64,000 bases of DNA, taken from assembly GCF_010882175.1 (NCBI RefSeq), contig NZ_WKLH01000008.1:1-64000 (forward strand). The letters run 5' to 3'. Source of the DNA: Mangrovibacterium lignilyticum (GTDB lineage Bacteria; Bacteroidota; Bacteroidia; Bacteroidales; Prolixibacteraceae). The first letter of the stretch is position 1. Each line of letters begins with the position of its first letter. Of the stretch, positions 1-64,000 are shown piece by piece. A program made the position numbers and the translations under genes. The notes under the pieces were generated by a model. It had not been told where the DNA came from and searched no databases. It saw only the letters and a list, made by a program, of their open reading frames with translations.

Positions 1-1808
1 GGCGTGTCGAATTGAAGAACGGCAAGTTCGCTGAGGCCGAACAAAACTTAAGAGCTGCGATCGAGATCATGACCACTTATCATCCCAACCCGGCATCGGG
101 CGAGGCGCATTATTTCTGTGGATTAGCTTGCTCATTGCAAGGACGTAAAGACGAAGCTTACGGCTTGTTCTACAAATCAACCTGGAATTTTGAGTGGCGT
201 GCAGCTGCCTATTATCAGCTAGCAACGTTGGATTGCCAGAAGGGTGACTACGAAACAGCATTAGAGCATTTGGAAGCTTCGTTGGATACCAATCGTCAGA
301 ACAATAAGACGTCTATTTTGAAAGCTGTTGTTCTGAAGCACCAGGGAAATAAAGAAGCTGCACAAGACGTGTTGACTGAGCTTTTCAAAACAGATGCGCT
401 GGATCAATGGGCGAAATTTGAATTGGCCAATTTGTCGGGCAATTTCGATGACTTCATTCAATCATCCCGAAATGATGCCCAGACAATCCTGGATATTGCT
501 TTTGACTATGCGGAAACAGGATTTTACGATGAAGCGATCGCCGTTATCGAATTGCATCACAAAAATGAAATTCCGGCATGTGCGGTGCCAAACCCAATGG
601 CAGCGTCAATCATGACCGAGTTTGCCCTGGCTTGGTTGTACCAAATGAGTGGCGATCAAACCAAAGCTGCTGAATTGCTGAAATCGACAAAAACAGCTTC
701 CTGCGACTATGTTTTCCCATCGCGCATCTACGAACAACTTGTGTTGGAATGGGCATTGCAGGTCGATCATGAAAATACGGTTGCCGCCTTCGGATTGGGT
801 AACTATTACTTCAACCTGAAACGCCACAAAGATGCCATTCGCGTATGGGAATTGGCAGCAAATGCCGACAGCAGCTATGGAACATTGTACCGGAACTTAG
901 GTATCGCTTACTGGAATACTTTTGAGGATGGAGACAAAGCCAGACAGGCTTTCCAAAAAGCTGTTGAATTGGTTCCGGATGATATGCGTGTTCGTTACGA
1001 ATTTGACCAGTTACGCAAAAAATTGAACGATGATCCGAAAGATCGACTGGAAAGTTTACTGCCGATTTTGGATCAGATTACAAGCCGTGATGACTTTTCT
1101 GTTGAATTGGCAGCTCTATACAATTTCGAAGGAGAATATGAAAAAGCCTTGAACCTGATGGAGAACCGGAACTTCCATCCTTGGGAAGGTGGCGAAGGGC
1201 AGGTTTTGCGACAATACACCTATGCATGTTTGAAATTGGGCCAGATGGCGTTGAAAGCCGGGGATGCTAAGGTTGCTTTCGCATATTTCGAGAAGTCGAT
1301 GAATACACCGGATAACCTGGGCGAAAAGTACCATCCATTGCAGGCAGTGGCACATATCAACTACTGGAAAGGAATGGCCTTGAAAGCCCTGGGCAAAATA
1401 GACGAAGCCAATACGCACTTCATTGCCAGCACCAACGAGGAGGGCGACTTTATTGATATGGCCGTTAGTGCTTACTCGGAGCTCTCGTACTATAAGGCAC
1501 TTTCGTTGAAGGAACTGGGCAAAGCTAACGAGGCCGAAGACTTGCTGCAGAAGATAAAAGCTTTCGCTGAAGCCAAGTTGAAGGAGAAAGTTCAGATTGA
1601 CTACTTTGCAACTTCATTGCCGCTGTTGCTGGTGTTCGAGGATAACATTCAGATGCGAAATACGGTCGACGCTAAATTCCTGATCGCACTTGCAGAAGTT
1701 GGGCTCGGTAACGGCAATGTGTCGGCAGAATTGGCCAAAGAAATATTGGAGCTTAATTCAATGCATGTTGGTATATCTGATCTAGTAAAAGAACTTGAAT
1801 GCGTTTAA
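1..1808 (+). CDS. TPR-repeat protein (DUF5107-type), 5' end outside window
   Basis: The frame is already open at the left edge, and the first in-frame start-like codon (TTG at 12) has coding sequence before it, so this is the C-terminal ~600 residues of a longer protein. Degenerate TPR helices recur throughout, for example around residues 5-60, 60-110, 245-330 and 380-490, each with the A/G/Y spacing typical of TPRs, as in 'GNYYFNLKRHKDAIRVWE'. Large Bacteroidota proteins with a DUF5107 N-terminus and this kind of TPR tail are often found near sugar uptake genes; the assignment rests on overall resemblance because the N-terminus is not visible. There is no catalytic motif. The gene ends with TAA at 1806-1808, followed by a weak hairpin. 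Confidence 0.6.
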   Translation, partial: RVELKNGKFAEAEQNLRAAIEIMTTYHPNPASGEAHYFCGLACSLQGRKDEAYGLFYKSTWNFEWRAAAYYQLATLDCQKGDYETALEHLEASLDTNRQNNKTSILKAVVLKHQGNKEAAQDVLTELFKTDALDQWAKFELANLSGNFDDFIQSSRNDAQTILDIAFDYAETGFYDEAIAVIELHHKNEIPACAVPNPMAASIMTEFALAWLYQMSGDQTKAAELLKSTKTASCDYVFPSRIYEQLVLEWALQVDHENTVAAFGLGNYYFNLKRHKDAIRVWELAANADSSYGTLYRNLGIAYWNTFEDGDKARQAFQKAVELVPDDMRVRYEFDQLRKKLNDDPKDRLESLLPILDQITSRDDFSVELAALYNFEGEYEKALNLMENRNFHPWEGGEGQVLRQYTYACLKLGQMALKAGDAKVAFAYFEKSMNTPDNLGEKYHPLQAVAHINYWKGMALKALGKIDEANTHFIASTNEEGDFIDMAVSAYSELSYYKALSLKELGKANEAEDLLQKIKAFAEAKLKEKVQIDYFATSLPLLLVFEDNIQMRNTVDAKFLIALAEVGLGNGNVSAELAKEILELNSMHVGISDLVKELECV

Positions 1809-1856
1809 CGAAATGTTTTAGGTCTATAAAAAGTTAAAACGCAATTTAACAAAGGG

Positions 1857-1881
1857 GAGATGGATTTGAACAATTCATCTC
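1857..1881 (+). terminator. weak hairpin after TPR gene
   Basis: GAGATG at 1857-1862 pairs with CATCTC at 1876-1881, 49 nt after the TPR stop. No clear T-run follows, so termination activity is uncertain. Confidence 0.25.
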
Positions 1882-1929
1882 ACCCTTACTAACTAACCTT
1901 TATTACCCGAAAAAAATAAGAATTTAATT

Positions 1930-2091
1930 ATGAAAGTAATTGTGGCTGGAGGTCTGGTATTTATTGGTTATAATATAGTTGTGGAACTTTGGGATAGTGG
2001 TTTTGAACCAGTTATTGTAGATAATATAAGTAATTCAAATGAAAATGTGCTTTCTCAGTTGAATGAGCTAACAGTCTGGGGGAGGATATGA
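1930..2091 (+). pseudogene. galE: decayed N-terminal remnant of UDP-glucose 4-epimerase (galE)
   Basis: ATG at 1930 opens a 53-codon frame beginning MKVIVAGG and continuing VVEL...SGFEPVIVDNISNSNENVLSQL. This matches the first ~45 residues of GalE: the first Rossmann strand, the glycine loop and the 'VDNLSNS' strand-2 end. The NAD-binding loop, normally GGxGFIGSH, reads GGLVFIGYN, so two key positions are lost. After about residue 46 the similarity stops, and a TGA follows at 2089-2091. The rest of the ~340-residue enzyme is absent, because the left end of an IS3-family element begins about 30 nt later. It cannot make an epimerase. Confidence 0.75.
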
Positions 2092-2118
2092 AATGATACT
2101 TGTTTAACGTCAAACCAA

Positions 2119-2150
2119 TCGGGACATATCTCCATCACAATTTAATGAGT
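2119..2150 (+). repeat. IS3-family left terminal inverted repeat
   Basis: The block contains TCGGGACA, then TATCT, then TTAATGAGT, and mirrors the right end at 3544-3574 with a few mismatches and a one-base length difference. Confidence 0.6.
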
Positions 2151-2173
2151 ACTTTTTAATTACCAAATTGAAT

Positions 2174-3142
2174 TTAAGAGACTTTTTTGTTTAGTCGTCT
2201 TCTGTGATTTAGAGTACTAATTTTTATTCGCTTTCGCTCTTTTAAAATCTGTGAACCGTAGTTGCGATACACTGATTCCGGCGTTAGATTCGATAATGAT
2301 TCATGATACCGGTCATTGTTGTAATAATCTACAAAACCGTCGATTTCGTGCTGCAATGCTGACGGTAAATAGTAATGTTGCAGCTTAATCACGTTCTTCA
2401 TAGATCTGTGCCAACGTTCGATCTTTCCCTGTGTTTGTGGATGCAATGGTTTCCCCCGAATATGGTCAACACCTAGATTCGATAAGTATTCATCCAACCC
2501 ATTGGCGATATAGCAAGGACCATTATCCGAAAGCAACTTGGGGGCGTTCTGTTTGCTGATTCCTTCTTTTTGAAGCGCATGCTGAACGACTCGTTCCACA
2601 TCACCTTTCTGCATCGTCTTACACAGCTCCCAATGAACAACATACCGGGAGTAATCATCCAGTATTGTTGCCAAATAATACCAGCCCCAGCCTTGCACTT
2701 TGAGGTACGTAAAATCAGTTTGCCACATTTGATTTGGCCGGCTTGTTTTATGCTTGTACTCATCCGAAGCCTGCATAACAATCCAGGCTGGGCTCGTAAT
2801 CAATCCATGGCTTTTAAGTATTCTGTAAACGCTGCTTTCACTGATGTAGCGTTTCTTTTCATCAGTATACTTGAAGGCTAATTCCCGTGGTGAAAGATCT
2901 TCGTAATCCAGGGAATACTCCAGGATCTCTTGTCTTTCTTTTTCCGGTATTCTGTTCCAGTACTGGTTCCTGGTACTCTTTTGCGGGAGTAACCCATCGT
3001 AGCCGTATTCTTTGTAGGCAGCATACCAACGGTAAAAGTTACTGCGCGGTATTCCTAGTTCCTGCAGAGTCCGTTTCACGCCAATTTCGGAACGTTCCAC
3101 CAGGTCAATGATGGTCTTCTTTTCATGTGCACTTCGTCTCAT
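2174..3142 (-). CDS. IS3-family transposase OrfB (DDE integrase-type)
   Basis: This is the catalytic subunit of the transposase, 322 residues. The N-terminal third holds helix-turn-helix segments with the 'NFYRWY' signature near residue 35-40. The rve core carries the DDE triad: Asp143 in 'QTDFTYLK', Asp206 in 'LSDNGPCY' and Glu242 in 'GKIERWHRS', with 35 residues between the second Asp and the Glu (DD35E), typical of IS3. The C-terminal 'YNNDRYHESLSNLTPESVY' is the usual end of the family. All catalytic residues are present, so the protein may be active. The ATG at 3140-3142 lies 25 nt beyond the orfA stop; the orfB frame stays open upstream of this ATG back to an A8 run inside orfA, so a fused OrfAB is possible. 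Confidence 0.95.
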   Translation of the reverse strand: MRRSAHEKKTIIDLVERSEIGVKRTLQELGIPRSNFYRWYAAYKEYGYDGLLPQKSTRNQYWNRIPEKERQEILEYSLDYEDLSPRELAFKYTDEKKRYISESSVYRILKSHGLITSPAWIVMQASDEYKHKTSRPNQMWQTDFTYLKVQGWGWYYLATILDDYSRYVVHWELCKTMQKGDVERVVQHALQKEGISKQNAPKLLSDNGPCYIANGLDEYLSNLGVDHIRGKPLHPQTQGKIERWHRSMKNVIKLQHYYLPSALQHEIDGFVDYYNNDRYHESLSNLTPESVYRNYGSQILKERKRIKISTLNHRRRLNKKVS

Positions 3143-3167
3143 ATAGGCCTTGTTTACGCTAGTCCAG

Positions 3168-3509
3168 TCAGATTTTTTTTGCCATCCAAAGATCGAGTGC
3201 CTGCTCCGCTAACAGCTGTTTTAAATCCCGGTTCTGTTGACGCAGATCCGCAACTTCACTACTATTTGCCTCTCTCTTAAAATCGCCGGATAAGCGTTTT
3301 TTACCCGCTTCCAGGAAATCCTTACTCCAGGTATAGTAAAGGTTGCTGTTGATGCCTTCTCGTCGGCATAGCTCAGCTATGGTGTCTTCTCCTCGCAAGC
3401 CTTCCAATACAATACGGATCTTTTCTTCCGCTGAATAAAGTTTCCGGGTACGACGCTTAATTTCTCTGATTGTTTGTTCGGCTGATAGAGCCCTTTTTTG
3501 ATCGCTCAT
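3168..3509 (-). CDS. IS3-family transposase OrfA (HTH)
   Basis: A 113-residue DNA-binding subunit. 'YSAEEKIRIVLEGLRGEDTIAEL' and 'CRREGINSNLYYTWSKDFLEAG' form the HTH_Tnp_1 domain (about residues 25-72), followed by a leucine-rich coiled coil ('LRQQNRDLKQLLAEQAL'). Translation starts at ATG 3507-3509 and stops just after a run of eight adenines at 3173-3180. OrfB lies immediately downstream in the +1 (equivalently -2) frame. Confidence 0.93.
   Translation of the reverse strand: MSDQKRALSAEQTIREIKRRTRKLYSAEEKIRIVLEGLRGEDTIAELCRREGINSNLYYTWSKDFLEAGKKRLSGDFKREANSSEVADLRQQNRDLKQLLAEQALDLWMAKKI
3173..3180 (-). other. A8 slippery run joining orfA and orfB frames
   Basis: On the coding strand the orfA end reads GCA AAA AAA ATC TGA, giving eight consecutive A residues. 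Skipping one A (+1, or -2) gives 'AKKSDWTS...' and runs without a stop into the orfB ATG. A -1 shift instead meets TAA after about ten codons. A fused transposase would therefore need RNA-polymerase slippage or +1 slippage on the A8 run, not the -1 shift usual for IS3 elements. Confidence 0.5.
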
Positions 3510-3543
3510 AACAATTTATTTCTTTAAAGTTAATGAATTATGC

Positions 3544-3574
3544 ACTCATTAATTTCGAAGATAAATTGTCCCAA
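3544..3574 (+). repeat. IS3-family right terminal inverted repeat
   Basis: Read on the minus strand this block gives TTGGGACA, then ATCT, then TTAATGAGT, matching the left end at 2119-2150. The GH3 remnant begins directly outside it. Confidence 0.6.
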
Positions 3575-3579
3575 TTCAG

Positions 3580-5079
3580 TTGAAGATGTACACTGAATTC
3601 GTATCTGATGTAATAGCACAGGTTGAAGCGGGGAATGACCTGATGATGCCGGGAACCGAAGAGCAAAAAAAAGTGCTGACACAAGCCATTGTTGATGGAA
3701 AGATTGATCCGGAAGCTGTAAATAGCAGTCTTCGTCGTATCCTTGAATACATTGCAGCTACCTCCACTGTTCAAAAATATGAATACAGTAATAAGCCTGA
3801 TTTAAAAGGTCATGCTGAAGTCACCCGAAGTGCCGCAACCGAAGGGATGGTCTTGTTGAAAAATGATGCTGCAGTTTTGCCCTATAAAACAAAGACAGGC
3901 TCTGTTGCTGTATTTGGAGGTACTTCATACAGTTTTATTGCCGGAGGAACAGGCAGTGGTGACGTAAATGAAGCATATACTGTTTCGTTGATTGAAGGCT
4001 TGGAAAACGCCGGCTACAAGATCGATAAGGAGCTTCAGGGTAAGTATGTGCCTTTTGTGAAAGAGGCAGAAGCAAAAGAGATGCAGCGTCGTAAAGAGCA
4101 TGGTGGCCTTTTGTCAGATGTTCAACGTCTTCCAGAAATGCCTTTAAGCCAGGATTTAGTCGCTAAAAAAGCAGAATCTTCTGATGTTGCTATCATTACT
4201 ATTGGCCGAAATGCTGGAGAACAGCACGATAGAAAAATCAATAACGATTTCTATTTAGGGCTGGATGAAGTGAAAATGATCAACACCGTTTCGGATGCTT
4301 TTCATGCTGTCGGTAAAAGAGTCATCGTTATTCTGAATATTGGAGGAGTTATCGAAACTGCAAGCTGGAAAGATAAGGTTGATGCGATCCTGGTCGCATG
4401 GCAACCGGGGCAGGAAGGTGGAAACTCAGTAGCGGATGTGTTCTCAGGTAAAGCGAATCCTTCAGGTAAATTAACAATGACATTTCCTGTAGACTATAAC
4501 AATATTCCTTCTGCAGCCGATTTTCCGGGAGTTCCTGCGAACGATCCCAAAGAAGTGTTCTATAAAGAAGGAATTTACATTGGTTATCGCTACTTCAACA
4601 CCTTCAAAGTTCAACCATCATATGAATTTGGATACGGTAGCTCCTATACTACCTTCGACTATTCAGATCTGAAACTGAGTACAACCAATTTTAAAGATGA
4701 ACTGGAAGTTTCAGTAACAGTAACTAACACAGGTAAAGTCGCAGGTAAAGAAGTGGTTCAATTATACGTTTCAGCTCCAGCCAAGATAGTCGATAAGCCA
4801 TCTGAAGAGCTAAAAGCATTTGCAAAAACTAAAGTGTTGGATCCTGGTCAATCTCAAACATTGAAGTTTACATTGAATGCTTCAGATTTAGCATCGTTCA
4901 TTGATGACGAAAGTGCTTGGATTGCTGAAAAAGGAGCTTATAAAGTTAAGGTTGGTGCTTCTTCATTAGATATTAAATTGAAGGAAGACTTCTCACTTGA
5001 CAAAGATATCACTACTGAAAAGGTTCATAACACTTTTGATTTAGATGTGGACATGGACGATGTCCTAGAGAATAATTAG
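3580..5079 (+). pseudogene. GH3 beta-glycosidase lacking its N-terminal barrel (IS-truncated)
   Basis: The frame opens at the IS right end. From 'VIAQVEAGNDLMMPG' onward it aligns closely with the intact GH3 at 15827-18163, starting at about residue 280 of that protein. The alpha/beta sandwich domain ('EGMVLLKND', 'FIAGGTGSGDVN', 'QPGQEGGNSVADV', 'ANPSGKLTMTFP') and the C-terminal fibronectin-like domain ('VTNTGKVAGKEVVQLYVS') are present. The signal peptide, the TIM barrel and the nucleophile Asp (in 'MTDW' in the paralogue) are missing, so it cannot be a catalytic secreted GH3. The first codons (PIQLKMYTEF) come from or next to the IS junction, and the apparent TTG start is not a native start. 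The remainder is uninterrupted to TAG at 5079, so the truncation looks recent. Confidence 0.85.
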
Positions 5080-5145
5080 TTTGTTGTGATTTGTAAATTA
5101 TTGTGATTCAGGCTTGATGTTGTATTCTATAATTTACTGTTGAAA

Positions 5146-5199
5146 GTGGGGAAGCGGTACCGTGTTTTACAGGCATATCACTTCTCCGCTTATTTTGTT
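5146..5199 (+). terminator. possible terminator after GH3 remnant
   Basis: GTGGGGAAG at 5146-5154 can pair with CTTCTCCGC at 5181-5189 (9 bp, two G-U), followed by TTATTTTGTTG. It lies between the GH3 remnant and fecI of cassette A. Confidence 0.4.
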
Positions 5200-5301
5200 G
5201 AAATAAACAAATGTTGAGCAACATTAAGCGTAGACTAAATACAAGTTCTATTTTTTAGTTCTGTACACTTTTATATGTTTGTATAATTACAAACCAATAA
5301 A

Positions 5302-5883
5302 ATGAGGGAAGCGTTTAACCAGGAAAGAATAATTGTAGCATTGGCTGGCGATAGTCAGGCAGCCCTCGAAGAATTATTCAATTACTATTATCCCCGCCTT
5401 TTTAACTATTCGAAAGCTTTTTTGAAATTTGAAGATGGTGTTGACGATATACTGCAAGAGGTTTTCCTGAAAATCTGGAGAACCAGAAAGAATATAAAGG
5501 ATAGTAGCACTTTTAACGCATACATTTATACCATTACTCACAATTTGCTGCTGAATGAGCTGCGAAGCCGGCTGAACAATCAAAAAATGAAGGACCGTTT
5601 AGCAAAAGCTTCGATTGCTCAGGAGTACTTCCTGTCTGAGAGTTATGAGTTCAACGAGTTGAAAGCCCGGATTGACCGGGCGGTAGAGGCGCTCCCCGAA
5701 AAGCAAAGAGAAATTTTCAGAAAAAGCCGTATCGAAGGATTATCGCATAAAGAAATTGCTGAAGAATTAAAAGTTTCTGTAAAAACGGTTGAATATCACA
5801 TTGGCCAGTCAATCAAACTGATAAAAGGGAATTTGGGCAAAGAAGGCGAGCTAAGTTTGCTTTATTTTTACCTTTTTCTGTAA
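5302..5883 (+). CDS. FecI-like ECF sigma factor (cassette A)
   Basis: A 193-residue RNA polymerase sigma factor of the Bacteroidota expansion group. Region 2 covers about residues 20-90, with 'LFNYYYPRLFNYSKAFLKFEDGVDDILQEVFLKIW' matching the core-binding and -10 recognition helices. Region 4 covers about residues 130-180, with 'LPEKQREIFRKSRIEGLSHKEIA' leading into the helix-turn-helix 'ELKVSVKTVEYHI'. It is followed 66 nt later by fecR, then by an STN-bearing SusC. This is the standard trans-envelope arrangement: substrate in SusC signals via FecR and releases this sigma factor to transcribe susC. The ATG at 5302 is the only good start. Confidence 0.93.
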   Translation: MREAFNQERIIVALAGDSQAALEELFNYYYPRLFNYSKAFLKFEDGVDDILQEVFLKIWRTRKNIKDSSTFNAYIYTITHNLLLNELRSRLNNQKMKDRLAKASIAQEYFLSESYEFNELKARIDRAVEALPEKQREIFRKSRIEGLSHKEIAEELKVSVKTVEYHIGQSIKLIKGNLGKEGELSLLYFYLFL

Positions 5884-5949
5884 TTTTTTCAGTTTTCGTT
5901 TAGGGATACTTCCGTTTGCTGTGTATAACAAGTGTAATTAAGACACAGC

Positions 5950-6915
5950 ATGAAGACTATACTCAAAAAATATTTCAATTCAGTTTTATCACCGGACGAG
6001 TTCGAGCGATTCTGTGAATTTGTGAAGTCCACTAAAAATTCCAAACCACTATCGGAAATGATGAAATTGGAATGGAATTACTTCTACAATGATCAGGATG
6101 CTGACAAAAGCAATCCGGCACTTCTTGAAAGAATCAAACAACGCATATTGGTTGAAGATCGACAAAAATTAGCCAAGGTGCTAAGAATGTACTCCGTGGG
6201 AATTCGGGTCGCTGCCGTATTGGTCGTTGGCCTGATTATCACTTCTATTTGGCTATTCCAGAATCCTCGGCTGTCGACGCAGGCTGAGTTGATGCAGACA
6301 GTGGAAATTCCGTTGGGAGCCAGAACCCAAATGCAACTGCCCGACGGGTCTCAAGTTTGGCTAAACTCAGGTTCAACCTTGAGTTTTTCTAACGACTTTG
6401 CCAGAAGCCGGGAGGTTGATCTTGAGGGAGAAGCTTTTTTCGACGTTGTTAAGTCGAAAGTTCCTTTTGAAATTCATACGGATTACGGGGATGTAAAAGT
6501 GCTGGGAACAGCTTTCAACGTGGATGCTTATCCGGACGAGGAGTTTTCTACTACTTTGGAACGCGGAAAAATCGAGTTTTCAAGTAATACGGAAGAAAAG
6601 AAGATTTTAGAGCCTGGTGAGCAGGTGAGGATTGTAGGAGATAAAATTGTCTTGGAGAACGTGGATACGCAGATATTTACTTCCTGGAGGCAAGGACGTT
6701 TAATTTTCAAACGGGAACCTTTCCCTTCGATGATCAAAAAGTTGGAACGCTGGTATAATGTGCAAATCCAATATTCGGCGAGTGATTTCGACGGGCTTTG
6801 GTTTTCAGGAACGGTTGAGGGAGAATCAATATCCGAAGTGATGGAGATGGTTTGTAAATCAGCACCAGTAAAATACAACTACAATAGTCGTACTCGAACG
6901 ATTCAAATCAAATAA
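5950..6915 (+). CDS. FecR-like anti-sigma factor (cassette A)
   Basis: An inner-membrane anti-sigma protein of 321 residues. The cytoplasmic N-terminus (1-75) is expected to bind the adjacent sigma factor. One membrane segment follows at about 80-102 ('VGIRVAAVLVVGLIITSIWLF'). The periplasmic FecR domain contains 'EIPLGARTQMQLPDGSQVWLNSGSTLSF' and 'LEGEAFFDVV...PFEIHT..GDVKVLGTAFNV', and a DUF4974-type C-terminus follows ('SWRQGRLIFKREPFPSMIKKLERWYNV'), which contacts the SusC STN domain in this family. Its stop lies 60 nt before a minus-strand terminator that belongs to a predicted antisense RNA. Confidence 0.93.
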   Translation: MKTILKKYFNSVLSPDEFERFCEFVKSTKNSKPLSEMMKLEWNYFYNDQDADKSNPALLERIKQRILVEDRQKLAKVLRMYSVGIRVAAVLVVGLIITSIWLFQNPRLSTQAELMQTVEIPLGARTQMQLPDGSQVWLNSGSTLSFSNDFARSREVDLEGEAFFDVVKSKVPFEIHTDYGDVKVLGTAFNVDAYPDEEFSTTLERGKIEFSSNTEEKKILEPGEQVRIVGDKIVLENVDTQIFTSWRQGRLIFKREPFPSMIKKLERWYNVQIQYSASDFDGLWFSGTVEGESISEVMEMVCKSAPVKYNYNSRTRTIQIK

Positions 6916-6975
6916 ATCTAACTTAAAACTTAACAAGAAACCAATTAAAAACTTAATCATTATGAAGAGCTAACC

Positions 6976-7049
6976 AAAAAAAGAAGCAAGAACTGACTCT
7001 TCCTGCTTCTTCTGAAAATTGATTTATTAAAACTAGTACTAAACCAATC
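6976..7049 (-). ncRNA. predicted cis-antisense sRNA at the susC leader, cassette A
   Basis: On the minus strand TAATTTTG (7061-7054) matches the Bacteroides -7 element TAnnTTTG and ends on the A of the susC ATG. Downstream, AGAAGCAGGAA (7010-7000) pairs with TTCTTGCTTCT (6992-6982, one G-U) and is followed by T7 (6982-6976), a canonical intrinsic terminator for minus-strand transcription. Transcription from about 7049 would give an RNA of about 74 nt complementary to the susC leader. No good -33 TTTG is visible at this copy. The same layout recurs in cassettes B and C. Existence of the RNA is inferred. Confidence 0.45.
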
Positions 7050-7060
7050 ATTGCAAAATT

Positions 7061-10000
7061 ATGGAAATAAAACGAGGTTTTTATGGCCACAGGTCATCTA
7101 TTTACCTAAACTTACTGAAAATGAAACTAACCTTCCTCATTGTACTGATTTCAGTTATGAGCTCCCTGGCTTCGCAAAGCTATTCGCAATCAACCCGGAT
7201 TACGATGGAAGTCCGAGATACTCGAATTGAAGATTTTCTGCGGGATATTGAGAATCAAACCGAGTATCGCTTTTTTTACAGCGCAAAAATAGATGTGGAT
7301 CAAAAAGTCTCAGGCGACTTCAAAGATCTGTCCATCCAAATGGTTTTGGATGAAATTCTCCAAAAGACCGGCATTGGATATGAGATCAACGGTCGGCAAA
7401 TCATTCTATCGAATGCAACAACCGGAGCGAATGCACAGCAAGTAAAGTCTGTATCGGGAGAGATAACCGACACGGCAGGTAACTCATTACCGGGTGTTAC
7501 GGTGGTTGTGAAAGGAACAACTAACGGAACAATTACGGATTACGAAGGTCGCTATACGATTTCGAATCTTCCGGCAGATGCCATCCTGGTATTCTCTTTC
7601 GTGGGAATGCGGTCACAAGAGATTACAGTAGGTACACAGTCTTTGTTAAATGTGACTTTAGAGGATGAAACGATCGGTTTAGAGGAAGTTGTTGCTGTAG
7701 GTTACGGTACACAGTCGAAGAGAACAGTAACCGGTTCTATTCAATCTGTTGATACCGACGAACTGTCAGATATGCCAGTGACAACAACAGCCCAAAAACT
7801 CCAGGGAAAGTTGTCAGGTGTGCAAATTAACCAAACAACCGGTAGGCCCGGAGAAGGCATGAAAATTCGTATTCGTGGTCAGGCTTCGTTGACCGCAGGT
7901 AACGATCCGCTATATGTTGTTGATGGCTTCCCAATTACCGGTGATATAAGCTCGTTGAACCCGAATGAGATTGAAAGTATCTCGGTATTGAAAGATGCGT
8001 CTTCTGCTGCATTGTACGGTTCCCGGGCTGCAAACGGTGTAATCCTGGTAACCACAAAACGAGGAAAGATTGGAAAGACTTCCATTTCAATTGCTTCAAA
8101 TTACGGGTGGCAAACAGTACCTCAAAAAGGTCGTCCTGATGCAATGAATGCGACTGAATATGCCCAGTTCAAAAAAGAATCGCTGGAAGATTTGGGGCTG
8201 CCAGTTCCCGAGATGTGGCAAAACCCGTCGCAATATGGCGCAGGAACTAATTTTTATGACGAGCTGTTGCAGGTTGCCCCAATGCAGGATCACAGTATCA
8301 GCTTTAGTAGCAGCAATAACAACTTTGCAACAACTGCAGTGATTGGTTACACAGGACAAGATGGTGTAATCGAGAACTCGGATTACAAGCGGTATTCCAT
8401 GCGCATCAACACGGATTACAACGTGTCTGAAAAAATCAAAACCGGTTTTAGCGTTGCGCCTACTTATTCAATAGCCAACTCGCCGAATACCGATGGGATC
8501 CTTTGGGGTGGCGGTTTGATCAACAACGCACTGACCATCTGGCCGATCTTCGACCCGATGAATGAAGACGGCACAATGGCTCAAAATTTCTTTGACCCTG
8601 TAAGTGGCAGTCGTTTCGAAAATGTTTTGTGGTCAGCTCAGGCGATCTCGAATGAAACCAAAAACATGCGCCTGCTCACCAACGCATTTGCGCAGTACGA
8701 ACCAATTAGCGGATTGGTTATTAAGACAACCTTCAATTTTGAGTATTTCAATAGTAAATATAAAAATGTAACACCTTCGACTGTTGGTGCTGCAACACCT
8801 TCAGTAGCATCGGGACGCCTGATGAACAGAGGATACAATACCTGGTTGAATGAAAATACAATCACCTATAAAAAGTCTGTTGGCGATCACAACTTTGATT
8901 TGTTAGGTGGTATAACGATCCAAAGGTACCGGGAAGATATGACTAGGATTAGCTACAACGGCTTTGCCGACGACCGGGTTCCAACAATCGCTGCAGCACA
9001 GAATGTTGACCGTTCTCCTTATTGGTTAACCGGAGAGTTGGGAACATACAACGACATCCAGGAGTGGAGCATGATGTCTTACCTGGCCCGCATTAACTAT
9101 AACTACAAAAATCGCTATTTGCTTTCGTTTGCGATTCGCGCCGACGGTTCTTCCCGTTTTGGCTCAGATAACCGCTGGGGGAGTTTCCCATCAGCATCAG
9201 CTGGCTGGATTGCTTCGGACGAAGAGTTTATGAAGGGATTTGAAAAGCTTTCTTTATTGAAATTGCGTGCGTCCTTTGGTGTTGTTGGTAACAACAATAT
9301 TGGTAACTATACGCAATACGCGACAGTAAGCACGGGGTCAGCATCGAATAATGCTATTTTCGGATCTTCTGTTCACAGCGGAAGCGTAATGACTTCGTTA
9401 CCAAACTCGGAATTAACCTGGGAAAAAACACAGGAGTATGACTTCGGATTTGATGCGGGATTCTTTAACAACCGGATCAACCTGAGTTACGATTATTACA
9501 ACAGAAAGACGACCAGCTTGCTATATAGCGTCAACGTAGCTCAAGAGTCAGGTTTTAGCTCATTCATGTCAAACATTGGTGAGTTGAAATTTTGGGGTCA
9601 TGAGATCATGTTGAATACGAAAAACCTTGTTGGTGAATTCAGTTGGGAAACTTCGTTCAACATTTCTTTTACAGACAATGAGGTTCTTTCTCTTGCAGGT
9701 GATATTGACCGTATTTACAGTGGTTTGTTCGATTCGAACATCACGAAAGTCGGCGACAAAATCGGTTTGTTATACGGTATGGTCTGGGATGGCGTTTATG
9801 ACAACCAGGAAGAATTCGACAACAGCCCTAAAGCGGTTGCATCGGAAGTGGGAACAATTAAGTTCAAAGATGTAGGTGGTGGCGCAGATGGAGGTCCGGA
9901 TGGTATAATTACCCACGGCGGCGATAATGATGACCGTACGGTTATCGGCGACCCGACACCCCAATTCACATATGGTATTACGAACACTTTTGCATACAAA

Positions 10001-10465
10001 AACTTTGATTTGTCAGTTGTGATGGCCGGTTCGTATGGTAACGACATTATTACCTGGATGGACCAGTCGTTAGCGAATCTCGATGGTAACTTCAATGTTT
10101 ATAAAGATTTGAAAGACAGATGGCGTTCCGAAAGCAATCCGGGCGCTGGAAGATACGGTAAAACAACATCGGGTACTTCGAACGAACGCGACTGGGTAAG
10201 TTCCCGCTTTGTAAGCGATGGTAGCTACCTGACAATCAAAAATGTCACTCTAGGTTATACGGTACCAACCAAGAAGTTGAGTAACTTGCGGGTATTCATG
10301 AGTATCCAGCAGTTGTACACATTCACAAAGTACAGAGGTGCAAACCCGGAATCCAGTAACTCTTTCTATTCTGGTAACTCAACCAGTGCTCTTACACTTG
10401 GTAGTGATTTCGCAAGTTTCCCGGTTCCCAGAACAGTATCCTTTGGGATAAATATTGGTCTGTAA
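7061..10465 (+). CDS. SusC-family TonB-dependent transporter with STN domain (cassette A)
   Basis: Outer-membrane glycan importer, 1134 residues. A ~20-residue N-terminal extension precedes the signal peptide core (residues 21-43, MKLTFLIVL..SYSQ). Next come the STN domain (about 45-115, 'IEDFLRDIENQTEYRFFYS'), a carboxypeptidase-regulatory-like domain (about 131-205, 'GEITDTAGNSLPGVTVVVKGT'), the plug ('EEVVAVGYGTQSKRTVTGSI') and the 22-strand barrel ending in an aromatic-rich tail. STN is the domain that talks to FecR, in line with the fecI-fecR pair just upstream. The MKLT core also occurs in the cassette B and C SusCs, each after a 20-24 residue extension, so the upstream ATG is preferred over the internal one at 7121. 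susD follows after 45 nt. Confidence 0.95.
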   Translation: MEIKRGFYGHRSSIYLNLLKMKLTFLIVLISVMSSLASQSYSQSTRITMEVRDTRIEDFLRDIENQTEYRFFYSAKIDVDQKVSGDFKDLSIQMVLDEILQKTGIGYEINGRQIILSNATTGANAQQVKSVSGEITDTAGNSLPGVTVVVKGTTNGTITDYEGRYTISNLPADAILVFSFVGMRSQEITVGTQSLLNVTLEDETIGLEEVVAVGYGTQSKRTVTGSIQSVDTDELSDMPVTTTAQKLQGKLSGVQINQTTGRPGEGMKIRIRGQASLTAGNDPLYVVDGFPITGDISSLNPNEIESISVLKDASSAALYGSRAANGVILVTTKRGKIGKTSISIASNYGWQTVPQKGRPDAMNATEYAQFKKESLEDLGLPVPEMWQNPSQYGAGTNFYDELLQVAPMQDHSISFSSSNNNFATTAVIGYTGQDGVIENSDYKRYSMRINTDYNVSEKIKTGFSVAPTYSIANSPNTDGILWGGGLINNALTIWPIFDPMNEDGTMAQNFFDPVSGSRFENVLWSAQAISNETKNMRLLTNAFAQYEPISGLVIKTTFNFEYFNSKYKNVTPSTVGAATPSVASGRLMNRGYNTWLNENTITYKKSVGDHNFDLLGGITIQRYREDMTRISYNGFADDRVPTIAAAQNVDRSPYWLTGELGTYNDIQEWSMMSYLARINYNYKNRYLLSFAIRADGSSRFGSDNRWGSFPSASAGWIASDEEFMKGFEKLSLLKLRASFGVVGNNNIGNYTQYATVSTGSASNNAIFGSSVHSGSVMTSLPNSELTWEKTQEYDFGFDAGFFNNRINLSYDYYNRKTTSLLYSVNVAQESGFSSFMSNIGELKFWGHEIMLNTKNLVGEFSWETSFNISFTDNEVLSLAGDIDRIYSGLFDSNITKVGDKIGLLYGMVWDGVYDNQEEFDNSPKAVASEVGTIKFKDVGGGADGGPDGIITHGGDNDDRTVIGDPTPQFTYGITNTFAYKNFDLSVVMAGSYGNDIITWMDQSLANLDGNFNVYKDLKDRWRSESNPGAGRYGKTTSGTSNERDWVSSRFVSDGSYLTIKNVTLGYTVPTKKLSNLRVFMSIQQLYTFTKYRGANPESSNSFYSGNSTSALTLGSDFASFPVPRTVSFGINIGL

Positions 10466-10510
10466 GAATCCATTGAATCATGATTATCAAACCGAAAAAA
10501 AAACAATTGT

Positions 10511-12049
10511 ATGAGACATAAAATCATTTTATTAGGAATAGTTGGTGCGTTGTTGATGTCCTGTGCTGACGATTTTCTGACAATTCCTTCAGAAACAGCC
10601 TTGACAGATGACATTTACTATAAAACTCAGGCCGACATGGAGGCAGCCGTTAATGCAGTATATGCACCTTTTAGAGAATTATACTCCGGTAGTACAGCAA
10701 CGAGCAACGGCGCCAATGCGGCTTATATTATGGGTGAAATGCATTCGGACAATGCACGCTACATTCTTAACCCTCAGTTCCGGGCTACTGAAAACCAGGA
10801 GCAGGTTGCAGACTTCATTCACCTGGCATCGAACAGCGTATCTACCTTTAAATACCAGCGTAACTACAGCGTAATTTCGGCCGCCAATAAAGTATTGGCC
10901 ACAGCAGATGGTGCTGAGTTCGACGACGAATCTGCCAGAACGAACATCAAAGGACAGGCACTTTGTTTGAGAGCATTTTCATATTTCGATTTGGTACAGT
11001 ATTTCGGTTCTGTTCCCTTGCACCTGGAGCCGGTGACTACTTTCGAGGGTACAGCACTTCCACTATCTACGGTTGAAGAAGTGTACGCACAGATTATCGC
11101 GGATTTGACCAGTGCGATTGAAATGCTTCCTGTAAAAAGTGGCCAGGCCGATTTGGGAAGAGTTACAAAAGGAACTGCGCAAACGATTCTGGCCAATGTT
11201 TACATGGTTCAGAAAAATTATGCAACAGCTGAAACTGTGCTCAAAGAGATCGTATCGTCAGGCCAGTACGCATTGATGGCAAATTACTCCGCCGTTTTTG
11301 ATCCTGCCAATAAAAATAATTCGGAGTCAATTTTCGAAATTCAGTATCGTCAGGGCACAGATGGTTACAGCAGTACTTTCTGCTATGGTATGTTCCCGTA
11401 CCCAATGGCTCAGGAGACTGTCGCTGAGTTGACAGGTGTAAGTGATCCAATGCCCTTGGTACAGGGGGAGGCTTTCAATGCTCCGTCACCGGATTTGATG
11501 GCCGTTTACGAGACAGGCGATTTGCGCTTTGATGCATGCATTGGCTACACGACAGATGCTCATGGTGAAGAATTTCCATTCTGTAGGAAATTCCTTCATC
11601 CGCACTTACAGCTTAACAATAGTGATGACAACTGGCCGGTTTATCGTTATGCGGAAGTATTGTTATTCCTGGCTGAAGCGATTAATGAGCAGGGCAAACC
11701 CGTTAGTGAAGCGTTATCCTACATTAATACAGCTGTCGGCAATAGTCCTGTAAGCATTCGCGAACGGGCAGGTTTGGGACCGATTACAGCGACTACCCAA
11801 GATCAGGTTCGCGAGGCAATTGCCCAGGAACGCCGTATTGAGTTAGCTTTTGAAAGCAAGCGCTGGCTCGACTTGGTTCGTACAGGTAAAGCAGTTGAGG
11901 TAATAACAGCTTATGGCGCACGCGTTAAAGCAGACCCGACAGCCTATTATTTCCCAACGGGATATCATGCTCCAGATGCGGCTTTCGGATCAATCGACTT
12001 GGTTTGGCCGTTGCCTGCTGCTGAAGCATTGTACAATCCTAATTTCTGA
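10511..12049 (+). CDS. SusD/RagB-family glycan-binding lipoprotein (cassette A)
   Basis: Surface lipoprotein of 512 residues that forms the lid over its SusC partner and captures oligosaccharide. A lipobox occurs at 'ALLMSCADDF' (Cys about residue 17), followed by the SusD signature 'FLTIPSETALTDDIYYKTQADMEAAVNAVY'. The TPR-like helices ('AKGTAQTILANVYMVQKNYATAETVLKEIV'-like region at about 220-255) and the terminal 'QERRIELAFESKRWLDLVR' segment are typical of the RagB family. It is co-transcribed with susC. A hairpin 48 nt after the stop may lower expression of the enzyme genes that follow. Confidence 0.94.
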   Translation: MRHKIILLGIVGALLMSCADDFLTIPSETALTDDIYYKTQADMEAAVNAVYAPFRELYSGSTATSNGANAAYIMGEMHSDNARYILNPQFRATENQEQVADFIHLASNSVSTFKYQRNYSVISAANKVLATADGAEFDDESARTNIKGQALCLRAFSYFDLVQYFGSVPLHLEPVTTFEGTALPLSTVEEVYAQIIADLTSAIEMLPVKSGQADLGRVTKGTAQTILANVYMVQKNYATAETVLKEIVSSGQYALMANYSAVFDPANKNNSESIFEIQYRQGTDGYSSTFCYGMFPYPMAQETVAELTGVSDPMPLVQGEAFNAPSPDLMAVYETGDLRFDACIGYTTDAHGEEFPFCRKFLHPHLQLNNSDDNWPVYRYAEVLLFLAEAINEQGKPVSEALSYINTAVGNSPVSIRERAGLGPITATTQDQVREAIAQERRIELAFESKRWLDLVRTGKAVEVITAYGARVKADPTAYYFPTGYHAPDAAFGSIDLVWPLPAAEALYNPNF

Positions 12050-12096
12050 TTTGACAGAAATATTTCTGGAAACTCATTCTAACTAAATAATGAAAA

Positions 12097-12138
12097 GACT
12101 GTTCCGAAATCCTCACAGTAAGGTCAGTAGGAACAGTC
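12097..12138 (+). terminator. hairpin between susD and the enzyme genes, cassette A
   Basis: GACTGTTCC at 12097-12105 pairs perfectly with GGAACAGTC at 12130-12138. The following bases (TATTCC) are not a strong T-run, so this is more likely a partial terminator or 3'-end stabiliser. The rest of the 313-nt gap 12050-12362 shows no frame or promoter that I can support. Confidence 0.45.
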
Positions 12139-12362
12139 TATTCCAAAACAGCCGGAGCAGTTCCTGGCTATTGGTAACTTTCAATAAGCAACTGGAAGAT
12201 TTTCAGTTGACTCTTGTCGCAATCATGATGTAACGAAAGAACGTACATAAAAATTCGAAATACTTCTGTAGATCATTCAGAAAGAGAAGACAATGTAATA
12301 TTGCGAAGATTGATAGCAGCACGGAAGTTTCGGATATAATCACCCTTTTAATATGTTCTGAA

Positions 12363-15300
12363 ATGAAACTGAAAACAGCCAAAATTAGATCAAAATATTC
12401 CCTCGTTTTACTCGTCGCAGCAGGTTTAATTTGGTCCTGCAGTAACCAACAGGCTGAAAAGGCCGGAATTGATGGTGCGCAACTTGAATCCGGTTTTGTA
12501 ACACCACCGGATAGCGCGAAACCCCGCGTTTGGTGGCACTGGATGAACGGCAATATTACCAAGGAAGGTATTCGTGCCGATCTGGAATGGATGCATCGCG
12601 CCGGGATTGGGGGCTTCCAAAATTTCGATGCCGGCCTGAGCTCACCCCAGGTGGTTGATCAGCGACTAATTTATATGACTCCGGAATGGAAAGATGCCTT
12701 TGCATTCACCACAAGCCTGGCCGATTCGCTGGGGCTGGAAATGGCGATTGCAGGCTCACCGGGATGGAGCGAAAGTGGCGGTCCTTGGGTAAAACCGGAA
12801 GAGGCCATGAAAAAATATGTGTGGAGCCAGGTTCGACTGGAAGGCGGAAAAGCCTTCAACGGAAAACTACCACAACCTCCTTCAGTTGCCGGCCCGTTTC
12901 AAAACATTGGCATGGAACCCAGTCCGATGGGTCACGGGCCAGAACCATCGCCCGACTATTATGCCGATGCAGCCGTTATTGCGTATCGTTTGCCGGAAAC
13001 CGATTTGGCAATGGCAGAGCTCAGTCCAACGGTTACTTCCAGCGGAGGTCAATTTTCATTAGCCGAATTGACAGATGGTGACTTGGCCACATCCAGCTTT
13101 TTGCCAGCAGGAAAAGAAGGACAAGCGTCCTGGATTCAATTTGAATTTGACGAGCCGGTAAGCATGCAGGCCTTGACCATCGTAGGGGGAGGAATGAACC
13201 GAATGTTTGGCCCACCGGAAGAAACCCGAGCACTGGAAAGCAGCATGGGTGGTCGTACCTTCGAAAAAGTGCTGGACATTCCGGCCAGCGGATTGAAAGA
13301 ATTAAGCGTTTCGTTTCCTGCAACTACTGCTAAATATTTTCGTTTTGCATGGACAAAATTACCCAACCAGGGGCCACCGGCCATACCGGGTTTACCCATG
13401 ATGAATCGTGGTCCGCAAGGGCCAGCCGGAACTCAGGTAGCCGAGCTTGTTTTGTCATCGGCGGGGCGGGTGCATCGTTTTGAGGATAAAGCTGCCTTTG
13501 AAGCTGCAACTGATTTGTACCAGGCTTTCACGCCTACTGTTGATGCAGCAACCGTAGTTCCGAAAACAGATGTAATTGATTTAACGGATAAAATGGAGGC
13601 TGACGGAAGCCTGAACTGGACGCCACCAGCCGGGAAGTGGATGGTGGTTCGCCTGGGATACTCGCTAACCGGCCACAAAAATGGCCCGGCATCGCCCGAG
13701 GCTACCGGCCTCGAAGTGGATAAACTTTCAGCCAAACATGTTAACGCTTATTTTACCAATTACCTGGACCAATACAAAGATGCTACGGGCGGTTTAATGG
13801 GGCAGCACGGACTTCAATTTGTGATAACCGACAGTTGGGAGGCTGGTACTCAAAACTGGACCGACGATATGATCTCTGAATTTAAGAAGCGCAGAGGTTA
13901 CGATATGTTGCCCTGGTTTCCGGTTCTTACTGGTCAAATTGTGGAAAGTGCCGAGGCGAGTGATCGCTTTTTATGGGATTTCCGGAAAACACTGGCAGAT
14001 TTGGTGACCGAAAACCACTACGATCAGCTGACTAAACTATTGGCCGAACGTGGCATGGGCCGCTATTCCGAGTCGCATGAGGCGCGCCGCGCTTTTATTG
14101 GCGACGGCATGGAGGCCAAACGCTCGGCAACGGTTCCAATGGGCGCCGGCTGGACACCTGGTGGTTTCGGTGGAAATGAAGGGGGCGTTGCTTCTTTCTA
14201 CCAGGCCGATATTCGCGAGTCCGCGTCGGTGGCTCACTTGTACGGACAGGATTTTGTTGCCGCCGAATCTCTGACAGCGATGGGCTCGGACTATGCCTGG
14301 TCGCCGGAGCGCCTCAAGCCAATTGCCGATCATTTGATGGCCTGTGGCTTAAACCGCTTTGTGATTCACACATCGGTGCATCAGCCTTTGTTGGATCGCG
14401 TGCCGGGAATGAGCCTTGGCCCATTTGGCCAGTGGTTTACGCGCAACGAAACCTGGGCTGAGCAGGCAATTGCCTGGACGACTTATCTGTCGCGAAGCTG
14501 TTTCATGTTGCAGCAGGGCGAATTTGTTGCCGACATTGCTTATTACTATGGCGAGGACAATAACATTACAACGCTATTTAGCCGCTTGCGTGGTGGCGAT
14601 CTGCCTACCATTCCCGAGGGCTACAACTACGATTTTATCAATGCTGATGCACTGGTGAATTTGTTGATGCTTGAAAATGGTTTGTTGACTACGCCAAGCG
14701 GAATGAGCTATCGGGTATTGGCATTGGATCCGAACAGCCAGTACATGACATTGACCGTGTTGCGGAAAGTAAAAGCCTTGGTTGAAGCCGGGGCCGTTGT
14801 TGCCGGTCCGAAGCCAATGATGACACCAAGCCTTTCGGACGACCCTGCCGAGTTTGAAGCCATCACTTCGCAATTATGGGCTAATGAAAGTGGAGTGAAT
14901 GTTGTTGGAAAAGGCCGCGTTTATCCTGAATTGGCCTTGGCCGAAACGATGACAGCTGAGAATATCCAGCCCGACTTTGCTTACACCAAACCGGAAGAAG
15001 ATTCAAATTTGTTTTACCTGCACCGAAAAGCGGGCGAAAACGATATTTATTGGGTGAATAATCGCAGCTCTCATGCGGAAGACTTGGAAGCTACCTTCCG
15101 GGTTTCTGGCAAAGAAGCTGAAATCTGGCATCCGGAGACAGGTAAAATTGAAAAAGTATCGTTCCAAATGGCCGGCGAGGCAACCACCGTTCCGTTGAAG
15201 CTGGAGCCGGAAGATGCTTATTTTGTGGTGTTCCGCACGACTACAACGGCGAAAGAATACAAGAAACCAGAGGTGACCGAAAACCAACTGGCAATGCTTG

Positions 15301-15770
15301 AAGGCCCCTGGACGGTGAATTTCCAGGCTGATCGTGGAGCTCCTTCCGAAGTAACTTTTGAGGCTTTATCCGATTGGACTGACAACGTGGACATGGGCAT
15401 CAAATATTTCTCGGGTACGGCAAGCTATCACCAAACAATTTCGGTTCCGGCAGAGTGGCTAGTCGATGGCGCACAGCTTTGGATCGATTTGGGTCAGGTG
15501 AAAAACCTGGCGGAAGTTGTGGTGAATGGCGAATCGCAGGGAATTGTGTGGAAAACACCGTTCCGGCTCGAACTCAGCAAGGCCTTGAAAGAAGGGGAGA
15601 ATCAACTCGAAATAAAAGTCACTAACCTTTGGGTAAACCGCCTGATTGGCGACCAGCAGCCGGGGGTAACCGAACCGGTTACCTGGAGCTCGAACCCATT
15701 CTACAAAGCCGATTCGCCTTTGTTCTCATCAGGCCTGCTTGGTCCGGTGTCGCTCATCAGTCGAAACTGA
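12363..15770 (+). CDS. GH106 alpha-L-rhamnosidase, lipoprotein
   Basis: A 1135-residue enzyme predicted to release alpha-linked L-rhamnose. A lipobox ('AAGLIWSCSN') puts it on a membrane, periplasmic or surface. The GH106 opening signature is clear: 'GFVTPPDSAKPRVWWHWMNGNITKEGIRADLEWMHRAGIGGFQNFD' spread over residues ~44-90, then 'GSPGWSESGGPWV' (Glu137). Conserved acidic residues occur in 'DSWEAGTQNWT' (Glu493) and 'YSESHEARRAF' (Glu570, Glu573), which are candidates for catalysis or calcium binding. The C-terminal part holds a beta-sandwich with a GH2-like sugar-binding jelly roll. It is first in a nine-gene run with intergenic gaps of 31-105 nt. A GH78 rhamnosidase lies downstream, so two unrelated rhamnosidase families act in one locus. 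Confidence 0.9.
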   Translation: MKLKTAKIRSKYSLVLLVAAGLIWSCSNQQAEKAGIDGAQLESGFVTPPDSAKPRVWWHWMNGNITKEGIRADLEWMHRAGIGGFQNFDAGLSSPQVVDQRLIYMTPEWKDAFAFTTSLADSLGLEMAIAGSPGWSESGGPWVKPEEAMKKYVWSQVRLEGGKAFNGKLPQPPSVAGPFQNIGMEPSPMGHGPEPSPDYYADAAVIAYRLPETDLAMAELSPTVTSSGGQFSLAELTDGDLATSSFLPAGKEGQASWIQFEFDEPVSMQALTIVGGGMNRMFGPPEETRALESSMGGRTFEKVLDIPASGLKELSVSFPATTAKYFRFAWTKLPNQGPPAIPGLPMMNRGPQGPAGTQVAELVLSSAGRVHRFEDKAAFEAATDLYQAFTPTVDAATVVPKTDVIDLTDKMEADGSLNWTPPAGKWMVVRLGYSLTGHKNGPASPEATGLEVDKLSAKHVNAYFTNYLDQYKDATGGLMGQHGLQFVITDSWEAGTQNWTDDMISEFKKRRGYDMLPWFPVLTGQIVESAEASDRFLWDFRKTLADLVTENHYDQLTKLLAERGMGRYSESHEARRAFIGDGMEAKRSATVPMGAGWTPGGFGGNEGGVASFYQADIRESASVAHLYGQDFVAAESLTAMGSDYAWSPERLKPIADHLMACGLNRFVIHTSVHQPLLDRVPGMSLGPFGQWFTRNETWAEQAIAWTTYLSRSCFMLQQGEFVADIAYYYGEDNNITTLFSRLRGGDLPTIPEGYNYDFINADALVNLLMLENGLLTTPSGMSYRVLALDPNSQYMTLTVLRKVKALVEAGAVVAGPKPMMTPSLSDDPAEFEAITSQLWANESGVNVVGKGRVYPELALAETMTAENIQPDFAYTKPEEDSNLFYLHRKAGENDIYWVNNRSSHAEDLEATFRVSGKEAEIWHPETGKIEKVSFQMAGEATTVPLKLEPEDAYFVVFRTTTTAKEYKKPEVTENQLAMLEGPWTVNFQADRGAPSEVTFEALSDWTDNVDMGIKYFSGTASYHQTISVPAEWLVDGAQLWIDLGQVKNLAEVVVNGESQGIVWKTPFRLELSKALKEGENQLEIKVTNLWVNRLIGDQQPGVTEPVTWSSNPFYKADSPLFSSGLLGPVSLISRN

Positions 15771-15826
15771 CGCGCAAATCATTTCAACACCAATAGAACT
15801 AAATTGAAACTTCAAATTCAAACAAT

Positions 15827-18163
15827 ATGAAAAATATACTTCTTACGGCATTGCTGTTTCTTGGCATTGTATTCGGAAAACAGACGAGTGCCCAGCAATT
15901 AACGAATTCGAATATTGACGAGATTGTCAAAACCATGACACTGGAGGAAAAAGCCAAATTGTTGGTTGGTTTCCGTAACCAGGCGTTCGGTGGCGGAAGT
16001 GCCACGGTTGGCCATACCGAGGATTTGGTGCCCGGTGCAGCCGGCACAACGCAGGGCATCGAGCGCTTGGGAGTCACGCAGGCGGTGCTCACCGATGGTC
16101 CTGCGGGGGTGCGCATCAGCCCAACACGAGCAAATGACGAAGCCACTTACTATTGCACCGGTTTTCCGGTTGGTACCTGTTTGGCATCCAGCTGGAACAC
16201 CGAGCTGGTGGAGCAAGTGGGAGAGGCCATCGGGAACGAAGTGTTGGAATATGGGGCCGATGTGTTGCTCGCACCGGGAATGAATATTCACCGCAATCCG
16301 CTTTGCGGGCGCAACTTTGAGTATTACTCGGAGGATCCTGTTTTAACCGGTAAAATTGCTGCGGCTTACGTCAATGGCGTGCAAAGCAACGGCGTTGGCA
16401 CATCGGTAAAACACTATGCGGCCAACAACCAGGAAACAAACCGCACCGAAAATGACTCGCAGGTTTCTCAGCGGGCACTGCGTGAAATTTACCTGAAAGG
16501 ATTTGAAATTGCGATCAAGGAATCCAATCCCTGGACGGTGATGTCATCCTACAATAAAATTAACGGCGAATATACGCAGCAGAGCTATGATTTGCTGACG
16601 ACGATTCTTCGCGACGAATGGGGTTTTGATGGTATTGTGATGACCGACTGGACACGTCCTCGCGACATTACAGCGCAGATTAAAGCGGGTAACGACCTGA
16701 TGGAACCCGGCATGCCGGAACAATCAGAAGACATTATTGCCAAAGTGAAAAGCGGTGAACTGGCCGAAGCAGCTGTTGATATTTGCGTGAAGCGTATGCT
16801 GGAGTTTGTGGTCAAAACGCCACGTTTCAAAGGCTATGATTATTCCAATAAACCGGATCTGAAAGCGCACGCAGCCGTAACACGCCAGTCGGCAACTGAA
16901 GGAATGGTGTTGCTGAAAAACGATAACGAAGCGTTGCCATTGGCTGAAAACGTGAAAAATATTGCGCTGTTCGGTGTTACCTCTTACGATTTCATTGCCG
17001 GCGGAACAGGATCGGGCGATGTCAACAAAGCCTACGTGGTTGATCTCATGCAGGGATTGAGCAGCGTAGGTTATACGGTGCAGGAAGATCTGAAAGATTT
17101 GTACGAAAAATACAAAGCCTATCAACGGGCAAAAATTGATAGCGAAACCGAATTTCACAGCTGGTTTAAAGGAAAACCCGTGCTGCCTGAGATGCCGGTT
17201 TCGAAGTTGTTTATTGGTAAGCGCGCCGAAGATTCGGACATTGCCGTGGTAACTATTGGCCGCAATGCCGGTGAAGGTGGTGACCGCAAAATTCCGAATG
17301 ATTTTAACATCACAGTGGAGGAACGCGCGCTTCTGAATGATGTTTGCGATGCCTTCCACACAGCAGGCAAAAAAGTAGTGGTGATTTTGAACATTGGCGG
17401 AGTGATTGAAACCGCTTCGTGGAAAAATTTGCCTGATGCGATATTACTGTCTTGGCAACCAGGACAAGAAGGTGGAAATTCTGTGGCCGATGTGTTGAAA
17501 GGTGCTGCCAATCCATCCGGAAAATTAACTATGACCTTCCCGGTTGCAACCATGGATCATCCTTCGTCTAAAAACTTCCCTTACGACTATGAGGCTCCGC
17601 GTGTTGACTTGTTTTTTGGCAATTCATCCGCCGAAAAAAATGTGGCCTACACGGTTTACGAAGAGGGCATTTATGTGGGGTATCGCTATTTCACAACGGC
17701 TGAAAAGGCTGTTTCCTATCCCTTTGGTTATGGCTTGAGTTATACCACATTTGAATACAGTGATGCTGAGATTTCCAAAACAAGCAATGGATTCACTGCC
17801 ACGGTAGCCGTCAAAAATACAGGTAAAGTGGCCGGCAAAGAAGTGGTGCAGCTTTACGTATCAGCTCCTGAAGGAAAACTGGAGAAACCTGTTCGAGAGT
17901 TGAAGGCTTTTGTAAAAACAAAAGAGCTGAAGCCAGGAGAAAGTCAGAAAGTGACGATGAAATTTACAAACTATGATCTAGCCTCATACGACGAGAAAAG
18001 CCAGTCATGGATAACAGAGGGAGGCCAGTATGTTGGCGGGTTTGGCGTTTCTGTGGATGATCTGTTCAGTCAGGTCTCGTTTTCTGCCGATGGCGCCATT
18101 TACAAAGCACACGACGCTTTGAAACCGGCTAAAGCAATTGAAGAGTTGTCCTTGAGAAAATAG
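15827..18163 (+). CDS. GH3 beta-glycosidase (probably beta-glucosidase)
   Basis: Complete GH3 enzyme, 778 residues, with a signal peptide (about 1-23, 'LLFLGIVFGKQTSAQQ') and probably periplasmic. It has an N-terminal TIM barrel with 'LTDGPAGVRI', the substrate-binding 'KHYAANNQETNR' motif and the nucleophile Asp274 in 'GIVMTDW'. The alpha/beta sandwich follows ('GMVLLKNDNEALPL', 'FIAGGTGSGDVN') and then the fibronectin-III-like C-terminal domain ('VKNTGKVAGKEVVQLYVSAPEG'). GH3 retaining enzymes remove terminal beta-glucose or beta-xylose; the sugar cannot be fixed from sequence. Together with two alpha-rhamnosidases it could cleave a rhamnosyl-glucoside completely. The truncated paralogue at 3580-5079 matches its second half. 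Confidence 0.92.
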   Translation: MKNILLTALLFLGIVFGKQTSAQQLTNSNIDEIVKTMTLEEKAKLLVGFRNQAFGGGSATVGHTEDLVPGAAGTTQGIERLGVTQAVLTDGPAGVRISPTRANDEATYYCTGFPVGTCLASSWNTELVEQVGEAIGNEVLEYGADVLLAPGMNIHRNPLCGRNFEYYSEDPVLTGKIAAAYVNGVQSNGVGTSVKHYAANNQETNRTENDSQVSQRALREIYLKGFEIAIKESNPWTVMSSYNKINGEYTQQSYDLLTTILRDEWGFDGIVMTDWTRPRDITAQIKAGNDLMEPGMPEQSEDIIAKVKSGELAEAAVDICVKRMLEFVVKTPRFKGYDYSNKPDLKAHAAVTRQSATEGMVLLKNDNEALPLAENVKNIALFGVTSYDFIAGGTGSGDVNKAYVVDLMQGLSSVGYTVQEDLKDLYEKYKAYQRAKIDSETEFHSWFKGKPVLPEMPVSKLFIGKRAEDSDIAVVTIGRNAGEGGDRKIPNDFNITVEERALLNDVCDAFHTAGKKVVVILNIGGVIETASWKNLPDAILLSWQPGQEGGNSVADVLKGAANPSGKLTMTFPVATMDHPSSKNFPYDYEAPRVDLFFGNSSAEKNVAYTVYEEGIYVGYRYFTTAEKAVSYPFGYGLSYTTFEYSDAEISKTSNGFTATVAVKNTGKVAGKEVVQLYVSAPEGKLEKPVRELKAFVKTKELKPGESQKVTMKFTNYDLASYDEKSQSWITEGGQYVGGFGVSVDDLFSQVSFSADGAIYKAHDALKPAKAIEELSLRK

Positions 18164-18228
18164 CAAGCTTCAATTTTTAGCAAACTAGCCTAGCCAACTA
18201 AACCAATCTTAAAAAAGGAAACCTGCAG

Positions 18229-19587
18229 ATGAAAATGAGAAGTTTAATTTTAATACTCGTGATAGGCTTGGGTACTTTTCAATGGGGTTTTGCCCAAGCA
18301 CAAAAAGCCTCTCCCTTTCAGGTGGGAGCCGCAAAAATCGATATTACGCCAAACGAAAATGAATTGCCGGAAGGCTACTACAGTATCCGCGATCATTTGT
18401 TTTGCCGGGCCGTTGTTGTTCAAAATGAATCCACGTCGGCAGCTTTAATTGCTGTTGATCAGGGGATGGTGAACAGCGATTTATACACCAAGATCGCAGC
18501 ACAAATTGAAGCTGAAACCGGAATTCCGGCACCGAATGTTTTTGTGTCGCCCTCGCATACACACAGCGCTCCATGGGGAATGGAGGCTGCCGTTGAAAAA
18601 GGGGTGTTGGCCGCGGTAAAGGAGGCTAAAGCGAATCTGCAGGATGCGACACTCAGCTATAAAACGGGCTTGTCGTATCTGAACATCAATCGCGATGTGA
18701 TTGACGAACAAACGCGGCTTTGGAAGCAGGGACCAAACTACGACGGCCCATCGGACAAAACGGTTGCGGTGATCACCTTCCGCTCAACGGCTGGCGATCC
18801 GATTGCGGTGTATTACAACTACGCCATGCATGCCAACATGATGTTTATGGGCGGAACCATTAGTGCCGACTTTCCGGGTGAAACTTCAAAATACATTGAA
18901 GACTATTATGGCGATGGCGTGGTTGCTTTGTTCTCGAGCGGCGCAGCGGGCGACCAAAATCCGGTATCGGTGGAGCCGATGGTGGAGGTTGGCCACAAAA
19001 AAGTAGATGCTCTTTTAGCCAGTGGCAAAGCAAAAGATTTAGCCGAAGCAATTATGATGGCTGGATTTGGAGGCGGAGCCGAAGTGGAGCTGGAGCCGAA
19101 AGCGCTGGAGCGCCAGTCGCAAATGATTAGCTCGCTGGGCCAGATTTTAGGCGAAGAAGTGTTGCGGGTAACCCATTTGCCCCAAGCTTCCGATTCGCTG
19201 ATTGCAATCTCCGGTTCCAAAGAAATCTTAACCTGCCCGGGGCGAACCCGAACCAATACGGGACGCGAAGGTGCTCCCGGCACTTACGAAGATGGTGAGC
19301 CGGTCAATATCCAGCTTAGCCTTCTGCGCCTGGGCGATATTGCCATTGCGGCTGTAAATGCGGAAGTGTACAATATCATCGCTCAGCGTTTAAAAGAGGA
19401 ATCTCCCCTGACCAGAACGATATTTTCATCCATTACCAACGGGGCAGCCAATTCGGGCTATATCCCCAATGATGATGCCTTTCAGCGTTACACCTTCCAG
19501 GTGCTTAGTTCGCGATTGCAGCCCAATCATGCGGAGCGCGGCATAATCGATGGTTTGGTAGGGATGATCAAAGCGTCGGAACTATAG
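18229..19587 (+). CDS. neutral/alkaline ceramidase-like hydrolase
   Basis: A 452-residue exported protein (signal peptide about 1-25, 'GTFQWGFAQAQ') of the neutral/alkaline ceramidase N-domain family. 'FQVGAAKIDITPNE' is the usual opening. His110 and His112 in 'SPSHTHSAPWG' and the His in 'NYAMHANMMFMGG' match the zinc-binding residues of the family. It lacks the C-terminal immunoglobulin-like domain of true ceramidases (~650-700 residues), as do many versions found in glycan-utilisation loci. The substrate is not known; the neighbouring esterases suggest hydrolysis of an ester or amide on the glycan or aglycone rather than ceramide. It sits 66 nt after GH3 and 38 nt before an esterase. Confidence 0.75.
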   Translation: MKMRSLILILVIGLGTFQWGFAQAQKASPFQVGAAKIDITPNENELPEGYYSIRDHLFCRAVVVQNESTSAALIAVDQGMVNSDLYTKIAAQIEAETGIPAPNVFVSPSHTHSAPWGMEAAVEKGVLAAVKEAKANLQDATLSYKTGLSYLNINRDVIDEQTRLWKQGPNYDGPSDKTVAVITFRSTAGDPIAVYYNYAMHANMMFMGGTISADFPGETSKYIEDYYGDGVVALFSSGAAGDQNPVSVEPMVEVGHKKVDALLASGKAKDLAEAIMMAGFGGGAEVELEPKALERQSQMISSLGQILGEEVLRVTHLPQASDSLIAISGSKEILTCPGRTRTNTGREGAPGTYEDGEPVNIQLSLLRLGDIAIAAVNAEVYNIIAQRLKEESPLTRTIFSSITNGAANSGYIPNDDAFQRYTFQVLSSRLQPNHAERGIIDGLVGMIKASEL

Positions 19588-19624
19588 GGACCGATCAGAA
19601 ACAAACAATTTAAAACACAACAAA

Positions 19625-21298
19625 ATGAGCAATATTAGCAGAAGAAAGTTTGTATCGTGGATGGGCCTGTCGGCAGTTGCAACGGTTGCTCTGCCTCGCT
19701 TAGGCTACGGTATGTCCCAGCTTGGCGCAGAGCAGCTAAAATCGGGAAGCTATGTGGAAGCGGAAACCGTTTACGGAAAAATTAAGGGTGTTCGCTTCGA
19801 TGGTGTCAATGTTTTCAAAGGCGTGCCTTATGGCGGGCGTATTTCGGGTGATCGGCGTTTTCGTCGTCCTGCTCCGCTTGAGCCCTGGGCAGGTGTGAGA
19901 GATGCGCTCGAATTGGGTGCTCCCGCGATTCAGAACCCAAGACGTGGAGAACCGGACCCGGCTGAAGATTGCTTGTTTTTGAATGTGTGGACGCCTGCGA
20001 ATGACGGCAAAAAGCGGCCGGTCATGTTTTACAGCCATGGTGGTGGTTTTGTGGGCGGCTCTGGTGGTGCCGGCGGACAGGATGGCGCTAACCTGGCGCG
20101 TAATTTCGATGTGGTGGTGGTGGAAACCAACCACCGGTTGGGCCTCCTGGGCTTTCTTTACCTGGACGAACTAGCCGGATCGGACTACGCCGGATCGGGC
20201 AACATGGGCATTGCAGATATTGCGACCGGCCTGAAATGGGTGAACGATAACATTGCGCAGTTCGGCGGCGATCCCGACAATGTGATGATCTTTGGTGAAT
20301 CGGGTGGTGGTGCCAAAACATCGTGCTTGTACGCTATGCCCGAGGCGGCACCGTTTTTCAACAAGGCGTCGATTGAAAGTGGTCCCGGTGTTCGGATGAT
20401 GACCACCGATATGGCCGCCCAAACAACGGAGATGATCCTGAAGGAATTGAATATTTCGCCGCGCAACTGGAAAAAGATACTCGATGTGCCGGCAGCCGAC
20501 TTGCTCGCTGTTCAGGCAAAAATTCCGTTTACCCCACCATTTCAACGGATAAAAGGCGGTATAACCGAACCATTTGCCGGAGGTCTGGGCCCGGTTGTGG
20601 ATGGCGTTGTTTTACCCAATCACCCTTTTGATCCAACAGCACCGGAAATTTCGAAAAACAAACCCTTGATCACGGGCTGGAACGAGGATGAGTACACCTT
20701 TTTCGCCTGGGAACGGCACGATGCCGATTCGTTTAAAATTGGTTTCGACGAGTTGCCGGCAAAACTGGAACCCCAGTTCGGCAGCGACACTCCCAAAATT
20801 ATCGAAGCCTACCGCACCGCGCGACCCCATGCTTCGGCTCCGGATATTTATGTGGCTGTGAACTCGATCACGCTGATGGGGCTTGGATCTATTGAAATTG
20901 CGGAGAAGAAGGCGAAGCAAAATGGAGCGCCGGTTTATCTGTACAATTTCGGTTACAAGTCCAACATGAAAATCCCCGGAACCGATTACGAAATGGGAAC
21001 TCCGCATGCCATGGACATCACCTTCAAGTTTAATAACGAAGTACCTCCGAAAGAAGGCGAAGGGCCTCGCTGGAGCTTTGCCGGTGATAAGCCGGATCGT
21101 TATGTGGCTTCGCATAAAATGGCCGAGTTGTGGTCTACTTTTGCGCGAACCGGCAAACCCGCCGCCAAAGATGTGCCCGAATGGCCGGCTTACAACCTGA
21201 AGGACAGACCAACCATGCGTATTGATACCAATTGCGAGGTGATTAACGATCGCTTCAAAATTGAATTGGATATGTGGCGATCAATTGGTCGCTTATAA
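19625..21298 (+). CDS. type-B carboxylesterase, Tat-exported
   Basis: A 557-residue alpha/beta hydrolase. The N-terminus has a twin-arginine signal ('SRRKFVSWMGLSAVATVALP'), so it is exported folded. Family features run in order: 'VFKGVPYGG', 'EDCLFLNVWTPA', the oxyanion-hole 'YSHGGGFVGGSGG', the nucleophile elbow 'FGESGGGAK' (Ser226), an acidic residue in 'GWNEDEYTFF' and the His in 'GTPHAMDITF'. Type-B esterases split carboxylic esters, including phenolic and feruloyl esters. It is followed 40 nt later by a second esterase that is only distantly similar, so the locus probably handles two ester types or two compartments. Confidence 0.9.
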   Translation: MSNISRRKFVSWMGLSAVATVALPRLGYGMSQLGAEQLKSGSYVEAETVYGKIKGVRFDGVNVFKGVPYGGRISGDRRFRRPAPLEPWAGVRDALELGAPAIQNPRRGEPDPAEDCLFLNVWTPANDGKKRPVMFYSHGGGFVGGSGGAGGQDGANLARNFDVVVVETNHRLGLLGFLYLDELAGSDYAGSGNMGIADIATGLKWVNDNIAQFGGDPDNVMIFGESGGGAKTSCLYAMPEAAPFFNKASIESGPGVRMMTTDMAAQTTEMILKELNISPRNWKKILDVPAADLLAVQAKIPFTPPFQRIKGGITEPFAGGLGPVVDGVVLPNHPFDPTAPEISKNKPLITGWNEDEYTFFAWERHDADSFKIGFDELPAKLEPQFGSDTPKIIEAYRTARPHASAPDIYVAVNSITLMGLGSIEIAEKKAKQNGAPVYLYNFGYKSNMKIPGTDYEMGTPHAMDITFKFNNEVPPKEGEGPRWSFAGDKPDRYVASHKMAELWSTFARTGKPAAKDVPEWPAYNLKDRPTMRIDTNCEVINDRFKIELDMWRSIGRL

Positions 21299-21337
21299 AA
21301 CGAAACTGTTAAAACTGAATTTCAAAAAATACAAACC

Positions 21338-22996
21338 ATGATACTAACCAAACAAACTCAATTATTCCTAACGGCGATTTTATTGCTTGGCCTGAATGCC
21401 TGCCAATCGGGTTCTGCCAACTCAACCGCTGCCGTTGAAGTGCGTGGTTCGCACCCGATGGTGGCCAATGCGGAGACCGCCCAAACAAGCACCGAGGCCG
21501 GTGATGTGATCGGTTATGTGCACGAGGGAGTTTTCAATTACAAGGGGATTCCTTACGCCAAAGCTGAACGTTTTATGCCTCCACAGAAACCCGATAAATG
21601 GGAGGGGGTACGGAGCTGCCGCTCGTACGGGCCGGTTTGCCCCATCAATGTGGAGTCAATGATTCTGTTTGATGAGATGGAGTTCGCCCAGCAGCATAAC
21701 TTCTGGTACATGAAAGAAGATGCCTGTCAAAATCTGAATGTATGGTCGCCAGCTATCAATGATGGAAAAAAACGCCCGGTCATGGTTTGGCTGCATGGTG
21801 GCGGCTACACGGCTGGTTCGTCCTGTGAGCTGCCCAGTTACGATGGCGAAAACCTGAGCCGAACAGGTGATGTGGTGGTCGTTTCCATCAATCACCGTTT
21901 GAATGTATTGGGATTTTTGGATCTCTCGGCAGTGGATGAAAAGTATGCCCAATCGGCCAACGTTGGTATGATGGATGTGGTTGCCGCCTTGGATTGGGTT
22001 CACAACAATATTGCCAATTTTGGTGGCGATCCCGGCAATGTAACCATCTTCGGTCAGTCGGGTGGTGGCGGCAAAGTTGCGACTATGTTGTACACACCCT
22101 CAGCCCAAGGTTTGTTTCACAAAGCCATCATGCAAAGTGGTGCGCTTGGAAAGTTTTCGAGCAAGGAAGCGACGCAACGGGTTGGCCTGGCTATTCTGGA
22201 CGAGCTGGGGCTGAAAAAATCGGAGGTGGACAAGTTGAAAGATGTGCCTTACGATGAATTGCTGGCTGCCGGTAATCGTGCCTTTGCCAAAGCAGGGCAG
22301 GGGCTCGGTCGCTTAGGCTGGGCGCCATCCTGCGATGGTGAATTTATTCCGCTGCAGCCGGGAGCACCGGGCGCTGAAGATTTGGCCAAAGATATTCCAT
22401 TAATCGCTGGATCGAACCAGGTTGAATTCGGTTCGTTTGGTGGTGGCGCCGACTTGTTGCACGCCGGCGAAGCAGCCATTGTCAACTTCCTGCACGAGCG
22501 CTATGGCGACAAAACCGAGGCTTATGTGGCTGCCTACAAAGAAGCTTATCCGAATACAAAAATGCCATCGGACATGAAGGATGTGGATTTGATGTTCCGT
22601 CCGATGCTGCTGGATTTCATCAAGCTGAAATCGTCCGTTCCCGGTGGAGCTCCGGTTTACAACTATGTGTTTGAATGGAATGCGCCGCATTTGGATGGCA
22701 TGCTGAAATCGAGCCATTGCATGGAGATTGCTTTCGTATTCAACAACATTGCGCGCACCGAAGAATACAACAGTGGTTCGCCTGAAGCTTACGCTTTGGC
22801 CGACAAGCTGAGCAAAACCTGGGCGACCTTTGCGTGGACTGGAAATCCGAATACTGATGCGCTGCCCGAGTGGGAACCTTTCACACCGGATGGTGGCGCA
22901 ACCATGTTGTTCGACAACCAATCCAGCCTGGTTCATAAACACGATCAGAAGCTGTTGGAAATAGCCGCTTCTGTTGGTCAACCAAGTATGTTTTAA
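21338..22996 (+). CDS. type-B carboxylesterase, lipoprotein
   Basis: A second 552-residue carboxylesterase. Instead of a Tat signal it carries a lipobox ('LLLGLNACQSG', Cys about residue 22), so it is membrane anchored. Motifs include 'YKGIPYAKAERF', 'CQNLNVWSPA', 'WLHGGGYTAGSS' (oxyanion hole), nucleophile elbow 'FGQSGGGGK' (Ser241, Gln in place of the usual Glu before Ser) and the His in 'SSHCMEIAFVFNN'. Substrate unknown. It lies in the same transcription unit as the first esterase. Confidence 0.88.
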   Translation: MILTKQTQLFLTAILLLGLNACQSGSANSTAAVEVRGSHPMVANAETAQTSTEAGDVIGYVHEGVFNYKGIPYAKAERFMPPQKPDKWEGVRSCRSYGPVCPINVESMILFDEMEFAQQHNFWYMKEDACQNLNVWSPAINDGKKRPVMVWLHGGGYTAGSSCELPSYDGENLSRTGDVVVVSINHRLNVLGFLDLSAVDEKYAQSANVGMMDVVAALDWVHNNIANFGGDPGNVTIFGQSGGGGKVATMLYTPSAQGLFHKAIMQSGALGKFSSKEATQRVGLAILDELGLKKSEVDKLKDVPYDELLAAGNRAFAKAGQGLGRLGWAPSCDGEFIPLQPGAPGAEDLAKDIPLIAGSNQVEFGSFGGGADLLHAGEAAIVNFLHERYGDKTEAYVAAYKEAYPNTKMPSDMKDVDLMFRPMLLDFIKLKSSVPGGAPVYNYVFEWNAPHLDGMLKSSHCMEIAFVFNNIARTEEYNSGSPEAYALADKLSKTWATFAWTGNPNTDALPEWEPFTPDGGATMLFDNQSSLVHKHDQKLLEIAASVGQPSMF

Positions 22997-23026
22997 TCAA
23001 TTTTCATTCAAAAAACTGAAAACAAA

Positions 23027-23854
23027 ATGAAAAGAATTTCACTGATAGCTATCCTGACAATCGCGGTTCAGCTGGCCGTGCTTGCGCAACCGCAATTCAA
23101 TATTCAGGGCGAGGAAGTTTATAAAGGCGATGACGTTGTTTTTCATCAAATTGATGAACATACCTGGGTGGGAACCGGGCACATCATGTTTAACGAAAGC
23201 CTTTACTTGGTTGAAGGAGATGAAAAGGCCGTACTGATTGATGCCGGGACGAACATTAAAGATTTGGACAAAATTGTGGCGTCAATCACTGACAAACCGG
23301 TGATGTTGGTTGCCACACACGTGCATCCGGATCACACGGGGGCTTCAATCGATTATTTCCCCGAATTGTATATCAATCCGGCTGATACGGTAGGAATTCC
23401 GCAGTTTATGCCCAACTACAAGGGCGACGTGAAATACCTGAAAGATGGCGAGCTCATTGATCTTGGCGGGCGTCAGTTGGAGGTTGTGTTTACACCCGGG
23501 CACACGCCGGGCTCAACAACTTTCGTAGATAAGGCGGCACATTATGGTTTCAGTGGCGACTCCTTTGGTTCGGGTAATTTATTGCTGACAACCAACTTTT
23601 CAACCTTGCTGGCAACTTGCGAAAAAACGAGCAAGCTGATGGCTGACCAGGGAATTGAAAAGCTTTATCCGGGGCACTTTTTCGGTCCGAATGAAGAGAC
23701 TCCCCAACGCGTTGACGATTTGGAAAAAATTGCCAAAGGTGCTTTGTCGGGCGACATTGCCGGGGAAACAAATCCGGGAGCAATGCTCGGCCTCGATTTG
23801 TTTATCAACCAATACGGTGTGCGGGTAAACTATAATGAAAAAGCGCTGAAATAA
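23027..23854 (+). CDS. exported metallo-beta-lactamase-fold hydrolase
   Basis: A 275-residue protein with a signal peptide (about 1-20, ending 'AVLAQPQ'). The metal-binding 'THVHPDHTG' motif contains His98, His100, Asp102 and His103, with further ligands in 'FTPGHTPGS', 'FSGDSFGSG' and 'LYPGHFFG'. The layout is of the MBL-fold hydrolase family (lactonase, glyoxalase II and beta-lactamase relatives); nothing here points to antibiotic resistance. In this operon a role in opening a lactone or cleaving a small ester or thioester is plausible but not demonstrated. Confidence 0.8.
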   Translation: MKRISLIAILTIAVQLAVLAQPQFNIQGEEVYKGDDVVFHQIDEHTWVGTGHIMFNESLYLVEGDEKAVLIDAGTNIKDLDKIVASITDKPVMLVATHVHPDHTGASIDYFPELYINPADTVGIPQFMPNYKGDVKYLKDGELIDLGGRQLEVVFTPGHTPGSTTFVDKAAHYGFSGDSFGSGNLLLTTNFSTLLATCEKTSKLMADQGIEKLYPGHFFGPNEETPQRVDDLEKIAKGALSGDIAGETNPGAMLGLDLFINQYGVRVNYNEKALK

Positions 23855-23884
23855 ACCTTTAGCGATCGTTGAATTAAATTCCAG

Positions 23885-26245
23885 ATGATGAAAAAGCTGA
23901 TACCTTTCCTAATGATATTCCTGTCTCTCCATGTTTCGGCACAGTTTGGCGCGCCGGATCCGAATTGGGATGCCAGTTGGATTTATGTGGCCGATGCCGG
24001 TGAAAATGATCCGGGACTCTATTTATTCCGGAAGCAGTTTTCAATGGATGTGGTGCCCGAAACATTTGAAGTGCGCGTTTCGGCCGATAACCGTTACAAG
24101 CTGTTTGTGAACGAACAGTTGGTTTCGCTCGGGCCGGTAATTGGCGACATCAAACACTGGAATTATGCAACAGTGGATTTGGCGCCTTATCTGAAGGCTG
24201 GCGAGAACCTGCTTGCTGCCATGGTTTGGAACGAAGGCGAGCTGAAACCTGTTTTTCAGTATTCGAAGCGGACGGCATTGTTGGTGCAGGGAACCAGCGA
24301 CGAGACCAAAGCGGTGAATACCAACGCGAGCTGGAAATGTATTGAAGATCATAGCTATGCTCCGATTAGTCAAAAAGTACGCGGATACTACGCAGCCGGA
24401 GCAGGTGATAAGGTTGACATGAATGACAAAGTTCAGGGATGGAACAAAGCTGATTTTGACGATAGTGGCTGGTCGCAGCCCGAAGGATTTGTAGATCGCG
24501 CCTTTGTGGGCTTTGGATTCAATACCAGAAGTGGCTGGACATTGACACCTGCCATGATTCCTGCCATGGAATTGACTACGCAGCGTTTGACGACTACCTG
24601 CAAAGCCGATGGTGTTGACGTTCCTGCAACATTTCCACAGGAAAAAGCGACGATCACCGTTCCGGCAAACAGCACGGCGCACATCTTGCTGGACCAATCG
24701 TTTTTAACCAATGCCTATCCGACTTTGCAATTTAGTGGCGGTAAAAATGCGACCATCGTATTGACTTATGCTGAAGCGCTCTATGATGAAAAAGGCGCCA
24801 AAAATAACCGGAATGAGATTGAAGGAAAGCGTATTTCGGGCCGGCAGGATACGATAATTTCGAGTGGTGTGGAAAACCAGGAGTTCACATCCTTGAGCTG
24901 GCGGACCTATCGCTATGTTGAAATTGCGGTGACAACCAACGATCAACCGTTGAGCATTGATGATTTTTACGGCACGTTTACCGCTTACCCGTTTGAAATG
25001 AATGCCAAATTGGAGGTGGATGATGAGCTGCTGAGCCAAATTTTAGAAATTGGCTGGCGAACTGCTCGCCTGTGCGCGGTTGAAACCTATATGGATTGCC
25101 CCTATTACGAGCGGCTGCAATACATTGGCGATGCACGCATCCAGATGATGATTTCGTATTACAACAGCGGCGACGATCGCCTGGCAAAATACGCGCTGAG
25201 CCTGTGGGACTATTCGCGCCAGGCGGACGGTTATACGCTCAGTCGTTATCCGGATACGCAGGGGCAGGTCATTCCGCCATACTCCTTGTGGCATGTCAGC
25301 GCTTTGTACGATTACATGATGATGGGCAACGATCGCGAGTTTGTGAAAAGCAAGTTGCTCGGAACCCGGCAAATTTTGAATTATTTCATAACACATGTTG
25401 CGGACGATGGATCGCTGAAAAATGTGCCGGGATGGAACTTTACCGACTGGGTGCCCGAGTGGGAGATGGGTGTTGCCCCGATGATGGAAGATGGAACGTC
25501 GGCCCTGCTGGATTTACAATTGCTCTTGGCCCTGCAGTCGGGGCAGGCGCTGGAAGAAACGGAAGGCTCGGTGGATTATGCTGAATTGTACGCCAAGCTG
25601 AGCGAAAAGCTGGCGACCACAATCACCGAAAAATACTGGGACGAATCTCGCGGAATGTTTGCCGATACGCCCCAAAAAGATTTATTCTCGCAACATGCCA
25701 ACTCGCTGGCAATTCTCGCCGGATTAGTTGATGGACAGCGAGCTCACGCAATCGCTGAAACGATGCTGGCAGATACCACTTTGGCGCAGGCTTCAATCTA
25801 CTTTAAGTATTATCTCCACCTGGCCCTGGCACAAGCTGGTTTGGGTGACAACTACCTGGATTGGCTGGATATTTGGCACAAGAATATCGACCTCGGTCTG
25901 ACAACCTGGGGCGAAACGTCGGAGGTCGAAACAACCCGTTCCGACTGCCATGCCTGGGGATCCAGCCCCAATATTGAGCTTTATCGCACGGTGCTCGGAA
26001 TTGAAAGCGCTGCTCCTTATTTCGCCAAGGTGAAAATTGAGCCTCATTTGGGTTCTATTTCAAAAATTGCCGGTGAAATGCCACATCCACAGGGGGCTAT
26101 TTCCGTAGCCTACAACAAAACAAACAAAGGGCTGGAAGCGGAAATCAGCTTGCCGGATGGGGTAACCGGAACGTTTATTTGGGACGGTGCAACTTATAAA
26201 CTTCAGTCCGGAGATAATAAAATTACCTGTAAATCGAAAAACTAA
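23885..26245 (+). CDS. GH78-type alpha-L-rhamnosidase
   Basis: A 786-residue enzyme with a signal peptide (1-19, ending 'SLHVSAQ'). The N-terminal beta-sandwich ('ASWIYVADAGENDPGLYLFRK', 'RVSADNRYKLFVNEQLVSLGP') and the (alpha/alpha)6 barrel are in the GH78 order. The conserved segment 'AVETYMDCPYYERLQYIGDAR' (Glu409) replaces the more usual DCPQRDERLGWTGD, so this is a divergent member. 'TTWGE' and 'RSDCHAWGSSPNIEL' near the end match the distal active-site loop. It should release alpha-L-rhamnose with inversion, complementing GH106. It begins 31 nt after the MBL-fold gene. Because the acid motif is divergent, the exact linkage or even the sugar could differ. Confidence 0.85.
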   Translation: MMKKLIPFLMIFLSLHVSAQFGAPDPNWDASWIYVADAGENDPGLYLFRKQFSMDVVPETFEVRVSADNRYKLFVNEQLVSLGPVIGDIKHWNYATVDLAPYLKAGENLLAAMVWNEGELKPVFQYSKRTALLVQGTSDETKAVNTNASWKCIEDHSYAPISQKVRGYYAAGAGDKVDMNDKVQGWNKADFDDSGWSQPEGFVDRAFVGFGFNTRSGWTLTPAMIPAMELTTQRLTTTCKADGVDVPATFPQEKATITVPANSTAHILLDQSFLTNAYPTLQFSGGKNATIVLTYAEALYDEKGAKNNRNEIEGKRISGRQDTIISSGVENQEFTSLSWRTYRYVEIAVTTNDQPLSIDDFYGTFTAYPFEMNAKLEVDDELLSQILEIGWRTARLCAVETYMDCPYYERLQYIGDARIQMMISYYNSGDDRLAKYALSLWDYSRQADGYTLSRYPDTQGQVIPPYSLWHVSALYDYMMMGNDREFVKSKLLGTRQILNYFITHVADDGSLKNVPGWNFTDWVPEWEMGVAPMMEDGTSALLDLQLLLALQSGQALEETEGSVDYAELYAKLSEKLATTITEKYWDESRGMFADTPQKDLFSQHANSLAILAGLVDGQRAHAIAETMLADTTLAQASIYFKYYLHLALAQAGLGDNYLDWLDIWHKNIDLGLTTWGETSEVETTRSDCHAWGSSPNIELYRTVLGIESAAPYFAKVKIEPHLGSISKIAGEMPHPQGAISVAYNKTNKGLEAEISLPDGVTGTFIWDGATYKLQSGDNKITCKSKN

Positions 26246-26349
26246 CGCAAAACCAGCAATAAGCTAAACGACACGATCTGAGCTGACTTATTGCTTCGCT
26301 GCCTTCCACATAAGGTAGAACGACTAACAACCTGATTAACTTATGAAAT

Positions 26350-28011
26350 ATGGATCGATACACAAAACATACCATTGAGAATGGAATTTCCCGACGTGGT
26401 TTCTTGTCGCGAGCGACCGTGGCCTCACTGGCTGCGGGCTTTGTTGGGCTGAATGCTTGTAAGCCGAATAGCCCGCAGCAGAAGCTTTTTGACGAGAATT
26501 TGGTTTACGGGACCAGTGCCGACGAAAGCGCGATGTTGTCCTTTCTGACCAAGCCGGAGCCAATTTTGGAATCGGCAATTTTCAAAACAGTAACTGTTGA
26601 TGTAGTCGTGGTTGGCGCTGGTGCGTCCGGTGTGCCGGCAGCCTTGTCGGCCCTGGAAAGTGGCGCGTCGGTTGCGGTTTTGCAGAAAGAGAATATAGCA
26701 ATTTCTCAAGGAAATTCCGGTGCCGGAATCGACCTGGAGAACAGTGACCGGGCAGGAGTGGAGGCGCTTGTTTCAACCTTGATGAAGGAAAATGCTCATC
26801 GCTGCAGCCCGACACTTTTGCGCGAGTGGGCCTACAATTCAGGAGAAGCGGTCACTTGGGTGATCGATCGGGCGAAGAAAGCGGGAGCCAGTGTTTTTGA
26901 TCAGGGCAATTTACAACAGGTGAAGATTGTCAACATAAACGGTTATAAGCTGAGTTACAATACGGCCTATTTCGGTCCGAAACCCTTCAATAATGGAGAT
27001 GGCATGAAAGCTTTGGCCCAATATTCGGAAAAAGCAGGGGTGAAGTATTTCTACAGTACACCGGCGGTTCAGCTGCTGAAAAATGAATCGGGCGAAGTGA
27101 CTGGCGTAATTGGAAAAAATGGCGAAGGCCAATTTATTCGTTTTGTGGCCAATAAAGGAGTGATTTTGGCAACGGGCGATTACCAGAATAATAAGGCCAT
27201 GTGTGACTATTTTATTCCGGATGCGAAGAATTTTGGCCGCAAACAATCGAATAAAACCGGCGACGGGTTTCAAATGGGCCATTGGGCCGGCGGTGTTATT
27301 GAGCCGATCGGCCATACGAAAATGCTGCACGATTTTGATGCCGGCCCGGCTTCGATGTGCGATATGCCGTTTTTGGCCGTTGACCACGCCGGTAACCGAT
27401 TTGTGAATGAAAATGTGGAAATGTCCCTGCTGAATAACTACCTGAGGCATTCGGACAAAGCCGGGCAGTATTCGCAGATTTTCGATTCAAACTACATGAC
27501 ACAGGCTGCGAACTGGCCCGGAGTATTGGTCCCTCCCGACAAGTTAAAGGAATACATGCCCGAGGAACCAGGGCCGCACGACCATGTTTCAGCCCCGTTT
27601 ATAAATACGCATCAAGCTAACACCATTGAAGAGTTGGCTGTGAAGCTGGAAGCCGATCCGGCAACTCTGGTAGCCACCGTAAAACGCTACAACGAGTTGG
27701 CAAAACAGGGAATGGACAGCGATTTTGGAAAGCCGGCACATCAGCTTTTCCCAATTGAACAACCACCTTTTTATGGTATTCATCGCACCTTGCGATTATC
27801 GGCGGTTTGTTCCGGCTTGCTGGTCAACGAAAATCATCAATGTCTGGATGGCGATGGAAATCCGATCAGAGGCTTGTATGCCGTGGGTAATCTTGGTGGC
27901 GGGTTTTACGGTGGTGTCGATTATCCGCTAATCGTTTATGGCTTATCGCTGGGGCGCTGCTACACCTTTGGCTACCTGGTGGGTAAACACGTGGCAAGCC
28001 TGAATGCTTGA
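26350..28011 (+). CDS. Tat-exported FAD-dependent reductase (fumarate-reductase/flavocytochrome c-like)
   Basis: A 553-residue flavoprotein with a twin-arginine motif and lipobox ('SRRGFLSRAT', then 'VGLNAC', Cys37), so it is exported folded and probably lipid-anchored outside the inner membrane. FAD binding is shown by 'VVVVGAGASGVPAALSALESGASVAVL' split around Gly89-x-Gly91-x-x-Gly94, and the end 'GLYAVGNLGGGFYGGVDYPLIVYGLSLGRCY' is typical of the fumarate reductase/succinate dehydrogenase flavoprotein family. It has no haem motif of its own; the next gene supplies a multiheme cytochrome. Such pairs reduce activated C=C bonds (fumarate, urocanate, acrylates, cinnamates) as terminal electron acceptors. 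The acceptor here is unknown. Its position at the end of a rhamnosidase/esterase operon suggests an unsaturated acid or aglycone released by those enzymes (inference). Confidence 0.8.
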   Translation: MDRYTKHTIENGISRRGFLSRATVASLAAGFVGLNACKPNSPQQKLFDENLVYGTSADESAMLSFLTKPEPILESAIFKTVTVDVVVVGAGASGVPAALSALESGASVAVLQKENIAISQGNSGAGIDLENSDRAGVEALVSTLMKENAHRCSPTLLREWAYNSGEAVTWVIDRAKKAGASVFDQGNLQQVKIVNINGYKLSYNTAYFGPKPFNNGDGMKALAQYSEKAGVKYFYSTPAVQLLKNESGEVTGVIGKNGEGQFIRFVANKGVILATGDYQNNKAMCDYFIPDAKNFGRKQSNKTGDGFQMGHWAGGVIEPIGHTKMLHDFDAGPASMCDMPFLAVDHAGNRFVNENVEMSLLNNYLRHSDKAGQYSQIFDSNYMTQAANWPGVLVPPDKLKEYMPEEPGPHDHVSAPFINTHQANTIEELAVKLEADPATLVATVKRYNELAKQGMDSDFGKPAHQLFPIEQPPFYGIHRTLRLSAVCSGLLVNENHQCLDGDGNPIRGLYAVGNLGGGFYGGVDYPLIVYGLSLGRCYTFGYLVGKHVASLNA

Positions 28012-28046
28012 GACGGATTCAACATTGTAAAACTGGAGGAACAATC

Positions 28047-28646
28047 ATGAAACTAATTGACTTATTCAAAAACAAAAAGTATAGCACGAGACGGAAGAAA
28101 TGGTTGTTGGTTATCGTGCCATTGGGCGTGATTCTCTCGTTATCCGGGCTGGTAACAGGGGGCGTGATTTGGCACGAGCAGCCGGGTTTTTGTACATCCT
28201 GCCACACGCCCATGGGCAATTACGTCGACAATTACTTTCCGGGTGATTCCACTCTATTAATTACCAAACACGCATCCTGCGACAGCTTGCCCATGAGATG
28301 CCTCGATTGTCACGAATCGGTGCTGACCGAACAGCTTCGGGAAGGCGTGCATTGGGTTAGTGGAAATTACACCTATCCGTTGGAGAAGCGCAATTTTGGA
28401 ACTCGCAGCTTTTGTCTGACGGAAGGTTGCCACATTGAGGCCAAGATTATAGAAGCGACAAAGGACCACGAAAACTCCTTGTTTGCCTACAATCAGCATG
28501 ATCCGCGTCATGGTAAGTTGGAGTGTAATACCTGCCACTCCATGCATGGCGAATCGGTTTTTTCCTGTAATCAATGTCATAAATTCGAACTGCCAGCTGG
28601 ATGGATTGCACCGCAGCCGAACGGAGTTATAGCCGGCAGGAACTAG
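28047..28646 (+). CDS. membrane-anchored multiheme c-type cytochrome
   Basis: A 199-residue cytochrome, taken from ATG 28047, which has a GGAGG at 28035-28039; the frame also extends upstream to 28008 but without a better start. One N-terminal membrane helix (about 19-42) is followed by four CxxCH haem sites, at 49-53 (CTSCH), 85-89 (CLDCH), 160-164 (CNTCH) and 174-178 (CNQCH), and one CX4CH (123-129, CLTEGCH). The layout resembles NapC/NrfH and cytochrome c3-type quinol-oxidising electron-transfer proteins. It should carry electrons from menaquinol to the FAD reductase encoded 36 nt upstream. Confidence 0.85.
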   Translation: MKLIDLFKNKKYSTRRKKWLLVIVPLGVILSLSGLVTGGVIWHEQPGFCTSCHTPMGNYVDNYFPGDSTLLITKHASCDSLPMRCLDCHESVLTEQLREGVHWVSGNYTYPLEKRNFGTRSFCLTEGCHIEAKIIEATKDHENSLFAYNQHDPRHGKLECNTCHSMHGESVFSCNQCHKFELPAGWIAPQPNGVIAGRN

Positions 28647-28721
28647 CTTGCAAAAGAGTTGGTGTGATAAGCAGGATAAGTTACTTTTTTTTTTACTAAT
28701 TCGAACCAAATGGATTGATAT

Positions 28722-28924
28722 TTAGAGGATTGGGATGTAAGCAAAGTTTTTAAACTTGACTTTTCCATCGCCAATGGCGCACAACCCGATTCGCAAGCTG
28801 AGGAATCCTCCGAGGACGTTATGATGGAAGCCGGAAACTTCGAGAGAATTCTCGGTTTGGGTCCAGTTTTCGCCGTCTAAACTGTAAAACATGTTCACGA
28901 CGTTGTCGACATTCTTAATGCGTA
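28722..28924 (-). pseudogene. C-terminal remnant of a GH43 beta-xylosidase/arabinosidase
   Basis: On the minus strand the last ~67 codons before TAA at 28722 read 'LRIKNVDNVVNMFYSLDGEN', then 'SLEVSGFHHNVLGGFLSLR' and 'GDGKVKFKNFAY'. This is the end of the concanavalin-like C-terminal domain of GH43 enzymes (YSTDGxxW, SLEVSGYxHNxxGGFLSLRP). Nothing of the catalytic beta-propeller is present. The match stops at about 28922-28931, where plus-strand MFS transporter sequence begins, so a rearrangement cut this gene at its 5' side. Confidence 0.65.
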
Positions 28925-29611
28925 GGATATGCATTTCTGATTTACGCATTTTCTGCCGTTGTACTTGTTTTGGTACCATTGACGATGTATGAGCCCAAAT
29001 CGGTATTGGAGCGACCCAAATCCCAACCGGGAGATTCCGACTCAGTGCCGCCAATTGTCTGGCTGGCGTTCGTTAGTGCTTTTATCACAACGGTGAGCTT
29101 TTACGTCATTCCCGTGCAACTGCCTTTCTTCCTGCAACGGTTGGAAGGGGTGAGTGGCAACAAAGTCGGTTTGGCACTTGGTAGTCTTCCGTTTGCGCAA
29201 GCAATCGCTTCATTCTTCTATAAGCAAGTTAAAATGAAACTCGATTTCATAAGCATCTACATGTTGGGCTTTATTCCCATGGCAGTCGGCTTTTGCATTA
29301 TCGGTTTTAGCGCGCTTTATTGGCAGGTTATCGTTGGGGTGATGGCCTGCGGACTGGGAGTAGGACTGTTGATTCCGAACGGCAACCTGTGGGTCATTTC
29401 CCTGGTTCCTGTTCATGTGCGAGGCAAGTACATCGGCCTGTTAACGACAGCAACATTTTTACGCATGTTTTTCTCGCCAATGATTATCCAGCCAATTCAG
29501 AAAATAGTTGGTATGAATACGAGCTTCTACGTGTTGGGAATTGCTTTGGCTTCATTAACGGTCTTGTACTTTTTGACCCGCAGACAGACGCTGCGGATTG
29601 CAACCAATTAA
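28919..29611 (+). pseudogene. C-terminal half of an MFS transporter
   Basis: The plus-strand frame opens after a stop at 28916 and directly reads the end of TM5/TM6 ('GYAFLIYAFSAVVLVLVPL'), the central loop ('YEPKSVLERPKSQ') and then six membrane segments ('FVSAFITTVSFYVIPVQLPFFL', 'MLGFIPMAVGFCIIGFSA', 'VIVGVMACGLGVGLLIPNG' and others). 'NLWVISLVPVHVRGKYIGLLTT' is the typical TM10/11 loop. TM1 to TM5 are absent, so the transporter cannot be functional. The first in-frame ATG is at 28985, inside the loop. Its left edge coincides with the cut end of the GH43 remnant on the other strand. Confidence 0.75.
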
Positions 29612-29630
29612 TCAAACAAAAACGAATACA

Positions 29631-29870
29631 ATGAAACAGATACTAATCGCCGGAATTATTGGCGCAGTAATGGGCTTTGTCATGAGCTTCCTGATGAATT
29701 ACTTAATGATTCCTGTTCCCAAAACCGTCGTCGACCATGCTTTAGCACACGGCACAACCGGCGCAATCAGTGGCTTTATGGGAGGCTTTATGGGAGGCTT
29801 TATGGGCGTTTATAGCTTTTTGTCGCAACAAAAGAAGAAACAGAATTTGAAGCTGAATGATACGAAGTAA
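29631..29870 (+). CDS. small glycine-rich two-helix membrane protein
   Basis: A 79-residue protein from ATG 29631, 19 nt after the MFS remnant stop. Two hydrophobic segments (about 4-27 'LIAGIIGAVMGFVMSFLMNYL' region and about 43-63) flank 'PVPKTVVDHALAHGTTGA'; the second is a glycine zipper, FMGGFMGGFMG, built from a 12-bp tandem repeat at 29772-29806. A lysine-rich tail follows. I do not recognise the family. It was probably co-transcribed with the intact MFS gene. Confidence 0.6.
   Translation: MKQILIAGIIGAVMGFVMSFLMNYLMIPVPKTVVDHALAHGTTGAISGFMGGFMGGFMGVYSFLSQQKKKQNLKLNDTK
29772..29806 (+). repeat. 12-bp tandem repeat (about 3 copies)
   Basis: The unit GGCTTTATGGGA is repeated head to tail, in frame, and encodes the FMGG repeats of the small membrane protein. 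Confidence 0.8.
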
Positions 29871-29913
29871 TCTTTGTTATAGATTAGTGTTATAGTAACA
29901 CTTCAATTGGTCA

Positions 29914-29939
29914 CCGAAGGAAACTTTGGGGATTTTTTT
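29914..29939 (+). terminator. intrinsic terminator after the small membrane protein
   Basis: CCGAAG (29914-29919), a GAAA tetraloop and CTTTGG (29924-29929) form a 6-bp stem with one G-U, followed by T7 at 29933-29939. A further hairpin without a T-run (AGTGTTA 29886-29892 / TAACACT 29896-29902) precedes it. Confidence 0.65.
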
Positions 29940-30140
29940 GTCGTTGATTCAGTCGTTTTGTGCACGATCACTGTTCGGACAGCGGATGTATTAGATTTGC
30001 TATGGATCAAAGTATATAATCGACCGGGTCGTCTGCTCAGCTTCGTCACCGTAAAAACCGATTACTGATCGCTTGCTTGAGCCAGTTTGCTGTGGAAGTT
30101 TTTTTGAAAAATAAAAAAGAAGAAGTAACATTGCTCCGAA

Positions 30141-30743
30141 GTGAAACATCCGGTAATGCCTTTAACTAAACAAGTAAATGAAGACGATAATACTCGTTGG
30201 AAAGATTTCCAAAAGGGAAATGATCGCTTGTTTGACTATTTTTTTGATAAATATTATCAGGGGCTCTGTGTGTATGCCTACAAAATTCTGAATTCACACG
30301 ATAAGGCCGAGGACGTTGTCCAGGAGTTCTTTGTGAAGATCTGGGATAAGCGCGAAAGCCTGATGATTTCATCCAGTGTGAAGTCATATTTCATCCGCTC
30401 GGTGCATAACATTTGTCTCGACCATATTGCCCGGCAGGATTCACGCGATTCGTATAAGTCCTACCAGTTAACACATACTTCAATCCAAGATCTGGTTGAT
30501 TATCCTTTGCTCGATTTCGAATTAGAGCAATTATTGAATAAAACAATCGATTCGTTACCCGACAAAATTAAGGAGACTTTTATTTTAAGCCGGATTGATG
30601 GTTTAACCTACCCGCAAATAGCAGAACAACAGGGGATTTCGGTGAAAACTGTCGAATATCGTATCGGGAAAGCATTGCTGATTTTACGAACTGAATTGAG
30701 TGATTACTTACCGGCTGCACTGCTGTTTTACCTGTTTCGTTAA
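30141..30743 (+). CDS. FecI-like ECF sigma factor (cassette B)
   Basis: A 200-residue sigma factor (195 if the in-frame ATG at 30156 is used instead of GTG 30141). Region 2 is 'LFDYFFDKYYQGLCVYAYKILNSHDKAEDVVQEFFVKIWDKRESL'. Region 4 is 'SLPDKIKETFILSRIDGLTYPQIAEQQGISVKTVEYRIGKAL', the same region 4 ending as in the cassette A sigma. It ends in a hydrophobic 'LPAALLFYLFR' tail that is frequent in this expansion family. It is followed by fecR and an STN-type susC and should control that pair. Confidence 0.93.
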   Translation: MKHPVMPLTKQVNEDDNTRWKDFQKGNDRLFDYFFDKYYQGLCVYAYKILNSHDKAEDVVQEFFVKIWDKRESLMISSSVKSYFIRSVHNICLDHIARQDSRDSYKSYQLTHTSIQDLVDYPLLDFELEQLLNKTIDSLPDKIKETFILSRIDGLTYPQIAEQQGISVKTVEYRIGKALLILRTELSDYLPAALLFYLFR

Positions 30744-30808
30744 ATTTTTTTAACTTTTTTTTAGGGGGGAGTGAATGTTGCCCGTCTTTATTAGTGAAAA
30801 GCGACCTA

Positions 30809-31861
30809 ATGAAGAATTTGGAAAACATACCATCTTATATATTGTCTAGTATTGCCGGAGTGGCAAGCGAGGACGAAAAAAAACAGCTCAGTCAATGGCT
30901 GGAAATGCCGGGTAATGCAAAAGCCTATGAACAACTGAAACAGGTAAATGAGATCAGTTCCGACTTGACCTTGTATAAATCATTCGACCGACGTAAGGCA
31001 CTGCAACAAGTCAAGGGTGCTATTCGCGTAAATAAACGACGAAGACTGTTTGGGCATCTTCAGCGAATTGCGGCCTTCCTGTTTATTCCTTTGCTTATTG
31101 GTAGCCTGTTCATGTTGCGTCAGTATTTTAATTTTCAGGAGGGGGTTAATAACGGCCCCCTTGTACAGGAAATTAGTTCGCCACCGGGAACAAGAACCCA
31201 CTTCTTTTTACCCGATAGCAGTGAAGTGTGGTTGAATGCCTCCAGCACCATCAAGTTTCCATCGGCTTTTCGCGGTAACACAAGACTGGTTGAGCTGGAT
31301 GGTGAAGGTTATTTCAAGGTCTATAAAAATAAGAACAAACCATTCATAGTAAAGAACGAAAATGTAGCGGTAACGGCACTCGGAACGGCGTTCAACTTTT
31401 GCGGTTATGCCGACGACAACAGCTCATTGGTGACCCTGCAAGAAGGAAAAATCAACGTGCAGAACAATCACACCAAAGAAGCGCTTATTGCGTTGCCGGG
31501 AGAGCAGATCCAGTTTTCCAAATCAGATGGAGATTTCACAAAGTTAGCGGTCAATGTCGATGATTTTACAGCATGGAGAGACGGCCGTTTAGTATTTAAT
31601 AAAACTCCATTGTCCCGCGTAGTTAGCAACTTAGGGCGGTCGTATAACGTTGATGTTGAGTTAGTAGGGGCTGGAGTTAGTAATTACCGTTACACGGCAA
31701 CTTTCACCGACGAAAGTATTTACCAGGTCCTGGAACTACTCAAATTAACTGCACCAATTGATTATTCTATAACAAGCCGGGAAAGTATCGGAGATGGAAC
31801 CCAATTTTCAAAACAAAAAATTAAAATATGGAAAACTTCAAAAAATAGTCAGCCTATGTAA
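30809..31861 (+). CDS. FecR-like anti-sigma factor (cassette B)
   Basis: About 350 residues from ATG 30809; the frame also contains GTG 30794. The cytoplasmic N-terminus ('SSIAGVASEDEKKQLSQWLEMPGNAKAYEQLKQ') is of the usual FecR type. A membrane helix lies at about residues 87-105 ('RIAAFLFIPLLIGSLFML'), then the FecR domain ('SSPPGTRTHFFLPDSSEVWLNASSTI', 'ELDGEGYFKV', 'VTALGTAFNFCGY') and the DUF4974-type end ('AWRDGRLVFNKTPLSRVVSNLGRSYNVDV'). The stop is only 17 nt before the poly-A side of the minus-strand terminator of the predicted antisense RNA. Confidence 0.92.
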   Translation: MKNLENIPSYILSSIAGVASEDEKKQLSQWLEMPGNAKAYEQLKQVNEISSDLTLYKSFDRRKALQQVKGAIRVNKRRRLFGHLQRIAAFLFIPLLIGSLFMLRQYFNFQEGVNNGPLVQEISSPPGTRTHFFLPDSSEVWLNASSTIKFPSAFRGNTRLVELDGEGYFKVYKNKNKPFIVKNENVAVTALGTAFNFCGYADDNSSLVTLQEGKINVQNNHTKEALIALPGEQIQFSKSDGDFTKLAVNVDDFTAWRDGRLVFNKTPLSRVVSNLGRSYNVDVELVGAGVSNYRYTATFTDESIYQVLELLKLTAPIDYSITSRESIGDGTQFSKQKIKIWKTSKNSQPM

Positions 31862-31877
31862 ATGATTGCGTGATGGT

Positions 31878-31951
31878 AAAAAAAAAGGACAGTTCCCCAA
31901 CTGTCCTCTGTTAACCGAAAAAAATCGGTTGTAAAGTTTATTAAAAATAAA
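31878..31951 (-). ncRNA. predicted cis-antisense sRNA at the susC leader, cassette B
   Basis: This is the clearest of three copies. On the minus strand TTTG (31990-31987), a 22-nt spacer and TAAGTTTG (31964-31957) form a Bacteroides-type -33/-7 promoter. Downstream are a small hairpin (AACCGA / TCGGTT, 31930-31913) and a perfect 8-bp terminator stem GGACAGTT-loop-AACTGTCC (31906-31887) followed by T9 (31886-31878). The predicted RNA is about 74 nt and fully complementary to the susC leader. It ends before fecR. Expression is inferred. Confidence 0.55.
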
Positions 31952-31956
31952 GCATT

Positions 31957-31990
31957 CAAACTTATGAAAAAAAATTGTGAAATTTTCAAA
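31957..31990 (-). promoter_or_regulatory. antisense promoter, Bacteroides -33/-7 type
   Basis: TTTG and TAAGTTTG on the minus strand are separated by 22 nt, close to the 19-21 nt usual for TTTG / TAnnTTTG promoters. The -7 octamer ends on the A of the susC ATG at 31964. Confidence 0.5.
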
Positions 31991-34900
31991 AGGAGGGAAG
32001 ATTATGCTCTTTTGAAAAAACTCTTAATCACTATGAAACTAACATTGTTTCTCTGTTTATTCGTTGTTGCCCAGTCTTTTGCGATTGAAGGGTATTCGCA
32101 ACGCACGAAGCTGGATCTCAGTTTAACGAATGTGTCCGTCAAAGAAGCCCTGCGAAATATCGAAGATGCTTCAAACTTCTTCTTTTTATACAACGACGAT
32201 TTGATTGACGTCACCAGAAAGGTCAATATTGATGTTCAGGGTGAAAATATCGAGGATATTTTGGAACTAATATTTAAAGGTACCGGGGTGTCTTATACCG
32301 TTAAAGACCGGCAAATTGTACTCACACCAGATCAATCTGAATTGGTTGAAAATCAGCAACAGACCACGAAGTTGTCCGGAGTTGTAACCGACACATCCGG
32401 TGGACCACTTCCCGGTGTAACAGTGGTTGTTAAAGGCACCAGCAATGGTGTTGTGACGGATATGGATGGTAAATATAACCTGGCTGATGTTCCGGCAGAT
32501 GCCGTGTTGGTTTTCTCGTTTGTTGGTATGAAAACCCAGGAAATCGCTCTGAACGGAAAATCAGAGATTGATGTGACCCTGGCTGAAGAATCAATCGGTT
32601 TGGATGAGGTTGTCGCTGTGGGCTATGGTGTACAGAAAAAAGCAACGCTTTCGGGCTCGATAACCAACGTAAAAGGAGATGATTTGATCAAAACTCCGGT
32701 AACCAACGTCAGCCAGAGTGTTGCCGGACGTATGCCTGGGGTTGTCGCGATCTCCAATGGTGGCGAGCCCGGTTATGATGGTGCTACCTTGCGTATTCGT
32801 GGTGTCAACACCTTCGGTAATTCAGCTCCGCTGATTGTTGTTGATGGTGTTCCCGGACGTTCGCTGGATCGTATCGACCCGAGTACCATTGAGAGTATGT
32901 CAGTCATGAAAGATGCCTCGGCTGCTATTTACGGAGCGCAGGCAGCCAACGGGGTGATCCTTATCACAACCAAACGCGGAACCGTTGGTAAACCGACTGT
33001 TAAAGTATCGTTTAACCAGGGCTTCTCTAAACCTACCGTTTTGCCGGAAATGGCGAATGCTGCTGAGTACGCGACATTGCTGAATGAAATTGACCAGTAC
33101 GACAACCGGCCAAACCGCTATACAGATGATCAAATTCAGCAATATCGGGATGGATCTGATCCATGGCGCTATCCGAATACCGATTGGTTTCATGAAACAC
33201 TGAAGCCTTGGTCTAACCAGAATTACGGAAACGTGTCGATTGACGGTGGTACCGAGAATATGAAATATTTTGTGAGTATTTCTCAAAAATCACAAGATGG
33301 TTTTTACCGCCACAGTGCCACAAAATATAACCAGTACGATATGAAATCGAATCTGGATTTGAAAATCAACAAATACCTGGATCTTTATATCAATACAACC
33401 GGCCGTATGGAAGATCGTAATTTCCCGACCCGTTCCGGCGAAAATATTTTCCGCATGCTGATGCGTTCGAAGCCAAACTCTCCCGCTTACTGGCCGAATG
33501 GGTTGCCGGGACCGGATATCGAATATGGTGACAATCCTGTAGTTATTGTAACTGATGCTACCGGCTACAACCATGATAAACGCTATATTTTGAATTCCGA
33601 CTTTGGTTTGAACCTGAAAGTACCCGGTGTTGAAGGCTTGACTTTCAAAGCGAATGCCTCATTGGATAAAACCTTCCGTTTCCAAAAGCAATGGAGTACG
33701 CCATGGTACCTGTATTCATGGCCAAATCAAGAGGTGGATGAAAACGGTGAACCGATTCTAGTTGAAGGTAAGAAAGGCTTCGATGATCCCCGGTTATCAG
33801 AATCGATGGAAGACAACCAGGGCATTCTTGTCAGTGGCCTCTTAAACTATACCCGCACATTTGACGACATACATACGGTTAATTTGTTGGCAGGTGTTGA
33901 AAGAATCACCAATAAAGGAGACTCCTTTTCCGCTTTCAGAAGATATTTCCTTTCTTCGGCAATCGATCAATTGTTTGCCGGTGGTCAGGATGAAATTAAT
34001 AACGACGGTACTGGCTATGAACAAGCCCGCTTAAACTACTTTGGTCGTGTAAACTACAGCTTTAAAGACAAGTACCTGGCTGAGTTTGTATGGAGATACC
34101 AGGGATCGTATATCTTTGAAGAATCAAGCCGTTTTGGATTTTTTCCGGGAGTTTCTCTGGGTTATGTAATGTCTGAAGAAAACTTCTTTAAGGAAAACGT
34201 TCCCTTCATCAATTTCCTAAAAATCCGTGCTTCATGGGGGCAAACAGGTAATGACTTGATTGATCCGTATCAATATCTGGCCTCCTACCGGTTCAATAAC
34301 CTCATGTTTATATCCAATGGAGGTAATTCTCAAAGTCAGGCTTTATACGAAGGTGTTATCCCGAATGACGGTGTAACCTGGGAAAGTGCAACACAACAAA
34401 ACGTTGGTTTCGATTTGCATATTCTCAATGGTGACATCGCCATCACTGCCGACTATTTCCTCAATAAACGGGACGATATTTTATGGCAGCGGAACGCTTC
34501 GATTCCAAACACAGCAGGGCTGACGCTTCCTCGTGAGAATATCGGTAAAGTGAAAAACCAGGGAGTTGACTTCAGCATCGACTACCGCAAGCGATTTAAC
34601 GATTTTACTCTTGGTGTTGGCATCAATGGAGTCTACTCGAAGAACAAAATCTTATTCTGGGATGAAACCGCAGGTGCTCCGGATTACCAACAATCAACCG
34701 GACGCCCGATTGATTCTGATCTGTACTATAATGCAATTGGTATCTTCCAAACACAAGAAGAGATTGATGCCTATCCACACTGGAATGGTGCTCGTCCCGG
34801 AGATGTTATTTTTGAAGATTACAATGGCGACGAGGTGCTTGATGCCAAAGACCGTGTTCGCTATGACAAAAGCAGAACGCCGGTATATACCGGAGGTTTG

Positions 34901-35347
34901 AATGTTGACATGGGATATAAGAATTTCGATTTGTCACTTCTGTTCCAGGGGGCATTCGGCGGTATCTTTTACGAAACAACCGAATCAGGTGATTTTGGTA
35001 ACTATCTGAAGAGCTTTTACGACAGTCGCTGGACAGAAGAAAACCCAAGCACAACAGATCCGAGAACATACAACCGTTCTGATGAATATTGGGTGAACCA
35101 GCGAAATACCTACTGGGTACATAAATCCAATTACGTCCGCTTAAAATCAATTGAATTGGGATACACCATACCTAAGTCCTTAACTCAGCGTTTTCTGGTT
35201 AACGATCTACGGATGTATGTAAGTGCCTTCAACTTGTTCACAATTAGCCCGGATATGGACGACTATGATCCGGAGAATACCAGCGGTTCCGGTTATAACT
35301 ATCCTTTGAATAAGGTGATCAACGTTGGTTTAAGTGTTACTTTTTAA
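31964..35347 (+). CDS. SusC-family TonB-dependent transporter with STN domain (cassette B)
   Basis: Outer-membrane importer, 1127 residues. An N-terminal extension (1-23) leads into the signal core starting at Met24 ('MKLTLFLCLFVVAQSFA'). The STN domain is at about 48-118 ('VSVKEALRNIEDASNFFFLYNDDLI'), then the carboxypeptidase-regulatory-like domain ('GVVTDTSGGPLPGVTVVVKGT'), plug ('LDEVVAVGYGVQKKATLSGSI') and barrel. The pairing with FecI/FecR fits the STN domain. susD starts 11 nt after the stop. Substrate class is not evident; only a GH2 accompanies it. Confidence 0.95.
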   Translation: MKKNCEIFKRREDYALLKKLLITMKLTLFLCLFVVAQSFAIEGYSQRTKLDLSLTNVSVKEALRNIEDASNFFFLYNDDLIDVTRKVNIDVQGENIEDILELIFKGTGVSYTVKDRQIVLTPDQSELVENQQQTTKLSGVVTDTSGGPLPGVTVVVKGTSNGVVTDMDGKYNLADVPADAVLVFSFVGMKTQEIALNGKSEIDVTLAEESIGLDEVVAVGYGVQKKATLSGSITNVKGDDLIKTPVTNVSQSVAGRMPGVVAISNGGEPGYDGATLRIRGVNTFGNSAPLIVVDGVPGRSLDRIDPSTIESMSVMKDASAAIYGAQAANGVILITTKRGTVGKPTVKVSFNQGFSKPTVLPEMANAAEYATLLNEIDQYDNRPNRYTDDQIQQYRDGSDPWRYPNTDWFHETLKPWSNQNYGNVSIDGGTENMKYFVSISQKSQDGFYRHSATKYNQYDMKSNLDLKINKYLDLYINTTGRMEDRNFPTRSGENIFRMLMRSKPNSPAYWPNGLPGPDIEYGDNPVVIVTDATGYNHDKRYILNSDFGLNLKVPGVEGLTFKANASLDKTFRFQKQWSTPWYLYSWPNQEVDENGEPILVEGKKGFDDPRLSESMEDNQGILVSGLLNYTRTFDDIHTVNLLAGVERITNKGDSFSAFRRYFLSSAIDQLFAGGQDEINNDGTGYEQARLNYFGRVNYSFKDKYLAEFVWRYQGSYIFEESSRFGFFPGVSLGYVMSEENFFKENVPFINFLKIRASWGQTGNDLIDPYQYLASYRFNNLMFISNGGNSQSQALYEGVIPNDGVTWESATQQNVGFDLHILNGDIAITADYFLNKRDDILWQRNASIPNTAGLTLPRENIGKVKNQGVDFSIDYRKRFNDFTLGVGINGVYSKNKILFWDETAGAPDYQQSTGRPIDSDLYYNAIGIFQTQEEIDAYPHWNGARPGDVIFEDYNGDEVLDAKDRVRYDKSRTPVYTGGLNVDMGYKNFDLSLLFQGAFGGIFYETTESGDFGNYLKSFYDSRWTEENPSTTDPRTYNRSDEYWVNQRNTYWVHKSNYVRLKSIELGYTIPKSLTQRFLVNDLRMYVSAFNLFTISPDMDDYDPENTSGSGYNYPLNKVINVGLSVTF

Positions 35348-35358
35348 ATTGAAACGTC

Positions 35359-37128
35359 ATGAATAAAATAAAAATATTTATCCTACTCACAGTCGTTTTG
35401 TTTACGGCATCCTGTAACGAGGATTTTCTGGAGGTGGCTCCTCTGGACCGCTATTCTGATGCTGCCGTATGGACAGATCCAGCCTTAGCCTCGGCATTTG
35501 TCAACAATATCTATATGGGGCAGCAATATGGGTTCCAGTTGGAAATGCTGGCTTCTCTTAGCGATATTTCAATGACTAAGAGGGCTGAAGTGAATGCTAT
35601 TCTGAATAGCCAGATTAGTGATAGTTATGTGAGCATTCTGGATCCGAACCACTGGTTGGATAGCTACCGGAATGTTACCTGGAACACACTTTACAAGAAT
35701 ATTCGTGCTTGTAATGTGTTTTTTGAGAATATCCGGAACTCTTCGCTGGAAGGTGAAGAAATCGATCGTATGGTTGGTGAAGTTCATTTCATGAGAGCTT
35801 ATTTCTATTATTGGTTAATGAGTTTTTGGGGTGGCGTTCCTTTGATTGATCAACCATTCTCGTTGGACGATGACTTCGCTGTTGCGCGGAACAGTTTTGA
35901 GGAAACCGTTAATTTCATTGTTGCCGATTGTGATTCTGCGACCAGCTTATTGCCGCTGGAAGGTGATAAAGCGCGTGCGACGAAAGGTGCATCGATGACT
36001 TTAAAATCAAGAGTGCTTCTTTTTGCCGCTAGTGATTTGTTTAACTCGGGTGGCACATGGGCTTCCGATTATTCAAAACCTGAGTTGGTTAGCTATATCG
36101 GAGGCGACAGGGATGCCCGATGGAGAGCTGCTCAAAGTGCAGCCAAAGCTGTGATAGACCTGGGCATTTACAGTCTGTACGGCGGAACCAATCCCGGATC
36201 ACCTGAACAAGCGAGAGATAATTACATCAACCTGTTCCTGAACAACGGTAATGACGAAGACATTCTGTTGACTTTTTACGACAACGTAAACCGGACTGAC
36301 TGGATGTCGCCTAATCCTGGTTTGTTCTACGGTCCCAGTGGTTACCATAACTGGGGGAACCATACACCAACACAGCAGCTGGTGGATTCGTACGAAATGC
36401 TTGATGGTACAATGTTCGACTGGAATGATCCGGTTGAAAAGGCAGTACCGTACGAAAATCGCGATCCTCGCTTCTATGCAAGTGTTTTGTATGACGGAGC
36501 AAAGTGGAGACAGCGCCCTGACGATATTCTTGGAGCGGATCCGGATGGCATTCTTCAAACCGGTTACTATGAAAAAGAAGATGGTACTTTCCGGGGCGGA
36601 TTGGATACACGCCAGGGGATTGACGATTGGAACGGAACTTACACCGGTTACTACCTGCGTAAATTCATCGATCCGGCGCTCGATCACCAGTTCGAAAAGC
36701 AGAAATTACCATGGCGCCAGATGCGTTATGCCGAAGTGTTGTTAAATTACGCTGAAGCATGTATTGAGCTGGGCGATGAAGACGAAGCTAAAAACTACCT
36801 GGATATGATTCGTAACCGTGTTGATATGCCTGATATCCCGGCATCGGAAACCGGCGAAGCCTTGAAAGCCCGGTACCGCAACGAGCGGAAAGTTGAGTTG
36901 GCGTATGAGCAAAATCGCTATTTCGACATCAGACGCTGGATGATTGCTCCCGATGTAATCGAGAATGTGCAGGGCATTCGGGTGGAATATCCTTACAGTG
37001 GTGATGCACCAACCTACCAGGTAATAGAGGTGCAGGATCGCGGATGGTTGGATAAATCGTACTTCCTGCCTATCTTGCTGGATGAAATGAACAGAAACAA
37101 TTTGTTGATTCAAAATCCGGGCTACTAA
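35359..37128 (+). CDS. SusD/RagB-family lipoprotein (cassette B)
   Basis: A 589-residue glycan-binding lipoprotein. The lipobox 'VLFTASCNEDFLEV' and 'PLDRYSDAAVWTDPALASAFVNNIY' mark the SusD N-terminus; 'MRAYFYYWLMSFWGGVPLI' and 'LPWRQMRYAEVLLNYAEACIELGDEDEAKNYLD' are the conserved internal and TPR segments. 'RYRNERKVELAYEQNRYFDIRRW' is the usual C-terminal block. It is at the long end of the family. A perfect 13-bp hairpin follows. Confidence 0.95.
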   Translation: MNKIKIFILLTVVLFTASCNEDFLEVAPLDRYSDAAVWTDPALASAFVNNIYMGQQYGFQLEMLASLSDISMTKRAEVNAILNSQISDSYVSILDPNHWLDSYRNVTWNTLYKNIRACNVFFENIRNSSLEGEEIDRMVGEVHFMRAYFYYWLMSFWGGVPLIDQPFSLDDDFAVARNSFEETVNFIVADCDSATSLLPLEGDKARATKGASMTLKSRVLLFAASDLFNSGGTWASDYSKPELVSYIGGDRDARWRAAQSAAKAVIDLGIYSLYGGTNPGSPEQARDNYINLFLNNGNDEDILLTFYDNVNRTDWMSPNPGLFYGPSGYHNWGNHTPTQQLVDSYEMLDGTMFDWNDPVEKAVPYENRDPRFYASVLYDGAKWRQRPDDILGADPDGILQTGYYEKEDGTFRGGLDTRQGIDDWNGTYTGYYLRKFIDPALDHQFEKQKLPWRQMRYAEVLLNYAEACIELGDEDEAKNYLDMIRNRVDMPDIPASETGEALKARYRNERKVELAYEQNRYFDIRRWMIAPDVIENVQGIRVEYPYSGDAPTYQVIEVQDRGWLDKSYFLPILLDEMNRNNLLIQNPGY

Positions 37129-37143
37129 TAAACTAAAATAAAC

Positions 37144-37199
37144 AACTTCCCCACAGTTCTCGGATCATGTATCCGATTGCCTGTGGGGAAGTTCTCTTT
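37144..37199 (+). terminator. intrinsic terminator between susD and GH2, cassette B
   Basis: AACTTCCCCACAG (37144-37156) pairs perfectly with CTGTGGGGAAGTT (37181-37193), followed by CTCTTTA. The GH2 downstream is therefore likely to be read through at a reduced level or to have its own promoter. Confidence 0.75.
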
Positions 37200-37240
37200 A
37201 TATAGCAATGTGAAATAATTAGATCAGAAGCAGTAAAACA

Positions 37241-40051
37241 ATGAAACTAAAAAGACTACTCTTATTGATTGCAATCTCCATTAGTGCATTCTTCGAGGGA
37301 TTTTCTCAACCGACTGAGCTGGTGTACCTGTCAGGTAAAGATGCCGACCATACGGTCGACTGGGATTTCTTTTGCACCGATGGGCGAAACAGTGGTGAAT
37401 GGACAAAAATCGCCGTTCCGTCCAATTGGGAATTGCAGGGATTTGGAACCTACAATTACGGCCACGACTGGGCAAACGACAAAATTAAATTAGGCAAAGA
37501 ACATGGTCTGTATAAGCACGAGTTTGACGTGCCGGCCAGCTGGAAAGGAAAAACCATCCAACTTGTTTTTGACGGCTCCATGACGGATACGAAAGTAAAA
37601 GTGAACGGAAAATCAGCCGGTGCCATGCACCAGGGCGGTTTTTATCGCTTTAAATACGTTGTCAGTAAGTTATTAAAATACGGGCAGTCGAATCTGCTGG
37701 AGGTCGATGTGGCCAAACATCCCGAAAACGAGTCGATCCAACGGGCTGAGCGACAAGCTGACTTCTGGATCTTTGGTGGCATTTTCCGCCCGGTATTTTT
37801 AGAGGTTTTGCCCGAAGTGCATATGAATCGGGTAGCAATCGATCCTAAAATGGATGGTTCGTTCAAGCTGTTGATTGAAATGAATGAATCAAAAGCCAAT
37901 TACACGGCATCGGTCGAACTGTTCGACCTGGCCGGAAACGAGGTTGGCTCACCGGTTGATGCTGCCACTGAAAAAGGGGAAAAGCAGGCTTGGGTGTCCG
38001 GCAAATTCGACGGTGTGAAAGCCTGGAATCCCGAATGGCCAACGCTCTACGATATGAAGGTGTCGCTCAAAAAAGGCAATACCGTTTTGCACGAAGTAAC
38101 AGAGCGAATCGGCTTTCGGACTGTTGAACTGCGCAAGCACGACGGCTTTTATATCAACAACGAAAAGGTGGTGTTTAAAGGAGCTAACCGCCACTCCTTC
38201 AGGCCCGAAACCGGCCGCGCACTCAGCGACAGAGATCATATCCTCGACATTGAGTTGATGAAGGAGATGAACATGAATGCGGTGCGAAGCTCACATTATC
38301 CTCCCGATCAGCGATTCCTGGCACTTTGCGATTCGATGGGCCTCTTTGTGTTGGACGAAGTAACCGGTTGGCAGCAAGGATACGACACCATTGTCGGCCC
38401 CAAACTGATTCAGGAGACCATCCTGAAAGATGAAAATCATCCCAGTGTTGTCATTTTCGATCATGGGAACGAAGGGGGATGGGATTTCCGGAATGAAAAG
38501 ACTTTCCCAATATACGATATTCAACACCGGCCGATTATTTATCCCTGGTTGATACGTAACGGGGTGGATACACACCACTACCCGGAGTTTGAGTATGCGA
38601 TTGGCCGGAATATTTTCGGGAACGATCCGTTTATGCCGACCGAATTTATGCACGCTCTCTACGATGGCGGAGCCGGAGCCGGTTTGGAAGACTATTGGCG
38701 AAACTACCAAACTTCAGCCTTGCATGCCGGTGGTTTCATTTGGGCCTTGGTCGACGAAGCGGTTTTACGCACCGACAAGCCGGGAACGGTGTACGATGGC
38801 GATGGCAACCACGCTCCCGATGGCATCCTGGGGCCACACCGCGAGAAGGAGGGGAGTTTTTATACCATCAAAGAAATTTGGTCGCCGGTACAGGTTGAAC
38901 CGGTCGTGATCAATAAAAGCTGGAACGGGAGACTATTCCTGACCAATAAATACATGTATACCAACCTCAATCAGTGTGCGTTTAAGTGGGAAGCGGTTAA
39001 AACCGGCTTTGGGGCCCTGAAAGAACAACAGCTTGCTGCAGGTACGGCTACCGGTCCGGATGCCGTGCCCGGAGAAACCGCGAAGCTGACAATCGATTAC
39101 GGCAGTTCATTGCAGAACGCCGATTTATTCCGCTTTACAGCGATCGATCCACACGGAAAAGAATTGTATACCTGGAGCTGGCCGGTTATTCAACCCAAAG
39201 AGAAAGCAGCCGAGCTGTTGGCCGAGTTGGACAAAGGAAACTCAACGATTTCCGTGGCAGAAAGCGATATGGTCGTTAAAGCCTCTGTTTCGGACATGGA
39301 GTTCGAGTTCAGCAAAGAAAACGGAACATTGGTATCGGTTAAAAACAGTAAAGGGAATATCTCGTTTACCGGCGGACCGGTTGTTGCCGGTGCTGAGAGC
39401 GAAGTAACCGGAACCAAGTGGGAAAAGGACGCGGATGGCAACTTCAGCTTTGAGATTACAACCAAAGGCTACCCCCGGAAAATGGTCTGGATATTGGTGT
39501 CCAGTGGTTTGCTGAAGCTGGAAGCCGATCCGCTGCGTGATCATATCACGGATGTTGATTTTGTGGGGATTTCATTTAATTATCCCGAGGAAAAATGTAC
39601 CGGTGTTCAGTATATGGGAGCCGGACCGTACCGGGTTTGGAAAAACCGACTGAAAGGCGCCGAAATTGGTGTTTGGGAGAAAGCCTACAACAATACCATT
39701 ACCGGCGAAACCTTCAACAATCTGGAGTATCCCGAGTTTAAAGGCTACCATGCTAATTTATTCTGGGCTACGCTCGAAACAACCGAAAGCCCGGTGACGA
39801 TTATCTCCGAAACACCGAACCTGTTTTTCCAGTTGTTTAAACCCGGAAAACCACAACAGGTGGCCGGTGGTACTTATCCGCCGTTTCCCGATGGTGATAT
39901 CTCATTTTTGTACGAGATTCCGGCCATTGGAACCAAGTTCTTCCAGATCGATCATTTGGGACCGACTGCTAAGAAAGGAATGTACTTCGAACGATGGGGA
40001 GACGACAGCTACCCAATCAAACTGTGGTTCGACTTTCGGGGAACGAACTAA
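37241..40051 (+). CDS. GH2 glycoside hydrolase (beta-galactosidase-like)
   Basis: A 936-residue exported enzyme (signal peptide about 1-23). The jelly-roll domain ('VPSNWELQGFGTYNYG', 'LVFDGSMTDTKVKVNGKSAG'), the Ig-like domain and the TIM barrel ('FKGANRHSFRPETGRALSDRDHILDIELMKEMNMNAVRSSHYPPD') are in standard GH2 order. The acid/base is Glu411 in 'DHGNEGGWDF' and the nucleophile Glu468 in 'MPTEFMHALYDGG'. The long C-terminus resembles the GH2 beta-galactosidase small-chain domain. GH2 members act on beta-galactosides, beta-mannosides, beta-glucuronides and others; the exact sugar cannot be read here. It is the only enzyme of cassette B and is bracketed by terminators on both sides. Confidence 0.88.
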   Translation: MKLKRLLLLIAISISAFFEGFSQPTELVYLSGKDADHTVDWDFFCTDGRNSGEWTKIAVPSNWELQGFGTYNYGHDWANDKIKLGKEHGLYKHEFDVPASWKGKTIQLVFDGSMTDTKVKVNGKSAGAMHQGGFYRFKYVVSKLLKYGQSNLLEVDVAKHPENESIQRAERQADFWIFGGIFRPVFLEVLPEVHMNRVAIDPKMDGSFKLLIEMNESKANYTASVELFDLAGNEVGSPVDAATEKGEKQAWVSGKFDGVKAWNPEWPTLYDMKVSLKKGNTVLHEVTERIGFRTVELRKHDGFYINNEKVVFKGANRHSFRPETGRALSDRDHILDIELMKEMNMNAVRSSHYPPDQRFLALCDSMGLFVLDEVTGWQQGYDTIVGPKLIQETILKDENHPSVVIFDHGNEGGWDFRNEKTFPIYDIQHRPIIYPWLIRNGVDTHHYPEFEYAIGRNIFGNDPFMPTEFMHALYDGGAGAGLEDYWRNYQTSALHAGGFIWALVDEAVLRTDKPGTVYDGDGNHAPDGILGPHREKEGSFYTIKEIWSPVQVEPVVINKSWNGRLFLTNKYMYTNLNQCAFKWEAVKTGFGALKEQQLAAGTATGPDAVPGETAKLTIDYGSSLQNADLFRFTAIDPHGKELYTWSWPVIQPKEKAAELLAELDKGNSTISVAESDMVVKASVSDMEFEFSKENGTLVSVKNSKGNISFTGGPVVAGAESEVTGTKWEKDADGNFSFEITTKGYPRKMVWILVSSGLLKLEADPLRDHITDVDFVGISFNYPEEKCTGVQYMGAGPYRVWKNRLKGAEIGVWEKAYNNTITGETFNNLEYPEFKGYHANLFWATLETTESPVTIISETPNLFFQLFKPGKPQQVAGGTYPPFPDGDISFLYEIPAIGTKFFQIDHLGPTAKKGMYFERWGDDSYPIKLWFDFRGTN

Positions 40052-40145
40052 ACGTTGACAGGTAGTTGGCCAATCATATATTGATGATTTTCCCGAACAA
40101 TCAACAATATCCTGTTTGAGGGGGATTTTAGGAGAAGGAATTGAA

Positions 40146-40188
40146 AAAGAGGCTGTCCGATTTTACTTTTGGACAGCCTCTTTCTTTA
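40146..40188 (+). terminator. intrinsic terminator after GH2
   Basis: AAAGAGGCTGTCC (40146-40158) pairs perfectly with GGACAGCCTCTTT (40171-40183), followed by CTTTA. The remainder of the gap up to 40605 contains only very short frames and nothing I can assign. Confidence 0.8.
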
Positions 40189-40605
40189 GGCGTTTTAAGT
40201 GCTGTATTCAAAGGGAACGATGAAGATAAATCAACCGCTTGAGTTGAAATCTATCATTTCCGCTTTACCATATGCGAACTGCAAAAAGTAGTGAAATCGT
40301 CATCATCCCTGTTTTAGCCATTGTTTACCGCTAAAGATTTACCTAAAAAATATAAAACAGGTTTATACCAAATTTCCCGATTTTGGTTATTAGGTGAAGT
40401 TAGCGATTCGCGCGGTAAGAGGGATTGGGGTAAATTGACAGATGATTGGGGGCAAAATGCTAAAAGATATAAATAGAGCGGATTGCGTCACGTTCTCGTC
40501 AAAATAAAAATGAATCTTTGGGAAGATATGTGTTATTCCCGCGATGCAAACTGGAGGGAATGAACGAAAAAACAGAAAGCTTAACGATAAAACATCAACG
40601 AATTT

Positions 40606-41547
40606 ATGAATTTACAAAGCATGAGAACGATTCTGTCTCTAGTTGTTTTGGCATTGGCATTGGCATTGGCTGTTCCAAATACGGTTAGTGCCAAAAACGA
40701 TACGAAAGTGAATGGAACAACCGGTACGCCACTCGGAGGTTTTGGCGCGGGGGGAGTGAAATTTAATGGTAATGAAGGAACCTTTGCTATCATGACCCGG
40801 CCGCCGGCTGACGCTTACGATTTTAAAGAGGTCGACGGAGCAGCATTCCAGTTTTTCGCTAAAAGAGGACAGGCGACAGAGACGGTCGATCAAATGAAAA
40901 CAGTCGTTATTGACGGACGTCCCGATGACGACGCTATCTGGCCGTTACACCGGATAAATTTCGGGACTATCAATGATGTTCATGTTGCAATGACAGGTTT
41001 TTCTCCATTGGACAATGAAGACTACGATAACATGTCGTTGCCGTACGCTTTTTACGAGGTAACCTTAACGAATACAAAAACCTCAAATGTTGCTGTCTCA
41101 ATCGGCCTTCAATGGAATTCGGAAAACGAGCCTTTTCAATTCGTTCCAGGTAAGGGAATTACCAATAGCACAAGAACCGTTTTTGCTTCAGCAAAAGGGA
41201 AAGTCAATATTACCGGCGGTAATGCCGCTGACCCCGGTTTCCTTGCGAATGGCGTTTGTAATAATGCTGTTAATCAAAACCAAGCTAAAGTTGCGTTGGC
41301 ATTGGACCTGAAAGCCAATGAAACGCGCGTAGTTAAGTTTGTCATTTCATGGTACGAGACTGTTGATCCGGACTTGGCTTATTATTTCAATTTATACGAT
41401 AACTCAGAGACGATTGCTGTCCACGGACTGAAGCAGTTCGATCACTTTTTTTGTTCCATAAGTGCAGTTTTATCGAAATCTGGGACATCGTATTTGTTGC
41501 AATCTGTCGGCATACTTCGCAAAAAATACAAAAAAAAAGAATTCTGA
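40606..41547 (+). pseudogene. N-terminal remnant of a GH116-type glycosidase
   Basis: A 313-codon frame with a signal peptide whose core is LALALALAV. 'GTPLGGFGAGGVKFNGNEGTF' is the opening of the GH116 N-terminal (beta-glucosylceramidase-like) domain, and the following beta-sandwich ('YAFYEVTLTNTKTSNVAVSIGLQWNSEN', 'ETRVVKFVISWYE') continues it to 'YYFNLYDNSETIAVHGLKQFD' near residue 280. There the similarity ends; the last ~35 residues are lysine-rich and unrelated, and the (alpha/alpha)6 catalytic domain that should follow is absent. A full GH116 is about 800 residues. It may still be translated and secreted but cannot be an active GH116. Confidence 0.65.
40647..40671 (+). repeat. hexanucleotide repeat in the GH116 signal peptide
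   Basis: Copies of the hexamer TTGGCA/ATTGGC run head to tail and encode the LALALALA hydrophobic core. Changes in copy number would stay in frame and only alter signal-peptide length. Confidence 0.6.
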
Positions 41548-41646
41548 CGTACCAGGTTTTCTTGTCTATGTGCTATAGTATTGGCGAACTACGAAGTAAA
41601 AAGATTATACGATTCTGGAAAAATACCATTTTGATATCATAGCCTA

Positions 41647-41787
41647 ATGGCAGAATCATTAGTCGGTCAATTGCCGGAGCAAGAACAAAATGTTCTTGAG
41701 CGTTGGTCGTACGAGTCAGAAGAAAGTCAGGAATGGTTTCGCTGGATTTCTGCTGCCTCATTTATAGAGCAAAATTTGAATATTTAA
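41647..41787 (+). pseudogene. possible FecR N-terminal remnant
   Basis: A 46-codon frame (MAESLVGQLPEQEQNVLERW, then YESEESQEWFRWIS) resembles the first helices of FecR-type anti-sigma factors, where 'L.G.L.EEE...L..W...SEEN...F' is typical. The same frame upstream, beyond a TGA at 41632, reads YEVKRLYDSGKIPF, which fits an even earlier part. No membrane helix or FecR domain follows. I am not certain of this assignment. The rest of 41548-41868 holds no supportable feature. Confidence 0.3.
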
Positions 41788-41868
41788 AGCAGATTGTTTC
41801 CCGAGAGATTCGGTTAGATCGTCTCAAAGAGAGTAGGCATTTAAACAGACTAATAAATATTTAAAAGG

Positions 41869-43026
41869 ATGAAGAATTTTTCAGTGATTTGTTTGGGTAT
41901 GTTCTTGCTGACGTTGATGAGTTGCAGCAAAGGTTATGTTATTCAAGGAGAGCTTGAAGGTGCCAGCGATGGTACGAAAATAGCTTTGCTCCCTTTTGCC
42001 AAGTACGACACAAAGCCGGAGCAGGAGACGACAATAGAGAACGGACAATTTAGCTTTAGTGGCGAAGTACCAGAGCCAAGATTGTACTACTTGATGTGGG
42101 GCAATAATCAAGCCAATTACCGCATCATGGTTGAGAACAGCAAGATTAGTTTCCATGGCAATTTGAATGAAAAAAAGAATGGTGAGCGGTTAGATTATTC
42201 TTTCGATAATGTTAGTGTCATTGGTTCAGCCAGTAACGACTATTTTCATGAGCAAATGAAGGTAAAGGATGAATTGTCTAAGCTTTTTGAGGAAAAAAAT
42301 CGGCGTTTTGGTGATATTCAGGTGCTCTATGCTAAGGCTCGCACAGCAAAAGATCAGTCAATGATGGATTCTGTTAAGGCTCTTCCTCGTTATGCGGAAT
42401 ATGTAGATGCTGAAAAAGCATTTTTTACTGAAGTTGAGAAGCGCTACAATGAAGTATTTGAGGCCAATAAGGATACCTATTGGGGACCGTTGATGATGCT
42501 TAATTTGTACGCGTATATGACTCCGGATACTCGCCCTGTATTCGAGGGAATGTCAGATGAAGCAAAGGAAAGCTACTATGGTAAAATGGTGGCTGAAGAC
42601 TTATATCCTGCCAACCGTACAGGCGAAAGAGTTCCTGATTTTACTACAGCTGATGAGAATGGGACGCAACACACCTTGAATGAGTTAATCAAGGATAAGA
42701 AAGTGGTTTTGATTGACTTTTGGGCATCTTGGTGTGTACCTTGCCGGAAGGAACTTCCGAATGTGAAAGCAAACTATGAGAAGTTTGCTTCTAAAGGATT
42801 CGATGTGATTAGCATTTCAATTGACAAAAATGCGGAAGCCTGGAAGAAGGCTGTTGCAGAAGAAGGCTTGGAATGGCCCAATTTCAATGATTTGGATGTT
42901 GCTTCGCTTTACAAGGTACAAGCAGTGCCAACAACTTATTTAATTGACAACGAAGGTCACTTGCTAGCAGAAAATGTTCGGGGCGAGGACTTGGGTAAAA
43001 AGTTGGAAGAAATACTCGGGAACTAG
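41869..43026 (+). CDS. TlpA/ResA-like thioredoxin lipoprotein with DUF4369 N-domain
   Basis: A 385-residue lipoprotein ('LLTLMSCSKG', Cys about 20). Residues ~22-125 form the beta-rich DUF4369-like domain ('YVIQGELEGASDGTKIALLPF', 'ENGQFSFSGEV'), a helical linker follows, and the thioredoxin fold starts at about 250 ('VPDFTTADENGTQHTLNEL') with the active site WCVPC at 288-292 ('DFWASWCVPCRKELP') and the cis-Pro loop 'VQAVPTTYLI'. Such proteins are periplasmic thiol-disulfide reductases and are often found next to SusCD loci. It ends in an intrinsic terminator, so it is a separate unit. Confidence 0.9.
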   Translation: MKNFSVICLGMFLLTLMSCSKGYVIQGELEGASDGTKIALLPFAKYDTKPEQETTIENGQFSFSGEVPEPRLYYLMWGNNQANYRIMVENSKISFHGNLNEKKNGERLDYSFDNVSVIGSASNDYFHEQMKVKDELSKLFEEKNRRFGDIQVLYAKARTAKDQSMMDSVKALPRYAEYVDAEKAFFTEVEKRYNEVFEANKDTYWGPLMMLNLYAYMTPDTRPVFEGMSDEAKESYYGKMVAEDLYPANRTGERVPDFTTADENGTQHTLNELIKDKKVVLIDFWASWCVPCRKELPNVKANYEKFASKGFDVISISIDKNAEAWKKAVAEEGLEWPNFNDLDVASLYKVQAVPTTYLIDNEGHLLAENVRGEDLGKKLEEILGN

Positions 43027-43049
43027 ATCTCTTGGATAAAAAGTGTGTA

Positions 43050-43106
43050 CCCGGCTGACAGTATTCTTCATTTTTATTTTAGGATCTGTCGGCTGGGGCT
43101 TTTTTG
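43050..43106 (+). terminator. intrinsic terminator after the TlpA-like gene
   Basis: CCCGGCTGACAG (43050-43061) pairs with CTGTCGGCTGGG (43086-43097), 12 bp with two G-U, followed by a seven-base T-run at 43100-43106. Confidence 0.65.
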
Positions 43107-43159
43107 TGCTCGTTTGAAAGGGGATCTAAGTTTAGTTTTAGGAAAAGATTATCAATTAT

Positions 43160-44071
43160 ATGACCATGAAAAGAACAACAAAGGTAAAGTTTCTTGCAGT
43201 TTATCTGTTTTTTTGCGGACTCGTTACTATAGGAGAAGAGGTGCGCGCTCAGACCTATCCAAATCAATGGAATGATTGGGAGAAACCGTTGACAGAGCAT
43301 GCTGATTCAATAATAAGGGCCGGAACCAGTATTAGTCAGGAGGAAGCTCGTAAACAGGTTGAAAGCAACTCAGGGCCTGTTGCCGTAAATTTAATAGAAC
43401 CTTCGGGAAAGAGTCTTACAAAGTCGGAGCTTTATGAAAAAGTTTCAAGTGCTACAGTGATTCTAACAGACGCCTGTTTGTGCGATAATTGCGATAATCT
43501 GCATATTTTCCCGGCCACTGGTTATCTGATTTCGAAAGACGGTATTTGCGTGACGAATTTTCACGTTGTAAACTTTTATCTGAATCGCAATAGCCGTTAT
43601 ACACCTAAGGCCTTTGTGGCGCATTTGCATGATGGTCGCACAATGGCCGTTAAGGAAATTTTACTGGCTTCCCCGGAATACGATTTAGCGATTTTGAAGT
43701 TGGATAATCCTAGCGGTGAACTTCCATGTCTAGCTTTAGGAGACGAACGTGAAATTGGTGATAATGTATTTATCGTGAGCCATCCGCAAGGCATGTACTA
43801 TACTTTGTCTGAGGGGATTGTGACAGGAAAAATGAACGAGGCATTTCCGGCATTCGATGGTAAAAGTACAGTTCATCGAGACGTGATGACCATATCCGCC
43901 GATTTCGCAACCGGCTCGAGTGGCGCAGCCATAATAGATTCTATCGGGAATGTGATTGGGACGGTCTCGGCTACACGGACCTTGTTTCACACCGGCTTAC
44001 CCGATAAGCCAGTACAAATGGTTGTAAAAACAGCGATTCCTGTTGCTTCTTTAAAACATCTCATCAAATAG
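43160..44071 (+). CDS. exported trypsin-like (HtrA-type) serine protease
   Basis: A 303-residue protein with a signal peptide (about 1-31, ending 'GEEVRAQ'). After a ~65-residue pro-region the trypsin-like fold carries a catalytic triad: His135 in 'VTNFHVV', Asp175 in 'YDLAILK' and Ser254 in 'FATGSSGAAI'. It has no PDZ domain, so it is a protease domain alone. 'DACLCDNCDN' (about 111-120) gives a small cysteine cluster just before the first strand, which may bind metal or form disulfides. ATG 43160 or 43166 could be the start. It stands alone between a terminator and a decayed gene scrap. Confidence 0.85.
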   Translation: MTMKRTTKVKFLAVYLFFCGLVTIGEEVRAQTYPNQWNDWEKPLTEHADSIIRAGTSISQEEARKQVESNSGPVAVNLIEPSGKSLTKSELYEKVSSATVILTDACLCDNCDNLHIFPATGYLISKDGICVTNFHVVNFYLNRNSRYTPKAFVAHLHDGRTMAVKEILLASPEYDLAILKLDNPSGELPCLALGDEREIGDNVFIVSHPQGMYYTLSEGIVTGKMNEAFPAFDGKSTVHRDVMTISADFATGSSGAAIIDSIGNVIGTVSATRTLFHTGLPDKPVQMVVKTAIPVASLKHLIK

Positions 44072-44083
44072 AGATTGATAACT

Positions 44084-44203
44084 ATGGTACTTGAAAATAC
44101 ATCGGAATTACTTGATTTACTTCACCGGGAAGTAGTCCCGGCAATCGGGTGTACCGAGCCGGTTACAGTTCTGTCGTTGCTGTTTGATCCGCAAGATGGT
44201 TGA
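44084..44203 (+). pseudogene. N-terminal remnant of a CyuA/UPF0597 (YhaM)-type gene
   Basis: ATG 44084 opens 39 codons containing 'LLHREVVPAIGCTEPVTV'. 'REVVPALGCTEP' is the invariant start of the UPF0597 / L-cysteine desulfidase (CyuA, YhaM) family, in which this Cys belongs to the iron-sulfur site. The frame then loses similarity and ends at TGA 44201-44203; the other ~380 residues are missing. It lies 12 nt after the protease stop and 163 nt before the fecI of cassette C. The remainder of the gap is AT-rich with no other feature. Confidence 0.7.
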
Positions 44204-44366
44204 TTGCAAGCAGTAGAATTGATTAATTATTTGCATATTTGAGGCTAATATTATTTGCGCAATACTTCTGTTTCCATTTTGAACAGAGCAAAACTTTTTT
44301 TCTTAGGTAAAGTGTTGCAGTCATTTAGATATTTCTATACGCGAAACCAGTTTTGATATATTTTAA

Positions 44367-45002
44367 ATGAAACACCATCAAAATATAGTCAGGGACGAGC
44401 AGGCGCTATGGAATAGATTCCTTGAAGGAGATAATGAGGCTCTAGCGTCACTTTTCAGTGAATATTTCTCTGATTTATTTTCATATGGAATGAAACTTGT
44501 CCCGCAAGAAGCGATGGTCAGGGATTTAATTCAGGACTTGTTTGTGCGTTTTTGGGAAAAAAGAGGGAATCTGAAACAGGTAAAAAACGTCAAGGTTTAT
44601 ATGCTTATCAGTTTGAAGAACGACCTCCTTCAAATGTATAGACACAACAATAATGTGATTCTCGATGCTGAAGAGGTAGATAATCAGTTTGAGATTTCGG
44701 TGGAAGATATCTGGATTGAATCCGAAAAGACAAAGGCATTAAGCGAAAAAATTGTAACCTGTTTAAATAGTTTAACTAGCCGACAACGAGAAATAATTTA
44801 CCTCCGATTTTATTTAAATCTCGATTTTTCGAATTTATCAGAGATGTTGGGCATGAATATTCAATCTGTTCGCAACTTGCTATTTCGAGCACTGGAGAAG
44901 ATAAGAAGCGAGATAGCGTCGGATGATATCGAGTTGTCTAATGTTGAAGTATTCCTGTTTGTGCTATTTTCTAAAAATAGGATGAATTCTAGTCCGAAAT
45001 AA
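44367..45002 (+). CDS. FecI-like ECF sigma factor (cassette C)
   Basis: A 211-residue sigma factor. Region 2 is 'LFSEYFSDLFSYGMKLVPQEAMVRDLIQDLFVRFWEKRGNL'; region 4 is 'LTSRQREIIYLRFYLNLDFSNLSEMLGMNIQSVRNLLFRALEKIR'. Its region 4 differs from those of cassettes A and B (no 'VKTVEY'), so it should recognise a different promoter. It is followed 76 nt later by fecR. Confidence 0.92.
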   Translation: MKHHQNIVRDEQALWNRFLEGDNEALASLFSEYFSDLFSYGMKLVPQEAMVRDLIQDLFVRFWEKRGNLKQVKNVKVYMLISLKNDLLQMYRHNNNVILDAEEVDNQFEISVEDIWIESEKTKALSEKIVTCLNSLTSRQREIIYLRFYLNLDFSNLSEMLGMNIQSVRNLLFRALEKIRSEIASDDIELSNVEVFLFVLFSKNRMNSSPK

Positions 45003-45078
45003 ATTTTTTTGAAAAAAAGCGAAGAATCGGTGAGTATAAAAATCCGATTACGTCATCTTCTAAATATAAACGAAGAAG

Positions 45079-46167
45079 ATGAAACAACTAAATCCCCAAA
45101 TATTCGAAGATTTAATCGCGGATGATCGATTCATCAGATGGGCACAGGGGCTAGATCGGTCAGATGATCTATACTGGGCTAACTGGACCAAAAGTAAGCC
45201 AGAATTTGCAGCCGAATTTGCAGAAGCCAAACGTACTGCCAAAATCTTAAAGTTTAGATCAGAAGAGATTACAGACCAAAAGATAAATGAATATTGGCTG
45301 GAAGCTAAGAAGAAAATGAATGTCAGGAGTATACCTGCTCCAAAAGCAAAAAAATTATATCTGAATTTTTATCAACGAGTAGCCGGTGTTTTAGTGTTGC
45401 CTCTGCTTCTTTTATCTGCCTGGCTATATTTTAGTCAGCTGGATCTTAAATCAGAATACAATAGAATTAGTGAACTATCTTATAGTAAGTCGGTTAAGTT
45501 GAAATCACCGATTGGTGGTCAACTACAGGTTGAGTTGCCAGATGGCTCACAAGCATGGTTAAATTCAGATTCTAAGATAGCATATCCAGCCATTTTTGGT
45601 GACAATAAGAGAGAAGTTGAAATCACTGGAGAGGTATACTTTAAGGTGAAAAAAGATAAAACACAGTTTGTTGTGAAAACTCCCGGTCCCAGCATTGTTG
45701 TGCATGGAACAGAATTTAATGTTCATGCTTATGCCAATGAGAAATTGATCAGTGTGGCATTGGTCGAAGGAAAAGTATCCTTGGAAAAAGAAAGTCAGGG
45801 ACAGGGTATCAATCCGATGGTAATGGCTCCGGGGGAGATCGCCTTTTTTGACAAGGTTGATGGAACATTAGAGAAGAAAAACGGCGACGTATATCTCTAT
45901 ACCAGTTGGAAGGAAGGCAAGTATGTGTTTAGAGGAACCCCGTTAGCTGATATTGTAAAAGTATTGGAACGGAAATATGATGTTGAATTTGAAATTATGG
46001 ATTCTAAAGTGGGAAATTATAAATACGAAGCAACCTTCACGAATCAACCGATTACACAAATTCTTGAACTTTTGAGTTTTTCATCACCATTTCATTATGA
46101 ATATATAAAACCAATAAAACAGGAAGATGGGAGCTTTTCAAAAGCTAAAGTTAAAATATGGAAATAA
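45079..46167 (+). CDS. FecR-like anti-sigma factor (cassette C)
   Basis: A 362-residue membrane anti-sigma protein with a cytoplasmic N-terminus (1-92), a single helix at about 97-115 ('VAGVLVLPLLLLSAWLYF') and a FecR domain ('KSPIGGQLQVELPDGSQAWLNSDSKI', 'EITGEVYFKV', 'VVHGTEFNVHAY'). It ends with a DUF4974-like segment ('SWKEGKYVFRGTPLADIVKVLERKYDVEF'). It is part of fecI-fecR-susC-susD with the predicted antisense RNA terminator beginning 33 nt after its stop. Confidence 0.92.
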   Translation: MKQLNPQIFEDLIADDRFIRWAQGLDRSDDLYWANWTKSKPEFAAEFAEAKRTAKILKFRSEEITDQKINEYWLEAKKKMNVRSIPAPKAKKLYLNFYQRVAGVLVLPLLLLSAWLYFSQLDLKSEYNRISELSYSKSVKLKSPIGGQLQVELPDGSQAWLNSDSKIAYPAIFGDNKREVEITGEVYFKVKKDKTQFVVKTPGPSIVVHGTEFNVHAYANEKLISVALVEGKVSLEKESQGQGINPMVMAPGEIAFFDKVDGTLEKKNGDVYLYTSWKEGKYVFRGTPLADIVKVLERKYDVEFEIMDSKVGNYKYEATFTNQPITQILELLSFSSPFHYEYIKPIKQEDGSFSKAKVKIWK

Positions 46168-46199
46168 AATAATAACTAAAAACCAGATGCTTATGATGT

Positions 46200-46270
46200 A
46201 AAAAAAAGATGCGACGAGTGCTACCAACACCCCCGCATCCGTGGATTTATTAATAACCGTACTAACAAAT
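46200..46270 (-). ncRNA. predicted cis-antisense sRNA at the susC leader, cassette C
   Basis: On the minus strand TAAGTTTG (46283-46276) is identical to the -7 octamer of cassette B and again ends on the susC ATG. Downstream, GATGCG (46239-46234) pairs with CGCATC (46213-46208), with an inner GTG/CAC pairing in the loop, followed by T8 (46207-46200). The predicted RNA is about 71 nt. No good -33 TTTG is visible. The RNA itself is inferred. Confidence 0.45.
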
Positions 46271-46282
46271 CTTTACAAACTT

Positions 46283-49200
46283 ATGAAAAAAATGAATGTT
46301 GTGTCACCAACAATCGGTGTTGGTGTGCAAAAGATTTTAAGAATTATGAAATTAACGCTATTTCTAACTCTGTTCGTTGTTTCAAGTGTTTTCGCGAATA
46401 ACACTTTCTCTCAAAACCGCCTTTTGTCACTGGAAGTGAAGAATATGGCCGTCGAGAAGGTCCTTCTTAGTATTGAAGAACAAAGTCGTTTTGTCTTTAT
46501 CTATAACAAAGATATGATTGACGTTAACCGGCGAGTTGATGTTAACATGGATAATGCAAGTGTCGACCAAATACTAGATGTTGTATTTGAAAACGCAGGT
46601 GTGAAATATAAGATTATCAATAACCAGATTGCTCTTAGTCCTGATTACAGCAATGTTATTCAGTCTACTAGTGTGAAAGGTCAAATCACTGATGCTGACG
46701 GCAATCCGCTTCCTGGAGTAACGATAGTTATTAAGGGAACAACTCAAGGTACAATTACCGACTCTGAGGGGAACTATCATTTAGATAATATTCCTTCGGA
46801 TGCTGTTCTTTCTGTGTCTTTTGTCGGTATGGTGACCCAGGAAATACCTGTTGCAGGTAAGAGCGTGATTGATTTGAGTATGGCCGAAGAGGCAATTGGG
46901 ATAGACGAAGTGGTCGCTGTTGGATACGGTTCAACGATTAAGAAGAATGTTACAACATCGATTGCAAAAGTCGACCCAACAAAGCTGACGACAGCTGCAG
47001 CTTCAGGTGTTGGAGATTTACTGTTTGGAAAGGCTGCGGGAGTTCAAGTTCGGCAATTTAGTTCGCAGCCAGGAGGAAAGGTAGATTTGTCTATTAGGGG
47101 TAGAGGGGCACCACTTTTGGTAATCGATGGTGTTGTTGTACCAACAAATAGTTTAGAGTCAGGGTCAGCTGTTTCAGAGTCGAATACAGTTGCACGTGGT
47201 AATTTGGCTGGATTAAATCCCAATGATATTGAATCGATCGAGATTTTGAAGGATGCAAGTGCTGCTATTTATGGTGTGAATGCTGGCAATGGTGTTATGC
47301 TTATTACGACCAAAAAAGGTAAGGAAGGAACTTTGAACATTAATTATAGTGGAAATACATCGTACCTCAAGAATTATCCCTATCTGAAGCCACTGGAGGG
47401 TAGAGAGTTTATGCAATATTACAACCAGTTTGAGAAGGATATGTATTTAGCGGAGAATGGGATGCAACCGTTTGGTGATGCAACTCCCAATTATGTTCCT
47501 AAATACAGTCAATCTGAGATTGACAATGCAATTAATACAGATTGGGTTGGGGAGATTCTTCAGACTGGAACAATTCAAAATCACAATTTGAATATCAGTG
47601 GTGGAAGTCAAAAAGTATCTTATTATGTTTCAGGTGGATTCTTTGATCAAGTAGGAACTATTGTCAATTCAAAAATGAAGAAGTACAATGGATTATTTGA
47701 CATTACGGTTCGACCAAGTAAATATTTTTCAATCAATGCAAGTGTCAATGGAAACCGTTCATTTTTCGATAATTCAGTGGCTGGTTGGCAATCCGGTGGA
47801 GGAGGAGGTAATGCCTATACGGCACTGCAGGCGGCCTTAGCATACCCGACTTATTTGCCCATCAAAGATGAGAATGATCAATATACGCAGTGGGGGGTGA
47901 TTGGGAACCCTGTAGCATTGTTGAATATCAAAGACCGATCGTCTAATAGTTCTTTGTTTGTTAAAACGTCGGTGGATGTCAATATTATTCCCGAAGTTTT
48001 AACCGCTAGGGTTTTGTATGGAAATAATTATGAAGAATCACTTCGCGAGTACTACATTCCTTCCGATGTTAACTGGTTTGATGATTATCGCTCAAGAGGA
48101 TCTATTCAACAAAGTAACCGCCAATCGCAGACAATTGAAACTTATCTAACATTTAAGCATAATTTCAATGACATCGTAAATCTTGACTTACTTGCGGGAT
48201 TTGGCGAGTATATCTATGATGGATACAGCTTTACCAACCAGTTTTTTGATATCAATGATCTTTTCGGGACAGATAAAATAGATGGGGCAACTACCAATGG
48301 ATTTTCAAATCGCTATAAAAACAAACAACGATCCTATTTTGGTCGTGCAACAGTAGATTTGTTTGATAAATATTTGGTTACTGGATCGTTACGATACGAT
48401 GGTGTTGACCAGTTCTATCCCGGTGAAAAGTATGCAGCATTCCCGAGTGTGTCTGTTGGCTGGAAAATTACGAATGAATCTTTCATGCAAGGGCAATCGA
48501 TTTTCGACTTGATTAAGTTGAGAGCGAGTTATGGTACGACCGGTCAAAACTTGCCAAGTGGAGCGGCTTACGGACTGTTCTCGAGTGGAGCAGATTTGAT
48601 TCCTTTTAATGATGGACAGACAATGTATATCCCGTATTTGTTGGTTTCTGTTGATGTTCCATCTTTGACCTGGCAAAAGACCATAATGCAAAACGTAGGT
48701 CTCGATTTTGAAGCATTTAAAAGTCGGGTGTCAGGGAATGTGGAATGGTTTCGCGATGATGTTACAAATTATCTGCGCTGGGTTCCTTCAAAACAATTAT
48801 CAATGGTGCCTACGATGCCTGTAAATGGTGGACATACAAGACGAACTGGATTTGATGCGGCTATTGAAGGTGATGTTATTCGTTCTAAGGGTTTTTTGTG
48901 GAATATGGCAATAAACTTATCTCATTATAAACACAGGTGGGTTGAACGATTTGAAACAGAATTGAAAACATATTATTTGAGAGAGGATGACCCTGTTTCC
49001 GCAATGTATACATTTGAGACAAACGGTATACTTCAAGTTGGGCAAGAGGTTCCGGCATGGCAACCTTCTACAGCTCAGACTCCTGGATCACCCTTGTTCG
49101 TAGATAAAAACGGCGATTCAAAGTTGGATTCAGCAGACGTTCGGATTTATGATCAGGCACCAAAATTGATCTTTGGGTTTAATAACACTTTTAAATATAA

Positions 49201-49681
49201 GAACTTCGATTTGGCTATATATATCTATGGACAGTTGGGCTCCTACAAACAAAATTATGGTTTGAATTGGGCTAATGCCCGGAATTTTGTAGCTGGAAGT
49301 ACGGGAGGCGCTCAAAATGCGACTCAAGAGATCAAAGATGCATGGAGTACTGCTAATCCTAACGGCACTTTGCCTGGAGCAACGTATAATGAATATACCC
49401 TTGGAAATATCGGGAATACTGTTGGTTGGGGATCTGACAACACGATATCTAAAGCTGATTTTTTACGTGTCAGAAACATCACTCTGGGATACAATTTTAA
49501 CTCTCCAGCTCTTCAAAAGTATTTTAAAAACGCGCGAGTATATGTTGACGTTCAAAATGCTTTCGTTATCACCAAATATAAAGGTGCAGATCCGGAGGTT
49601 GAGACGCCTGCTGTAAAAGGTGCTGCAGCTCCATATCCGATGTCTCGGACATACTCACTTGGTGTGAATATTAACTTCTAA
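46283..49681 (+). CDS. SusC-family TonB-dependent transporter with STN domain (cassette C)
   Basis: Outer-membrane importer, 1132 residues from ATG 46283. The frame is open from GTG 46241, but that codon lies right at the end of the antisense-terminator stem, and 46283 has the same context (CAAACTTATGAAAAAA) as the cassette B start, so 46283 is chosen. An N-terminal extension is followed by the signal core ('MKLTLFLTLFVVSSVFA' from residue 22), STN ('MAVEKVLLSIEEQSRFVFIYNKDMI'), the regulatory-like domain ('GQITDADGNPLPGVTIVIKGT'), plug ('IDEVVAVGYGSTIKKNVTTSI') and barrel. susD follows after 11 nt. No enzyme lies within its own unit. Confidence 0.94.
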   Translation: MKKMNVVSPTIGVGVQKILRIMKLTLFLTLFVVSSVFANNTFSQNRLLSLEVKNMAVEKVLLSIEEQSRFVFIYNKDMIDVNRRVDVNMDNASVDQILDVVFENAGVKYKIINNQIALSPDYSNVIQSTSVKGQITDADGNPLPGVTIVIKGTTQGTITDSEGNYHLDNIPSDAVLSVSFVGMVTQEIPVAGKSVIDLSMAEEAIGIDEVVAVGYGSTIKKNVTTSIAKVDPTKLTTAAASGVGDLLFGKAAGVQVRQFSSQPGGKVDLSIRGRGAPLLVIDGVVVPTNSLESGSAVSESNTVARGNLAGLNPNDIESIEILKDASAAIYGVNAGNGVMLITTKKGKEGTLNINYSGNTSYLKNYPYLKPLEGREFMQYYNQFEKDMYLAENGMQPFGDATPNYVPKYSQSEIDNAINTDWVGEILQTGTIQNHNLNISGGSQKVSYYVSGGFFDQVGTIVNSKMKKYNGLFDITVRPSKYFSINASVNGNRSFFDNSVAGWQSGGGGGNAYTALQAALAYPTYLPIKDENDQYTQWGVIGNPVALLNIKDRSSNSSLFVKTSVDVNIIPEVLTARVLYGNNYEESLREYYIPSDVNWFDDYRSRGSIQQSNRQSQTIETYLTFKHNFNDIVNLDLLAGFGEYIYDGYSFTNQFFDINDLFGTDKIDGATTNGFSNRYKNKQRSYFGRATVDLFDKYLVTGSLRYDGVDQFYPGEKYAAFPSVSVGWKITNESFMQGQSIFDLIKLRASYGTTGQNLPSGAAYGLFSSGADLIPFNDGQTMYIPYLLVSVDVPSLTWQKTIMQNVGLDFEAFKSRVSGNVEWFRDDVTNYLRWVPSKQLSMVPTMPVNGGHTRRTGFDAAIEGDVIRSKGFLWNMAINLSHYKHRWVERFETELKTYYLREDDPVSAMYTFETNGILQVGQEVPAWQPSTAQTPGSPLFVDKNGDSKLDSADVRIYDQAPKLIFGFNNTFKYKNFDLAIYIYGQLGSYKQNYGLNWANARNFVAGSTGGAQNATQEIKDAWSTANPNGTLPGATYNEYTLGNIGNTVGWGSDNTISKADFLRVRNITLGYNFNSPALQKYFKNARVYVDVQNAFVITKYKGADPEVETPAVKGAAAPYPMSRTYSLGVNINF

Positions 49682-49692
49682 AACCGAACAAA

Positions 49693-51171
49693 ATGAAACG
49701 AACAATAAAATATATAGTAGCGATTGTTTTCTTGTTTTCTTTTTCCGGCTGTGAGAAAGGACTTGATCCGACATTCTATGGATCGCTCAATCCAACTGTT
49801 TTTCCTTCAACCGAAAGTGAATTTGAAGCATACATGCTGGAATCTTACATTCCTTTCACATTTCGTTGGGGATATGAGCAAAACGGCAATTGGTATTACA
49901 CTTTTTTCAGTCCGGAGGAAGGCGTTGTGCCACTTTTTGATTTTCCGACGGACTTATTGTCTGTATTTACTGCATGGGGTGACGGTGGCACTTATTGGGA
50001 ATCGAAAAGTAGAGGGAATTTTATTCCTCTCACTGGCCAAAGTGTAAGTACTACGCACTTTGAAAAGGTCCGTTTTGTTACACGTATTACAAAAACAATT
50101 GAAGATCTTGAAAAAACGGATATAATTCAAGACGAGGATTTTCGGAAACAGCTCATAAGTGAAGCTAAGGTTGCACGTGGTTGGACGATGTTATTTCTTT
50201 TGCAATTGTACGGTCCTGTGCCCGTAATTGTAGATCCTGAACAAGTTGGAAACCCTGATGCTGAAGGAGATCTGACACGCCCGGATCGAAGTGACTTTGT
50301 TAGTTGGATCGTTGCTGATTTGGAGTATGCTGCTGAAAATATTGCCGAAGTAGCCCCTGATTATGGTCGATTTAATAAAGGCTTAGTTCGAACGTTATTA
50401 ATGCGTCTCTACATGAACGAAAAGGATTTTGTAAAAGCAGAGGAGGTGGGAAGAGAAATAACAAGTATGGGGTATAGTCTGGTTGATGATTACGCAAGTT
50501 TGTTTAGGGAAGCAACAGAACGGAATTCAGAAACCATCTTTGCAATCTCTTGTGATCCAGAATCTCAGGGTAGAGGAACAGACGGGAATTTTAATTCATT
50601 TAGTTGGAATGTTTACCCTGACGGTAGAAGTTGGGCACAGATATATGGCGCTTCGTGGAAGTTTTATGATTCATTTGATCCGAGCGATAAAAGAAGAGAA
50701 TTATTGATGGGTGTATATACTTCTGCAGATGGCACTGTGTACGATCGCACGAATATGATTGGCGCGGTAATCAATAAGTTTCCACCAGAAGGTCCTAATG
50801 CTTACCAAGGTAATGATTTTCCAGTGGCACGTTATGCTGATGTGCTGTTATTGTTGGCAGAAGCTATAAGTGAAAACAACAATGGACCAACCCAGGAAGC
50901 AATTGATTTGGTTGATATGGTAAGAGAACGTGCAGGTATAGCAGATTTAACAGACTCCGATACGGGATCAAAACAAGCATTTAATGATGCAATATTGCGT
51001 GAACGAGGATGGGAATTATATTTTGAAGGCCAGAGATTACCAGACTTGAGAAGACACGAAAAATGGCCTTCAGCTTTGGATGGAATTCCGGGCAAAAACC
51101 CTGGACCATCATACTTTCCATTACCTCAATACGCTGTTTTAGAAGGATTAGTACAAAATGAAGGGTATTAG
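49693..51171 (+). CDS. SusD/RagB-family lipoprotein (cassette C)
   Basis: A 492-residue glycan-binding lipoprotein with lipobox 'FLFSFSGCEKGLD'. It contains 'AKVARGWTMLFLLQLYGPVPVIVDPEQ', 'KGLVRTLLMRLYMNEKDFVKAEEVGREI', 'ARYADVLLLLAEAISENNNGPTQEAIDLVDMVRERAGI' and the end block 'LRERGWELYFEGQRLPDLRRH', all typical of SusD. It pairs with the SusC just upstream. A strong terminator 68 nt after the stop ends the unit. Confidence 0.94.
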   Translation: MKRTIKYIVAIVFLFSFSGCEKGLDPTFYGSLNPTVFPSTESEFEAYMLESYIPFTFRWGYEQNGNWYYTFFSPEEGVVPLFDFPTDLLSVFTAWGDGGTYWESKSRGNFIPLTGQSVSTTHFEKVRFVTRITKTIEDLEKTDIIQDEDFRKQLISEAKVARGWTMLFLLQLYGPVPVIVDPEQVGNPDAEGDLTRPDRSDFVSWIVADLEYAAENIAEVAPDYGRFNKGLVRTLLMRLYMNEKDFVKAEEVGREITSMGYSLVDDYASLFREATERNSETIFAISCDPESQGRGTDGNFNSFSWNVYPDGRSWAQIYGASWKFYDSFDPSDKRRELLMGVYTSADGTVYDRTNMIGAVINKFPPEGPNAYQGNDFPVARYADVLLLLAEAISENNNGPTQEAIDLVDMVRERAGIADLTDSDTGSKQAFNDAILRERGWELYFEGQRLPDLRRHEKWPSALDGIPGKNPGPSYFPLPQYAVLEGLVQNEGY

Positions 51172-51238
51172 TCAAATTTGATACCTCTTTTCAAATTGAT
51201 CAAAAATGAAATCAGCTTAAGAGTGTGATAAGGAGATG

Positions 51239-51279
51239 CAGGTTGTTTGCCAGGATCGCTGGCAAACAGCCTGTCTTCT
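51239..51279 (+). terminator. intrinsic terminator after susD, cassette C
   Basis: CAGGTTGTTTGCCAG (51239-51253) pairs with CTGGCAAACAGCCTG (51259-51273), 15 bp with one G-U and a 5-nt loop, followed by TCTTCT. It isolates susCD of cassette C from the GH2 downstream. The remaining gap to 51666 is AT-rich and contains a T13 run (51573-51585); I see no gene in it. Confidence 0.75.
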
Positions 51280-51666
51280 AGCATTCGAGTTTTGTGATTT
51301 GTCTTATAATATTGGGTTCTAAGCATTGAAAAACGAATCGACTCATTGCTAATTGAGCAATTTCAAACACGAAATTCGGATCATATTATGGTTAGTATTG
51401 ATGTGTTGCATTTTTCATTGAATATATAAAACAAGAAATAAATTAATGATCACTCATTGAATTGAGAATTTCGTGAATAATTATTAATTTTTGAGTTGTT
51501 TTGAAATCTGAATACTGATTTATTTTAAAGTAATATGTGTTGGAATTAAAACAGCGTAATTTACATGAATTGTTTTTTTTTTTTTGTCTTTCAGTGGTAG
51601 GCCTGACGGCAGATAACTAATTGTTCTAAATCATGGTAAAATGGAGTTGAAACAAAACTTGAATTG

Positions 51667-54498
51667 ATGAATAGACTTTACTTTTTAACGATATTGATAG
51701 CACTCTGCTCTTGTGCAGATAAGTTTGAAACAAAAATTGACTTGAGTGGAGAATGGCAGTTTCGGATCGATTCTCTAGATATAGGAGAAAAGGAACGGTG
51801 GTTTTCTCAGGATTTTGAAGATCAGGTTATTCTGCCGGGATCTATGGCGGAAAATGGTAAAGGGAACGAGATTTCTATTCATACGAAATGGACAGGAGGC
51901 GTTCAGGATACTGCTTGGTATAAAGATCCTAACTATGCACCTTTTTATGATCCTGATAATATTCGGTTCCCATTTTGGCTGCAGCCGGTAAAAAAATACA
52001 CCGGTGCAGCTTGGTATAGGAAGACGGTTGCGATCCCCTCCAATTGGAAAAGTGGGAATGTTTTTCTCTTTCTAGAAAGGCCACACTGGCAGTCTGCAGT
52101 TTGGATAAATGGACAAAAAGTGGGAATGGAAAATAGTTTGGCGACACCCCATCAGTTCAATATTAGTTCTTTTCTCAAGGCAGGAAAAAATGAAATAGCG
52201 GTATGCATAGACAATCGTACCGATAAGATTGATGTAGGTGAAAATTCCCATAGTATTTCGGATCATACACAGACTAATTGGAATGGAATTGTTGGTGATA
52301 TGTCTTTACGCTATGCTGCTCCAGTCTATTTAAAAAATGTAAAGCTTTTTCCGGATCGAAAAACAAATTCAATTCAGATAAAAGCAGTTGTTGTCAATAG
52401 TAAGCAGGAAGATACAGACGTAGAAATTGACGCAAATTCCTATTTGAAAGGAAAGCAAGCTCACGTTGGCCGAAGTCATTTTAGTTTTTCTGTTCCGAAA
52501 GGAGAGACTGTGCTATCCATGACAATGCAGATGGAAGTAGATGTGAGGTTGTGGGATGAATTCAATCCCAATGTGTATCAGATCAAGTTGGATTTAAAGT
52601 GTGAGGATGGAGTAGATACACAGTTGGTCGATTTTGGCTTTCGTGATTTTACGGCTGATAGTGCAGGGCTGAAGATTAATGATAGGCCAGTATTTTTGAG
52701 GGGAACATTAGAATGTGCGATTTTTCCACTTACTGGTTACCCGCCTACAGGTAAAATGGAATGGGAAAAGGTGTTTAAAACAGTAAAAAAATTTGGATTG
52801 AATCATGTTCGTTTCCATTCATGGTGTCCTCCGGAAGTAGCATTTGTTGTAGCAGATGAGATGGGAGTTTATCTTCAGTTAGAATGTTCATCATGGGCTA
52901 ACCAAAGTACTGAAATCGGAAGTGGTTTCCCTGTTGATGATTACGTATATGAAGAAAGTGATCGTATTGTTGATACCTATGGAAATCATCCTTCTTTTGT
53001 AATGATGGCGTATGGTAATGAGCCTGGAGGAATGAAGCACGTTGATTATTTGAGAGGTTTTGTGACTTATTGGAAAGCCAAAGACGATCGACGGTTGTAC
53101 ACCTCTGGATCCGGTTGGCCATTGATTGAAGAGAATGATTACCATGTAACACATAATGGTGTGCGAATACAGGGCTGGGGGGAAGGTCTGAATAGCATTA
53201 TAAACAGCAAGCCACCAACGACGGATTATGATTGGACGAGAGGAATTCAAGGACTGAAAAGTCCAATGGTAAGTCATGAGATAGGTCAGTGGTGCGCGTA
53301 TCCAAATTTTAACGAGATAGAGAAATATACAGGAGTTCTTAAACCAAAAAACTTTGAGCTGTTTAAAGAGAGTCTTGCAGCTCACAATATGGAGCAATTG
53401 GCTGATAGCTTTTTGCTGGCATCTGGTAAATTACAGGCTCTTTGTTACAAAGCAGATATCGAGGCAGCTTTGAGGACACCAACTTTTGGTGGATTTCAGT
53501 TGCTTGACTTGCATGATTTTCCAGGACAGGGCACCGCTTTGGTTGGAGTGCTTGATGCGTTCTGGGATGAGAAAGGATATATTACAGCCGAGGAATACAA
53601 ACATTTTTGTAACTCAGTTGTCCCATTGGCCAGATTGGATAAGCGAGTTTTTCGTGAGGGTGAGACATTGCTTGCCGACATTGAGATCGCTAATTTCGGA
53701 GCAACTTCCTTGATTGACGTTGTCCCTCTCTGGAGAATATATGAAGGCAATACTATGGTAGTTCAAGGTGATTTGGGGAAACAAGACATTCTTCAGGGAA
53801 ATGGAATTAAGCTGGGGGCGGTTGTCTATGAGCTAAAGACAGAAGAAAGGCCGAGAAAGTTAACCTTGGAGGTCACAGTTGGTGCCTATCAAAATTCATG
53901 GGATCTATGGGTGTATCCCAGTTATCCTGAGTTCAAAGATAAAGATGTGCTGGTAGTCGAGAAGCTAGATAATTCTAGTATTCAATTCCTGGAAGAAGGT
54001 GGTAAAGTCTTGCTGAGCTTGGGGAAAGGAAAGGTGGCAACAGGTAGGGGCGGCGAAGTAGGTGTTGGATTTTCTAGTATTTTTTGGAACACTGCCTGGA
54101 CTGGAGGACAAAAGCCTCATACGCTCGGAATTCTATGTGATCCAAAGCATTCCGCACTGGATCTTTTTCCGACTGAATATCATTCTAATTGGCAATGGTG
54201 GGATGCTATGAGTCATTCTGATGCTATCCTATTGGAATCTTTTGGTTCGGAAATAAAACCTATAGTTCGAATCATAGACGATTGGGTGACAAATAAAAGT
54301 TTGGCACTTCTTTTTGAGGCAAAAGTAGGTAGCGGTAGAATTTTGGTAAGTGGTACTGATTTGGTCAATGGACTAGAATCCAGGCCAGAAGCAGTTCAGC
54401 TTAAACATAGCCTGCTTAATTATATGAGCGGTAATGAATTTTATCCAAAAGCAGAAATTAAGTTTGATGAGTTAGAGGCATTGCTGAAGACAGAGTGA
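51667..54498 (+). CDS. GH2 glycoside hydrolase, lipoprotein (galactan locus)
   Basis: A 943-residue enzyme from ATG 51667 (a TTG codon precedes it in frame). The lipobox 'ILIALCSCADK' anchors it. It has a jelly roll ('DLSGEWQFRIDSLDIGEKERWF'), 'LERPHWQSAVWINGQKVG' and a TIM barrel opening with 'GLKINDRPVFLRGTLECAIFPLTGYPPTG', an unusual variant of the GH2 'G.N.HED' strand. The acid/base is Glu452 in 'AYGNEPGG' and the nucleophile Glu538 in 'VSHEIGQWCAYP'. It is a distinct subgroup from the GH2 at 37241. Facing an AraC gene and a GH53 endo-galactanase, it most likely trims beta-galactose from pectic galactan side chains (inference). Confidence 0.85.
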   Translation: MNRLYFLTILIALCSCADKFETKIDLSGEWQFRIDSLDIGEKERWFSQDFEDQVILPGSMAENGKGNEISIHTKWTGGVQDTAWYKDPNYAPFYDPDNIRFPFWLQPVKKYTGAAWYRKTVAIPSNWKSGNVFLFLERPHWQSAVWINGQKVGMENSLATPHQFNISSFLKAGKNEIAVCIDNRTDKIDVGENSHSISDHTQTNWNGIVGDMSLRYAAPVYLKNVKLFPDRKTNSIQIKAVVVNSKQEDTDVEIDANSYLKGKQAHVGRSHFSFSVPKGETVLSMTMQMEVDVRLWDEFNPNVYQIKLDLKCEDGVDTQLVDFGFRDFTADSAGLKINDRPVFLRGTLECAIFPLTGYPPTGKMEWEKVFKTVKKFGLNHVRFHSWCPPEVAFVVADEMGVYLQLECSSWANQSTEIGSGFPVDDYVYEESDRIVDTYGNHPSFVMMAYGNEPGGMKHVDYLRGFVTYWKAKDDRRLYTSGSGWPLIEENDYHVTHNGVRIQGWGEGLNSIINSKPPTTDYDWTRGIQGLKSPMVSHEIGQWCAYPNFNEIEKYTGVLKPKNFELFKESLAAHNMEQLADSFLLASGKLQALCYKADIEAALRTPTFGGFQLLDLHDFPGQGTALVGVLDAFWDEKGYITAEEYKHFCNSVVPLARLDKRVFREGETLLADIEIANFGATSLIDVVPLWRIYEGNTMVVQGDLGKQDILQGNGIKLGAVVYELKTEERPRKLTLEVTVGAYQNSWDLWVYPSYPEFKDKDVLVVEKLDNSSIQFLEEGGKVLLSLGKGKVATGRGGEVGVGFSSIFWNTAWTGGQKPHTLGILCDPKHSALDLFPTEYHSNWQWWDAMSHSDAILLESFGSEIKPIVRIIDDWVTNKSLALLFEAKVGSGRILVSGTDLVNGLESRPEAVQLKHSLLNYMSGNEFYPKAEIKFDELEALLKTE

Positions 54499-54598
54499 AG
54501 CATATCAAAAAAAGATTATAAAAATAGATTTGTCTATCAGTTGATCATTAGTGGTTTTGTTAGGTTTAGTTAGAAAGAGTCTTCACTTGATGAAGACG

Positions 54599-54637
54599 AT
54601 TCCCGGGACGATGGCTTTGTTGCCCGGGAATATTTTT
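54599..54637 (+). terminator. intrinsic terminator between convergent GH2 and araC-type genes
   Basis: ATTCCCGGG (54599-54607) pairs perfectly with CCCGGGAAT (54623-54631), followed by ATTTTTATG. Confidence 0.75.
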
Positions 54638-54691
54638 ATGTTCTAGAGTCAAAAGGCTTTCCTATCAAACGGTGCTAGAGCCTTAAGTTGA

Positions 54692-55582
54692 TTATAATTT
54701 GTCATTGTACCTCTTTCTGTATTCTTTCGGAGATATACCCATTTCGCTGTTAAAGGCTTTTGAAAAATGAAATTGATCGTAGTATTTTAATCTAAATGCA
54801 ATCTCCTTGATTTTCAGTTCCGAAAATTGCAAATACGAGCAGGCCCGTTGTATTTTTAGTTGATTGTAATATTCAATGGGCGAGAAGGATGTTCTTTCTG
54901 TGAATAGTGAATTTAGGTGAGAGGGGGAGTATCCTAAGTATTGAGCTATTTCTTTAAGTGAAATCTTATTCTCAAGATTATCTTTCATATACAGTATGCT
55001 TTTTTTTATGAAGTCGTTTTCTCTAATTTTTTTGACTTCCTGGTATTGAGGAACGTATTTGATTGATGCCAGAAAATGCATTAGGCAGAAAGTGATATAC
55101 TCTAAGTTTTCGGGATTGTATCCCATCTCAAGATTGTGAAAAATTTCCTCAAATAATTGTATTCTGTCTCCAAGACGACTTTTGTCGCTAATCTCAAAAC
55201 GCATGACTTTCCCAAAAATTGATTCAAACATTGGCGTGTTTTCTCCTTTGAAGTGAATCCAATAAATGCTCCATGGATCTTTTTCATCTGCGCCATATGA
55301 ATGCTTTGTGTTGGCTGGTATAATGAATAGCTGATTTTCCATGATACCAAAATGTTGATCATTGCTGCTTATCCATCCCTTTCCTTTGTCACAATAAATG
55401 AGAATGTTTTCGTTGGCGCCGATTTGTCGCTGTCGATAATGATAATCTGCATTTGGATAATATCCAATGTGGGTTACGTGGAGTTGTTTGGTGATCACGT
55501 TTTTTGCTTGGTAATTTCTTACAGTATAGGGCGTAATTATTGCTTTTTCGCCTTTGAAGCCTTCTTGTATCGCATGTTTCAT
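54692..55582 (-). CDS. AraC-family transcriptional regulator
   Basis: About 296 residues if started at ATG 55580-55582, giving the family-typical opening 'MKHAIQEGFKGEKAI'. The frame runs back to 55708, but the extra 42 residues do not resemble the family. An N-terminal cupin-like sensor ('YRQRQIGANENILIYCDKGKGWI', 'NQLFIIPANTKHSY') is followed by the C-terminal double helix-turn-helix ('KISLKEIAQYLGYSPSHLNSLFTERTSFSPIEYYN' and 'IKEIAFRLKYYDQFHFSKAFNSEMGISPKEYRK'). It lies between GH2 and GH53 on the opposite strand and likely controls cassette D, in place of the FecI/FecR systems used elsewhere in the window. Low GC for the window. Confidence 0.9.
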   Translation of the reverse strand: MKHAIQEGFKGEKAIITPYTVRNYQAKNVITKQLHVTHIGYYPNADYHYRQRQIGANENILIYCDKGKGWISSNDQHFGIMENQLFIIPANTKHSYGADEKDPWSIYWIHFKGENTPMFESIFGKVMRFEISDKSRLGDRIQLFEEIFHNLEMGYNPENLEYITFCLMHFLASIKYVPQYQEVKKIRENDFIKKSILYMKDNLENKISLKEIAQYLGYSPSHLNSLFTERTSFSPIEYYNQLKIQRACSYLQFSELKIKEIAFRLKYYDQFHFSKAFNSEMGISPKEYRKRYNDKL

Positions 55583-55829
55583 ATTCTTGACTTTACTGAA
55601 TCCATTTTTGTGGATTGTAAAATAGTTATAATTTACATGTATTGGACGAATTCTTACATTTTTTTTAACAGTAATCTCAGGTATTTTTGTGAATAGAATC
55701 TGAGGCAAGAAAATACTTAGGTGAAGTTGTTTAATTAGTTTTCGAAGATAATATTTCTTGTATTTAGATAAATAGTATAGTTTTTTCTTTACGAATAAGG
55801 GCTTTGACGTGATATTTATTCACCACCAC

Positions 55830-55846
55830 TCGACTTAGTTCGACTT
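55830..55846 (+). promoter_or_regulatory. direct repeat in the araC / GH53 divergent gap
   Basis: TCGACTT occurs at 55830-55836 and again at 55840-55846, ten bases apart start to start, about one helical turn. This suits a tandem binding site for an AraC-type regulator in the 386-nt gap 55583-55968. No clear -33/-7 promoter was found for GH53; TAATGTTG at 55909-55916 is a one-mismatch -7 candidate. Confidence 0.35.
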
Positions 55847-55968
55847 TAAATAATGGGGCTATTCTTTGATTTGAAGTTTGATTGAAGATGGTTTAAGGTC
55901 ATCTGAGATAATGTTGAGAGTTGATTTATACAGACCAAATACTATTAACAGAACCTAATGTGTTAATT

Positions 55969-57579
55969 ATGAATATCAAATCTTTTTATTTTTTTACTCT
56001 TCTATTCGGAGTTTTTTTGCTTTCCGGATGTAGCAATAAAGGATCTAAAGGAGATAATCCTATTGATCCCCCATTAATAGAGAATGGTATCGACAATCCC
56101 AGTTTTGAGAACGACAAAATTGTTGTTGGTTCAGTTTCAGGCTGGTTTATCGAAGGGGATGCTGATGCAGTGCAAATTAAAGCTGGTGGAACAGAAGGCA
56201 AGTATTCACTCTTGTATACTTCAAGTAACGATTACATTGTTGAAACATCTCAAGTTATTTCAGGCTTGGAGGATGGGATCTACAATTTGGAGTTTTATTT
56301 CCAGAATAGCGGTGGTCAGGATTATTGTTATGTATCTGCCGGTTCCAATCCTGATGCAACGAAAATGACATCACTTTTTGTGTCATCACATAAATGGAAA
56401 ACATCTGTTGTTCGGGGAGTCGAAGTATCAGGAGGCATTTGTAAAATTGCAATCTCAGCAAGTGCAAAATCTGGAAATTGGTGCAAATTAGATGCATTTT
56501 CATTAGAGAAGGTCGAAGATGATTATGATTTCTTGAAGGGGGGAGATGTTTCCCAGCTTTCCTACATTGAACAAATGGGAGGGAAGTTTTATGACAATGG
56601 AGTCGAGAAGGACTGCTTTGAGATATTGAAAGATAAAGGTTTCAATATCGTTCGGTTACGACTGTATAATGACCCAGGTAATCCAGGTTATGTACCCTCG
56701 AATCGACTTCCTGCAGGAATTCAGAATCCGGAAGATATTTTGAGCCTAGCAAGACGTGCGAAGCAAGCAGGAATGAAAATACAACTAACATTTCATTATA
56801 GTGACTATTGGACAAATGCAGAGTTGAGAAATAAACCTCATGATTGGGTTGGTCTTGGCTACTCCGAATTACGCGAAGCTGTTTACGATTTCACATCAGA
56901 TTTTATGTTGCGGATGAAGAATCAAGGAACAACTCCTGAGTTTGTGTCTCTAGGGAATGAAACGGGCGGAGGGATCTTGTTCCCGGATGGAAGCAGCGAT
57001 AACATGATGCAGCTGGCAGATTTGTTTAATCAGGGGTATGATGCAGTGAAGGCAGTTTCTCCATCGACTAAGGTTATTATACACTTGGACGATGCGGGTA
57101 ATTTGGATAAATATTTTTGGTATTTCGATGAATTGGTGCGCTATGGTGCAAGTTTCGACGTGATTGGTGCATCGTATTATCCATTTTGGACCAAAAAGAC
57201 TGTTGACGAAGTGCGGTCATGGTCAGAGCAGGTGGTTTCCAAATATGGCAAGGAAATACTTATTATGGAAACAGGTTATAACTGGAATCCTACACTTCCC
57301 AATGGATATGCCGGTCAGCTAAAAGACAATGGCCCTTATCAGAATATCTATCCTTCCTCACCTCAAGGCCAACGTGATTTCCTGTTGGAATTATTCTCTG
57401 GAGTGAAGTCTGCAGCCAATGGCAAATTATTAGGCTGTTTATACTGGGATCCTGTATTCATTGCTGTCCCTGGCGTTGGCTGGGAGCTTGGAGGTCCAAA
57501 TGTAGTTGCTAACACCACACTCTTCGACTTTGGTGGAAATTCATTGGTGTCATTAGATGCGTTTAAATACAACAACTAA
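55969..57579 (+). CDS. GH53 endo-beta-1,4-galactanase, lipoprotein
   Basis: A 536-residue enzyme from ATG 55969 (the upstream TTG extension is unlikely because the lipobox 'FLLSGCSNK' needs a normal short signal). Residues ~40-185 form a carbohydrate-binding-like beta-sandwich ('NPSFENDKIVVGSVSGWFIEGD', 'GIYNLEFYFQNSGG'). The GH53 barrel starts at 'FLKGGDVSQLSYIEQMGGKFYD' and contains 'FNIVRLRLYNDP', 'LTFHYSDYWTNA', acid/base Glu331 in 'SLGNETGGG' and nucleophile Glu434 in 'ILIMETGYNW'. It cuts beta-1,4-galactan internally at the cell surface. Cassette D is defined by this gene. Confidence 0.93.
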   Translation: MNIKSFYFFTLLFGVFLLSGCSNKGSKGDNPIDPPLIENGIDNPSFENDKIVVGSVSGWFIEGDADAVQIKAGGTEGKYSLLYTSSNDYIVETSQVISGLEDGIYNLEFYFQNSGGQDYCYVSAGSNPDATKMTSLFVSSHKWKTSVVRGVEVSGGICKIAISASAKSGNWCKLDAFSLEKVEDDYDFLKGGDVSQLSYIEQMGGKFYDNGVEKDCFEILKDKGFNIVRLRLYNDPGNPGYVPSNRLPAGIQNPEDILSLARRAKQAGMKIQLTFHYSDYWTNAELRNKPHDWVGLGYSELREAVYDFTSDFMLRMKNQGTTPEFVSLGNETGGGILFPDGSSDNMMQLADLFNQGYDAVKAVSPSTKVIIHLDDAGNLDKYFWYFDELVRYGASFDVIGASYYPFWTKKTVDEVRSWSEQVVSKYGKEILIMETGYNWNPTLPNGYAGQLKDNGPYQNIYPSSPQGQRDFLLELFSGVKSAANGKLLGCLYWDPVFIAVPGVGWELGGPNVVANTTLFDFGGNSLVSLDAFKYNN

Positions 57580-57589
57580 ACATAAAACT

Positions 57590-58951
57590 ATGATTAAAAC
57601 ATCGCTAAAGTTAATTAGCAGCATATATTTGTTGCTACTTATAGTAAGTTTCTTCACTGGGTGTGAGGACGATAAAGATGACATCGCCCCCGGGTTATAT
57701 GTCGAAGAAACAGAGATTGAAACATTCCCTGGGGATACTGTTTTGGTCAATGGAACTGTATCCAACTATGTGGGACTTTCGAGCATAACATTAAGTTGCG
57801 AAGAATGGGAAATTAACAAGATCTATGATCTTAGTGCCCATAAACCAGTTGTGTTCAACTACTATTACCAAATGATTGTGCCTCAGACGGCCACGTTTGA
57901 TCAGGAACTGCTGGTGACTGTCCGTGACAAAAATGGACTTGAAACCCAGAAGGTTGTAGCGCTGTCGTTCCTGCCCGATACAGAAAGTCCGGTAGTGACT
58001 CAGGGCATCCCGTCGCAAGTCAGTGTGGATTTCGATACTTCTGTTGAGAGCGGTCTTTGGACTCTGAACATGAAGTTCAGCGACGACCGCGAACTAAAGC
58101 AAGCCCGTGTACAGATTCCCGACGTTGCCGTAGACGAATCCTATCCTGTGAGTGGCCGTAGTGGTAGCCTGAACCAGACCATTGAGTTTACTAGTCCCGG
58201 TTCCTTCCCGGCAACGATTACCATCGATGATGCCAGCGGTAACGAAACCGTGGTGCAGACGGAAGTCGTGGTGATGTTAACAGAAGAAGAGGACCCCATT
58301 CAGGATTACGCACAGATGTATGTGGTCAATGCAGACGAAAATGCAGACGACTACCTGAACGGCTACTACCGCTACATGGATCGCCAGGGCGAATATCAAT
58401 ACCAAGGTGTCTTCTATTCTCCGTCAGAAAATACGCCGGTTTATTTTGTTCCAGCCAAAACGATGGATAGCGACCTCTTTGGAGTGAGCCCATATGTTAG
58501 CAGTAAACTGATGAATAAAAACGGTTATGTAGAACCAGTTTTATTGCCGGCGGAAGGTTATTACGGTATTTGGATCGACCTGAATACACATACCTATAGT
58601 ATTTGGAGCCTCGAAGTGCCTGCCGGAACATACAATGGAGAATTAGGCGTATCGGGTACCGGATTTACAATCGGAGACTGGGCCTTACCTGCCGAAAATA
58701 TGAATAAGGTGGGCAATGGCTATCAATACGAGTATGAAATGGAACTGGTAGCTGATTACTCAGGCAAAGTACAGTACTACTTCTACAGTCCCGACTGGGT
58801 GCATATTTATCGGGCCGATGTTGATGGTAATTGGTGGTATGAATCCGCCACTGGGGGTGTCGTTGCCTTCGATACCGAGTACGCAGGCAAAGTGAAGATC
58901 ACGTTTGATACGGCTTATCCATGGGCTACCATGAAAAAAGTTACACAATAA
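57590..58951 (+). CDS. surface glycan-binding lipoprotein (SusE/SusF position)
   Basis: A 453-residue lipoprotein from ATG 57590, 10 nt after GH53. The lipobox is 'IVSFFTGCEDDKDD'. Two Ig-like segments follow ('PGDTVLVNGTVSNYVGLSSITL', 'PVVTQGIPSQVSVDFDTSVESG') and then SusE/F-like beta modules rich in aromatic residues ('YQYQGVFYSPSENTPVYF', 'YYGIWIDLNTHTYSIW', 'VQYYFYSPDWVHIYRAD', 'GNWWYES'). In the B. thetaiotaomicron galactan locus a surface glycan-binding protein lies between GH53 and susCD, as here. The first ~300 bp are AT-rich like GH53 while the rest has higher GC with different codon choice, so the gene may be mosaic. Confidence 0.75.
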   Translation: MIKTSLKLISSIYLLLLIVSFFTGCEDDKDDIAPGLYVEETEIETFPGDTVLVNGTVSNYVGLSSITLSCEEWEINKIYDLSAHKPVVFNYYYQMIVPQTATFDQELLVTVRDKNGLETQKVVALSFLPDTESPVVTQGIPSQVSVDFDTSVESGLWTLNMKFSDDRELKQARVQIPDVAVDESYPVSGRSGSLNQTIEFTSPGSFPATITIDDASGNETVVQTEVVVMLTEEEDPIQDYAQMYVVNADENADDYLNGYYRYMDRQGEYQYQGVFYSPSENTPVYFVPAKTMDSDLFGVSPYVSSKLMNKNGYVEPVLLPAEGYYGIWIDLNTHTYSIWSLEVPAGTYNGELGVSGTGFTIGDWALPAENMNKVGNGYQYEYEMELVADYSGKVQYYFYSPDWVHIYRADVDGNWWYESATGGVVAFDTEYAGKVKITFDTAYPWATMKKVTQ

Positions 58952-58966
58952 TACGAATCAGTAAGT

Positions 58967-61900
58967 ATGAAAAATATAGAAAGAATAAGTAAACGGGTGG
59001 GACTCTTCTTGTCCCTCCTGTTAGTGTCATCCTTCTCAATGATGGCGCAATCAATACAGGTGCAAGGTGTAGTGAAAGACAAATCCGGCGAAGGCATTAT
59101 CGGTGCCACCGTCGTAGTAAAAGGTACGGCCAACGGTACAGTTACAGATATCAACGGAAACTTTATCCTCCCCAGTGTTCAACCGGACGTTCTGATTAGC
59201 GTATCCTTCATCGGTTACATCACACAAGAAAAGAATGCAAGTTCTTCAATGGAATTTATTTTGGCCGAAGACACCAAATCACTGGACGAAGTCGTGGTGG
59301 TAGGCTATGGTACAACGAGCAAGACTAACATCTCTGGGGCAGTATCTACTGTTAAGACAGATGAACTCCCAAAAGCAGCGGCTGCTTCTGTGGGAACTAT
59401 GCTTCGCGGGCGTTCTTCGGGTATGAATATCACAGCCAGTAGTGCCTCTCCTGGTGCTTCGTTGAATATCGCCATCCGTGGTGGTCTCTCCGGGCAACAG
59501 CCTCTTATCGTGATTGACGGAGTACCTCAACTTCAAACAAAGACTCCGAGTTCCGGTACCGCATACAGTGGAGCCGACAAGGACAACGCATTGATGAACC
59601 TCAATCCTGATGACATCGAAACTATTAATATCCTGAAGGATGCCTCGGCAGCCTCCATCTACGGTAGCGATGCATCGGGAGGTGTAATCCTGATCACCAC
59701 TAAACGGGGCAAAAGCGCTGTACCGGAGATCAGCTATTCGGGCAGTACTGCCTTCCAGTATATAAAGGACGTTCCCGACTTCATGAATGCGAGAGACTTC
59801 ATGATAGAGCAAAATAAAGTATTCGACGAACTGGGGCGAGGTAATGAGAAGAAATTTACTCAAGAACAAATCGATAGTTTCGTTGGCAATGGCACCGACT
59901 GGATGAAAGAAGTGACCCGTACAGGTATCGTCAATGAGCATAACCTGAGCGTGAACGGTGGCTCCGAAAAGACCCGCTATCTTTTTTCTACAGGTCTGTA
60001 CGACCATAAAGGTGTCGCCAAAAATAACGATATGAACCGTATCACGGGACGTATTAACCTCGATCAGGATTTCGGAAACAATATCAAGGCAGGTATCAAT
60101 ACCTCATTCGCACAGATTAAATACCACGACGTGCCGCTGGGCGATTCACGGCAGGACAATTCTGCGCTTATTTATTCGGCCATGACTTTCATCCCTGTGG
60201 TTCCTGTGTATGACGAAAATGGCAATTACTCCGACAACTACATTCGTCCGAACATCTATCCCAACCCCGTGTCGTTGCTTGAGATCACCGACGAAACTAT
60301 CAGCCGTGACCTCTTTCTTAGCGGGTACCTGGAATTCAAGCCCATTAAGGATCTGACAGTGCGTGCCACCGGTGGCACGGATATGAAGGATACACAAATG
60401 GACCAATACATCCCGACGACCACTCCAAAAGGTAAGAACATGAATGGACAGGCTTCGAAACAGAATTCGAAGGCACAGATGAACCTGATCAATGTGGTTG
60501 CTACCTACAAGAAAACATTTGCCGACAAGCACGACTTGAGCGTAATGTCAGGATGGGAGTATAAGAAGACTTCCTGGAGCGGTATGGGTATTGTGGCTTC
60601 TAACTTTCCTACCGACGGCTCATTGATGAACAACATCGGTACCAGCGAACAAGAGAACCCGGATATCTCATCCAGCAAGGGTAGCAACGAGATGGCCTCC
60701 TACATGGGACGAATCAACTACTCGCTACTTCAGCGGTACATTCTTACGCTAAATTTGCGCGTCGACGGGAGTTCCAACTTTTCGCAGAATCACCAGTGGG
60801 GTTACTTTCCCGGTGCTTCGGTGGCGTGGCGCCTGAACGAAGAAAGCTGGTTGAAGAACGTTGGTTGGTTGAGCAATATGAAACTGCGCGCCGGATACGG
60901 ACAAACCGGTAATGCCGGAAATCTAACCGGGATTAACACTATTTTCGCTGTGAGCCGTGGTACCTATGCTATGGATGGTGGCTTGGTTAACGGTATTGGC
61001 CTCTCTAAGATCGGTAATCCGAATCTGAAGTGGGAAAAGCTTACTGACATTAATGTAGGTCTCGACTTCGGATTCTGGCGCGACCGTCTCTCGGGTACAA
61101 TCGATATCTATCAACGCACCCGCGAGGATGTAATTGTTTCCAAGCAGCTCATGTCTTATCAGGAGATCAATACCATCGACTACAATTCGGCTACACAGTA
61201 TCAATCACAGGGTATCGATCTGGGCATTCACAGCGTAAACATTCTGAGTAAAGACTTTGAGTGGAGCACTGATATTAACTTATCATACTATCGCAACCGT
61301 ACCACTAAGCGCGACCCGGACTTCATCCCGGAACCCTATCAGGATTATGTGGAAGATTGGAATAATATCTATGGCTATCGCACATCAGGACTCGTTCAGG
61401 ATGGAGAGAGCTATACCCATTTGCCTTCATCCACGGCAGGAGCTATTCTCTACGACGATCTCAATAGCTATAAGCTAGACGAGAATGGTGAACGTATGCG
61501 TGACAGTGAAGGACGATACATTCGTGTTGAAGGGGCCGACGGTACACTCGATGCAGTTGATATGGTTCTTCTGCACAACTCTACCCCAATACCCTTTAGT
61601 GTGAACAATACCTTCCGTTGGAAGAACTGGGATGCCAACATCTATCTCTATGGTTCTCTTAGAGGATGGAAGTTGAACGATGTCCAATACCAGTCCATCT
61701 ATGGCGTGCAGGACTTGACATACGGTGTTAATGCATTAAGTGACGTGAAGAATCGTTGGAGTTACGAGAATCCTACTGGCACCTTGCCGGGCGTGGCGGA
61801 AGCCAATTCCGGTATCAATCCCAATAGCAGCGACTTTTTCTACGAAAAGGCCTGGTACTTGCGTCTGGATAATGTCTCGCTAGGATATACCTTCCCAAAC

Positions 61901-62062
61901 AAGTTGTTTGGCGGTTATGTCAAGTCGGCCCGAGCTTACGTGGCAGCCCGTAACGTTTATGTCTTCACTCCATACAACGGTATGGATCCGGAGACCGGCA
62001 ATGGCATCGGTGCTTATCCCAACCAGAGCAGCATCGCGTTCGGACTGAATTTTAAATTCTAA
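58967..62062 (+). CDS. SusC-family TonB-dependent transporter without STN (cassette D)
   Basis: A 1031-residue importer, about 100 residues shorter than the other three. The signal peptide (about 1-28, 'VSSFSMMAQ') is followed directly by the carboxypeptidase-regulatory-like domain ('GVVKDKSGEGIIGATVVVKGT'), plug ('LDEVVVVGYGTTSKTNISGAV') and barrel. The STN domain is absent, so it cannot signal through a FecR, in agreement with the AraC gene in the locus. It starts 15 nt after the binding-protein stop. Codon use is richer in GC than in cassettes B and C. Confidence 0.95.
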   Translation: MKNIERISKRVGLFLSLLLVSSFSMMAQSIQVQGVVKDKSGEGIIGATVVVKGTANGTVTDINGNFILPSVQPDVLISVSFIGYITQEKNASSSMEFILAEDTKSLDEVVVVGYGTTSKTNISGAVSTVKTDELPKAAAASVGTMLRGRSSGMNITASSASPGASLNIAIRGGLSGQQPLIVIDGVPQLQTKTPSSGTAYSGADKDNALMNLNPDDIETINILKDASAASIYGSDASGGVILITTKRGKSAVPEISYSGSTAFQYIKDVPDFMNARDFMIEQNKVFDELGRGNEKKFTQEQIDSFVGNGTDWMKEVTRTGIVNEHNLSVNGGSEKTRYLFSTGLYDHKGVAKNNDMNRITGRINLDQDFGNNIKAGINTSFAQIKYHDVPLGDSRQDNSALIYSAMTFIPVVPVYDENGNYSDNYIRPNIYPNPVSLLEITDETISRDLFLSGYLEFKPIKDLTVRATGGTDMKDTQMDQYIPTTTPKGKNMNGQASKQNSKAQMNLINVVATYKKTFADKHDLSVMSGWEYKKTSWSGMGIVASNFPTDGSLMNNIGTSEQENPDISSSKGSNEMASYMGRINYSLLQRYILTLNLRVDGSSNFSQNHQWGYFPGASVAWRLNEESWLKNVGWLSNMKLRAGYGQTGNAGNLTGINTIFAVSRGTYAMDGGLVNGIGLSKIGNPNLKWEKLTDINVGLDFGFWRDRLSGTIDIYQRTREDVIVSKQLMSYQEINTIDYNSATQYQSQGIDLGIHSVNILSKDFEWSTDINLSYYRNRTTKRDPDFIPEPYQDYVEDWNNIYGYRTSGLVQDGESYTHLPSSTAGAILYDDLNSYKLDENGERMRDSEGRYIRVEGADGTLDAVDMVLLHNSTPIPFSVNNTFRWKNWDANIYLYGSLRGWKLNDVQYQSIYGVQDLTYGVNALSDVKNRWSYENPTGTLPGVAEANSGINPNSSDFFYEKAWYLRLDNVSLGYTFPNKLFGGYVKSARAYVAARNVYVFTPYNGMDPETGNGIGAYPNQSSIAFGLNFKF

Positions 62063-62080
62063 AACAAAGGAGGATATAAA

Positions 62081-63595
62081 ATGAAGATATTGAAAAAAAT
62101 CATAATAGGGCTGTTGGCTATAGTGGCCATGGCATCATGCACATTGGAGCGTGAGGACTACACCGAGATCTCGCCGGACAACTTTCCGCAGTCGGAAAAC
62201 GATCTGAAACTGGCCGTGAATTCCCTGTACTACGAGTTTACCACCGGCACATGGAATGGCGAAGCTATATTTGGTTCTGATCAAAACGGGTATCAGGTAG
62301 TTAGTGATATGACTACCGACTGTCTCTGGAGCTGCTGGGGGTGGGGATGGGACGAACTGCATTTCCAGCAGTGGTTTTCCACTATTTCCGGCACTACGCA
62401 AAGTCAAGCTTATAATGCATTCGCTCACTATCAGTTCCTTTCTAAGGCTCGTAACACCATCCGGCGGATCGAGGAGTCTATTGCACCGGAGTCGGCAAAG
62501 ACGCTCTATGCTGCTGAAGCTCACGCATTGCGCGGCTGGATAGGATTGTACCTGTATGACATGTTTGGGCCAGTGCCCGTGGCAAGCGATGAGGTGTTGG
62601 ATGACCCGGAAACATTCGTTTATCTACCCCGCCTTACTGACGAGGAATATGACCTGATGATGGAGACCGATCTTCGCGCAGCCATTGCTGATCTGCCGGT
62701 TGTGGCAAGCGCCCGCGGACGCATGACACAGGGTGCCGCCATGATGATACTCATGAAGTATTACCTGATTCGCAGCAACTTCTCCGGTGCGGAGGAACTC
62801 GCCCGGGAACTTCAAGAAATGGAGGGAAGTGTATATAGTTTGCAGCCGGACTATGCTAACGTTTTTTCTAAAGCGGGTATCGGCAACAACGAGATTATTC
62901 TGCAAGTGCCTTGCAACAGCAGCGCCAACTGGACCACCAATTACCTTACCGCCTCGGTACTACCCTCAGACATGCCTTGGACAGAGAAGAGCCAGGGATG
63001 GGGCGGATACGTGATGCCCTGGAATTTTTATGATAGCTTTGAGGCAGACGATGCCCGTCGAGCGCTCATTGCGGCTAGTTATACCAACAACAAAGGTGAG
63101 TTGATGACAAGCACCAACAGCACACAGTTGTCTTATGGCGCTCTGCCGTTGAAGTACGGTAAAGATCCTGAAATGACAGGTGCAAATAGTGGCATTGATG
63201 TGGTAGTTTATCGCTATAGCGACGTACTTCTAACATTGGCTGAATGTATCGTTCGTAATACAGGAGCTGTTTCTACGGAGGCCATCCAGCTTGTCAACCG
63301 TGTGCGCAATCGTGCTGGGCTAGCAGAGCTTTCTGCGGAGCAGGTAGCTTCAACGGATGCTTTCATGGACGCACTTCTTATTGAGCGTGGACATGAGTTC
63401 TGGCTCGAAGGACTTCGCCGTCAGGATCTAATTCGTTTTGGTAAATACGTTGAATACGCAAATCAACGCATTGCCGAAGCTAATGCTTCCGGTAAGAACT
63501 ACTTTACAGTAGATGAAAGTCATAACCGTTTTTGGATTCCTCAGACATTTATAGACGAGAGCAAGAGTCAGATTAAGCAGAACTCTGGATACTGA
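62081..63595 (+). CDS. SusD/RagB-family lipoprotein (cassette D)
   Basis: A 504-residue glycan-binding lipoprotein. A Shine-Dalgarno-like AGGAGG lies 11 nt before ATG 62081. The lipobox is 'IVAMASCTLERED', followed by 'SENDLKLAVNSLYYEF', 'AEAHALRGWIGLYLYDMFGPVPVA', 'YRYSDVLLTLAECIVRNTGAVSTEAIQLVNRVRNRAGL' and 'LIERGHEFWLEGLRRQDLIRFGKY'. It pairs with the SusC 18 nt upstream. Confidence 0.95.
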   Translation: MKILKKIIIGLLAIVAMASCTLEREDYTEISPDNFPQSENDLKLAVNSLYYEFTTGTWNGEAIFGSDQNGYQVVSDMTTDCLWSCWGWGWDELHFQQWFSTISGTTQSQAYNAFAHYQFLSKARNTIRRIEESIAPESAKTLYAAEAHALRGWIGLYLYDMFGPVPVASDEVLDDPETFVYLPRLTDEEYDLMMETDLRAAIADLPVVASARGRMTQGAAMMILMKYYLIRSNFSGAEELARELQEMEGSVYSLQPDYANVFSKAGIGNNEIILQVPCNSSANWTTNYLTASVLPSDMPWTEKSQGWGGYVMPWNFYDSFEADDARRALIAASYTNNKGELMTSTNSTQLSYGALPLKYGKDPEMTGANSGIDVVVYRYSDVLLTLAECIVRNTGAVSTEAIQLVNRVRNRAGLAELSAEQVASTDAFMDALLIERGHEFWLEGLRRQDLIRFGKYVEYANQRIAEANASGKNYFTVDESHNRFWIPQTFIDESKSQIKQNSGY

Positions 63596-63611
63596 TAATG
63601 AATAATTGACG

Positions 63612-64000
63612 ATGAGAAAGGTATTCGTAATAATAGTAGTCGGGGTGTTGGCGTCGCTTGGTGCCAGCGCCCAGACTGCTTTTGAAGTCAAACAAACTAT
63701 TTCCATTTTGGGCGACTCGTATTCTACCTTCCGCGGGTATATCCCGGAGGAGTATGCCACATGGTATTCCAGTTCTAGTTTAGATCGGACTGATGTTATA
63801 GATGTGAAGCAAACCTGGTGGTGGAAAACTATTAAAGATGGCGGCTATAAGCTTGGAGTGAATGATTCGTATAGTGGCGCAACTATTTCTTACTATGGAT
63901 ATAATGATGAGGACTATGCAGATCGATCGTTTATAACGCGTGTGACCAGGCTCGGAAATCCCGACATTATACTGATTTTCGGTGCGACTAACGATAGTTG
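63612..64000 (+). CDS. SGNH/GDSL-family hydrolase, 3' end outside window
   Basis: ATG 63612 opens a frame that stays open to the window end (129 codons). It has a signal peptide (about 1-21, ending 'LGASAQ'), then block I 'ISILGDSYSTF' with nucleophile Ser36, and block III 'IFGATNDSW' with Asn127. The catalytic Asp-His of block V lies beyond the edge. SGNH enzymes in such loci remove acetyl or other esters from polysaccharides, consistent with pectic galactan as the target. It starts 16 nt after susD and is part of the same unit. Confidence 0.85.
   Translation, partial: MRKVFVIIVVGVLASLGASAQTAFEVKQTISILGDSYSTFRGYIPEEYATWYSSSSLDRTDVIDVKQTWWWKTIKDGGYKLGVNDSYSGATISYYGYNDEDYADRSFITRVTRLGNPDIILIFGATNDS

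Follow-up and report, generated by a model that had tools for sequence, protein, structure and literature searches.

A predicted DonS-like cis-antisense RNA opposite the susC leader in a sigma/FecR/SusC cassette of Mangrovibacterium lignilyticum

The fecR-susC gap (31862-31963) of cassette B, located in the 64,000-nucleotide stretch of Mangrovibacterium lignilyticum DNA analyzed here (the window), probably encodes a DonS-like cis-antisense RNA of about 75 nt that would pair with the susC leader (estimated probability roughly 0.78). The DonS family is associated with PULs under ECF sigma/anti-sigma control, and an intrinsic terminator at the 3' end is a DonS trait. The predicted RNA matches these traits in lying opposite the leader of a susC homolog, in belonging to a sigma/FecR PUL and in having an intrinsic terminator at its predicted 3' end. 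The gap has a distinct minus-strand anatomy, which is tied to cassettes of a sigma factor, FecR and a transducer-type SusC, carries strand-specific signatures, and has undergone compensatory changes in its stems.

Anatomy of the predicted antisense RNA

The gene order of cassette B, assigned with Pfam, is an ECF-type sigma factor, FecR, an STN-bearing SusC, SusD, and a glycoside hydrolase of family 2. The sigma factor (30141..30743, plus strand; Pfam Sigma70_r2 and Sigma70_r4_2) is followed by the anti-sigma factor gene fecR (30794..31861, plus strand; Pfam FecR and FecR_C; stop codon 31859-31861) and by the target gene susC (31964..35347, plus strand), a TonB-dependent transducer with an STN domain that was assigned from Pfam and its start context. 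The susC start at 31964 is supported by the translations of the own genome, in which 36/49 of the genes that follow fecR open with ATGAAAAAA.

The putative promoter was read directly from the minus strand as TAAGTTTG (31957..31964), a sigma-ABfr-type -7 octamer that matches the consensus TAnnTTTG and whose register recurs across the genome. An earlier reading of this DNA from sequence only (the sequence-only reading) had placed it at the susC ATG and was correct in doing so, as the octamer runs from 31964 to 31957 and its 5' T lies opposite the A of the ATG at 31964. That reading had also counted a TTTG on the minus strand (31990-31987), 22 nt before the octamer by direct reading, as a promoter element. 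This part did not hold, as TTTG at a spacer of 22 was present in 1/52 octamer loci, that of the window itself, and is ascribed to chance. That no -33 box is shared among the loci speaks against the antisense reading, although such a box is hardly evident in the promoters described for F. johnsoniae as well (PMC6847099). The promoters of F. johnsoniae are described in the same source as TAHHTTTG, with G virtually absent at the two middle positions of the octamer (PMC6847099). TAAGTTTG has a G at a middle position and does not take the TAHHTTTG form, which counts against the promoter reading; a G within this middle pair was found in 14/30 octamers of the own genome and in 0/25 octamers of Bacteroides and Parabacteroides. 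The G in the octamer lowers the promoter call without overturning it, since the preference is a statistical one that comes from another class of the phylum.

Probable promoters of F. johnsoniae are reported to have 4-5 nt between the octamer TAnnTTTG and the TSS (PMC6847099), and the promoter box of F. psychrophilum is reported at -12..-5 (PMC9723704). Based upon these published spacings, an octamer in register with the ATG should place +1 at 12 nt before the ATG. At this position (sense -12) the minus strand carries G in 20/30 octamer loci of the own genome and in 17/27 distinct octamer loci of relatives, while sense -12 at ordinary background starts is A in 55/104 and C in 17/104. The expected +1 of the window itself is C on the minus strand, with G one base earlier, an observation against the antisense reading. 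Separately, the ATGAAAAAA start (36/49) puts a T-run on the minus strand, some 15-21 nt ahead of the point where the antisense RNA is predicted to begin, and an AT-rich motif centred at -18 has been described in F. johnsoniae promoters (PMC6847099).

The predicted antisense RNA spans 31878..31953 of the minus strand (about 74-76 nt from its anatomy), with a predicted 5' end at 31951..31953, 3-5 nt after the octamer, the exact base being uncertain. The parts that follow the octamer on the minus strand are a U-rich stretch, stem-loop 1, stem-loop 2, and T9. Stem-loop 1 (31913..31930, minus strand; AACCGA-TTTTTT-TCGGTT) was recognized by folding and by its retention in the closest FecR relatives, and, read as 31930-31913, it is an addition to the anatomy described previously. 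Stem-loop 2 (31878..31906, minus strand) was identified as an intrinsic terminator by direct reading, conservation, and T-runs. Its 8-bp stem, GGACAGTT-GGGG-AACTGTCC at 31906-31887, is followed by T9 at 31886-31878, and 16 nt separate the end of T9 (31878) from the fecR stop, in agreement with the earlier description of an 8-bp hairpin and T9 (31906-31878) just clear of that stop. The stem is able to form on the plus strand too, where direct reading found no T-run after the stem of the window hairpin. Folding of the minus strand from 31954 to 31878 gave -22.5 kcal/mol (z -5.0, with 0/200 shuffles as good), both stem-loops being formed. Predicted lengths for 52 such RNAs had a median of 78.5 nt and a range of 66-117 nt. 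A plain scan of 28000-36000 found no overall excess of terminators (8 vs 8.1 expected), the window terminator having the most pairs among those in that scan, and no Rfam family reached its gathering score in the window.

An equivalent element is present in cassette A (6983..7061, minus strand), with TAATTTTG at the susC ATG (7061-7054) and a hairpin followed by a T-run (7009-6983). Cassette C again has the octamer TAAGTTTG (46276..46283, minus strand) at the susC ATG at 46283; no terminator was found there by either the strict or the permissive rule, and an imperfect hairpin upstream was seen by eye. The fourth susC of the window (58967), which is without FecR, has neither octamer nor terminator.

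According to the mechanism proposed here, housekeeping RNA polymerase would initiate on the minus strand at the -7 octamer that overlaps the start codon of susC, and the transcript would run back across the leader and end at the hairpin and T9 just before fecR. The resulting RNA would have a U-rich 5' arm and two stem-loops, and would complement every base of the susC leader between about -11 and -86. Pairing would hide the upstream initiation region and, as long as the inducing glycan is missing, reduce susC translation or the stability of the mRNA; transcriptional interference from a polymerase parked at the start of susC could contribute as well. The earlier proposal that the RNA would cover the susC leader stands in the main, but complementarity ends about 11 nt before the start codon and the ATG is left uncovered. 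A sense leader spanning the fecR-susC gap is realistic, as the 5' end reported upstream of BT1875 in PUL24 of B. thetaiotaomicron falls within the anti-sigma gene, 291 nt before the coding sequence begins (PMC11501099). Pairing of the RNA FopS at the susC initiation region is reported to block translation in vitro (PMC11697453), and this precedent in B. thetaiotaomicron makes a block of susC translation by RNA pairing possible. From the features above we infer that the antisense RNA is transcribed, pairs in vivo, and represses susC, with the reservation that repression by an antisense RNA is not guaranteed, since both positive and negative correlations have been published for pairs of antisense RNA and PUL (PMC10994844).

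Recurrence in the genome, in controls and in relatives

In order to establish how common the two parts are, the own genome (5.63 Mb) was searched with FecR_C, yielding 49 FecR genes after matches inside longer receptor frames were left out, and all 49 gaps downstream of these genes were read. Under the strict rule the octamer was exactly on the ATG in 30 gaps, a minus-strand terminator was present in 29, both in 20, and a plus-strand terminator in 1. Under the permissive rule, minus-strand terminators were found in 37 gaps (shuffle mean of 4.1 and a maximum of 9 across 20 shuffles) and plus-strand terminators in 7. A TIGR04056 SusC follows 38/49 of the FecR genes, and these fecR-to-SusC junctions had TAnnTTTG in register in 27 cases, a minus-strand terminator in 33 (permissive), both in 24, and at least one part in 36. 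The 11/38 junctions without the exact octamer are evidence against the antisense reading. Both parts were also present in 3 of the remaining 11 post-FecR gaps, in which no TIGR04056 SusC comes next.

Control starts gave very different values. The octamer occurred at 1/18 SusC genes without FecR and at 0/107 other first-ATG starts (ORFs of at least 250 aa), compared to 30/49 gaps (Fisher p 1.6e-19 for the latter comparison), and the strict minus-strand terminator occurred at 0/18 SusC genes without FecR, compared to 29/49 gaps. The permissive rule had a clear background, with terminators on the minus strand in 5 and on the plus strand in 3 of the same 18 SusC genes. These control counts indicate that the octamer is the cleaner mark and that the terminator requires the strict rule. 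The one SusC gene without FecR that bears the octamer on its ATG (L157, own genome) is preceded by an ECF-type sigma gene (Pfam). No FecR_C match separates the two genes, which may represent a cassette that has lost FecR.

The eight closest FecR relatives (L162, L163, L164, and L241-L245) share 41-51% identity and come from other genera of the same family, their orthology resting on similarity and synteny alone. Absence of the hairpin and octamer pair from orthologous gaps had been named in the sequence-only reading as evidence that would speak against it; both the octamer at the ATG and the terminator stem were present in 8/8 of these relatives. Across the window and the eight relatives, all 9 positions counted in the terminator stem were paired, and pairs 1, 2, 4, 5, and 9 showed double changes; 5/9 of the terminator stems were identical. 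Stem-loop 1 had double changes at pairs 5 and 6 in the same set, with two broken cells in all, and the T-run of L241 was poor. Stem pairs were counted on hand-registered arms, because the MAFFT alignment put stem-loop 1 of the window in the wrong place and displaced stems by a single base.

Beyond the closest relatives, both parts were found under the permissive rule in 33/46 relative loci, some of which are near-duplicates. The octamer in register together with a strict terminator was present in 5/10 gaps examined in B. cellulosilyticus and 13/30 in P. gordonii. B. finegoldii had the octamer in 0/10 and both parts in 0/10 of the gaps examined under the strict rule, which argues against the antisense reading. 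For these gut genomes, the gaps examined represent 10 of the 18 FecR_C matches in B. cellulosilyticus, 10 of the 17 in B. finegoldii, and 30 of the 78 in P. gordonii, and these totals include matches inside SusC. Among more distant named loci, of which 69 of 71 were analyzable and many are near-identical Flavobacterium relatives, the octamer was found in 12, both parts in 5 (strict), and both parts in 10 (permissive); loci of Ulvibacterium, Maribellus, and a Pedobacter are among those with these parts. In five Flavobacterium loci (L088, L093, L117, L126, and L129) the octamer is situated 6 bases before the ATG, and three of these (L117, L126, and L129) have a minus-strand terminator upstream as well.

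Strand signatures and competing explanations

The overlap of the octamer with the start codon, in a register that is fixed in the own genome, relatives, B. cellulosilyticus, and P. gordonii, would also be seen if the main effect of the minus-strand promoter were transcriptional interference or a roadblock where susC begins, with the RNA as a by-product. The RNA body, however, is apparently under selection, given the compensatory changes in its stem-loops and a terminator that keeps the RNA short, and an action chiefly by interference is considered unlikely.

The strand on which the hairpins act was examined with 60 distinct hairpins from 88 octamer loci, in which G.T and A.C were scored alike. 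Stems were cut at the outermost G-C pair, since pairing with the T-run might inflate the wobble count; a first, uncut strand count of 73 to 2 was superseded by the values given here. Read on the minus strand, the 60 hairpins contained 62 G.U (G.T) vs 4 A.C (p 2e-14, not corrected for relatedness), and a T-run, defined as 5 or more T among the 8 bases that follow the stem, was present at 58/60 hairpins on the minus strand vs 7/60 on the plus strand. As both wobble and T-run bias are one-sided, the minus-strand RNA is the one that matters at these hairpins, and the earlier interpretation of the window hairpin as a minus-strand terminator, made from the lack of a T-run on the plus strand, is borne out by its homologs. 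Named loci, which were kept apart from the 60-hairpin count, gave a wobble ratio of 19 to 2 and T-runs at 17/23 hairpins on the minus strand and 6/23 on the plus strand. Hairpins at own-genome loci without the octamer showed no wobble bias (4 vs 4), a result against the antisense reading. Furthermore, the hairpin sets of the strand test and the permissive rule were picked for forming hairpins, and for covariation only the set obtained by FecR similarity is therefore independent evidence.

These signatures bear on the proposal that the hairpin works on the sense strand, as a leader structure, attenuator, or processing site of a fecR-susC mRNA, and that there is no antisense RNA. Such a role would fit the ability of the stem to form on the plus strand as well and the position of a GCCTATG start-stop motif 22-35 nt before the hairpin in 37/41 loci measured, but it would not be expected to leave wobble pairs and T-runs biased so strongly to the minus strand, and the proposal is rated as quite improbable. 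A plus-strand terminator as the rule was rejected, with 1/49 gaps having one under the strict rule and T-runs on the plus strand at 7/60 hairpins. Permissive plus-strand terminators were found in 7/49 own, 10/46 relative, 6/50 Bacteroides/Parabacteroides, and 20/69 named gaps.

It could also be argued that CAAAnnTATG is the initiation context of highly translated susC genes and merely mimics a minus-strand octamer, the hairpin being a separate leader structure. A at -3 and -6 upstream of the start is reported to aid initiation in F. johnsoniae (PMC6847099), and octamer starts are A-rich at -13 to -15 and have A at -4 to -6, the latter by definition of the pattern. Against this explanation, the pattern was found at 0/107 other starts and 1/18 SusC genes without FecR. 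In addition, -12 is C and not the A usual at ordinary starts, which fits a minus-strand +1 G, and minus-strand terminators co-occur with one-sided G.U and T-run bias. The enrichment of G on the minus strand at the expected +1 makes a purely translational signal insufficient, and this explanation is held to be slightly less probable still. Chance occurrence, in a gap rich in AT, of strings that resemble a promoter and a terminator, suggested by the looseness of TAnnTTTG, the -33 match that is indeed fortuitous, and permissive terminators in 5/18 controls, is already disfavoured by the counts and extremely improbable, with both parts at 24/38 junctions vs the octamer controls and conserved in the closest relatives.

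Known antisense RNAs and the sense-strand motif

DonS is reported to belong to a family of cis-antisense RNAs, 78-128 nt in length, with a negative effect on the susC homologs they oppose (PMC7366714), and to repress its own PUL in B. fragilis (PMC11697453), in which 15 such PULs have been reported (PMC9723704). For B. thetaiotaomicron, 10 and later 32 PUL-associated antisense RNAs were reported, several of them on northern blots (PMC7366714, PMC10994844). The DonS-like interpretation put forward in the sequence-only reading is supported by the agreement in architecture with this published family (PMC7366714). As far as DonS is known from these descriptions, both it and the RNA of the window are short, antisense to the susC homolog of a PUL, and of similar length. 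The window RNA differs in coming from another Bacteroidota lineage, in a predicted length of 74-76 nt that is slightly under 78-128 nt, in a two-hairpin form found in its group of relatives, and in its octamer TAAGTTTG with a G that is unusual for F. johnsoniae promoters. The B. thetaiotaomicron RNAs BTnc009, -055, -077, -249, and -123 (of 32 in all) are described with the same DonS-like orientation to susC as the window RNA; expression of several of the PUL antisense RNAs of this species was proven by northern blot, whereas the window RNA is predicted from its sequence. FopS and GibS, as described, differ in being trans-encoded and in using seed pairing with involvement of the protein RbpB, whereas the RNA predicted here would be cis-antisense to its own target.

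Judged on its anatomy, the RNA appears to be a new member of the DonS kind in another lineage, which would extend DonS-like antisense control from Bacteroides to most of the sigma/FecR/SusC cassettes of another Bacteroidota genome. The results suggest a rule for finding such RNAs without RNA-seq, namely an octamer in register with the susC ATG and a minus-strand terminator some 40-130 nt upstream. If the promoter truly shares bases with the start codon, altering either would alter the other, which would represent a constraint on both. Literature titles and abstract openings, retrieved with searches that were not worded for the register, contained no description of the octamer-on-ATG register or of the sense GCCTATG motif.

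This motif raises the tentative possibility that the gap acts as a composite RNA switch, found widely in Bacteroidota, in which a GCCTATG micro-ORF of 1-3 codons, a hairpin mostly 22-35 nt further on, and an antisense promoter in the susC start codon are combined, such that ribosome occupancy and antisense pairing would jointly decide susC translation. If so, the switch would supply physical parts for the intergenic repression in cis that has been reported for PULs of host glycans, and a genuine sense micro-ORF would add a new component to the way these bacteria rank glycans. In the window, the motif is GCCTATGTAA (31852..31861, plus strand), in which a start-stop (ATG-TAA) is fused to the fecR stop, making it a candidate micro-ORF of the susC leader. 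GC[C/T]TATG or close variants were present on the sense strand of 58/214 gaps, compared to an expectation of about 4 from mononucleotide shuffles. The motif was present at 1/18 SusC controls, and in only 9/49 own gaps. An interpretation of GCCTATG as an ECF -10 element was not supported, the spacing from an upstream AAC-like string varying by several bases on inspection, and an anchored profile showed no second box, apart from a run of A-rich positions at -7 to -11 relative to the motif. A micro-ORF is the simplest reading of the motif and is given here as a candidate that is not proven, since the column frequencies of the motif alone would predict many of the stops. Among 53 distinct copies, a downstream hairpin was measurable in 41 and began 22-35 nt after the ATG in 37 of these. 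ATG-stop or ATG-X-stop was found in 33 of the 53, a stop no more than 3 codons after the ATG was found in 37, and the copies had varied middle codons and used all three stop types (ATGTAA, ATGGAATAA, and ATGAAATAA among them).
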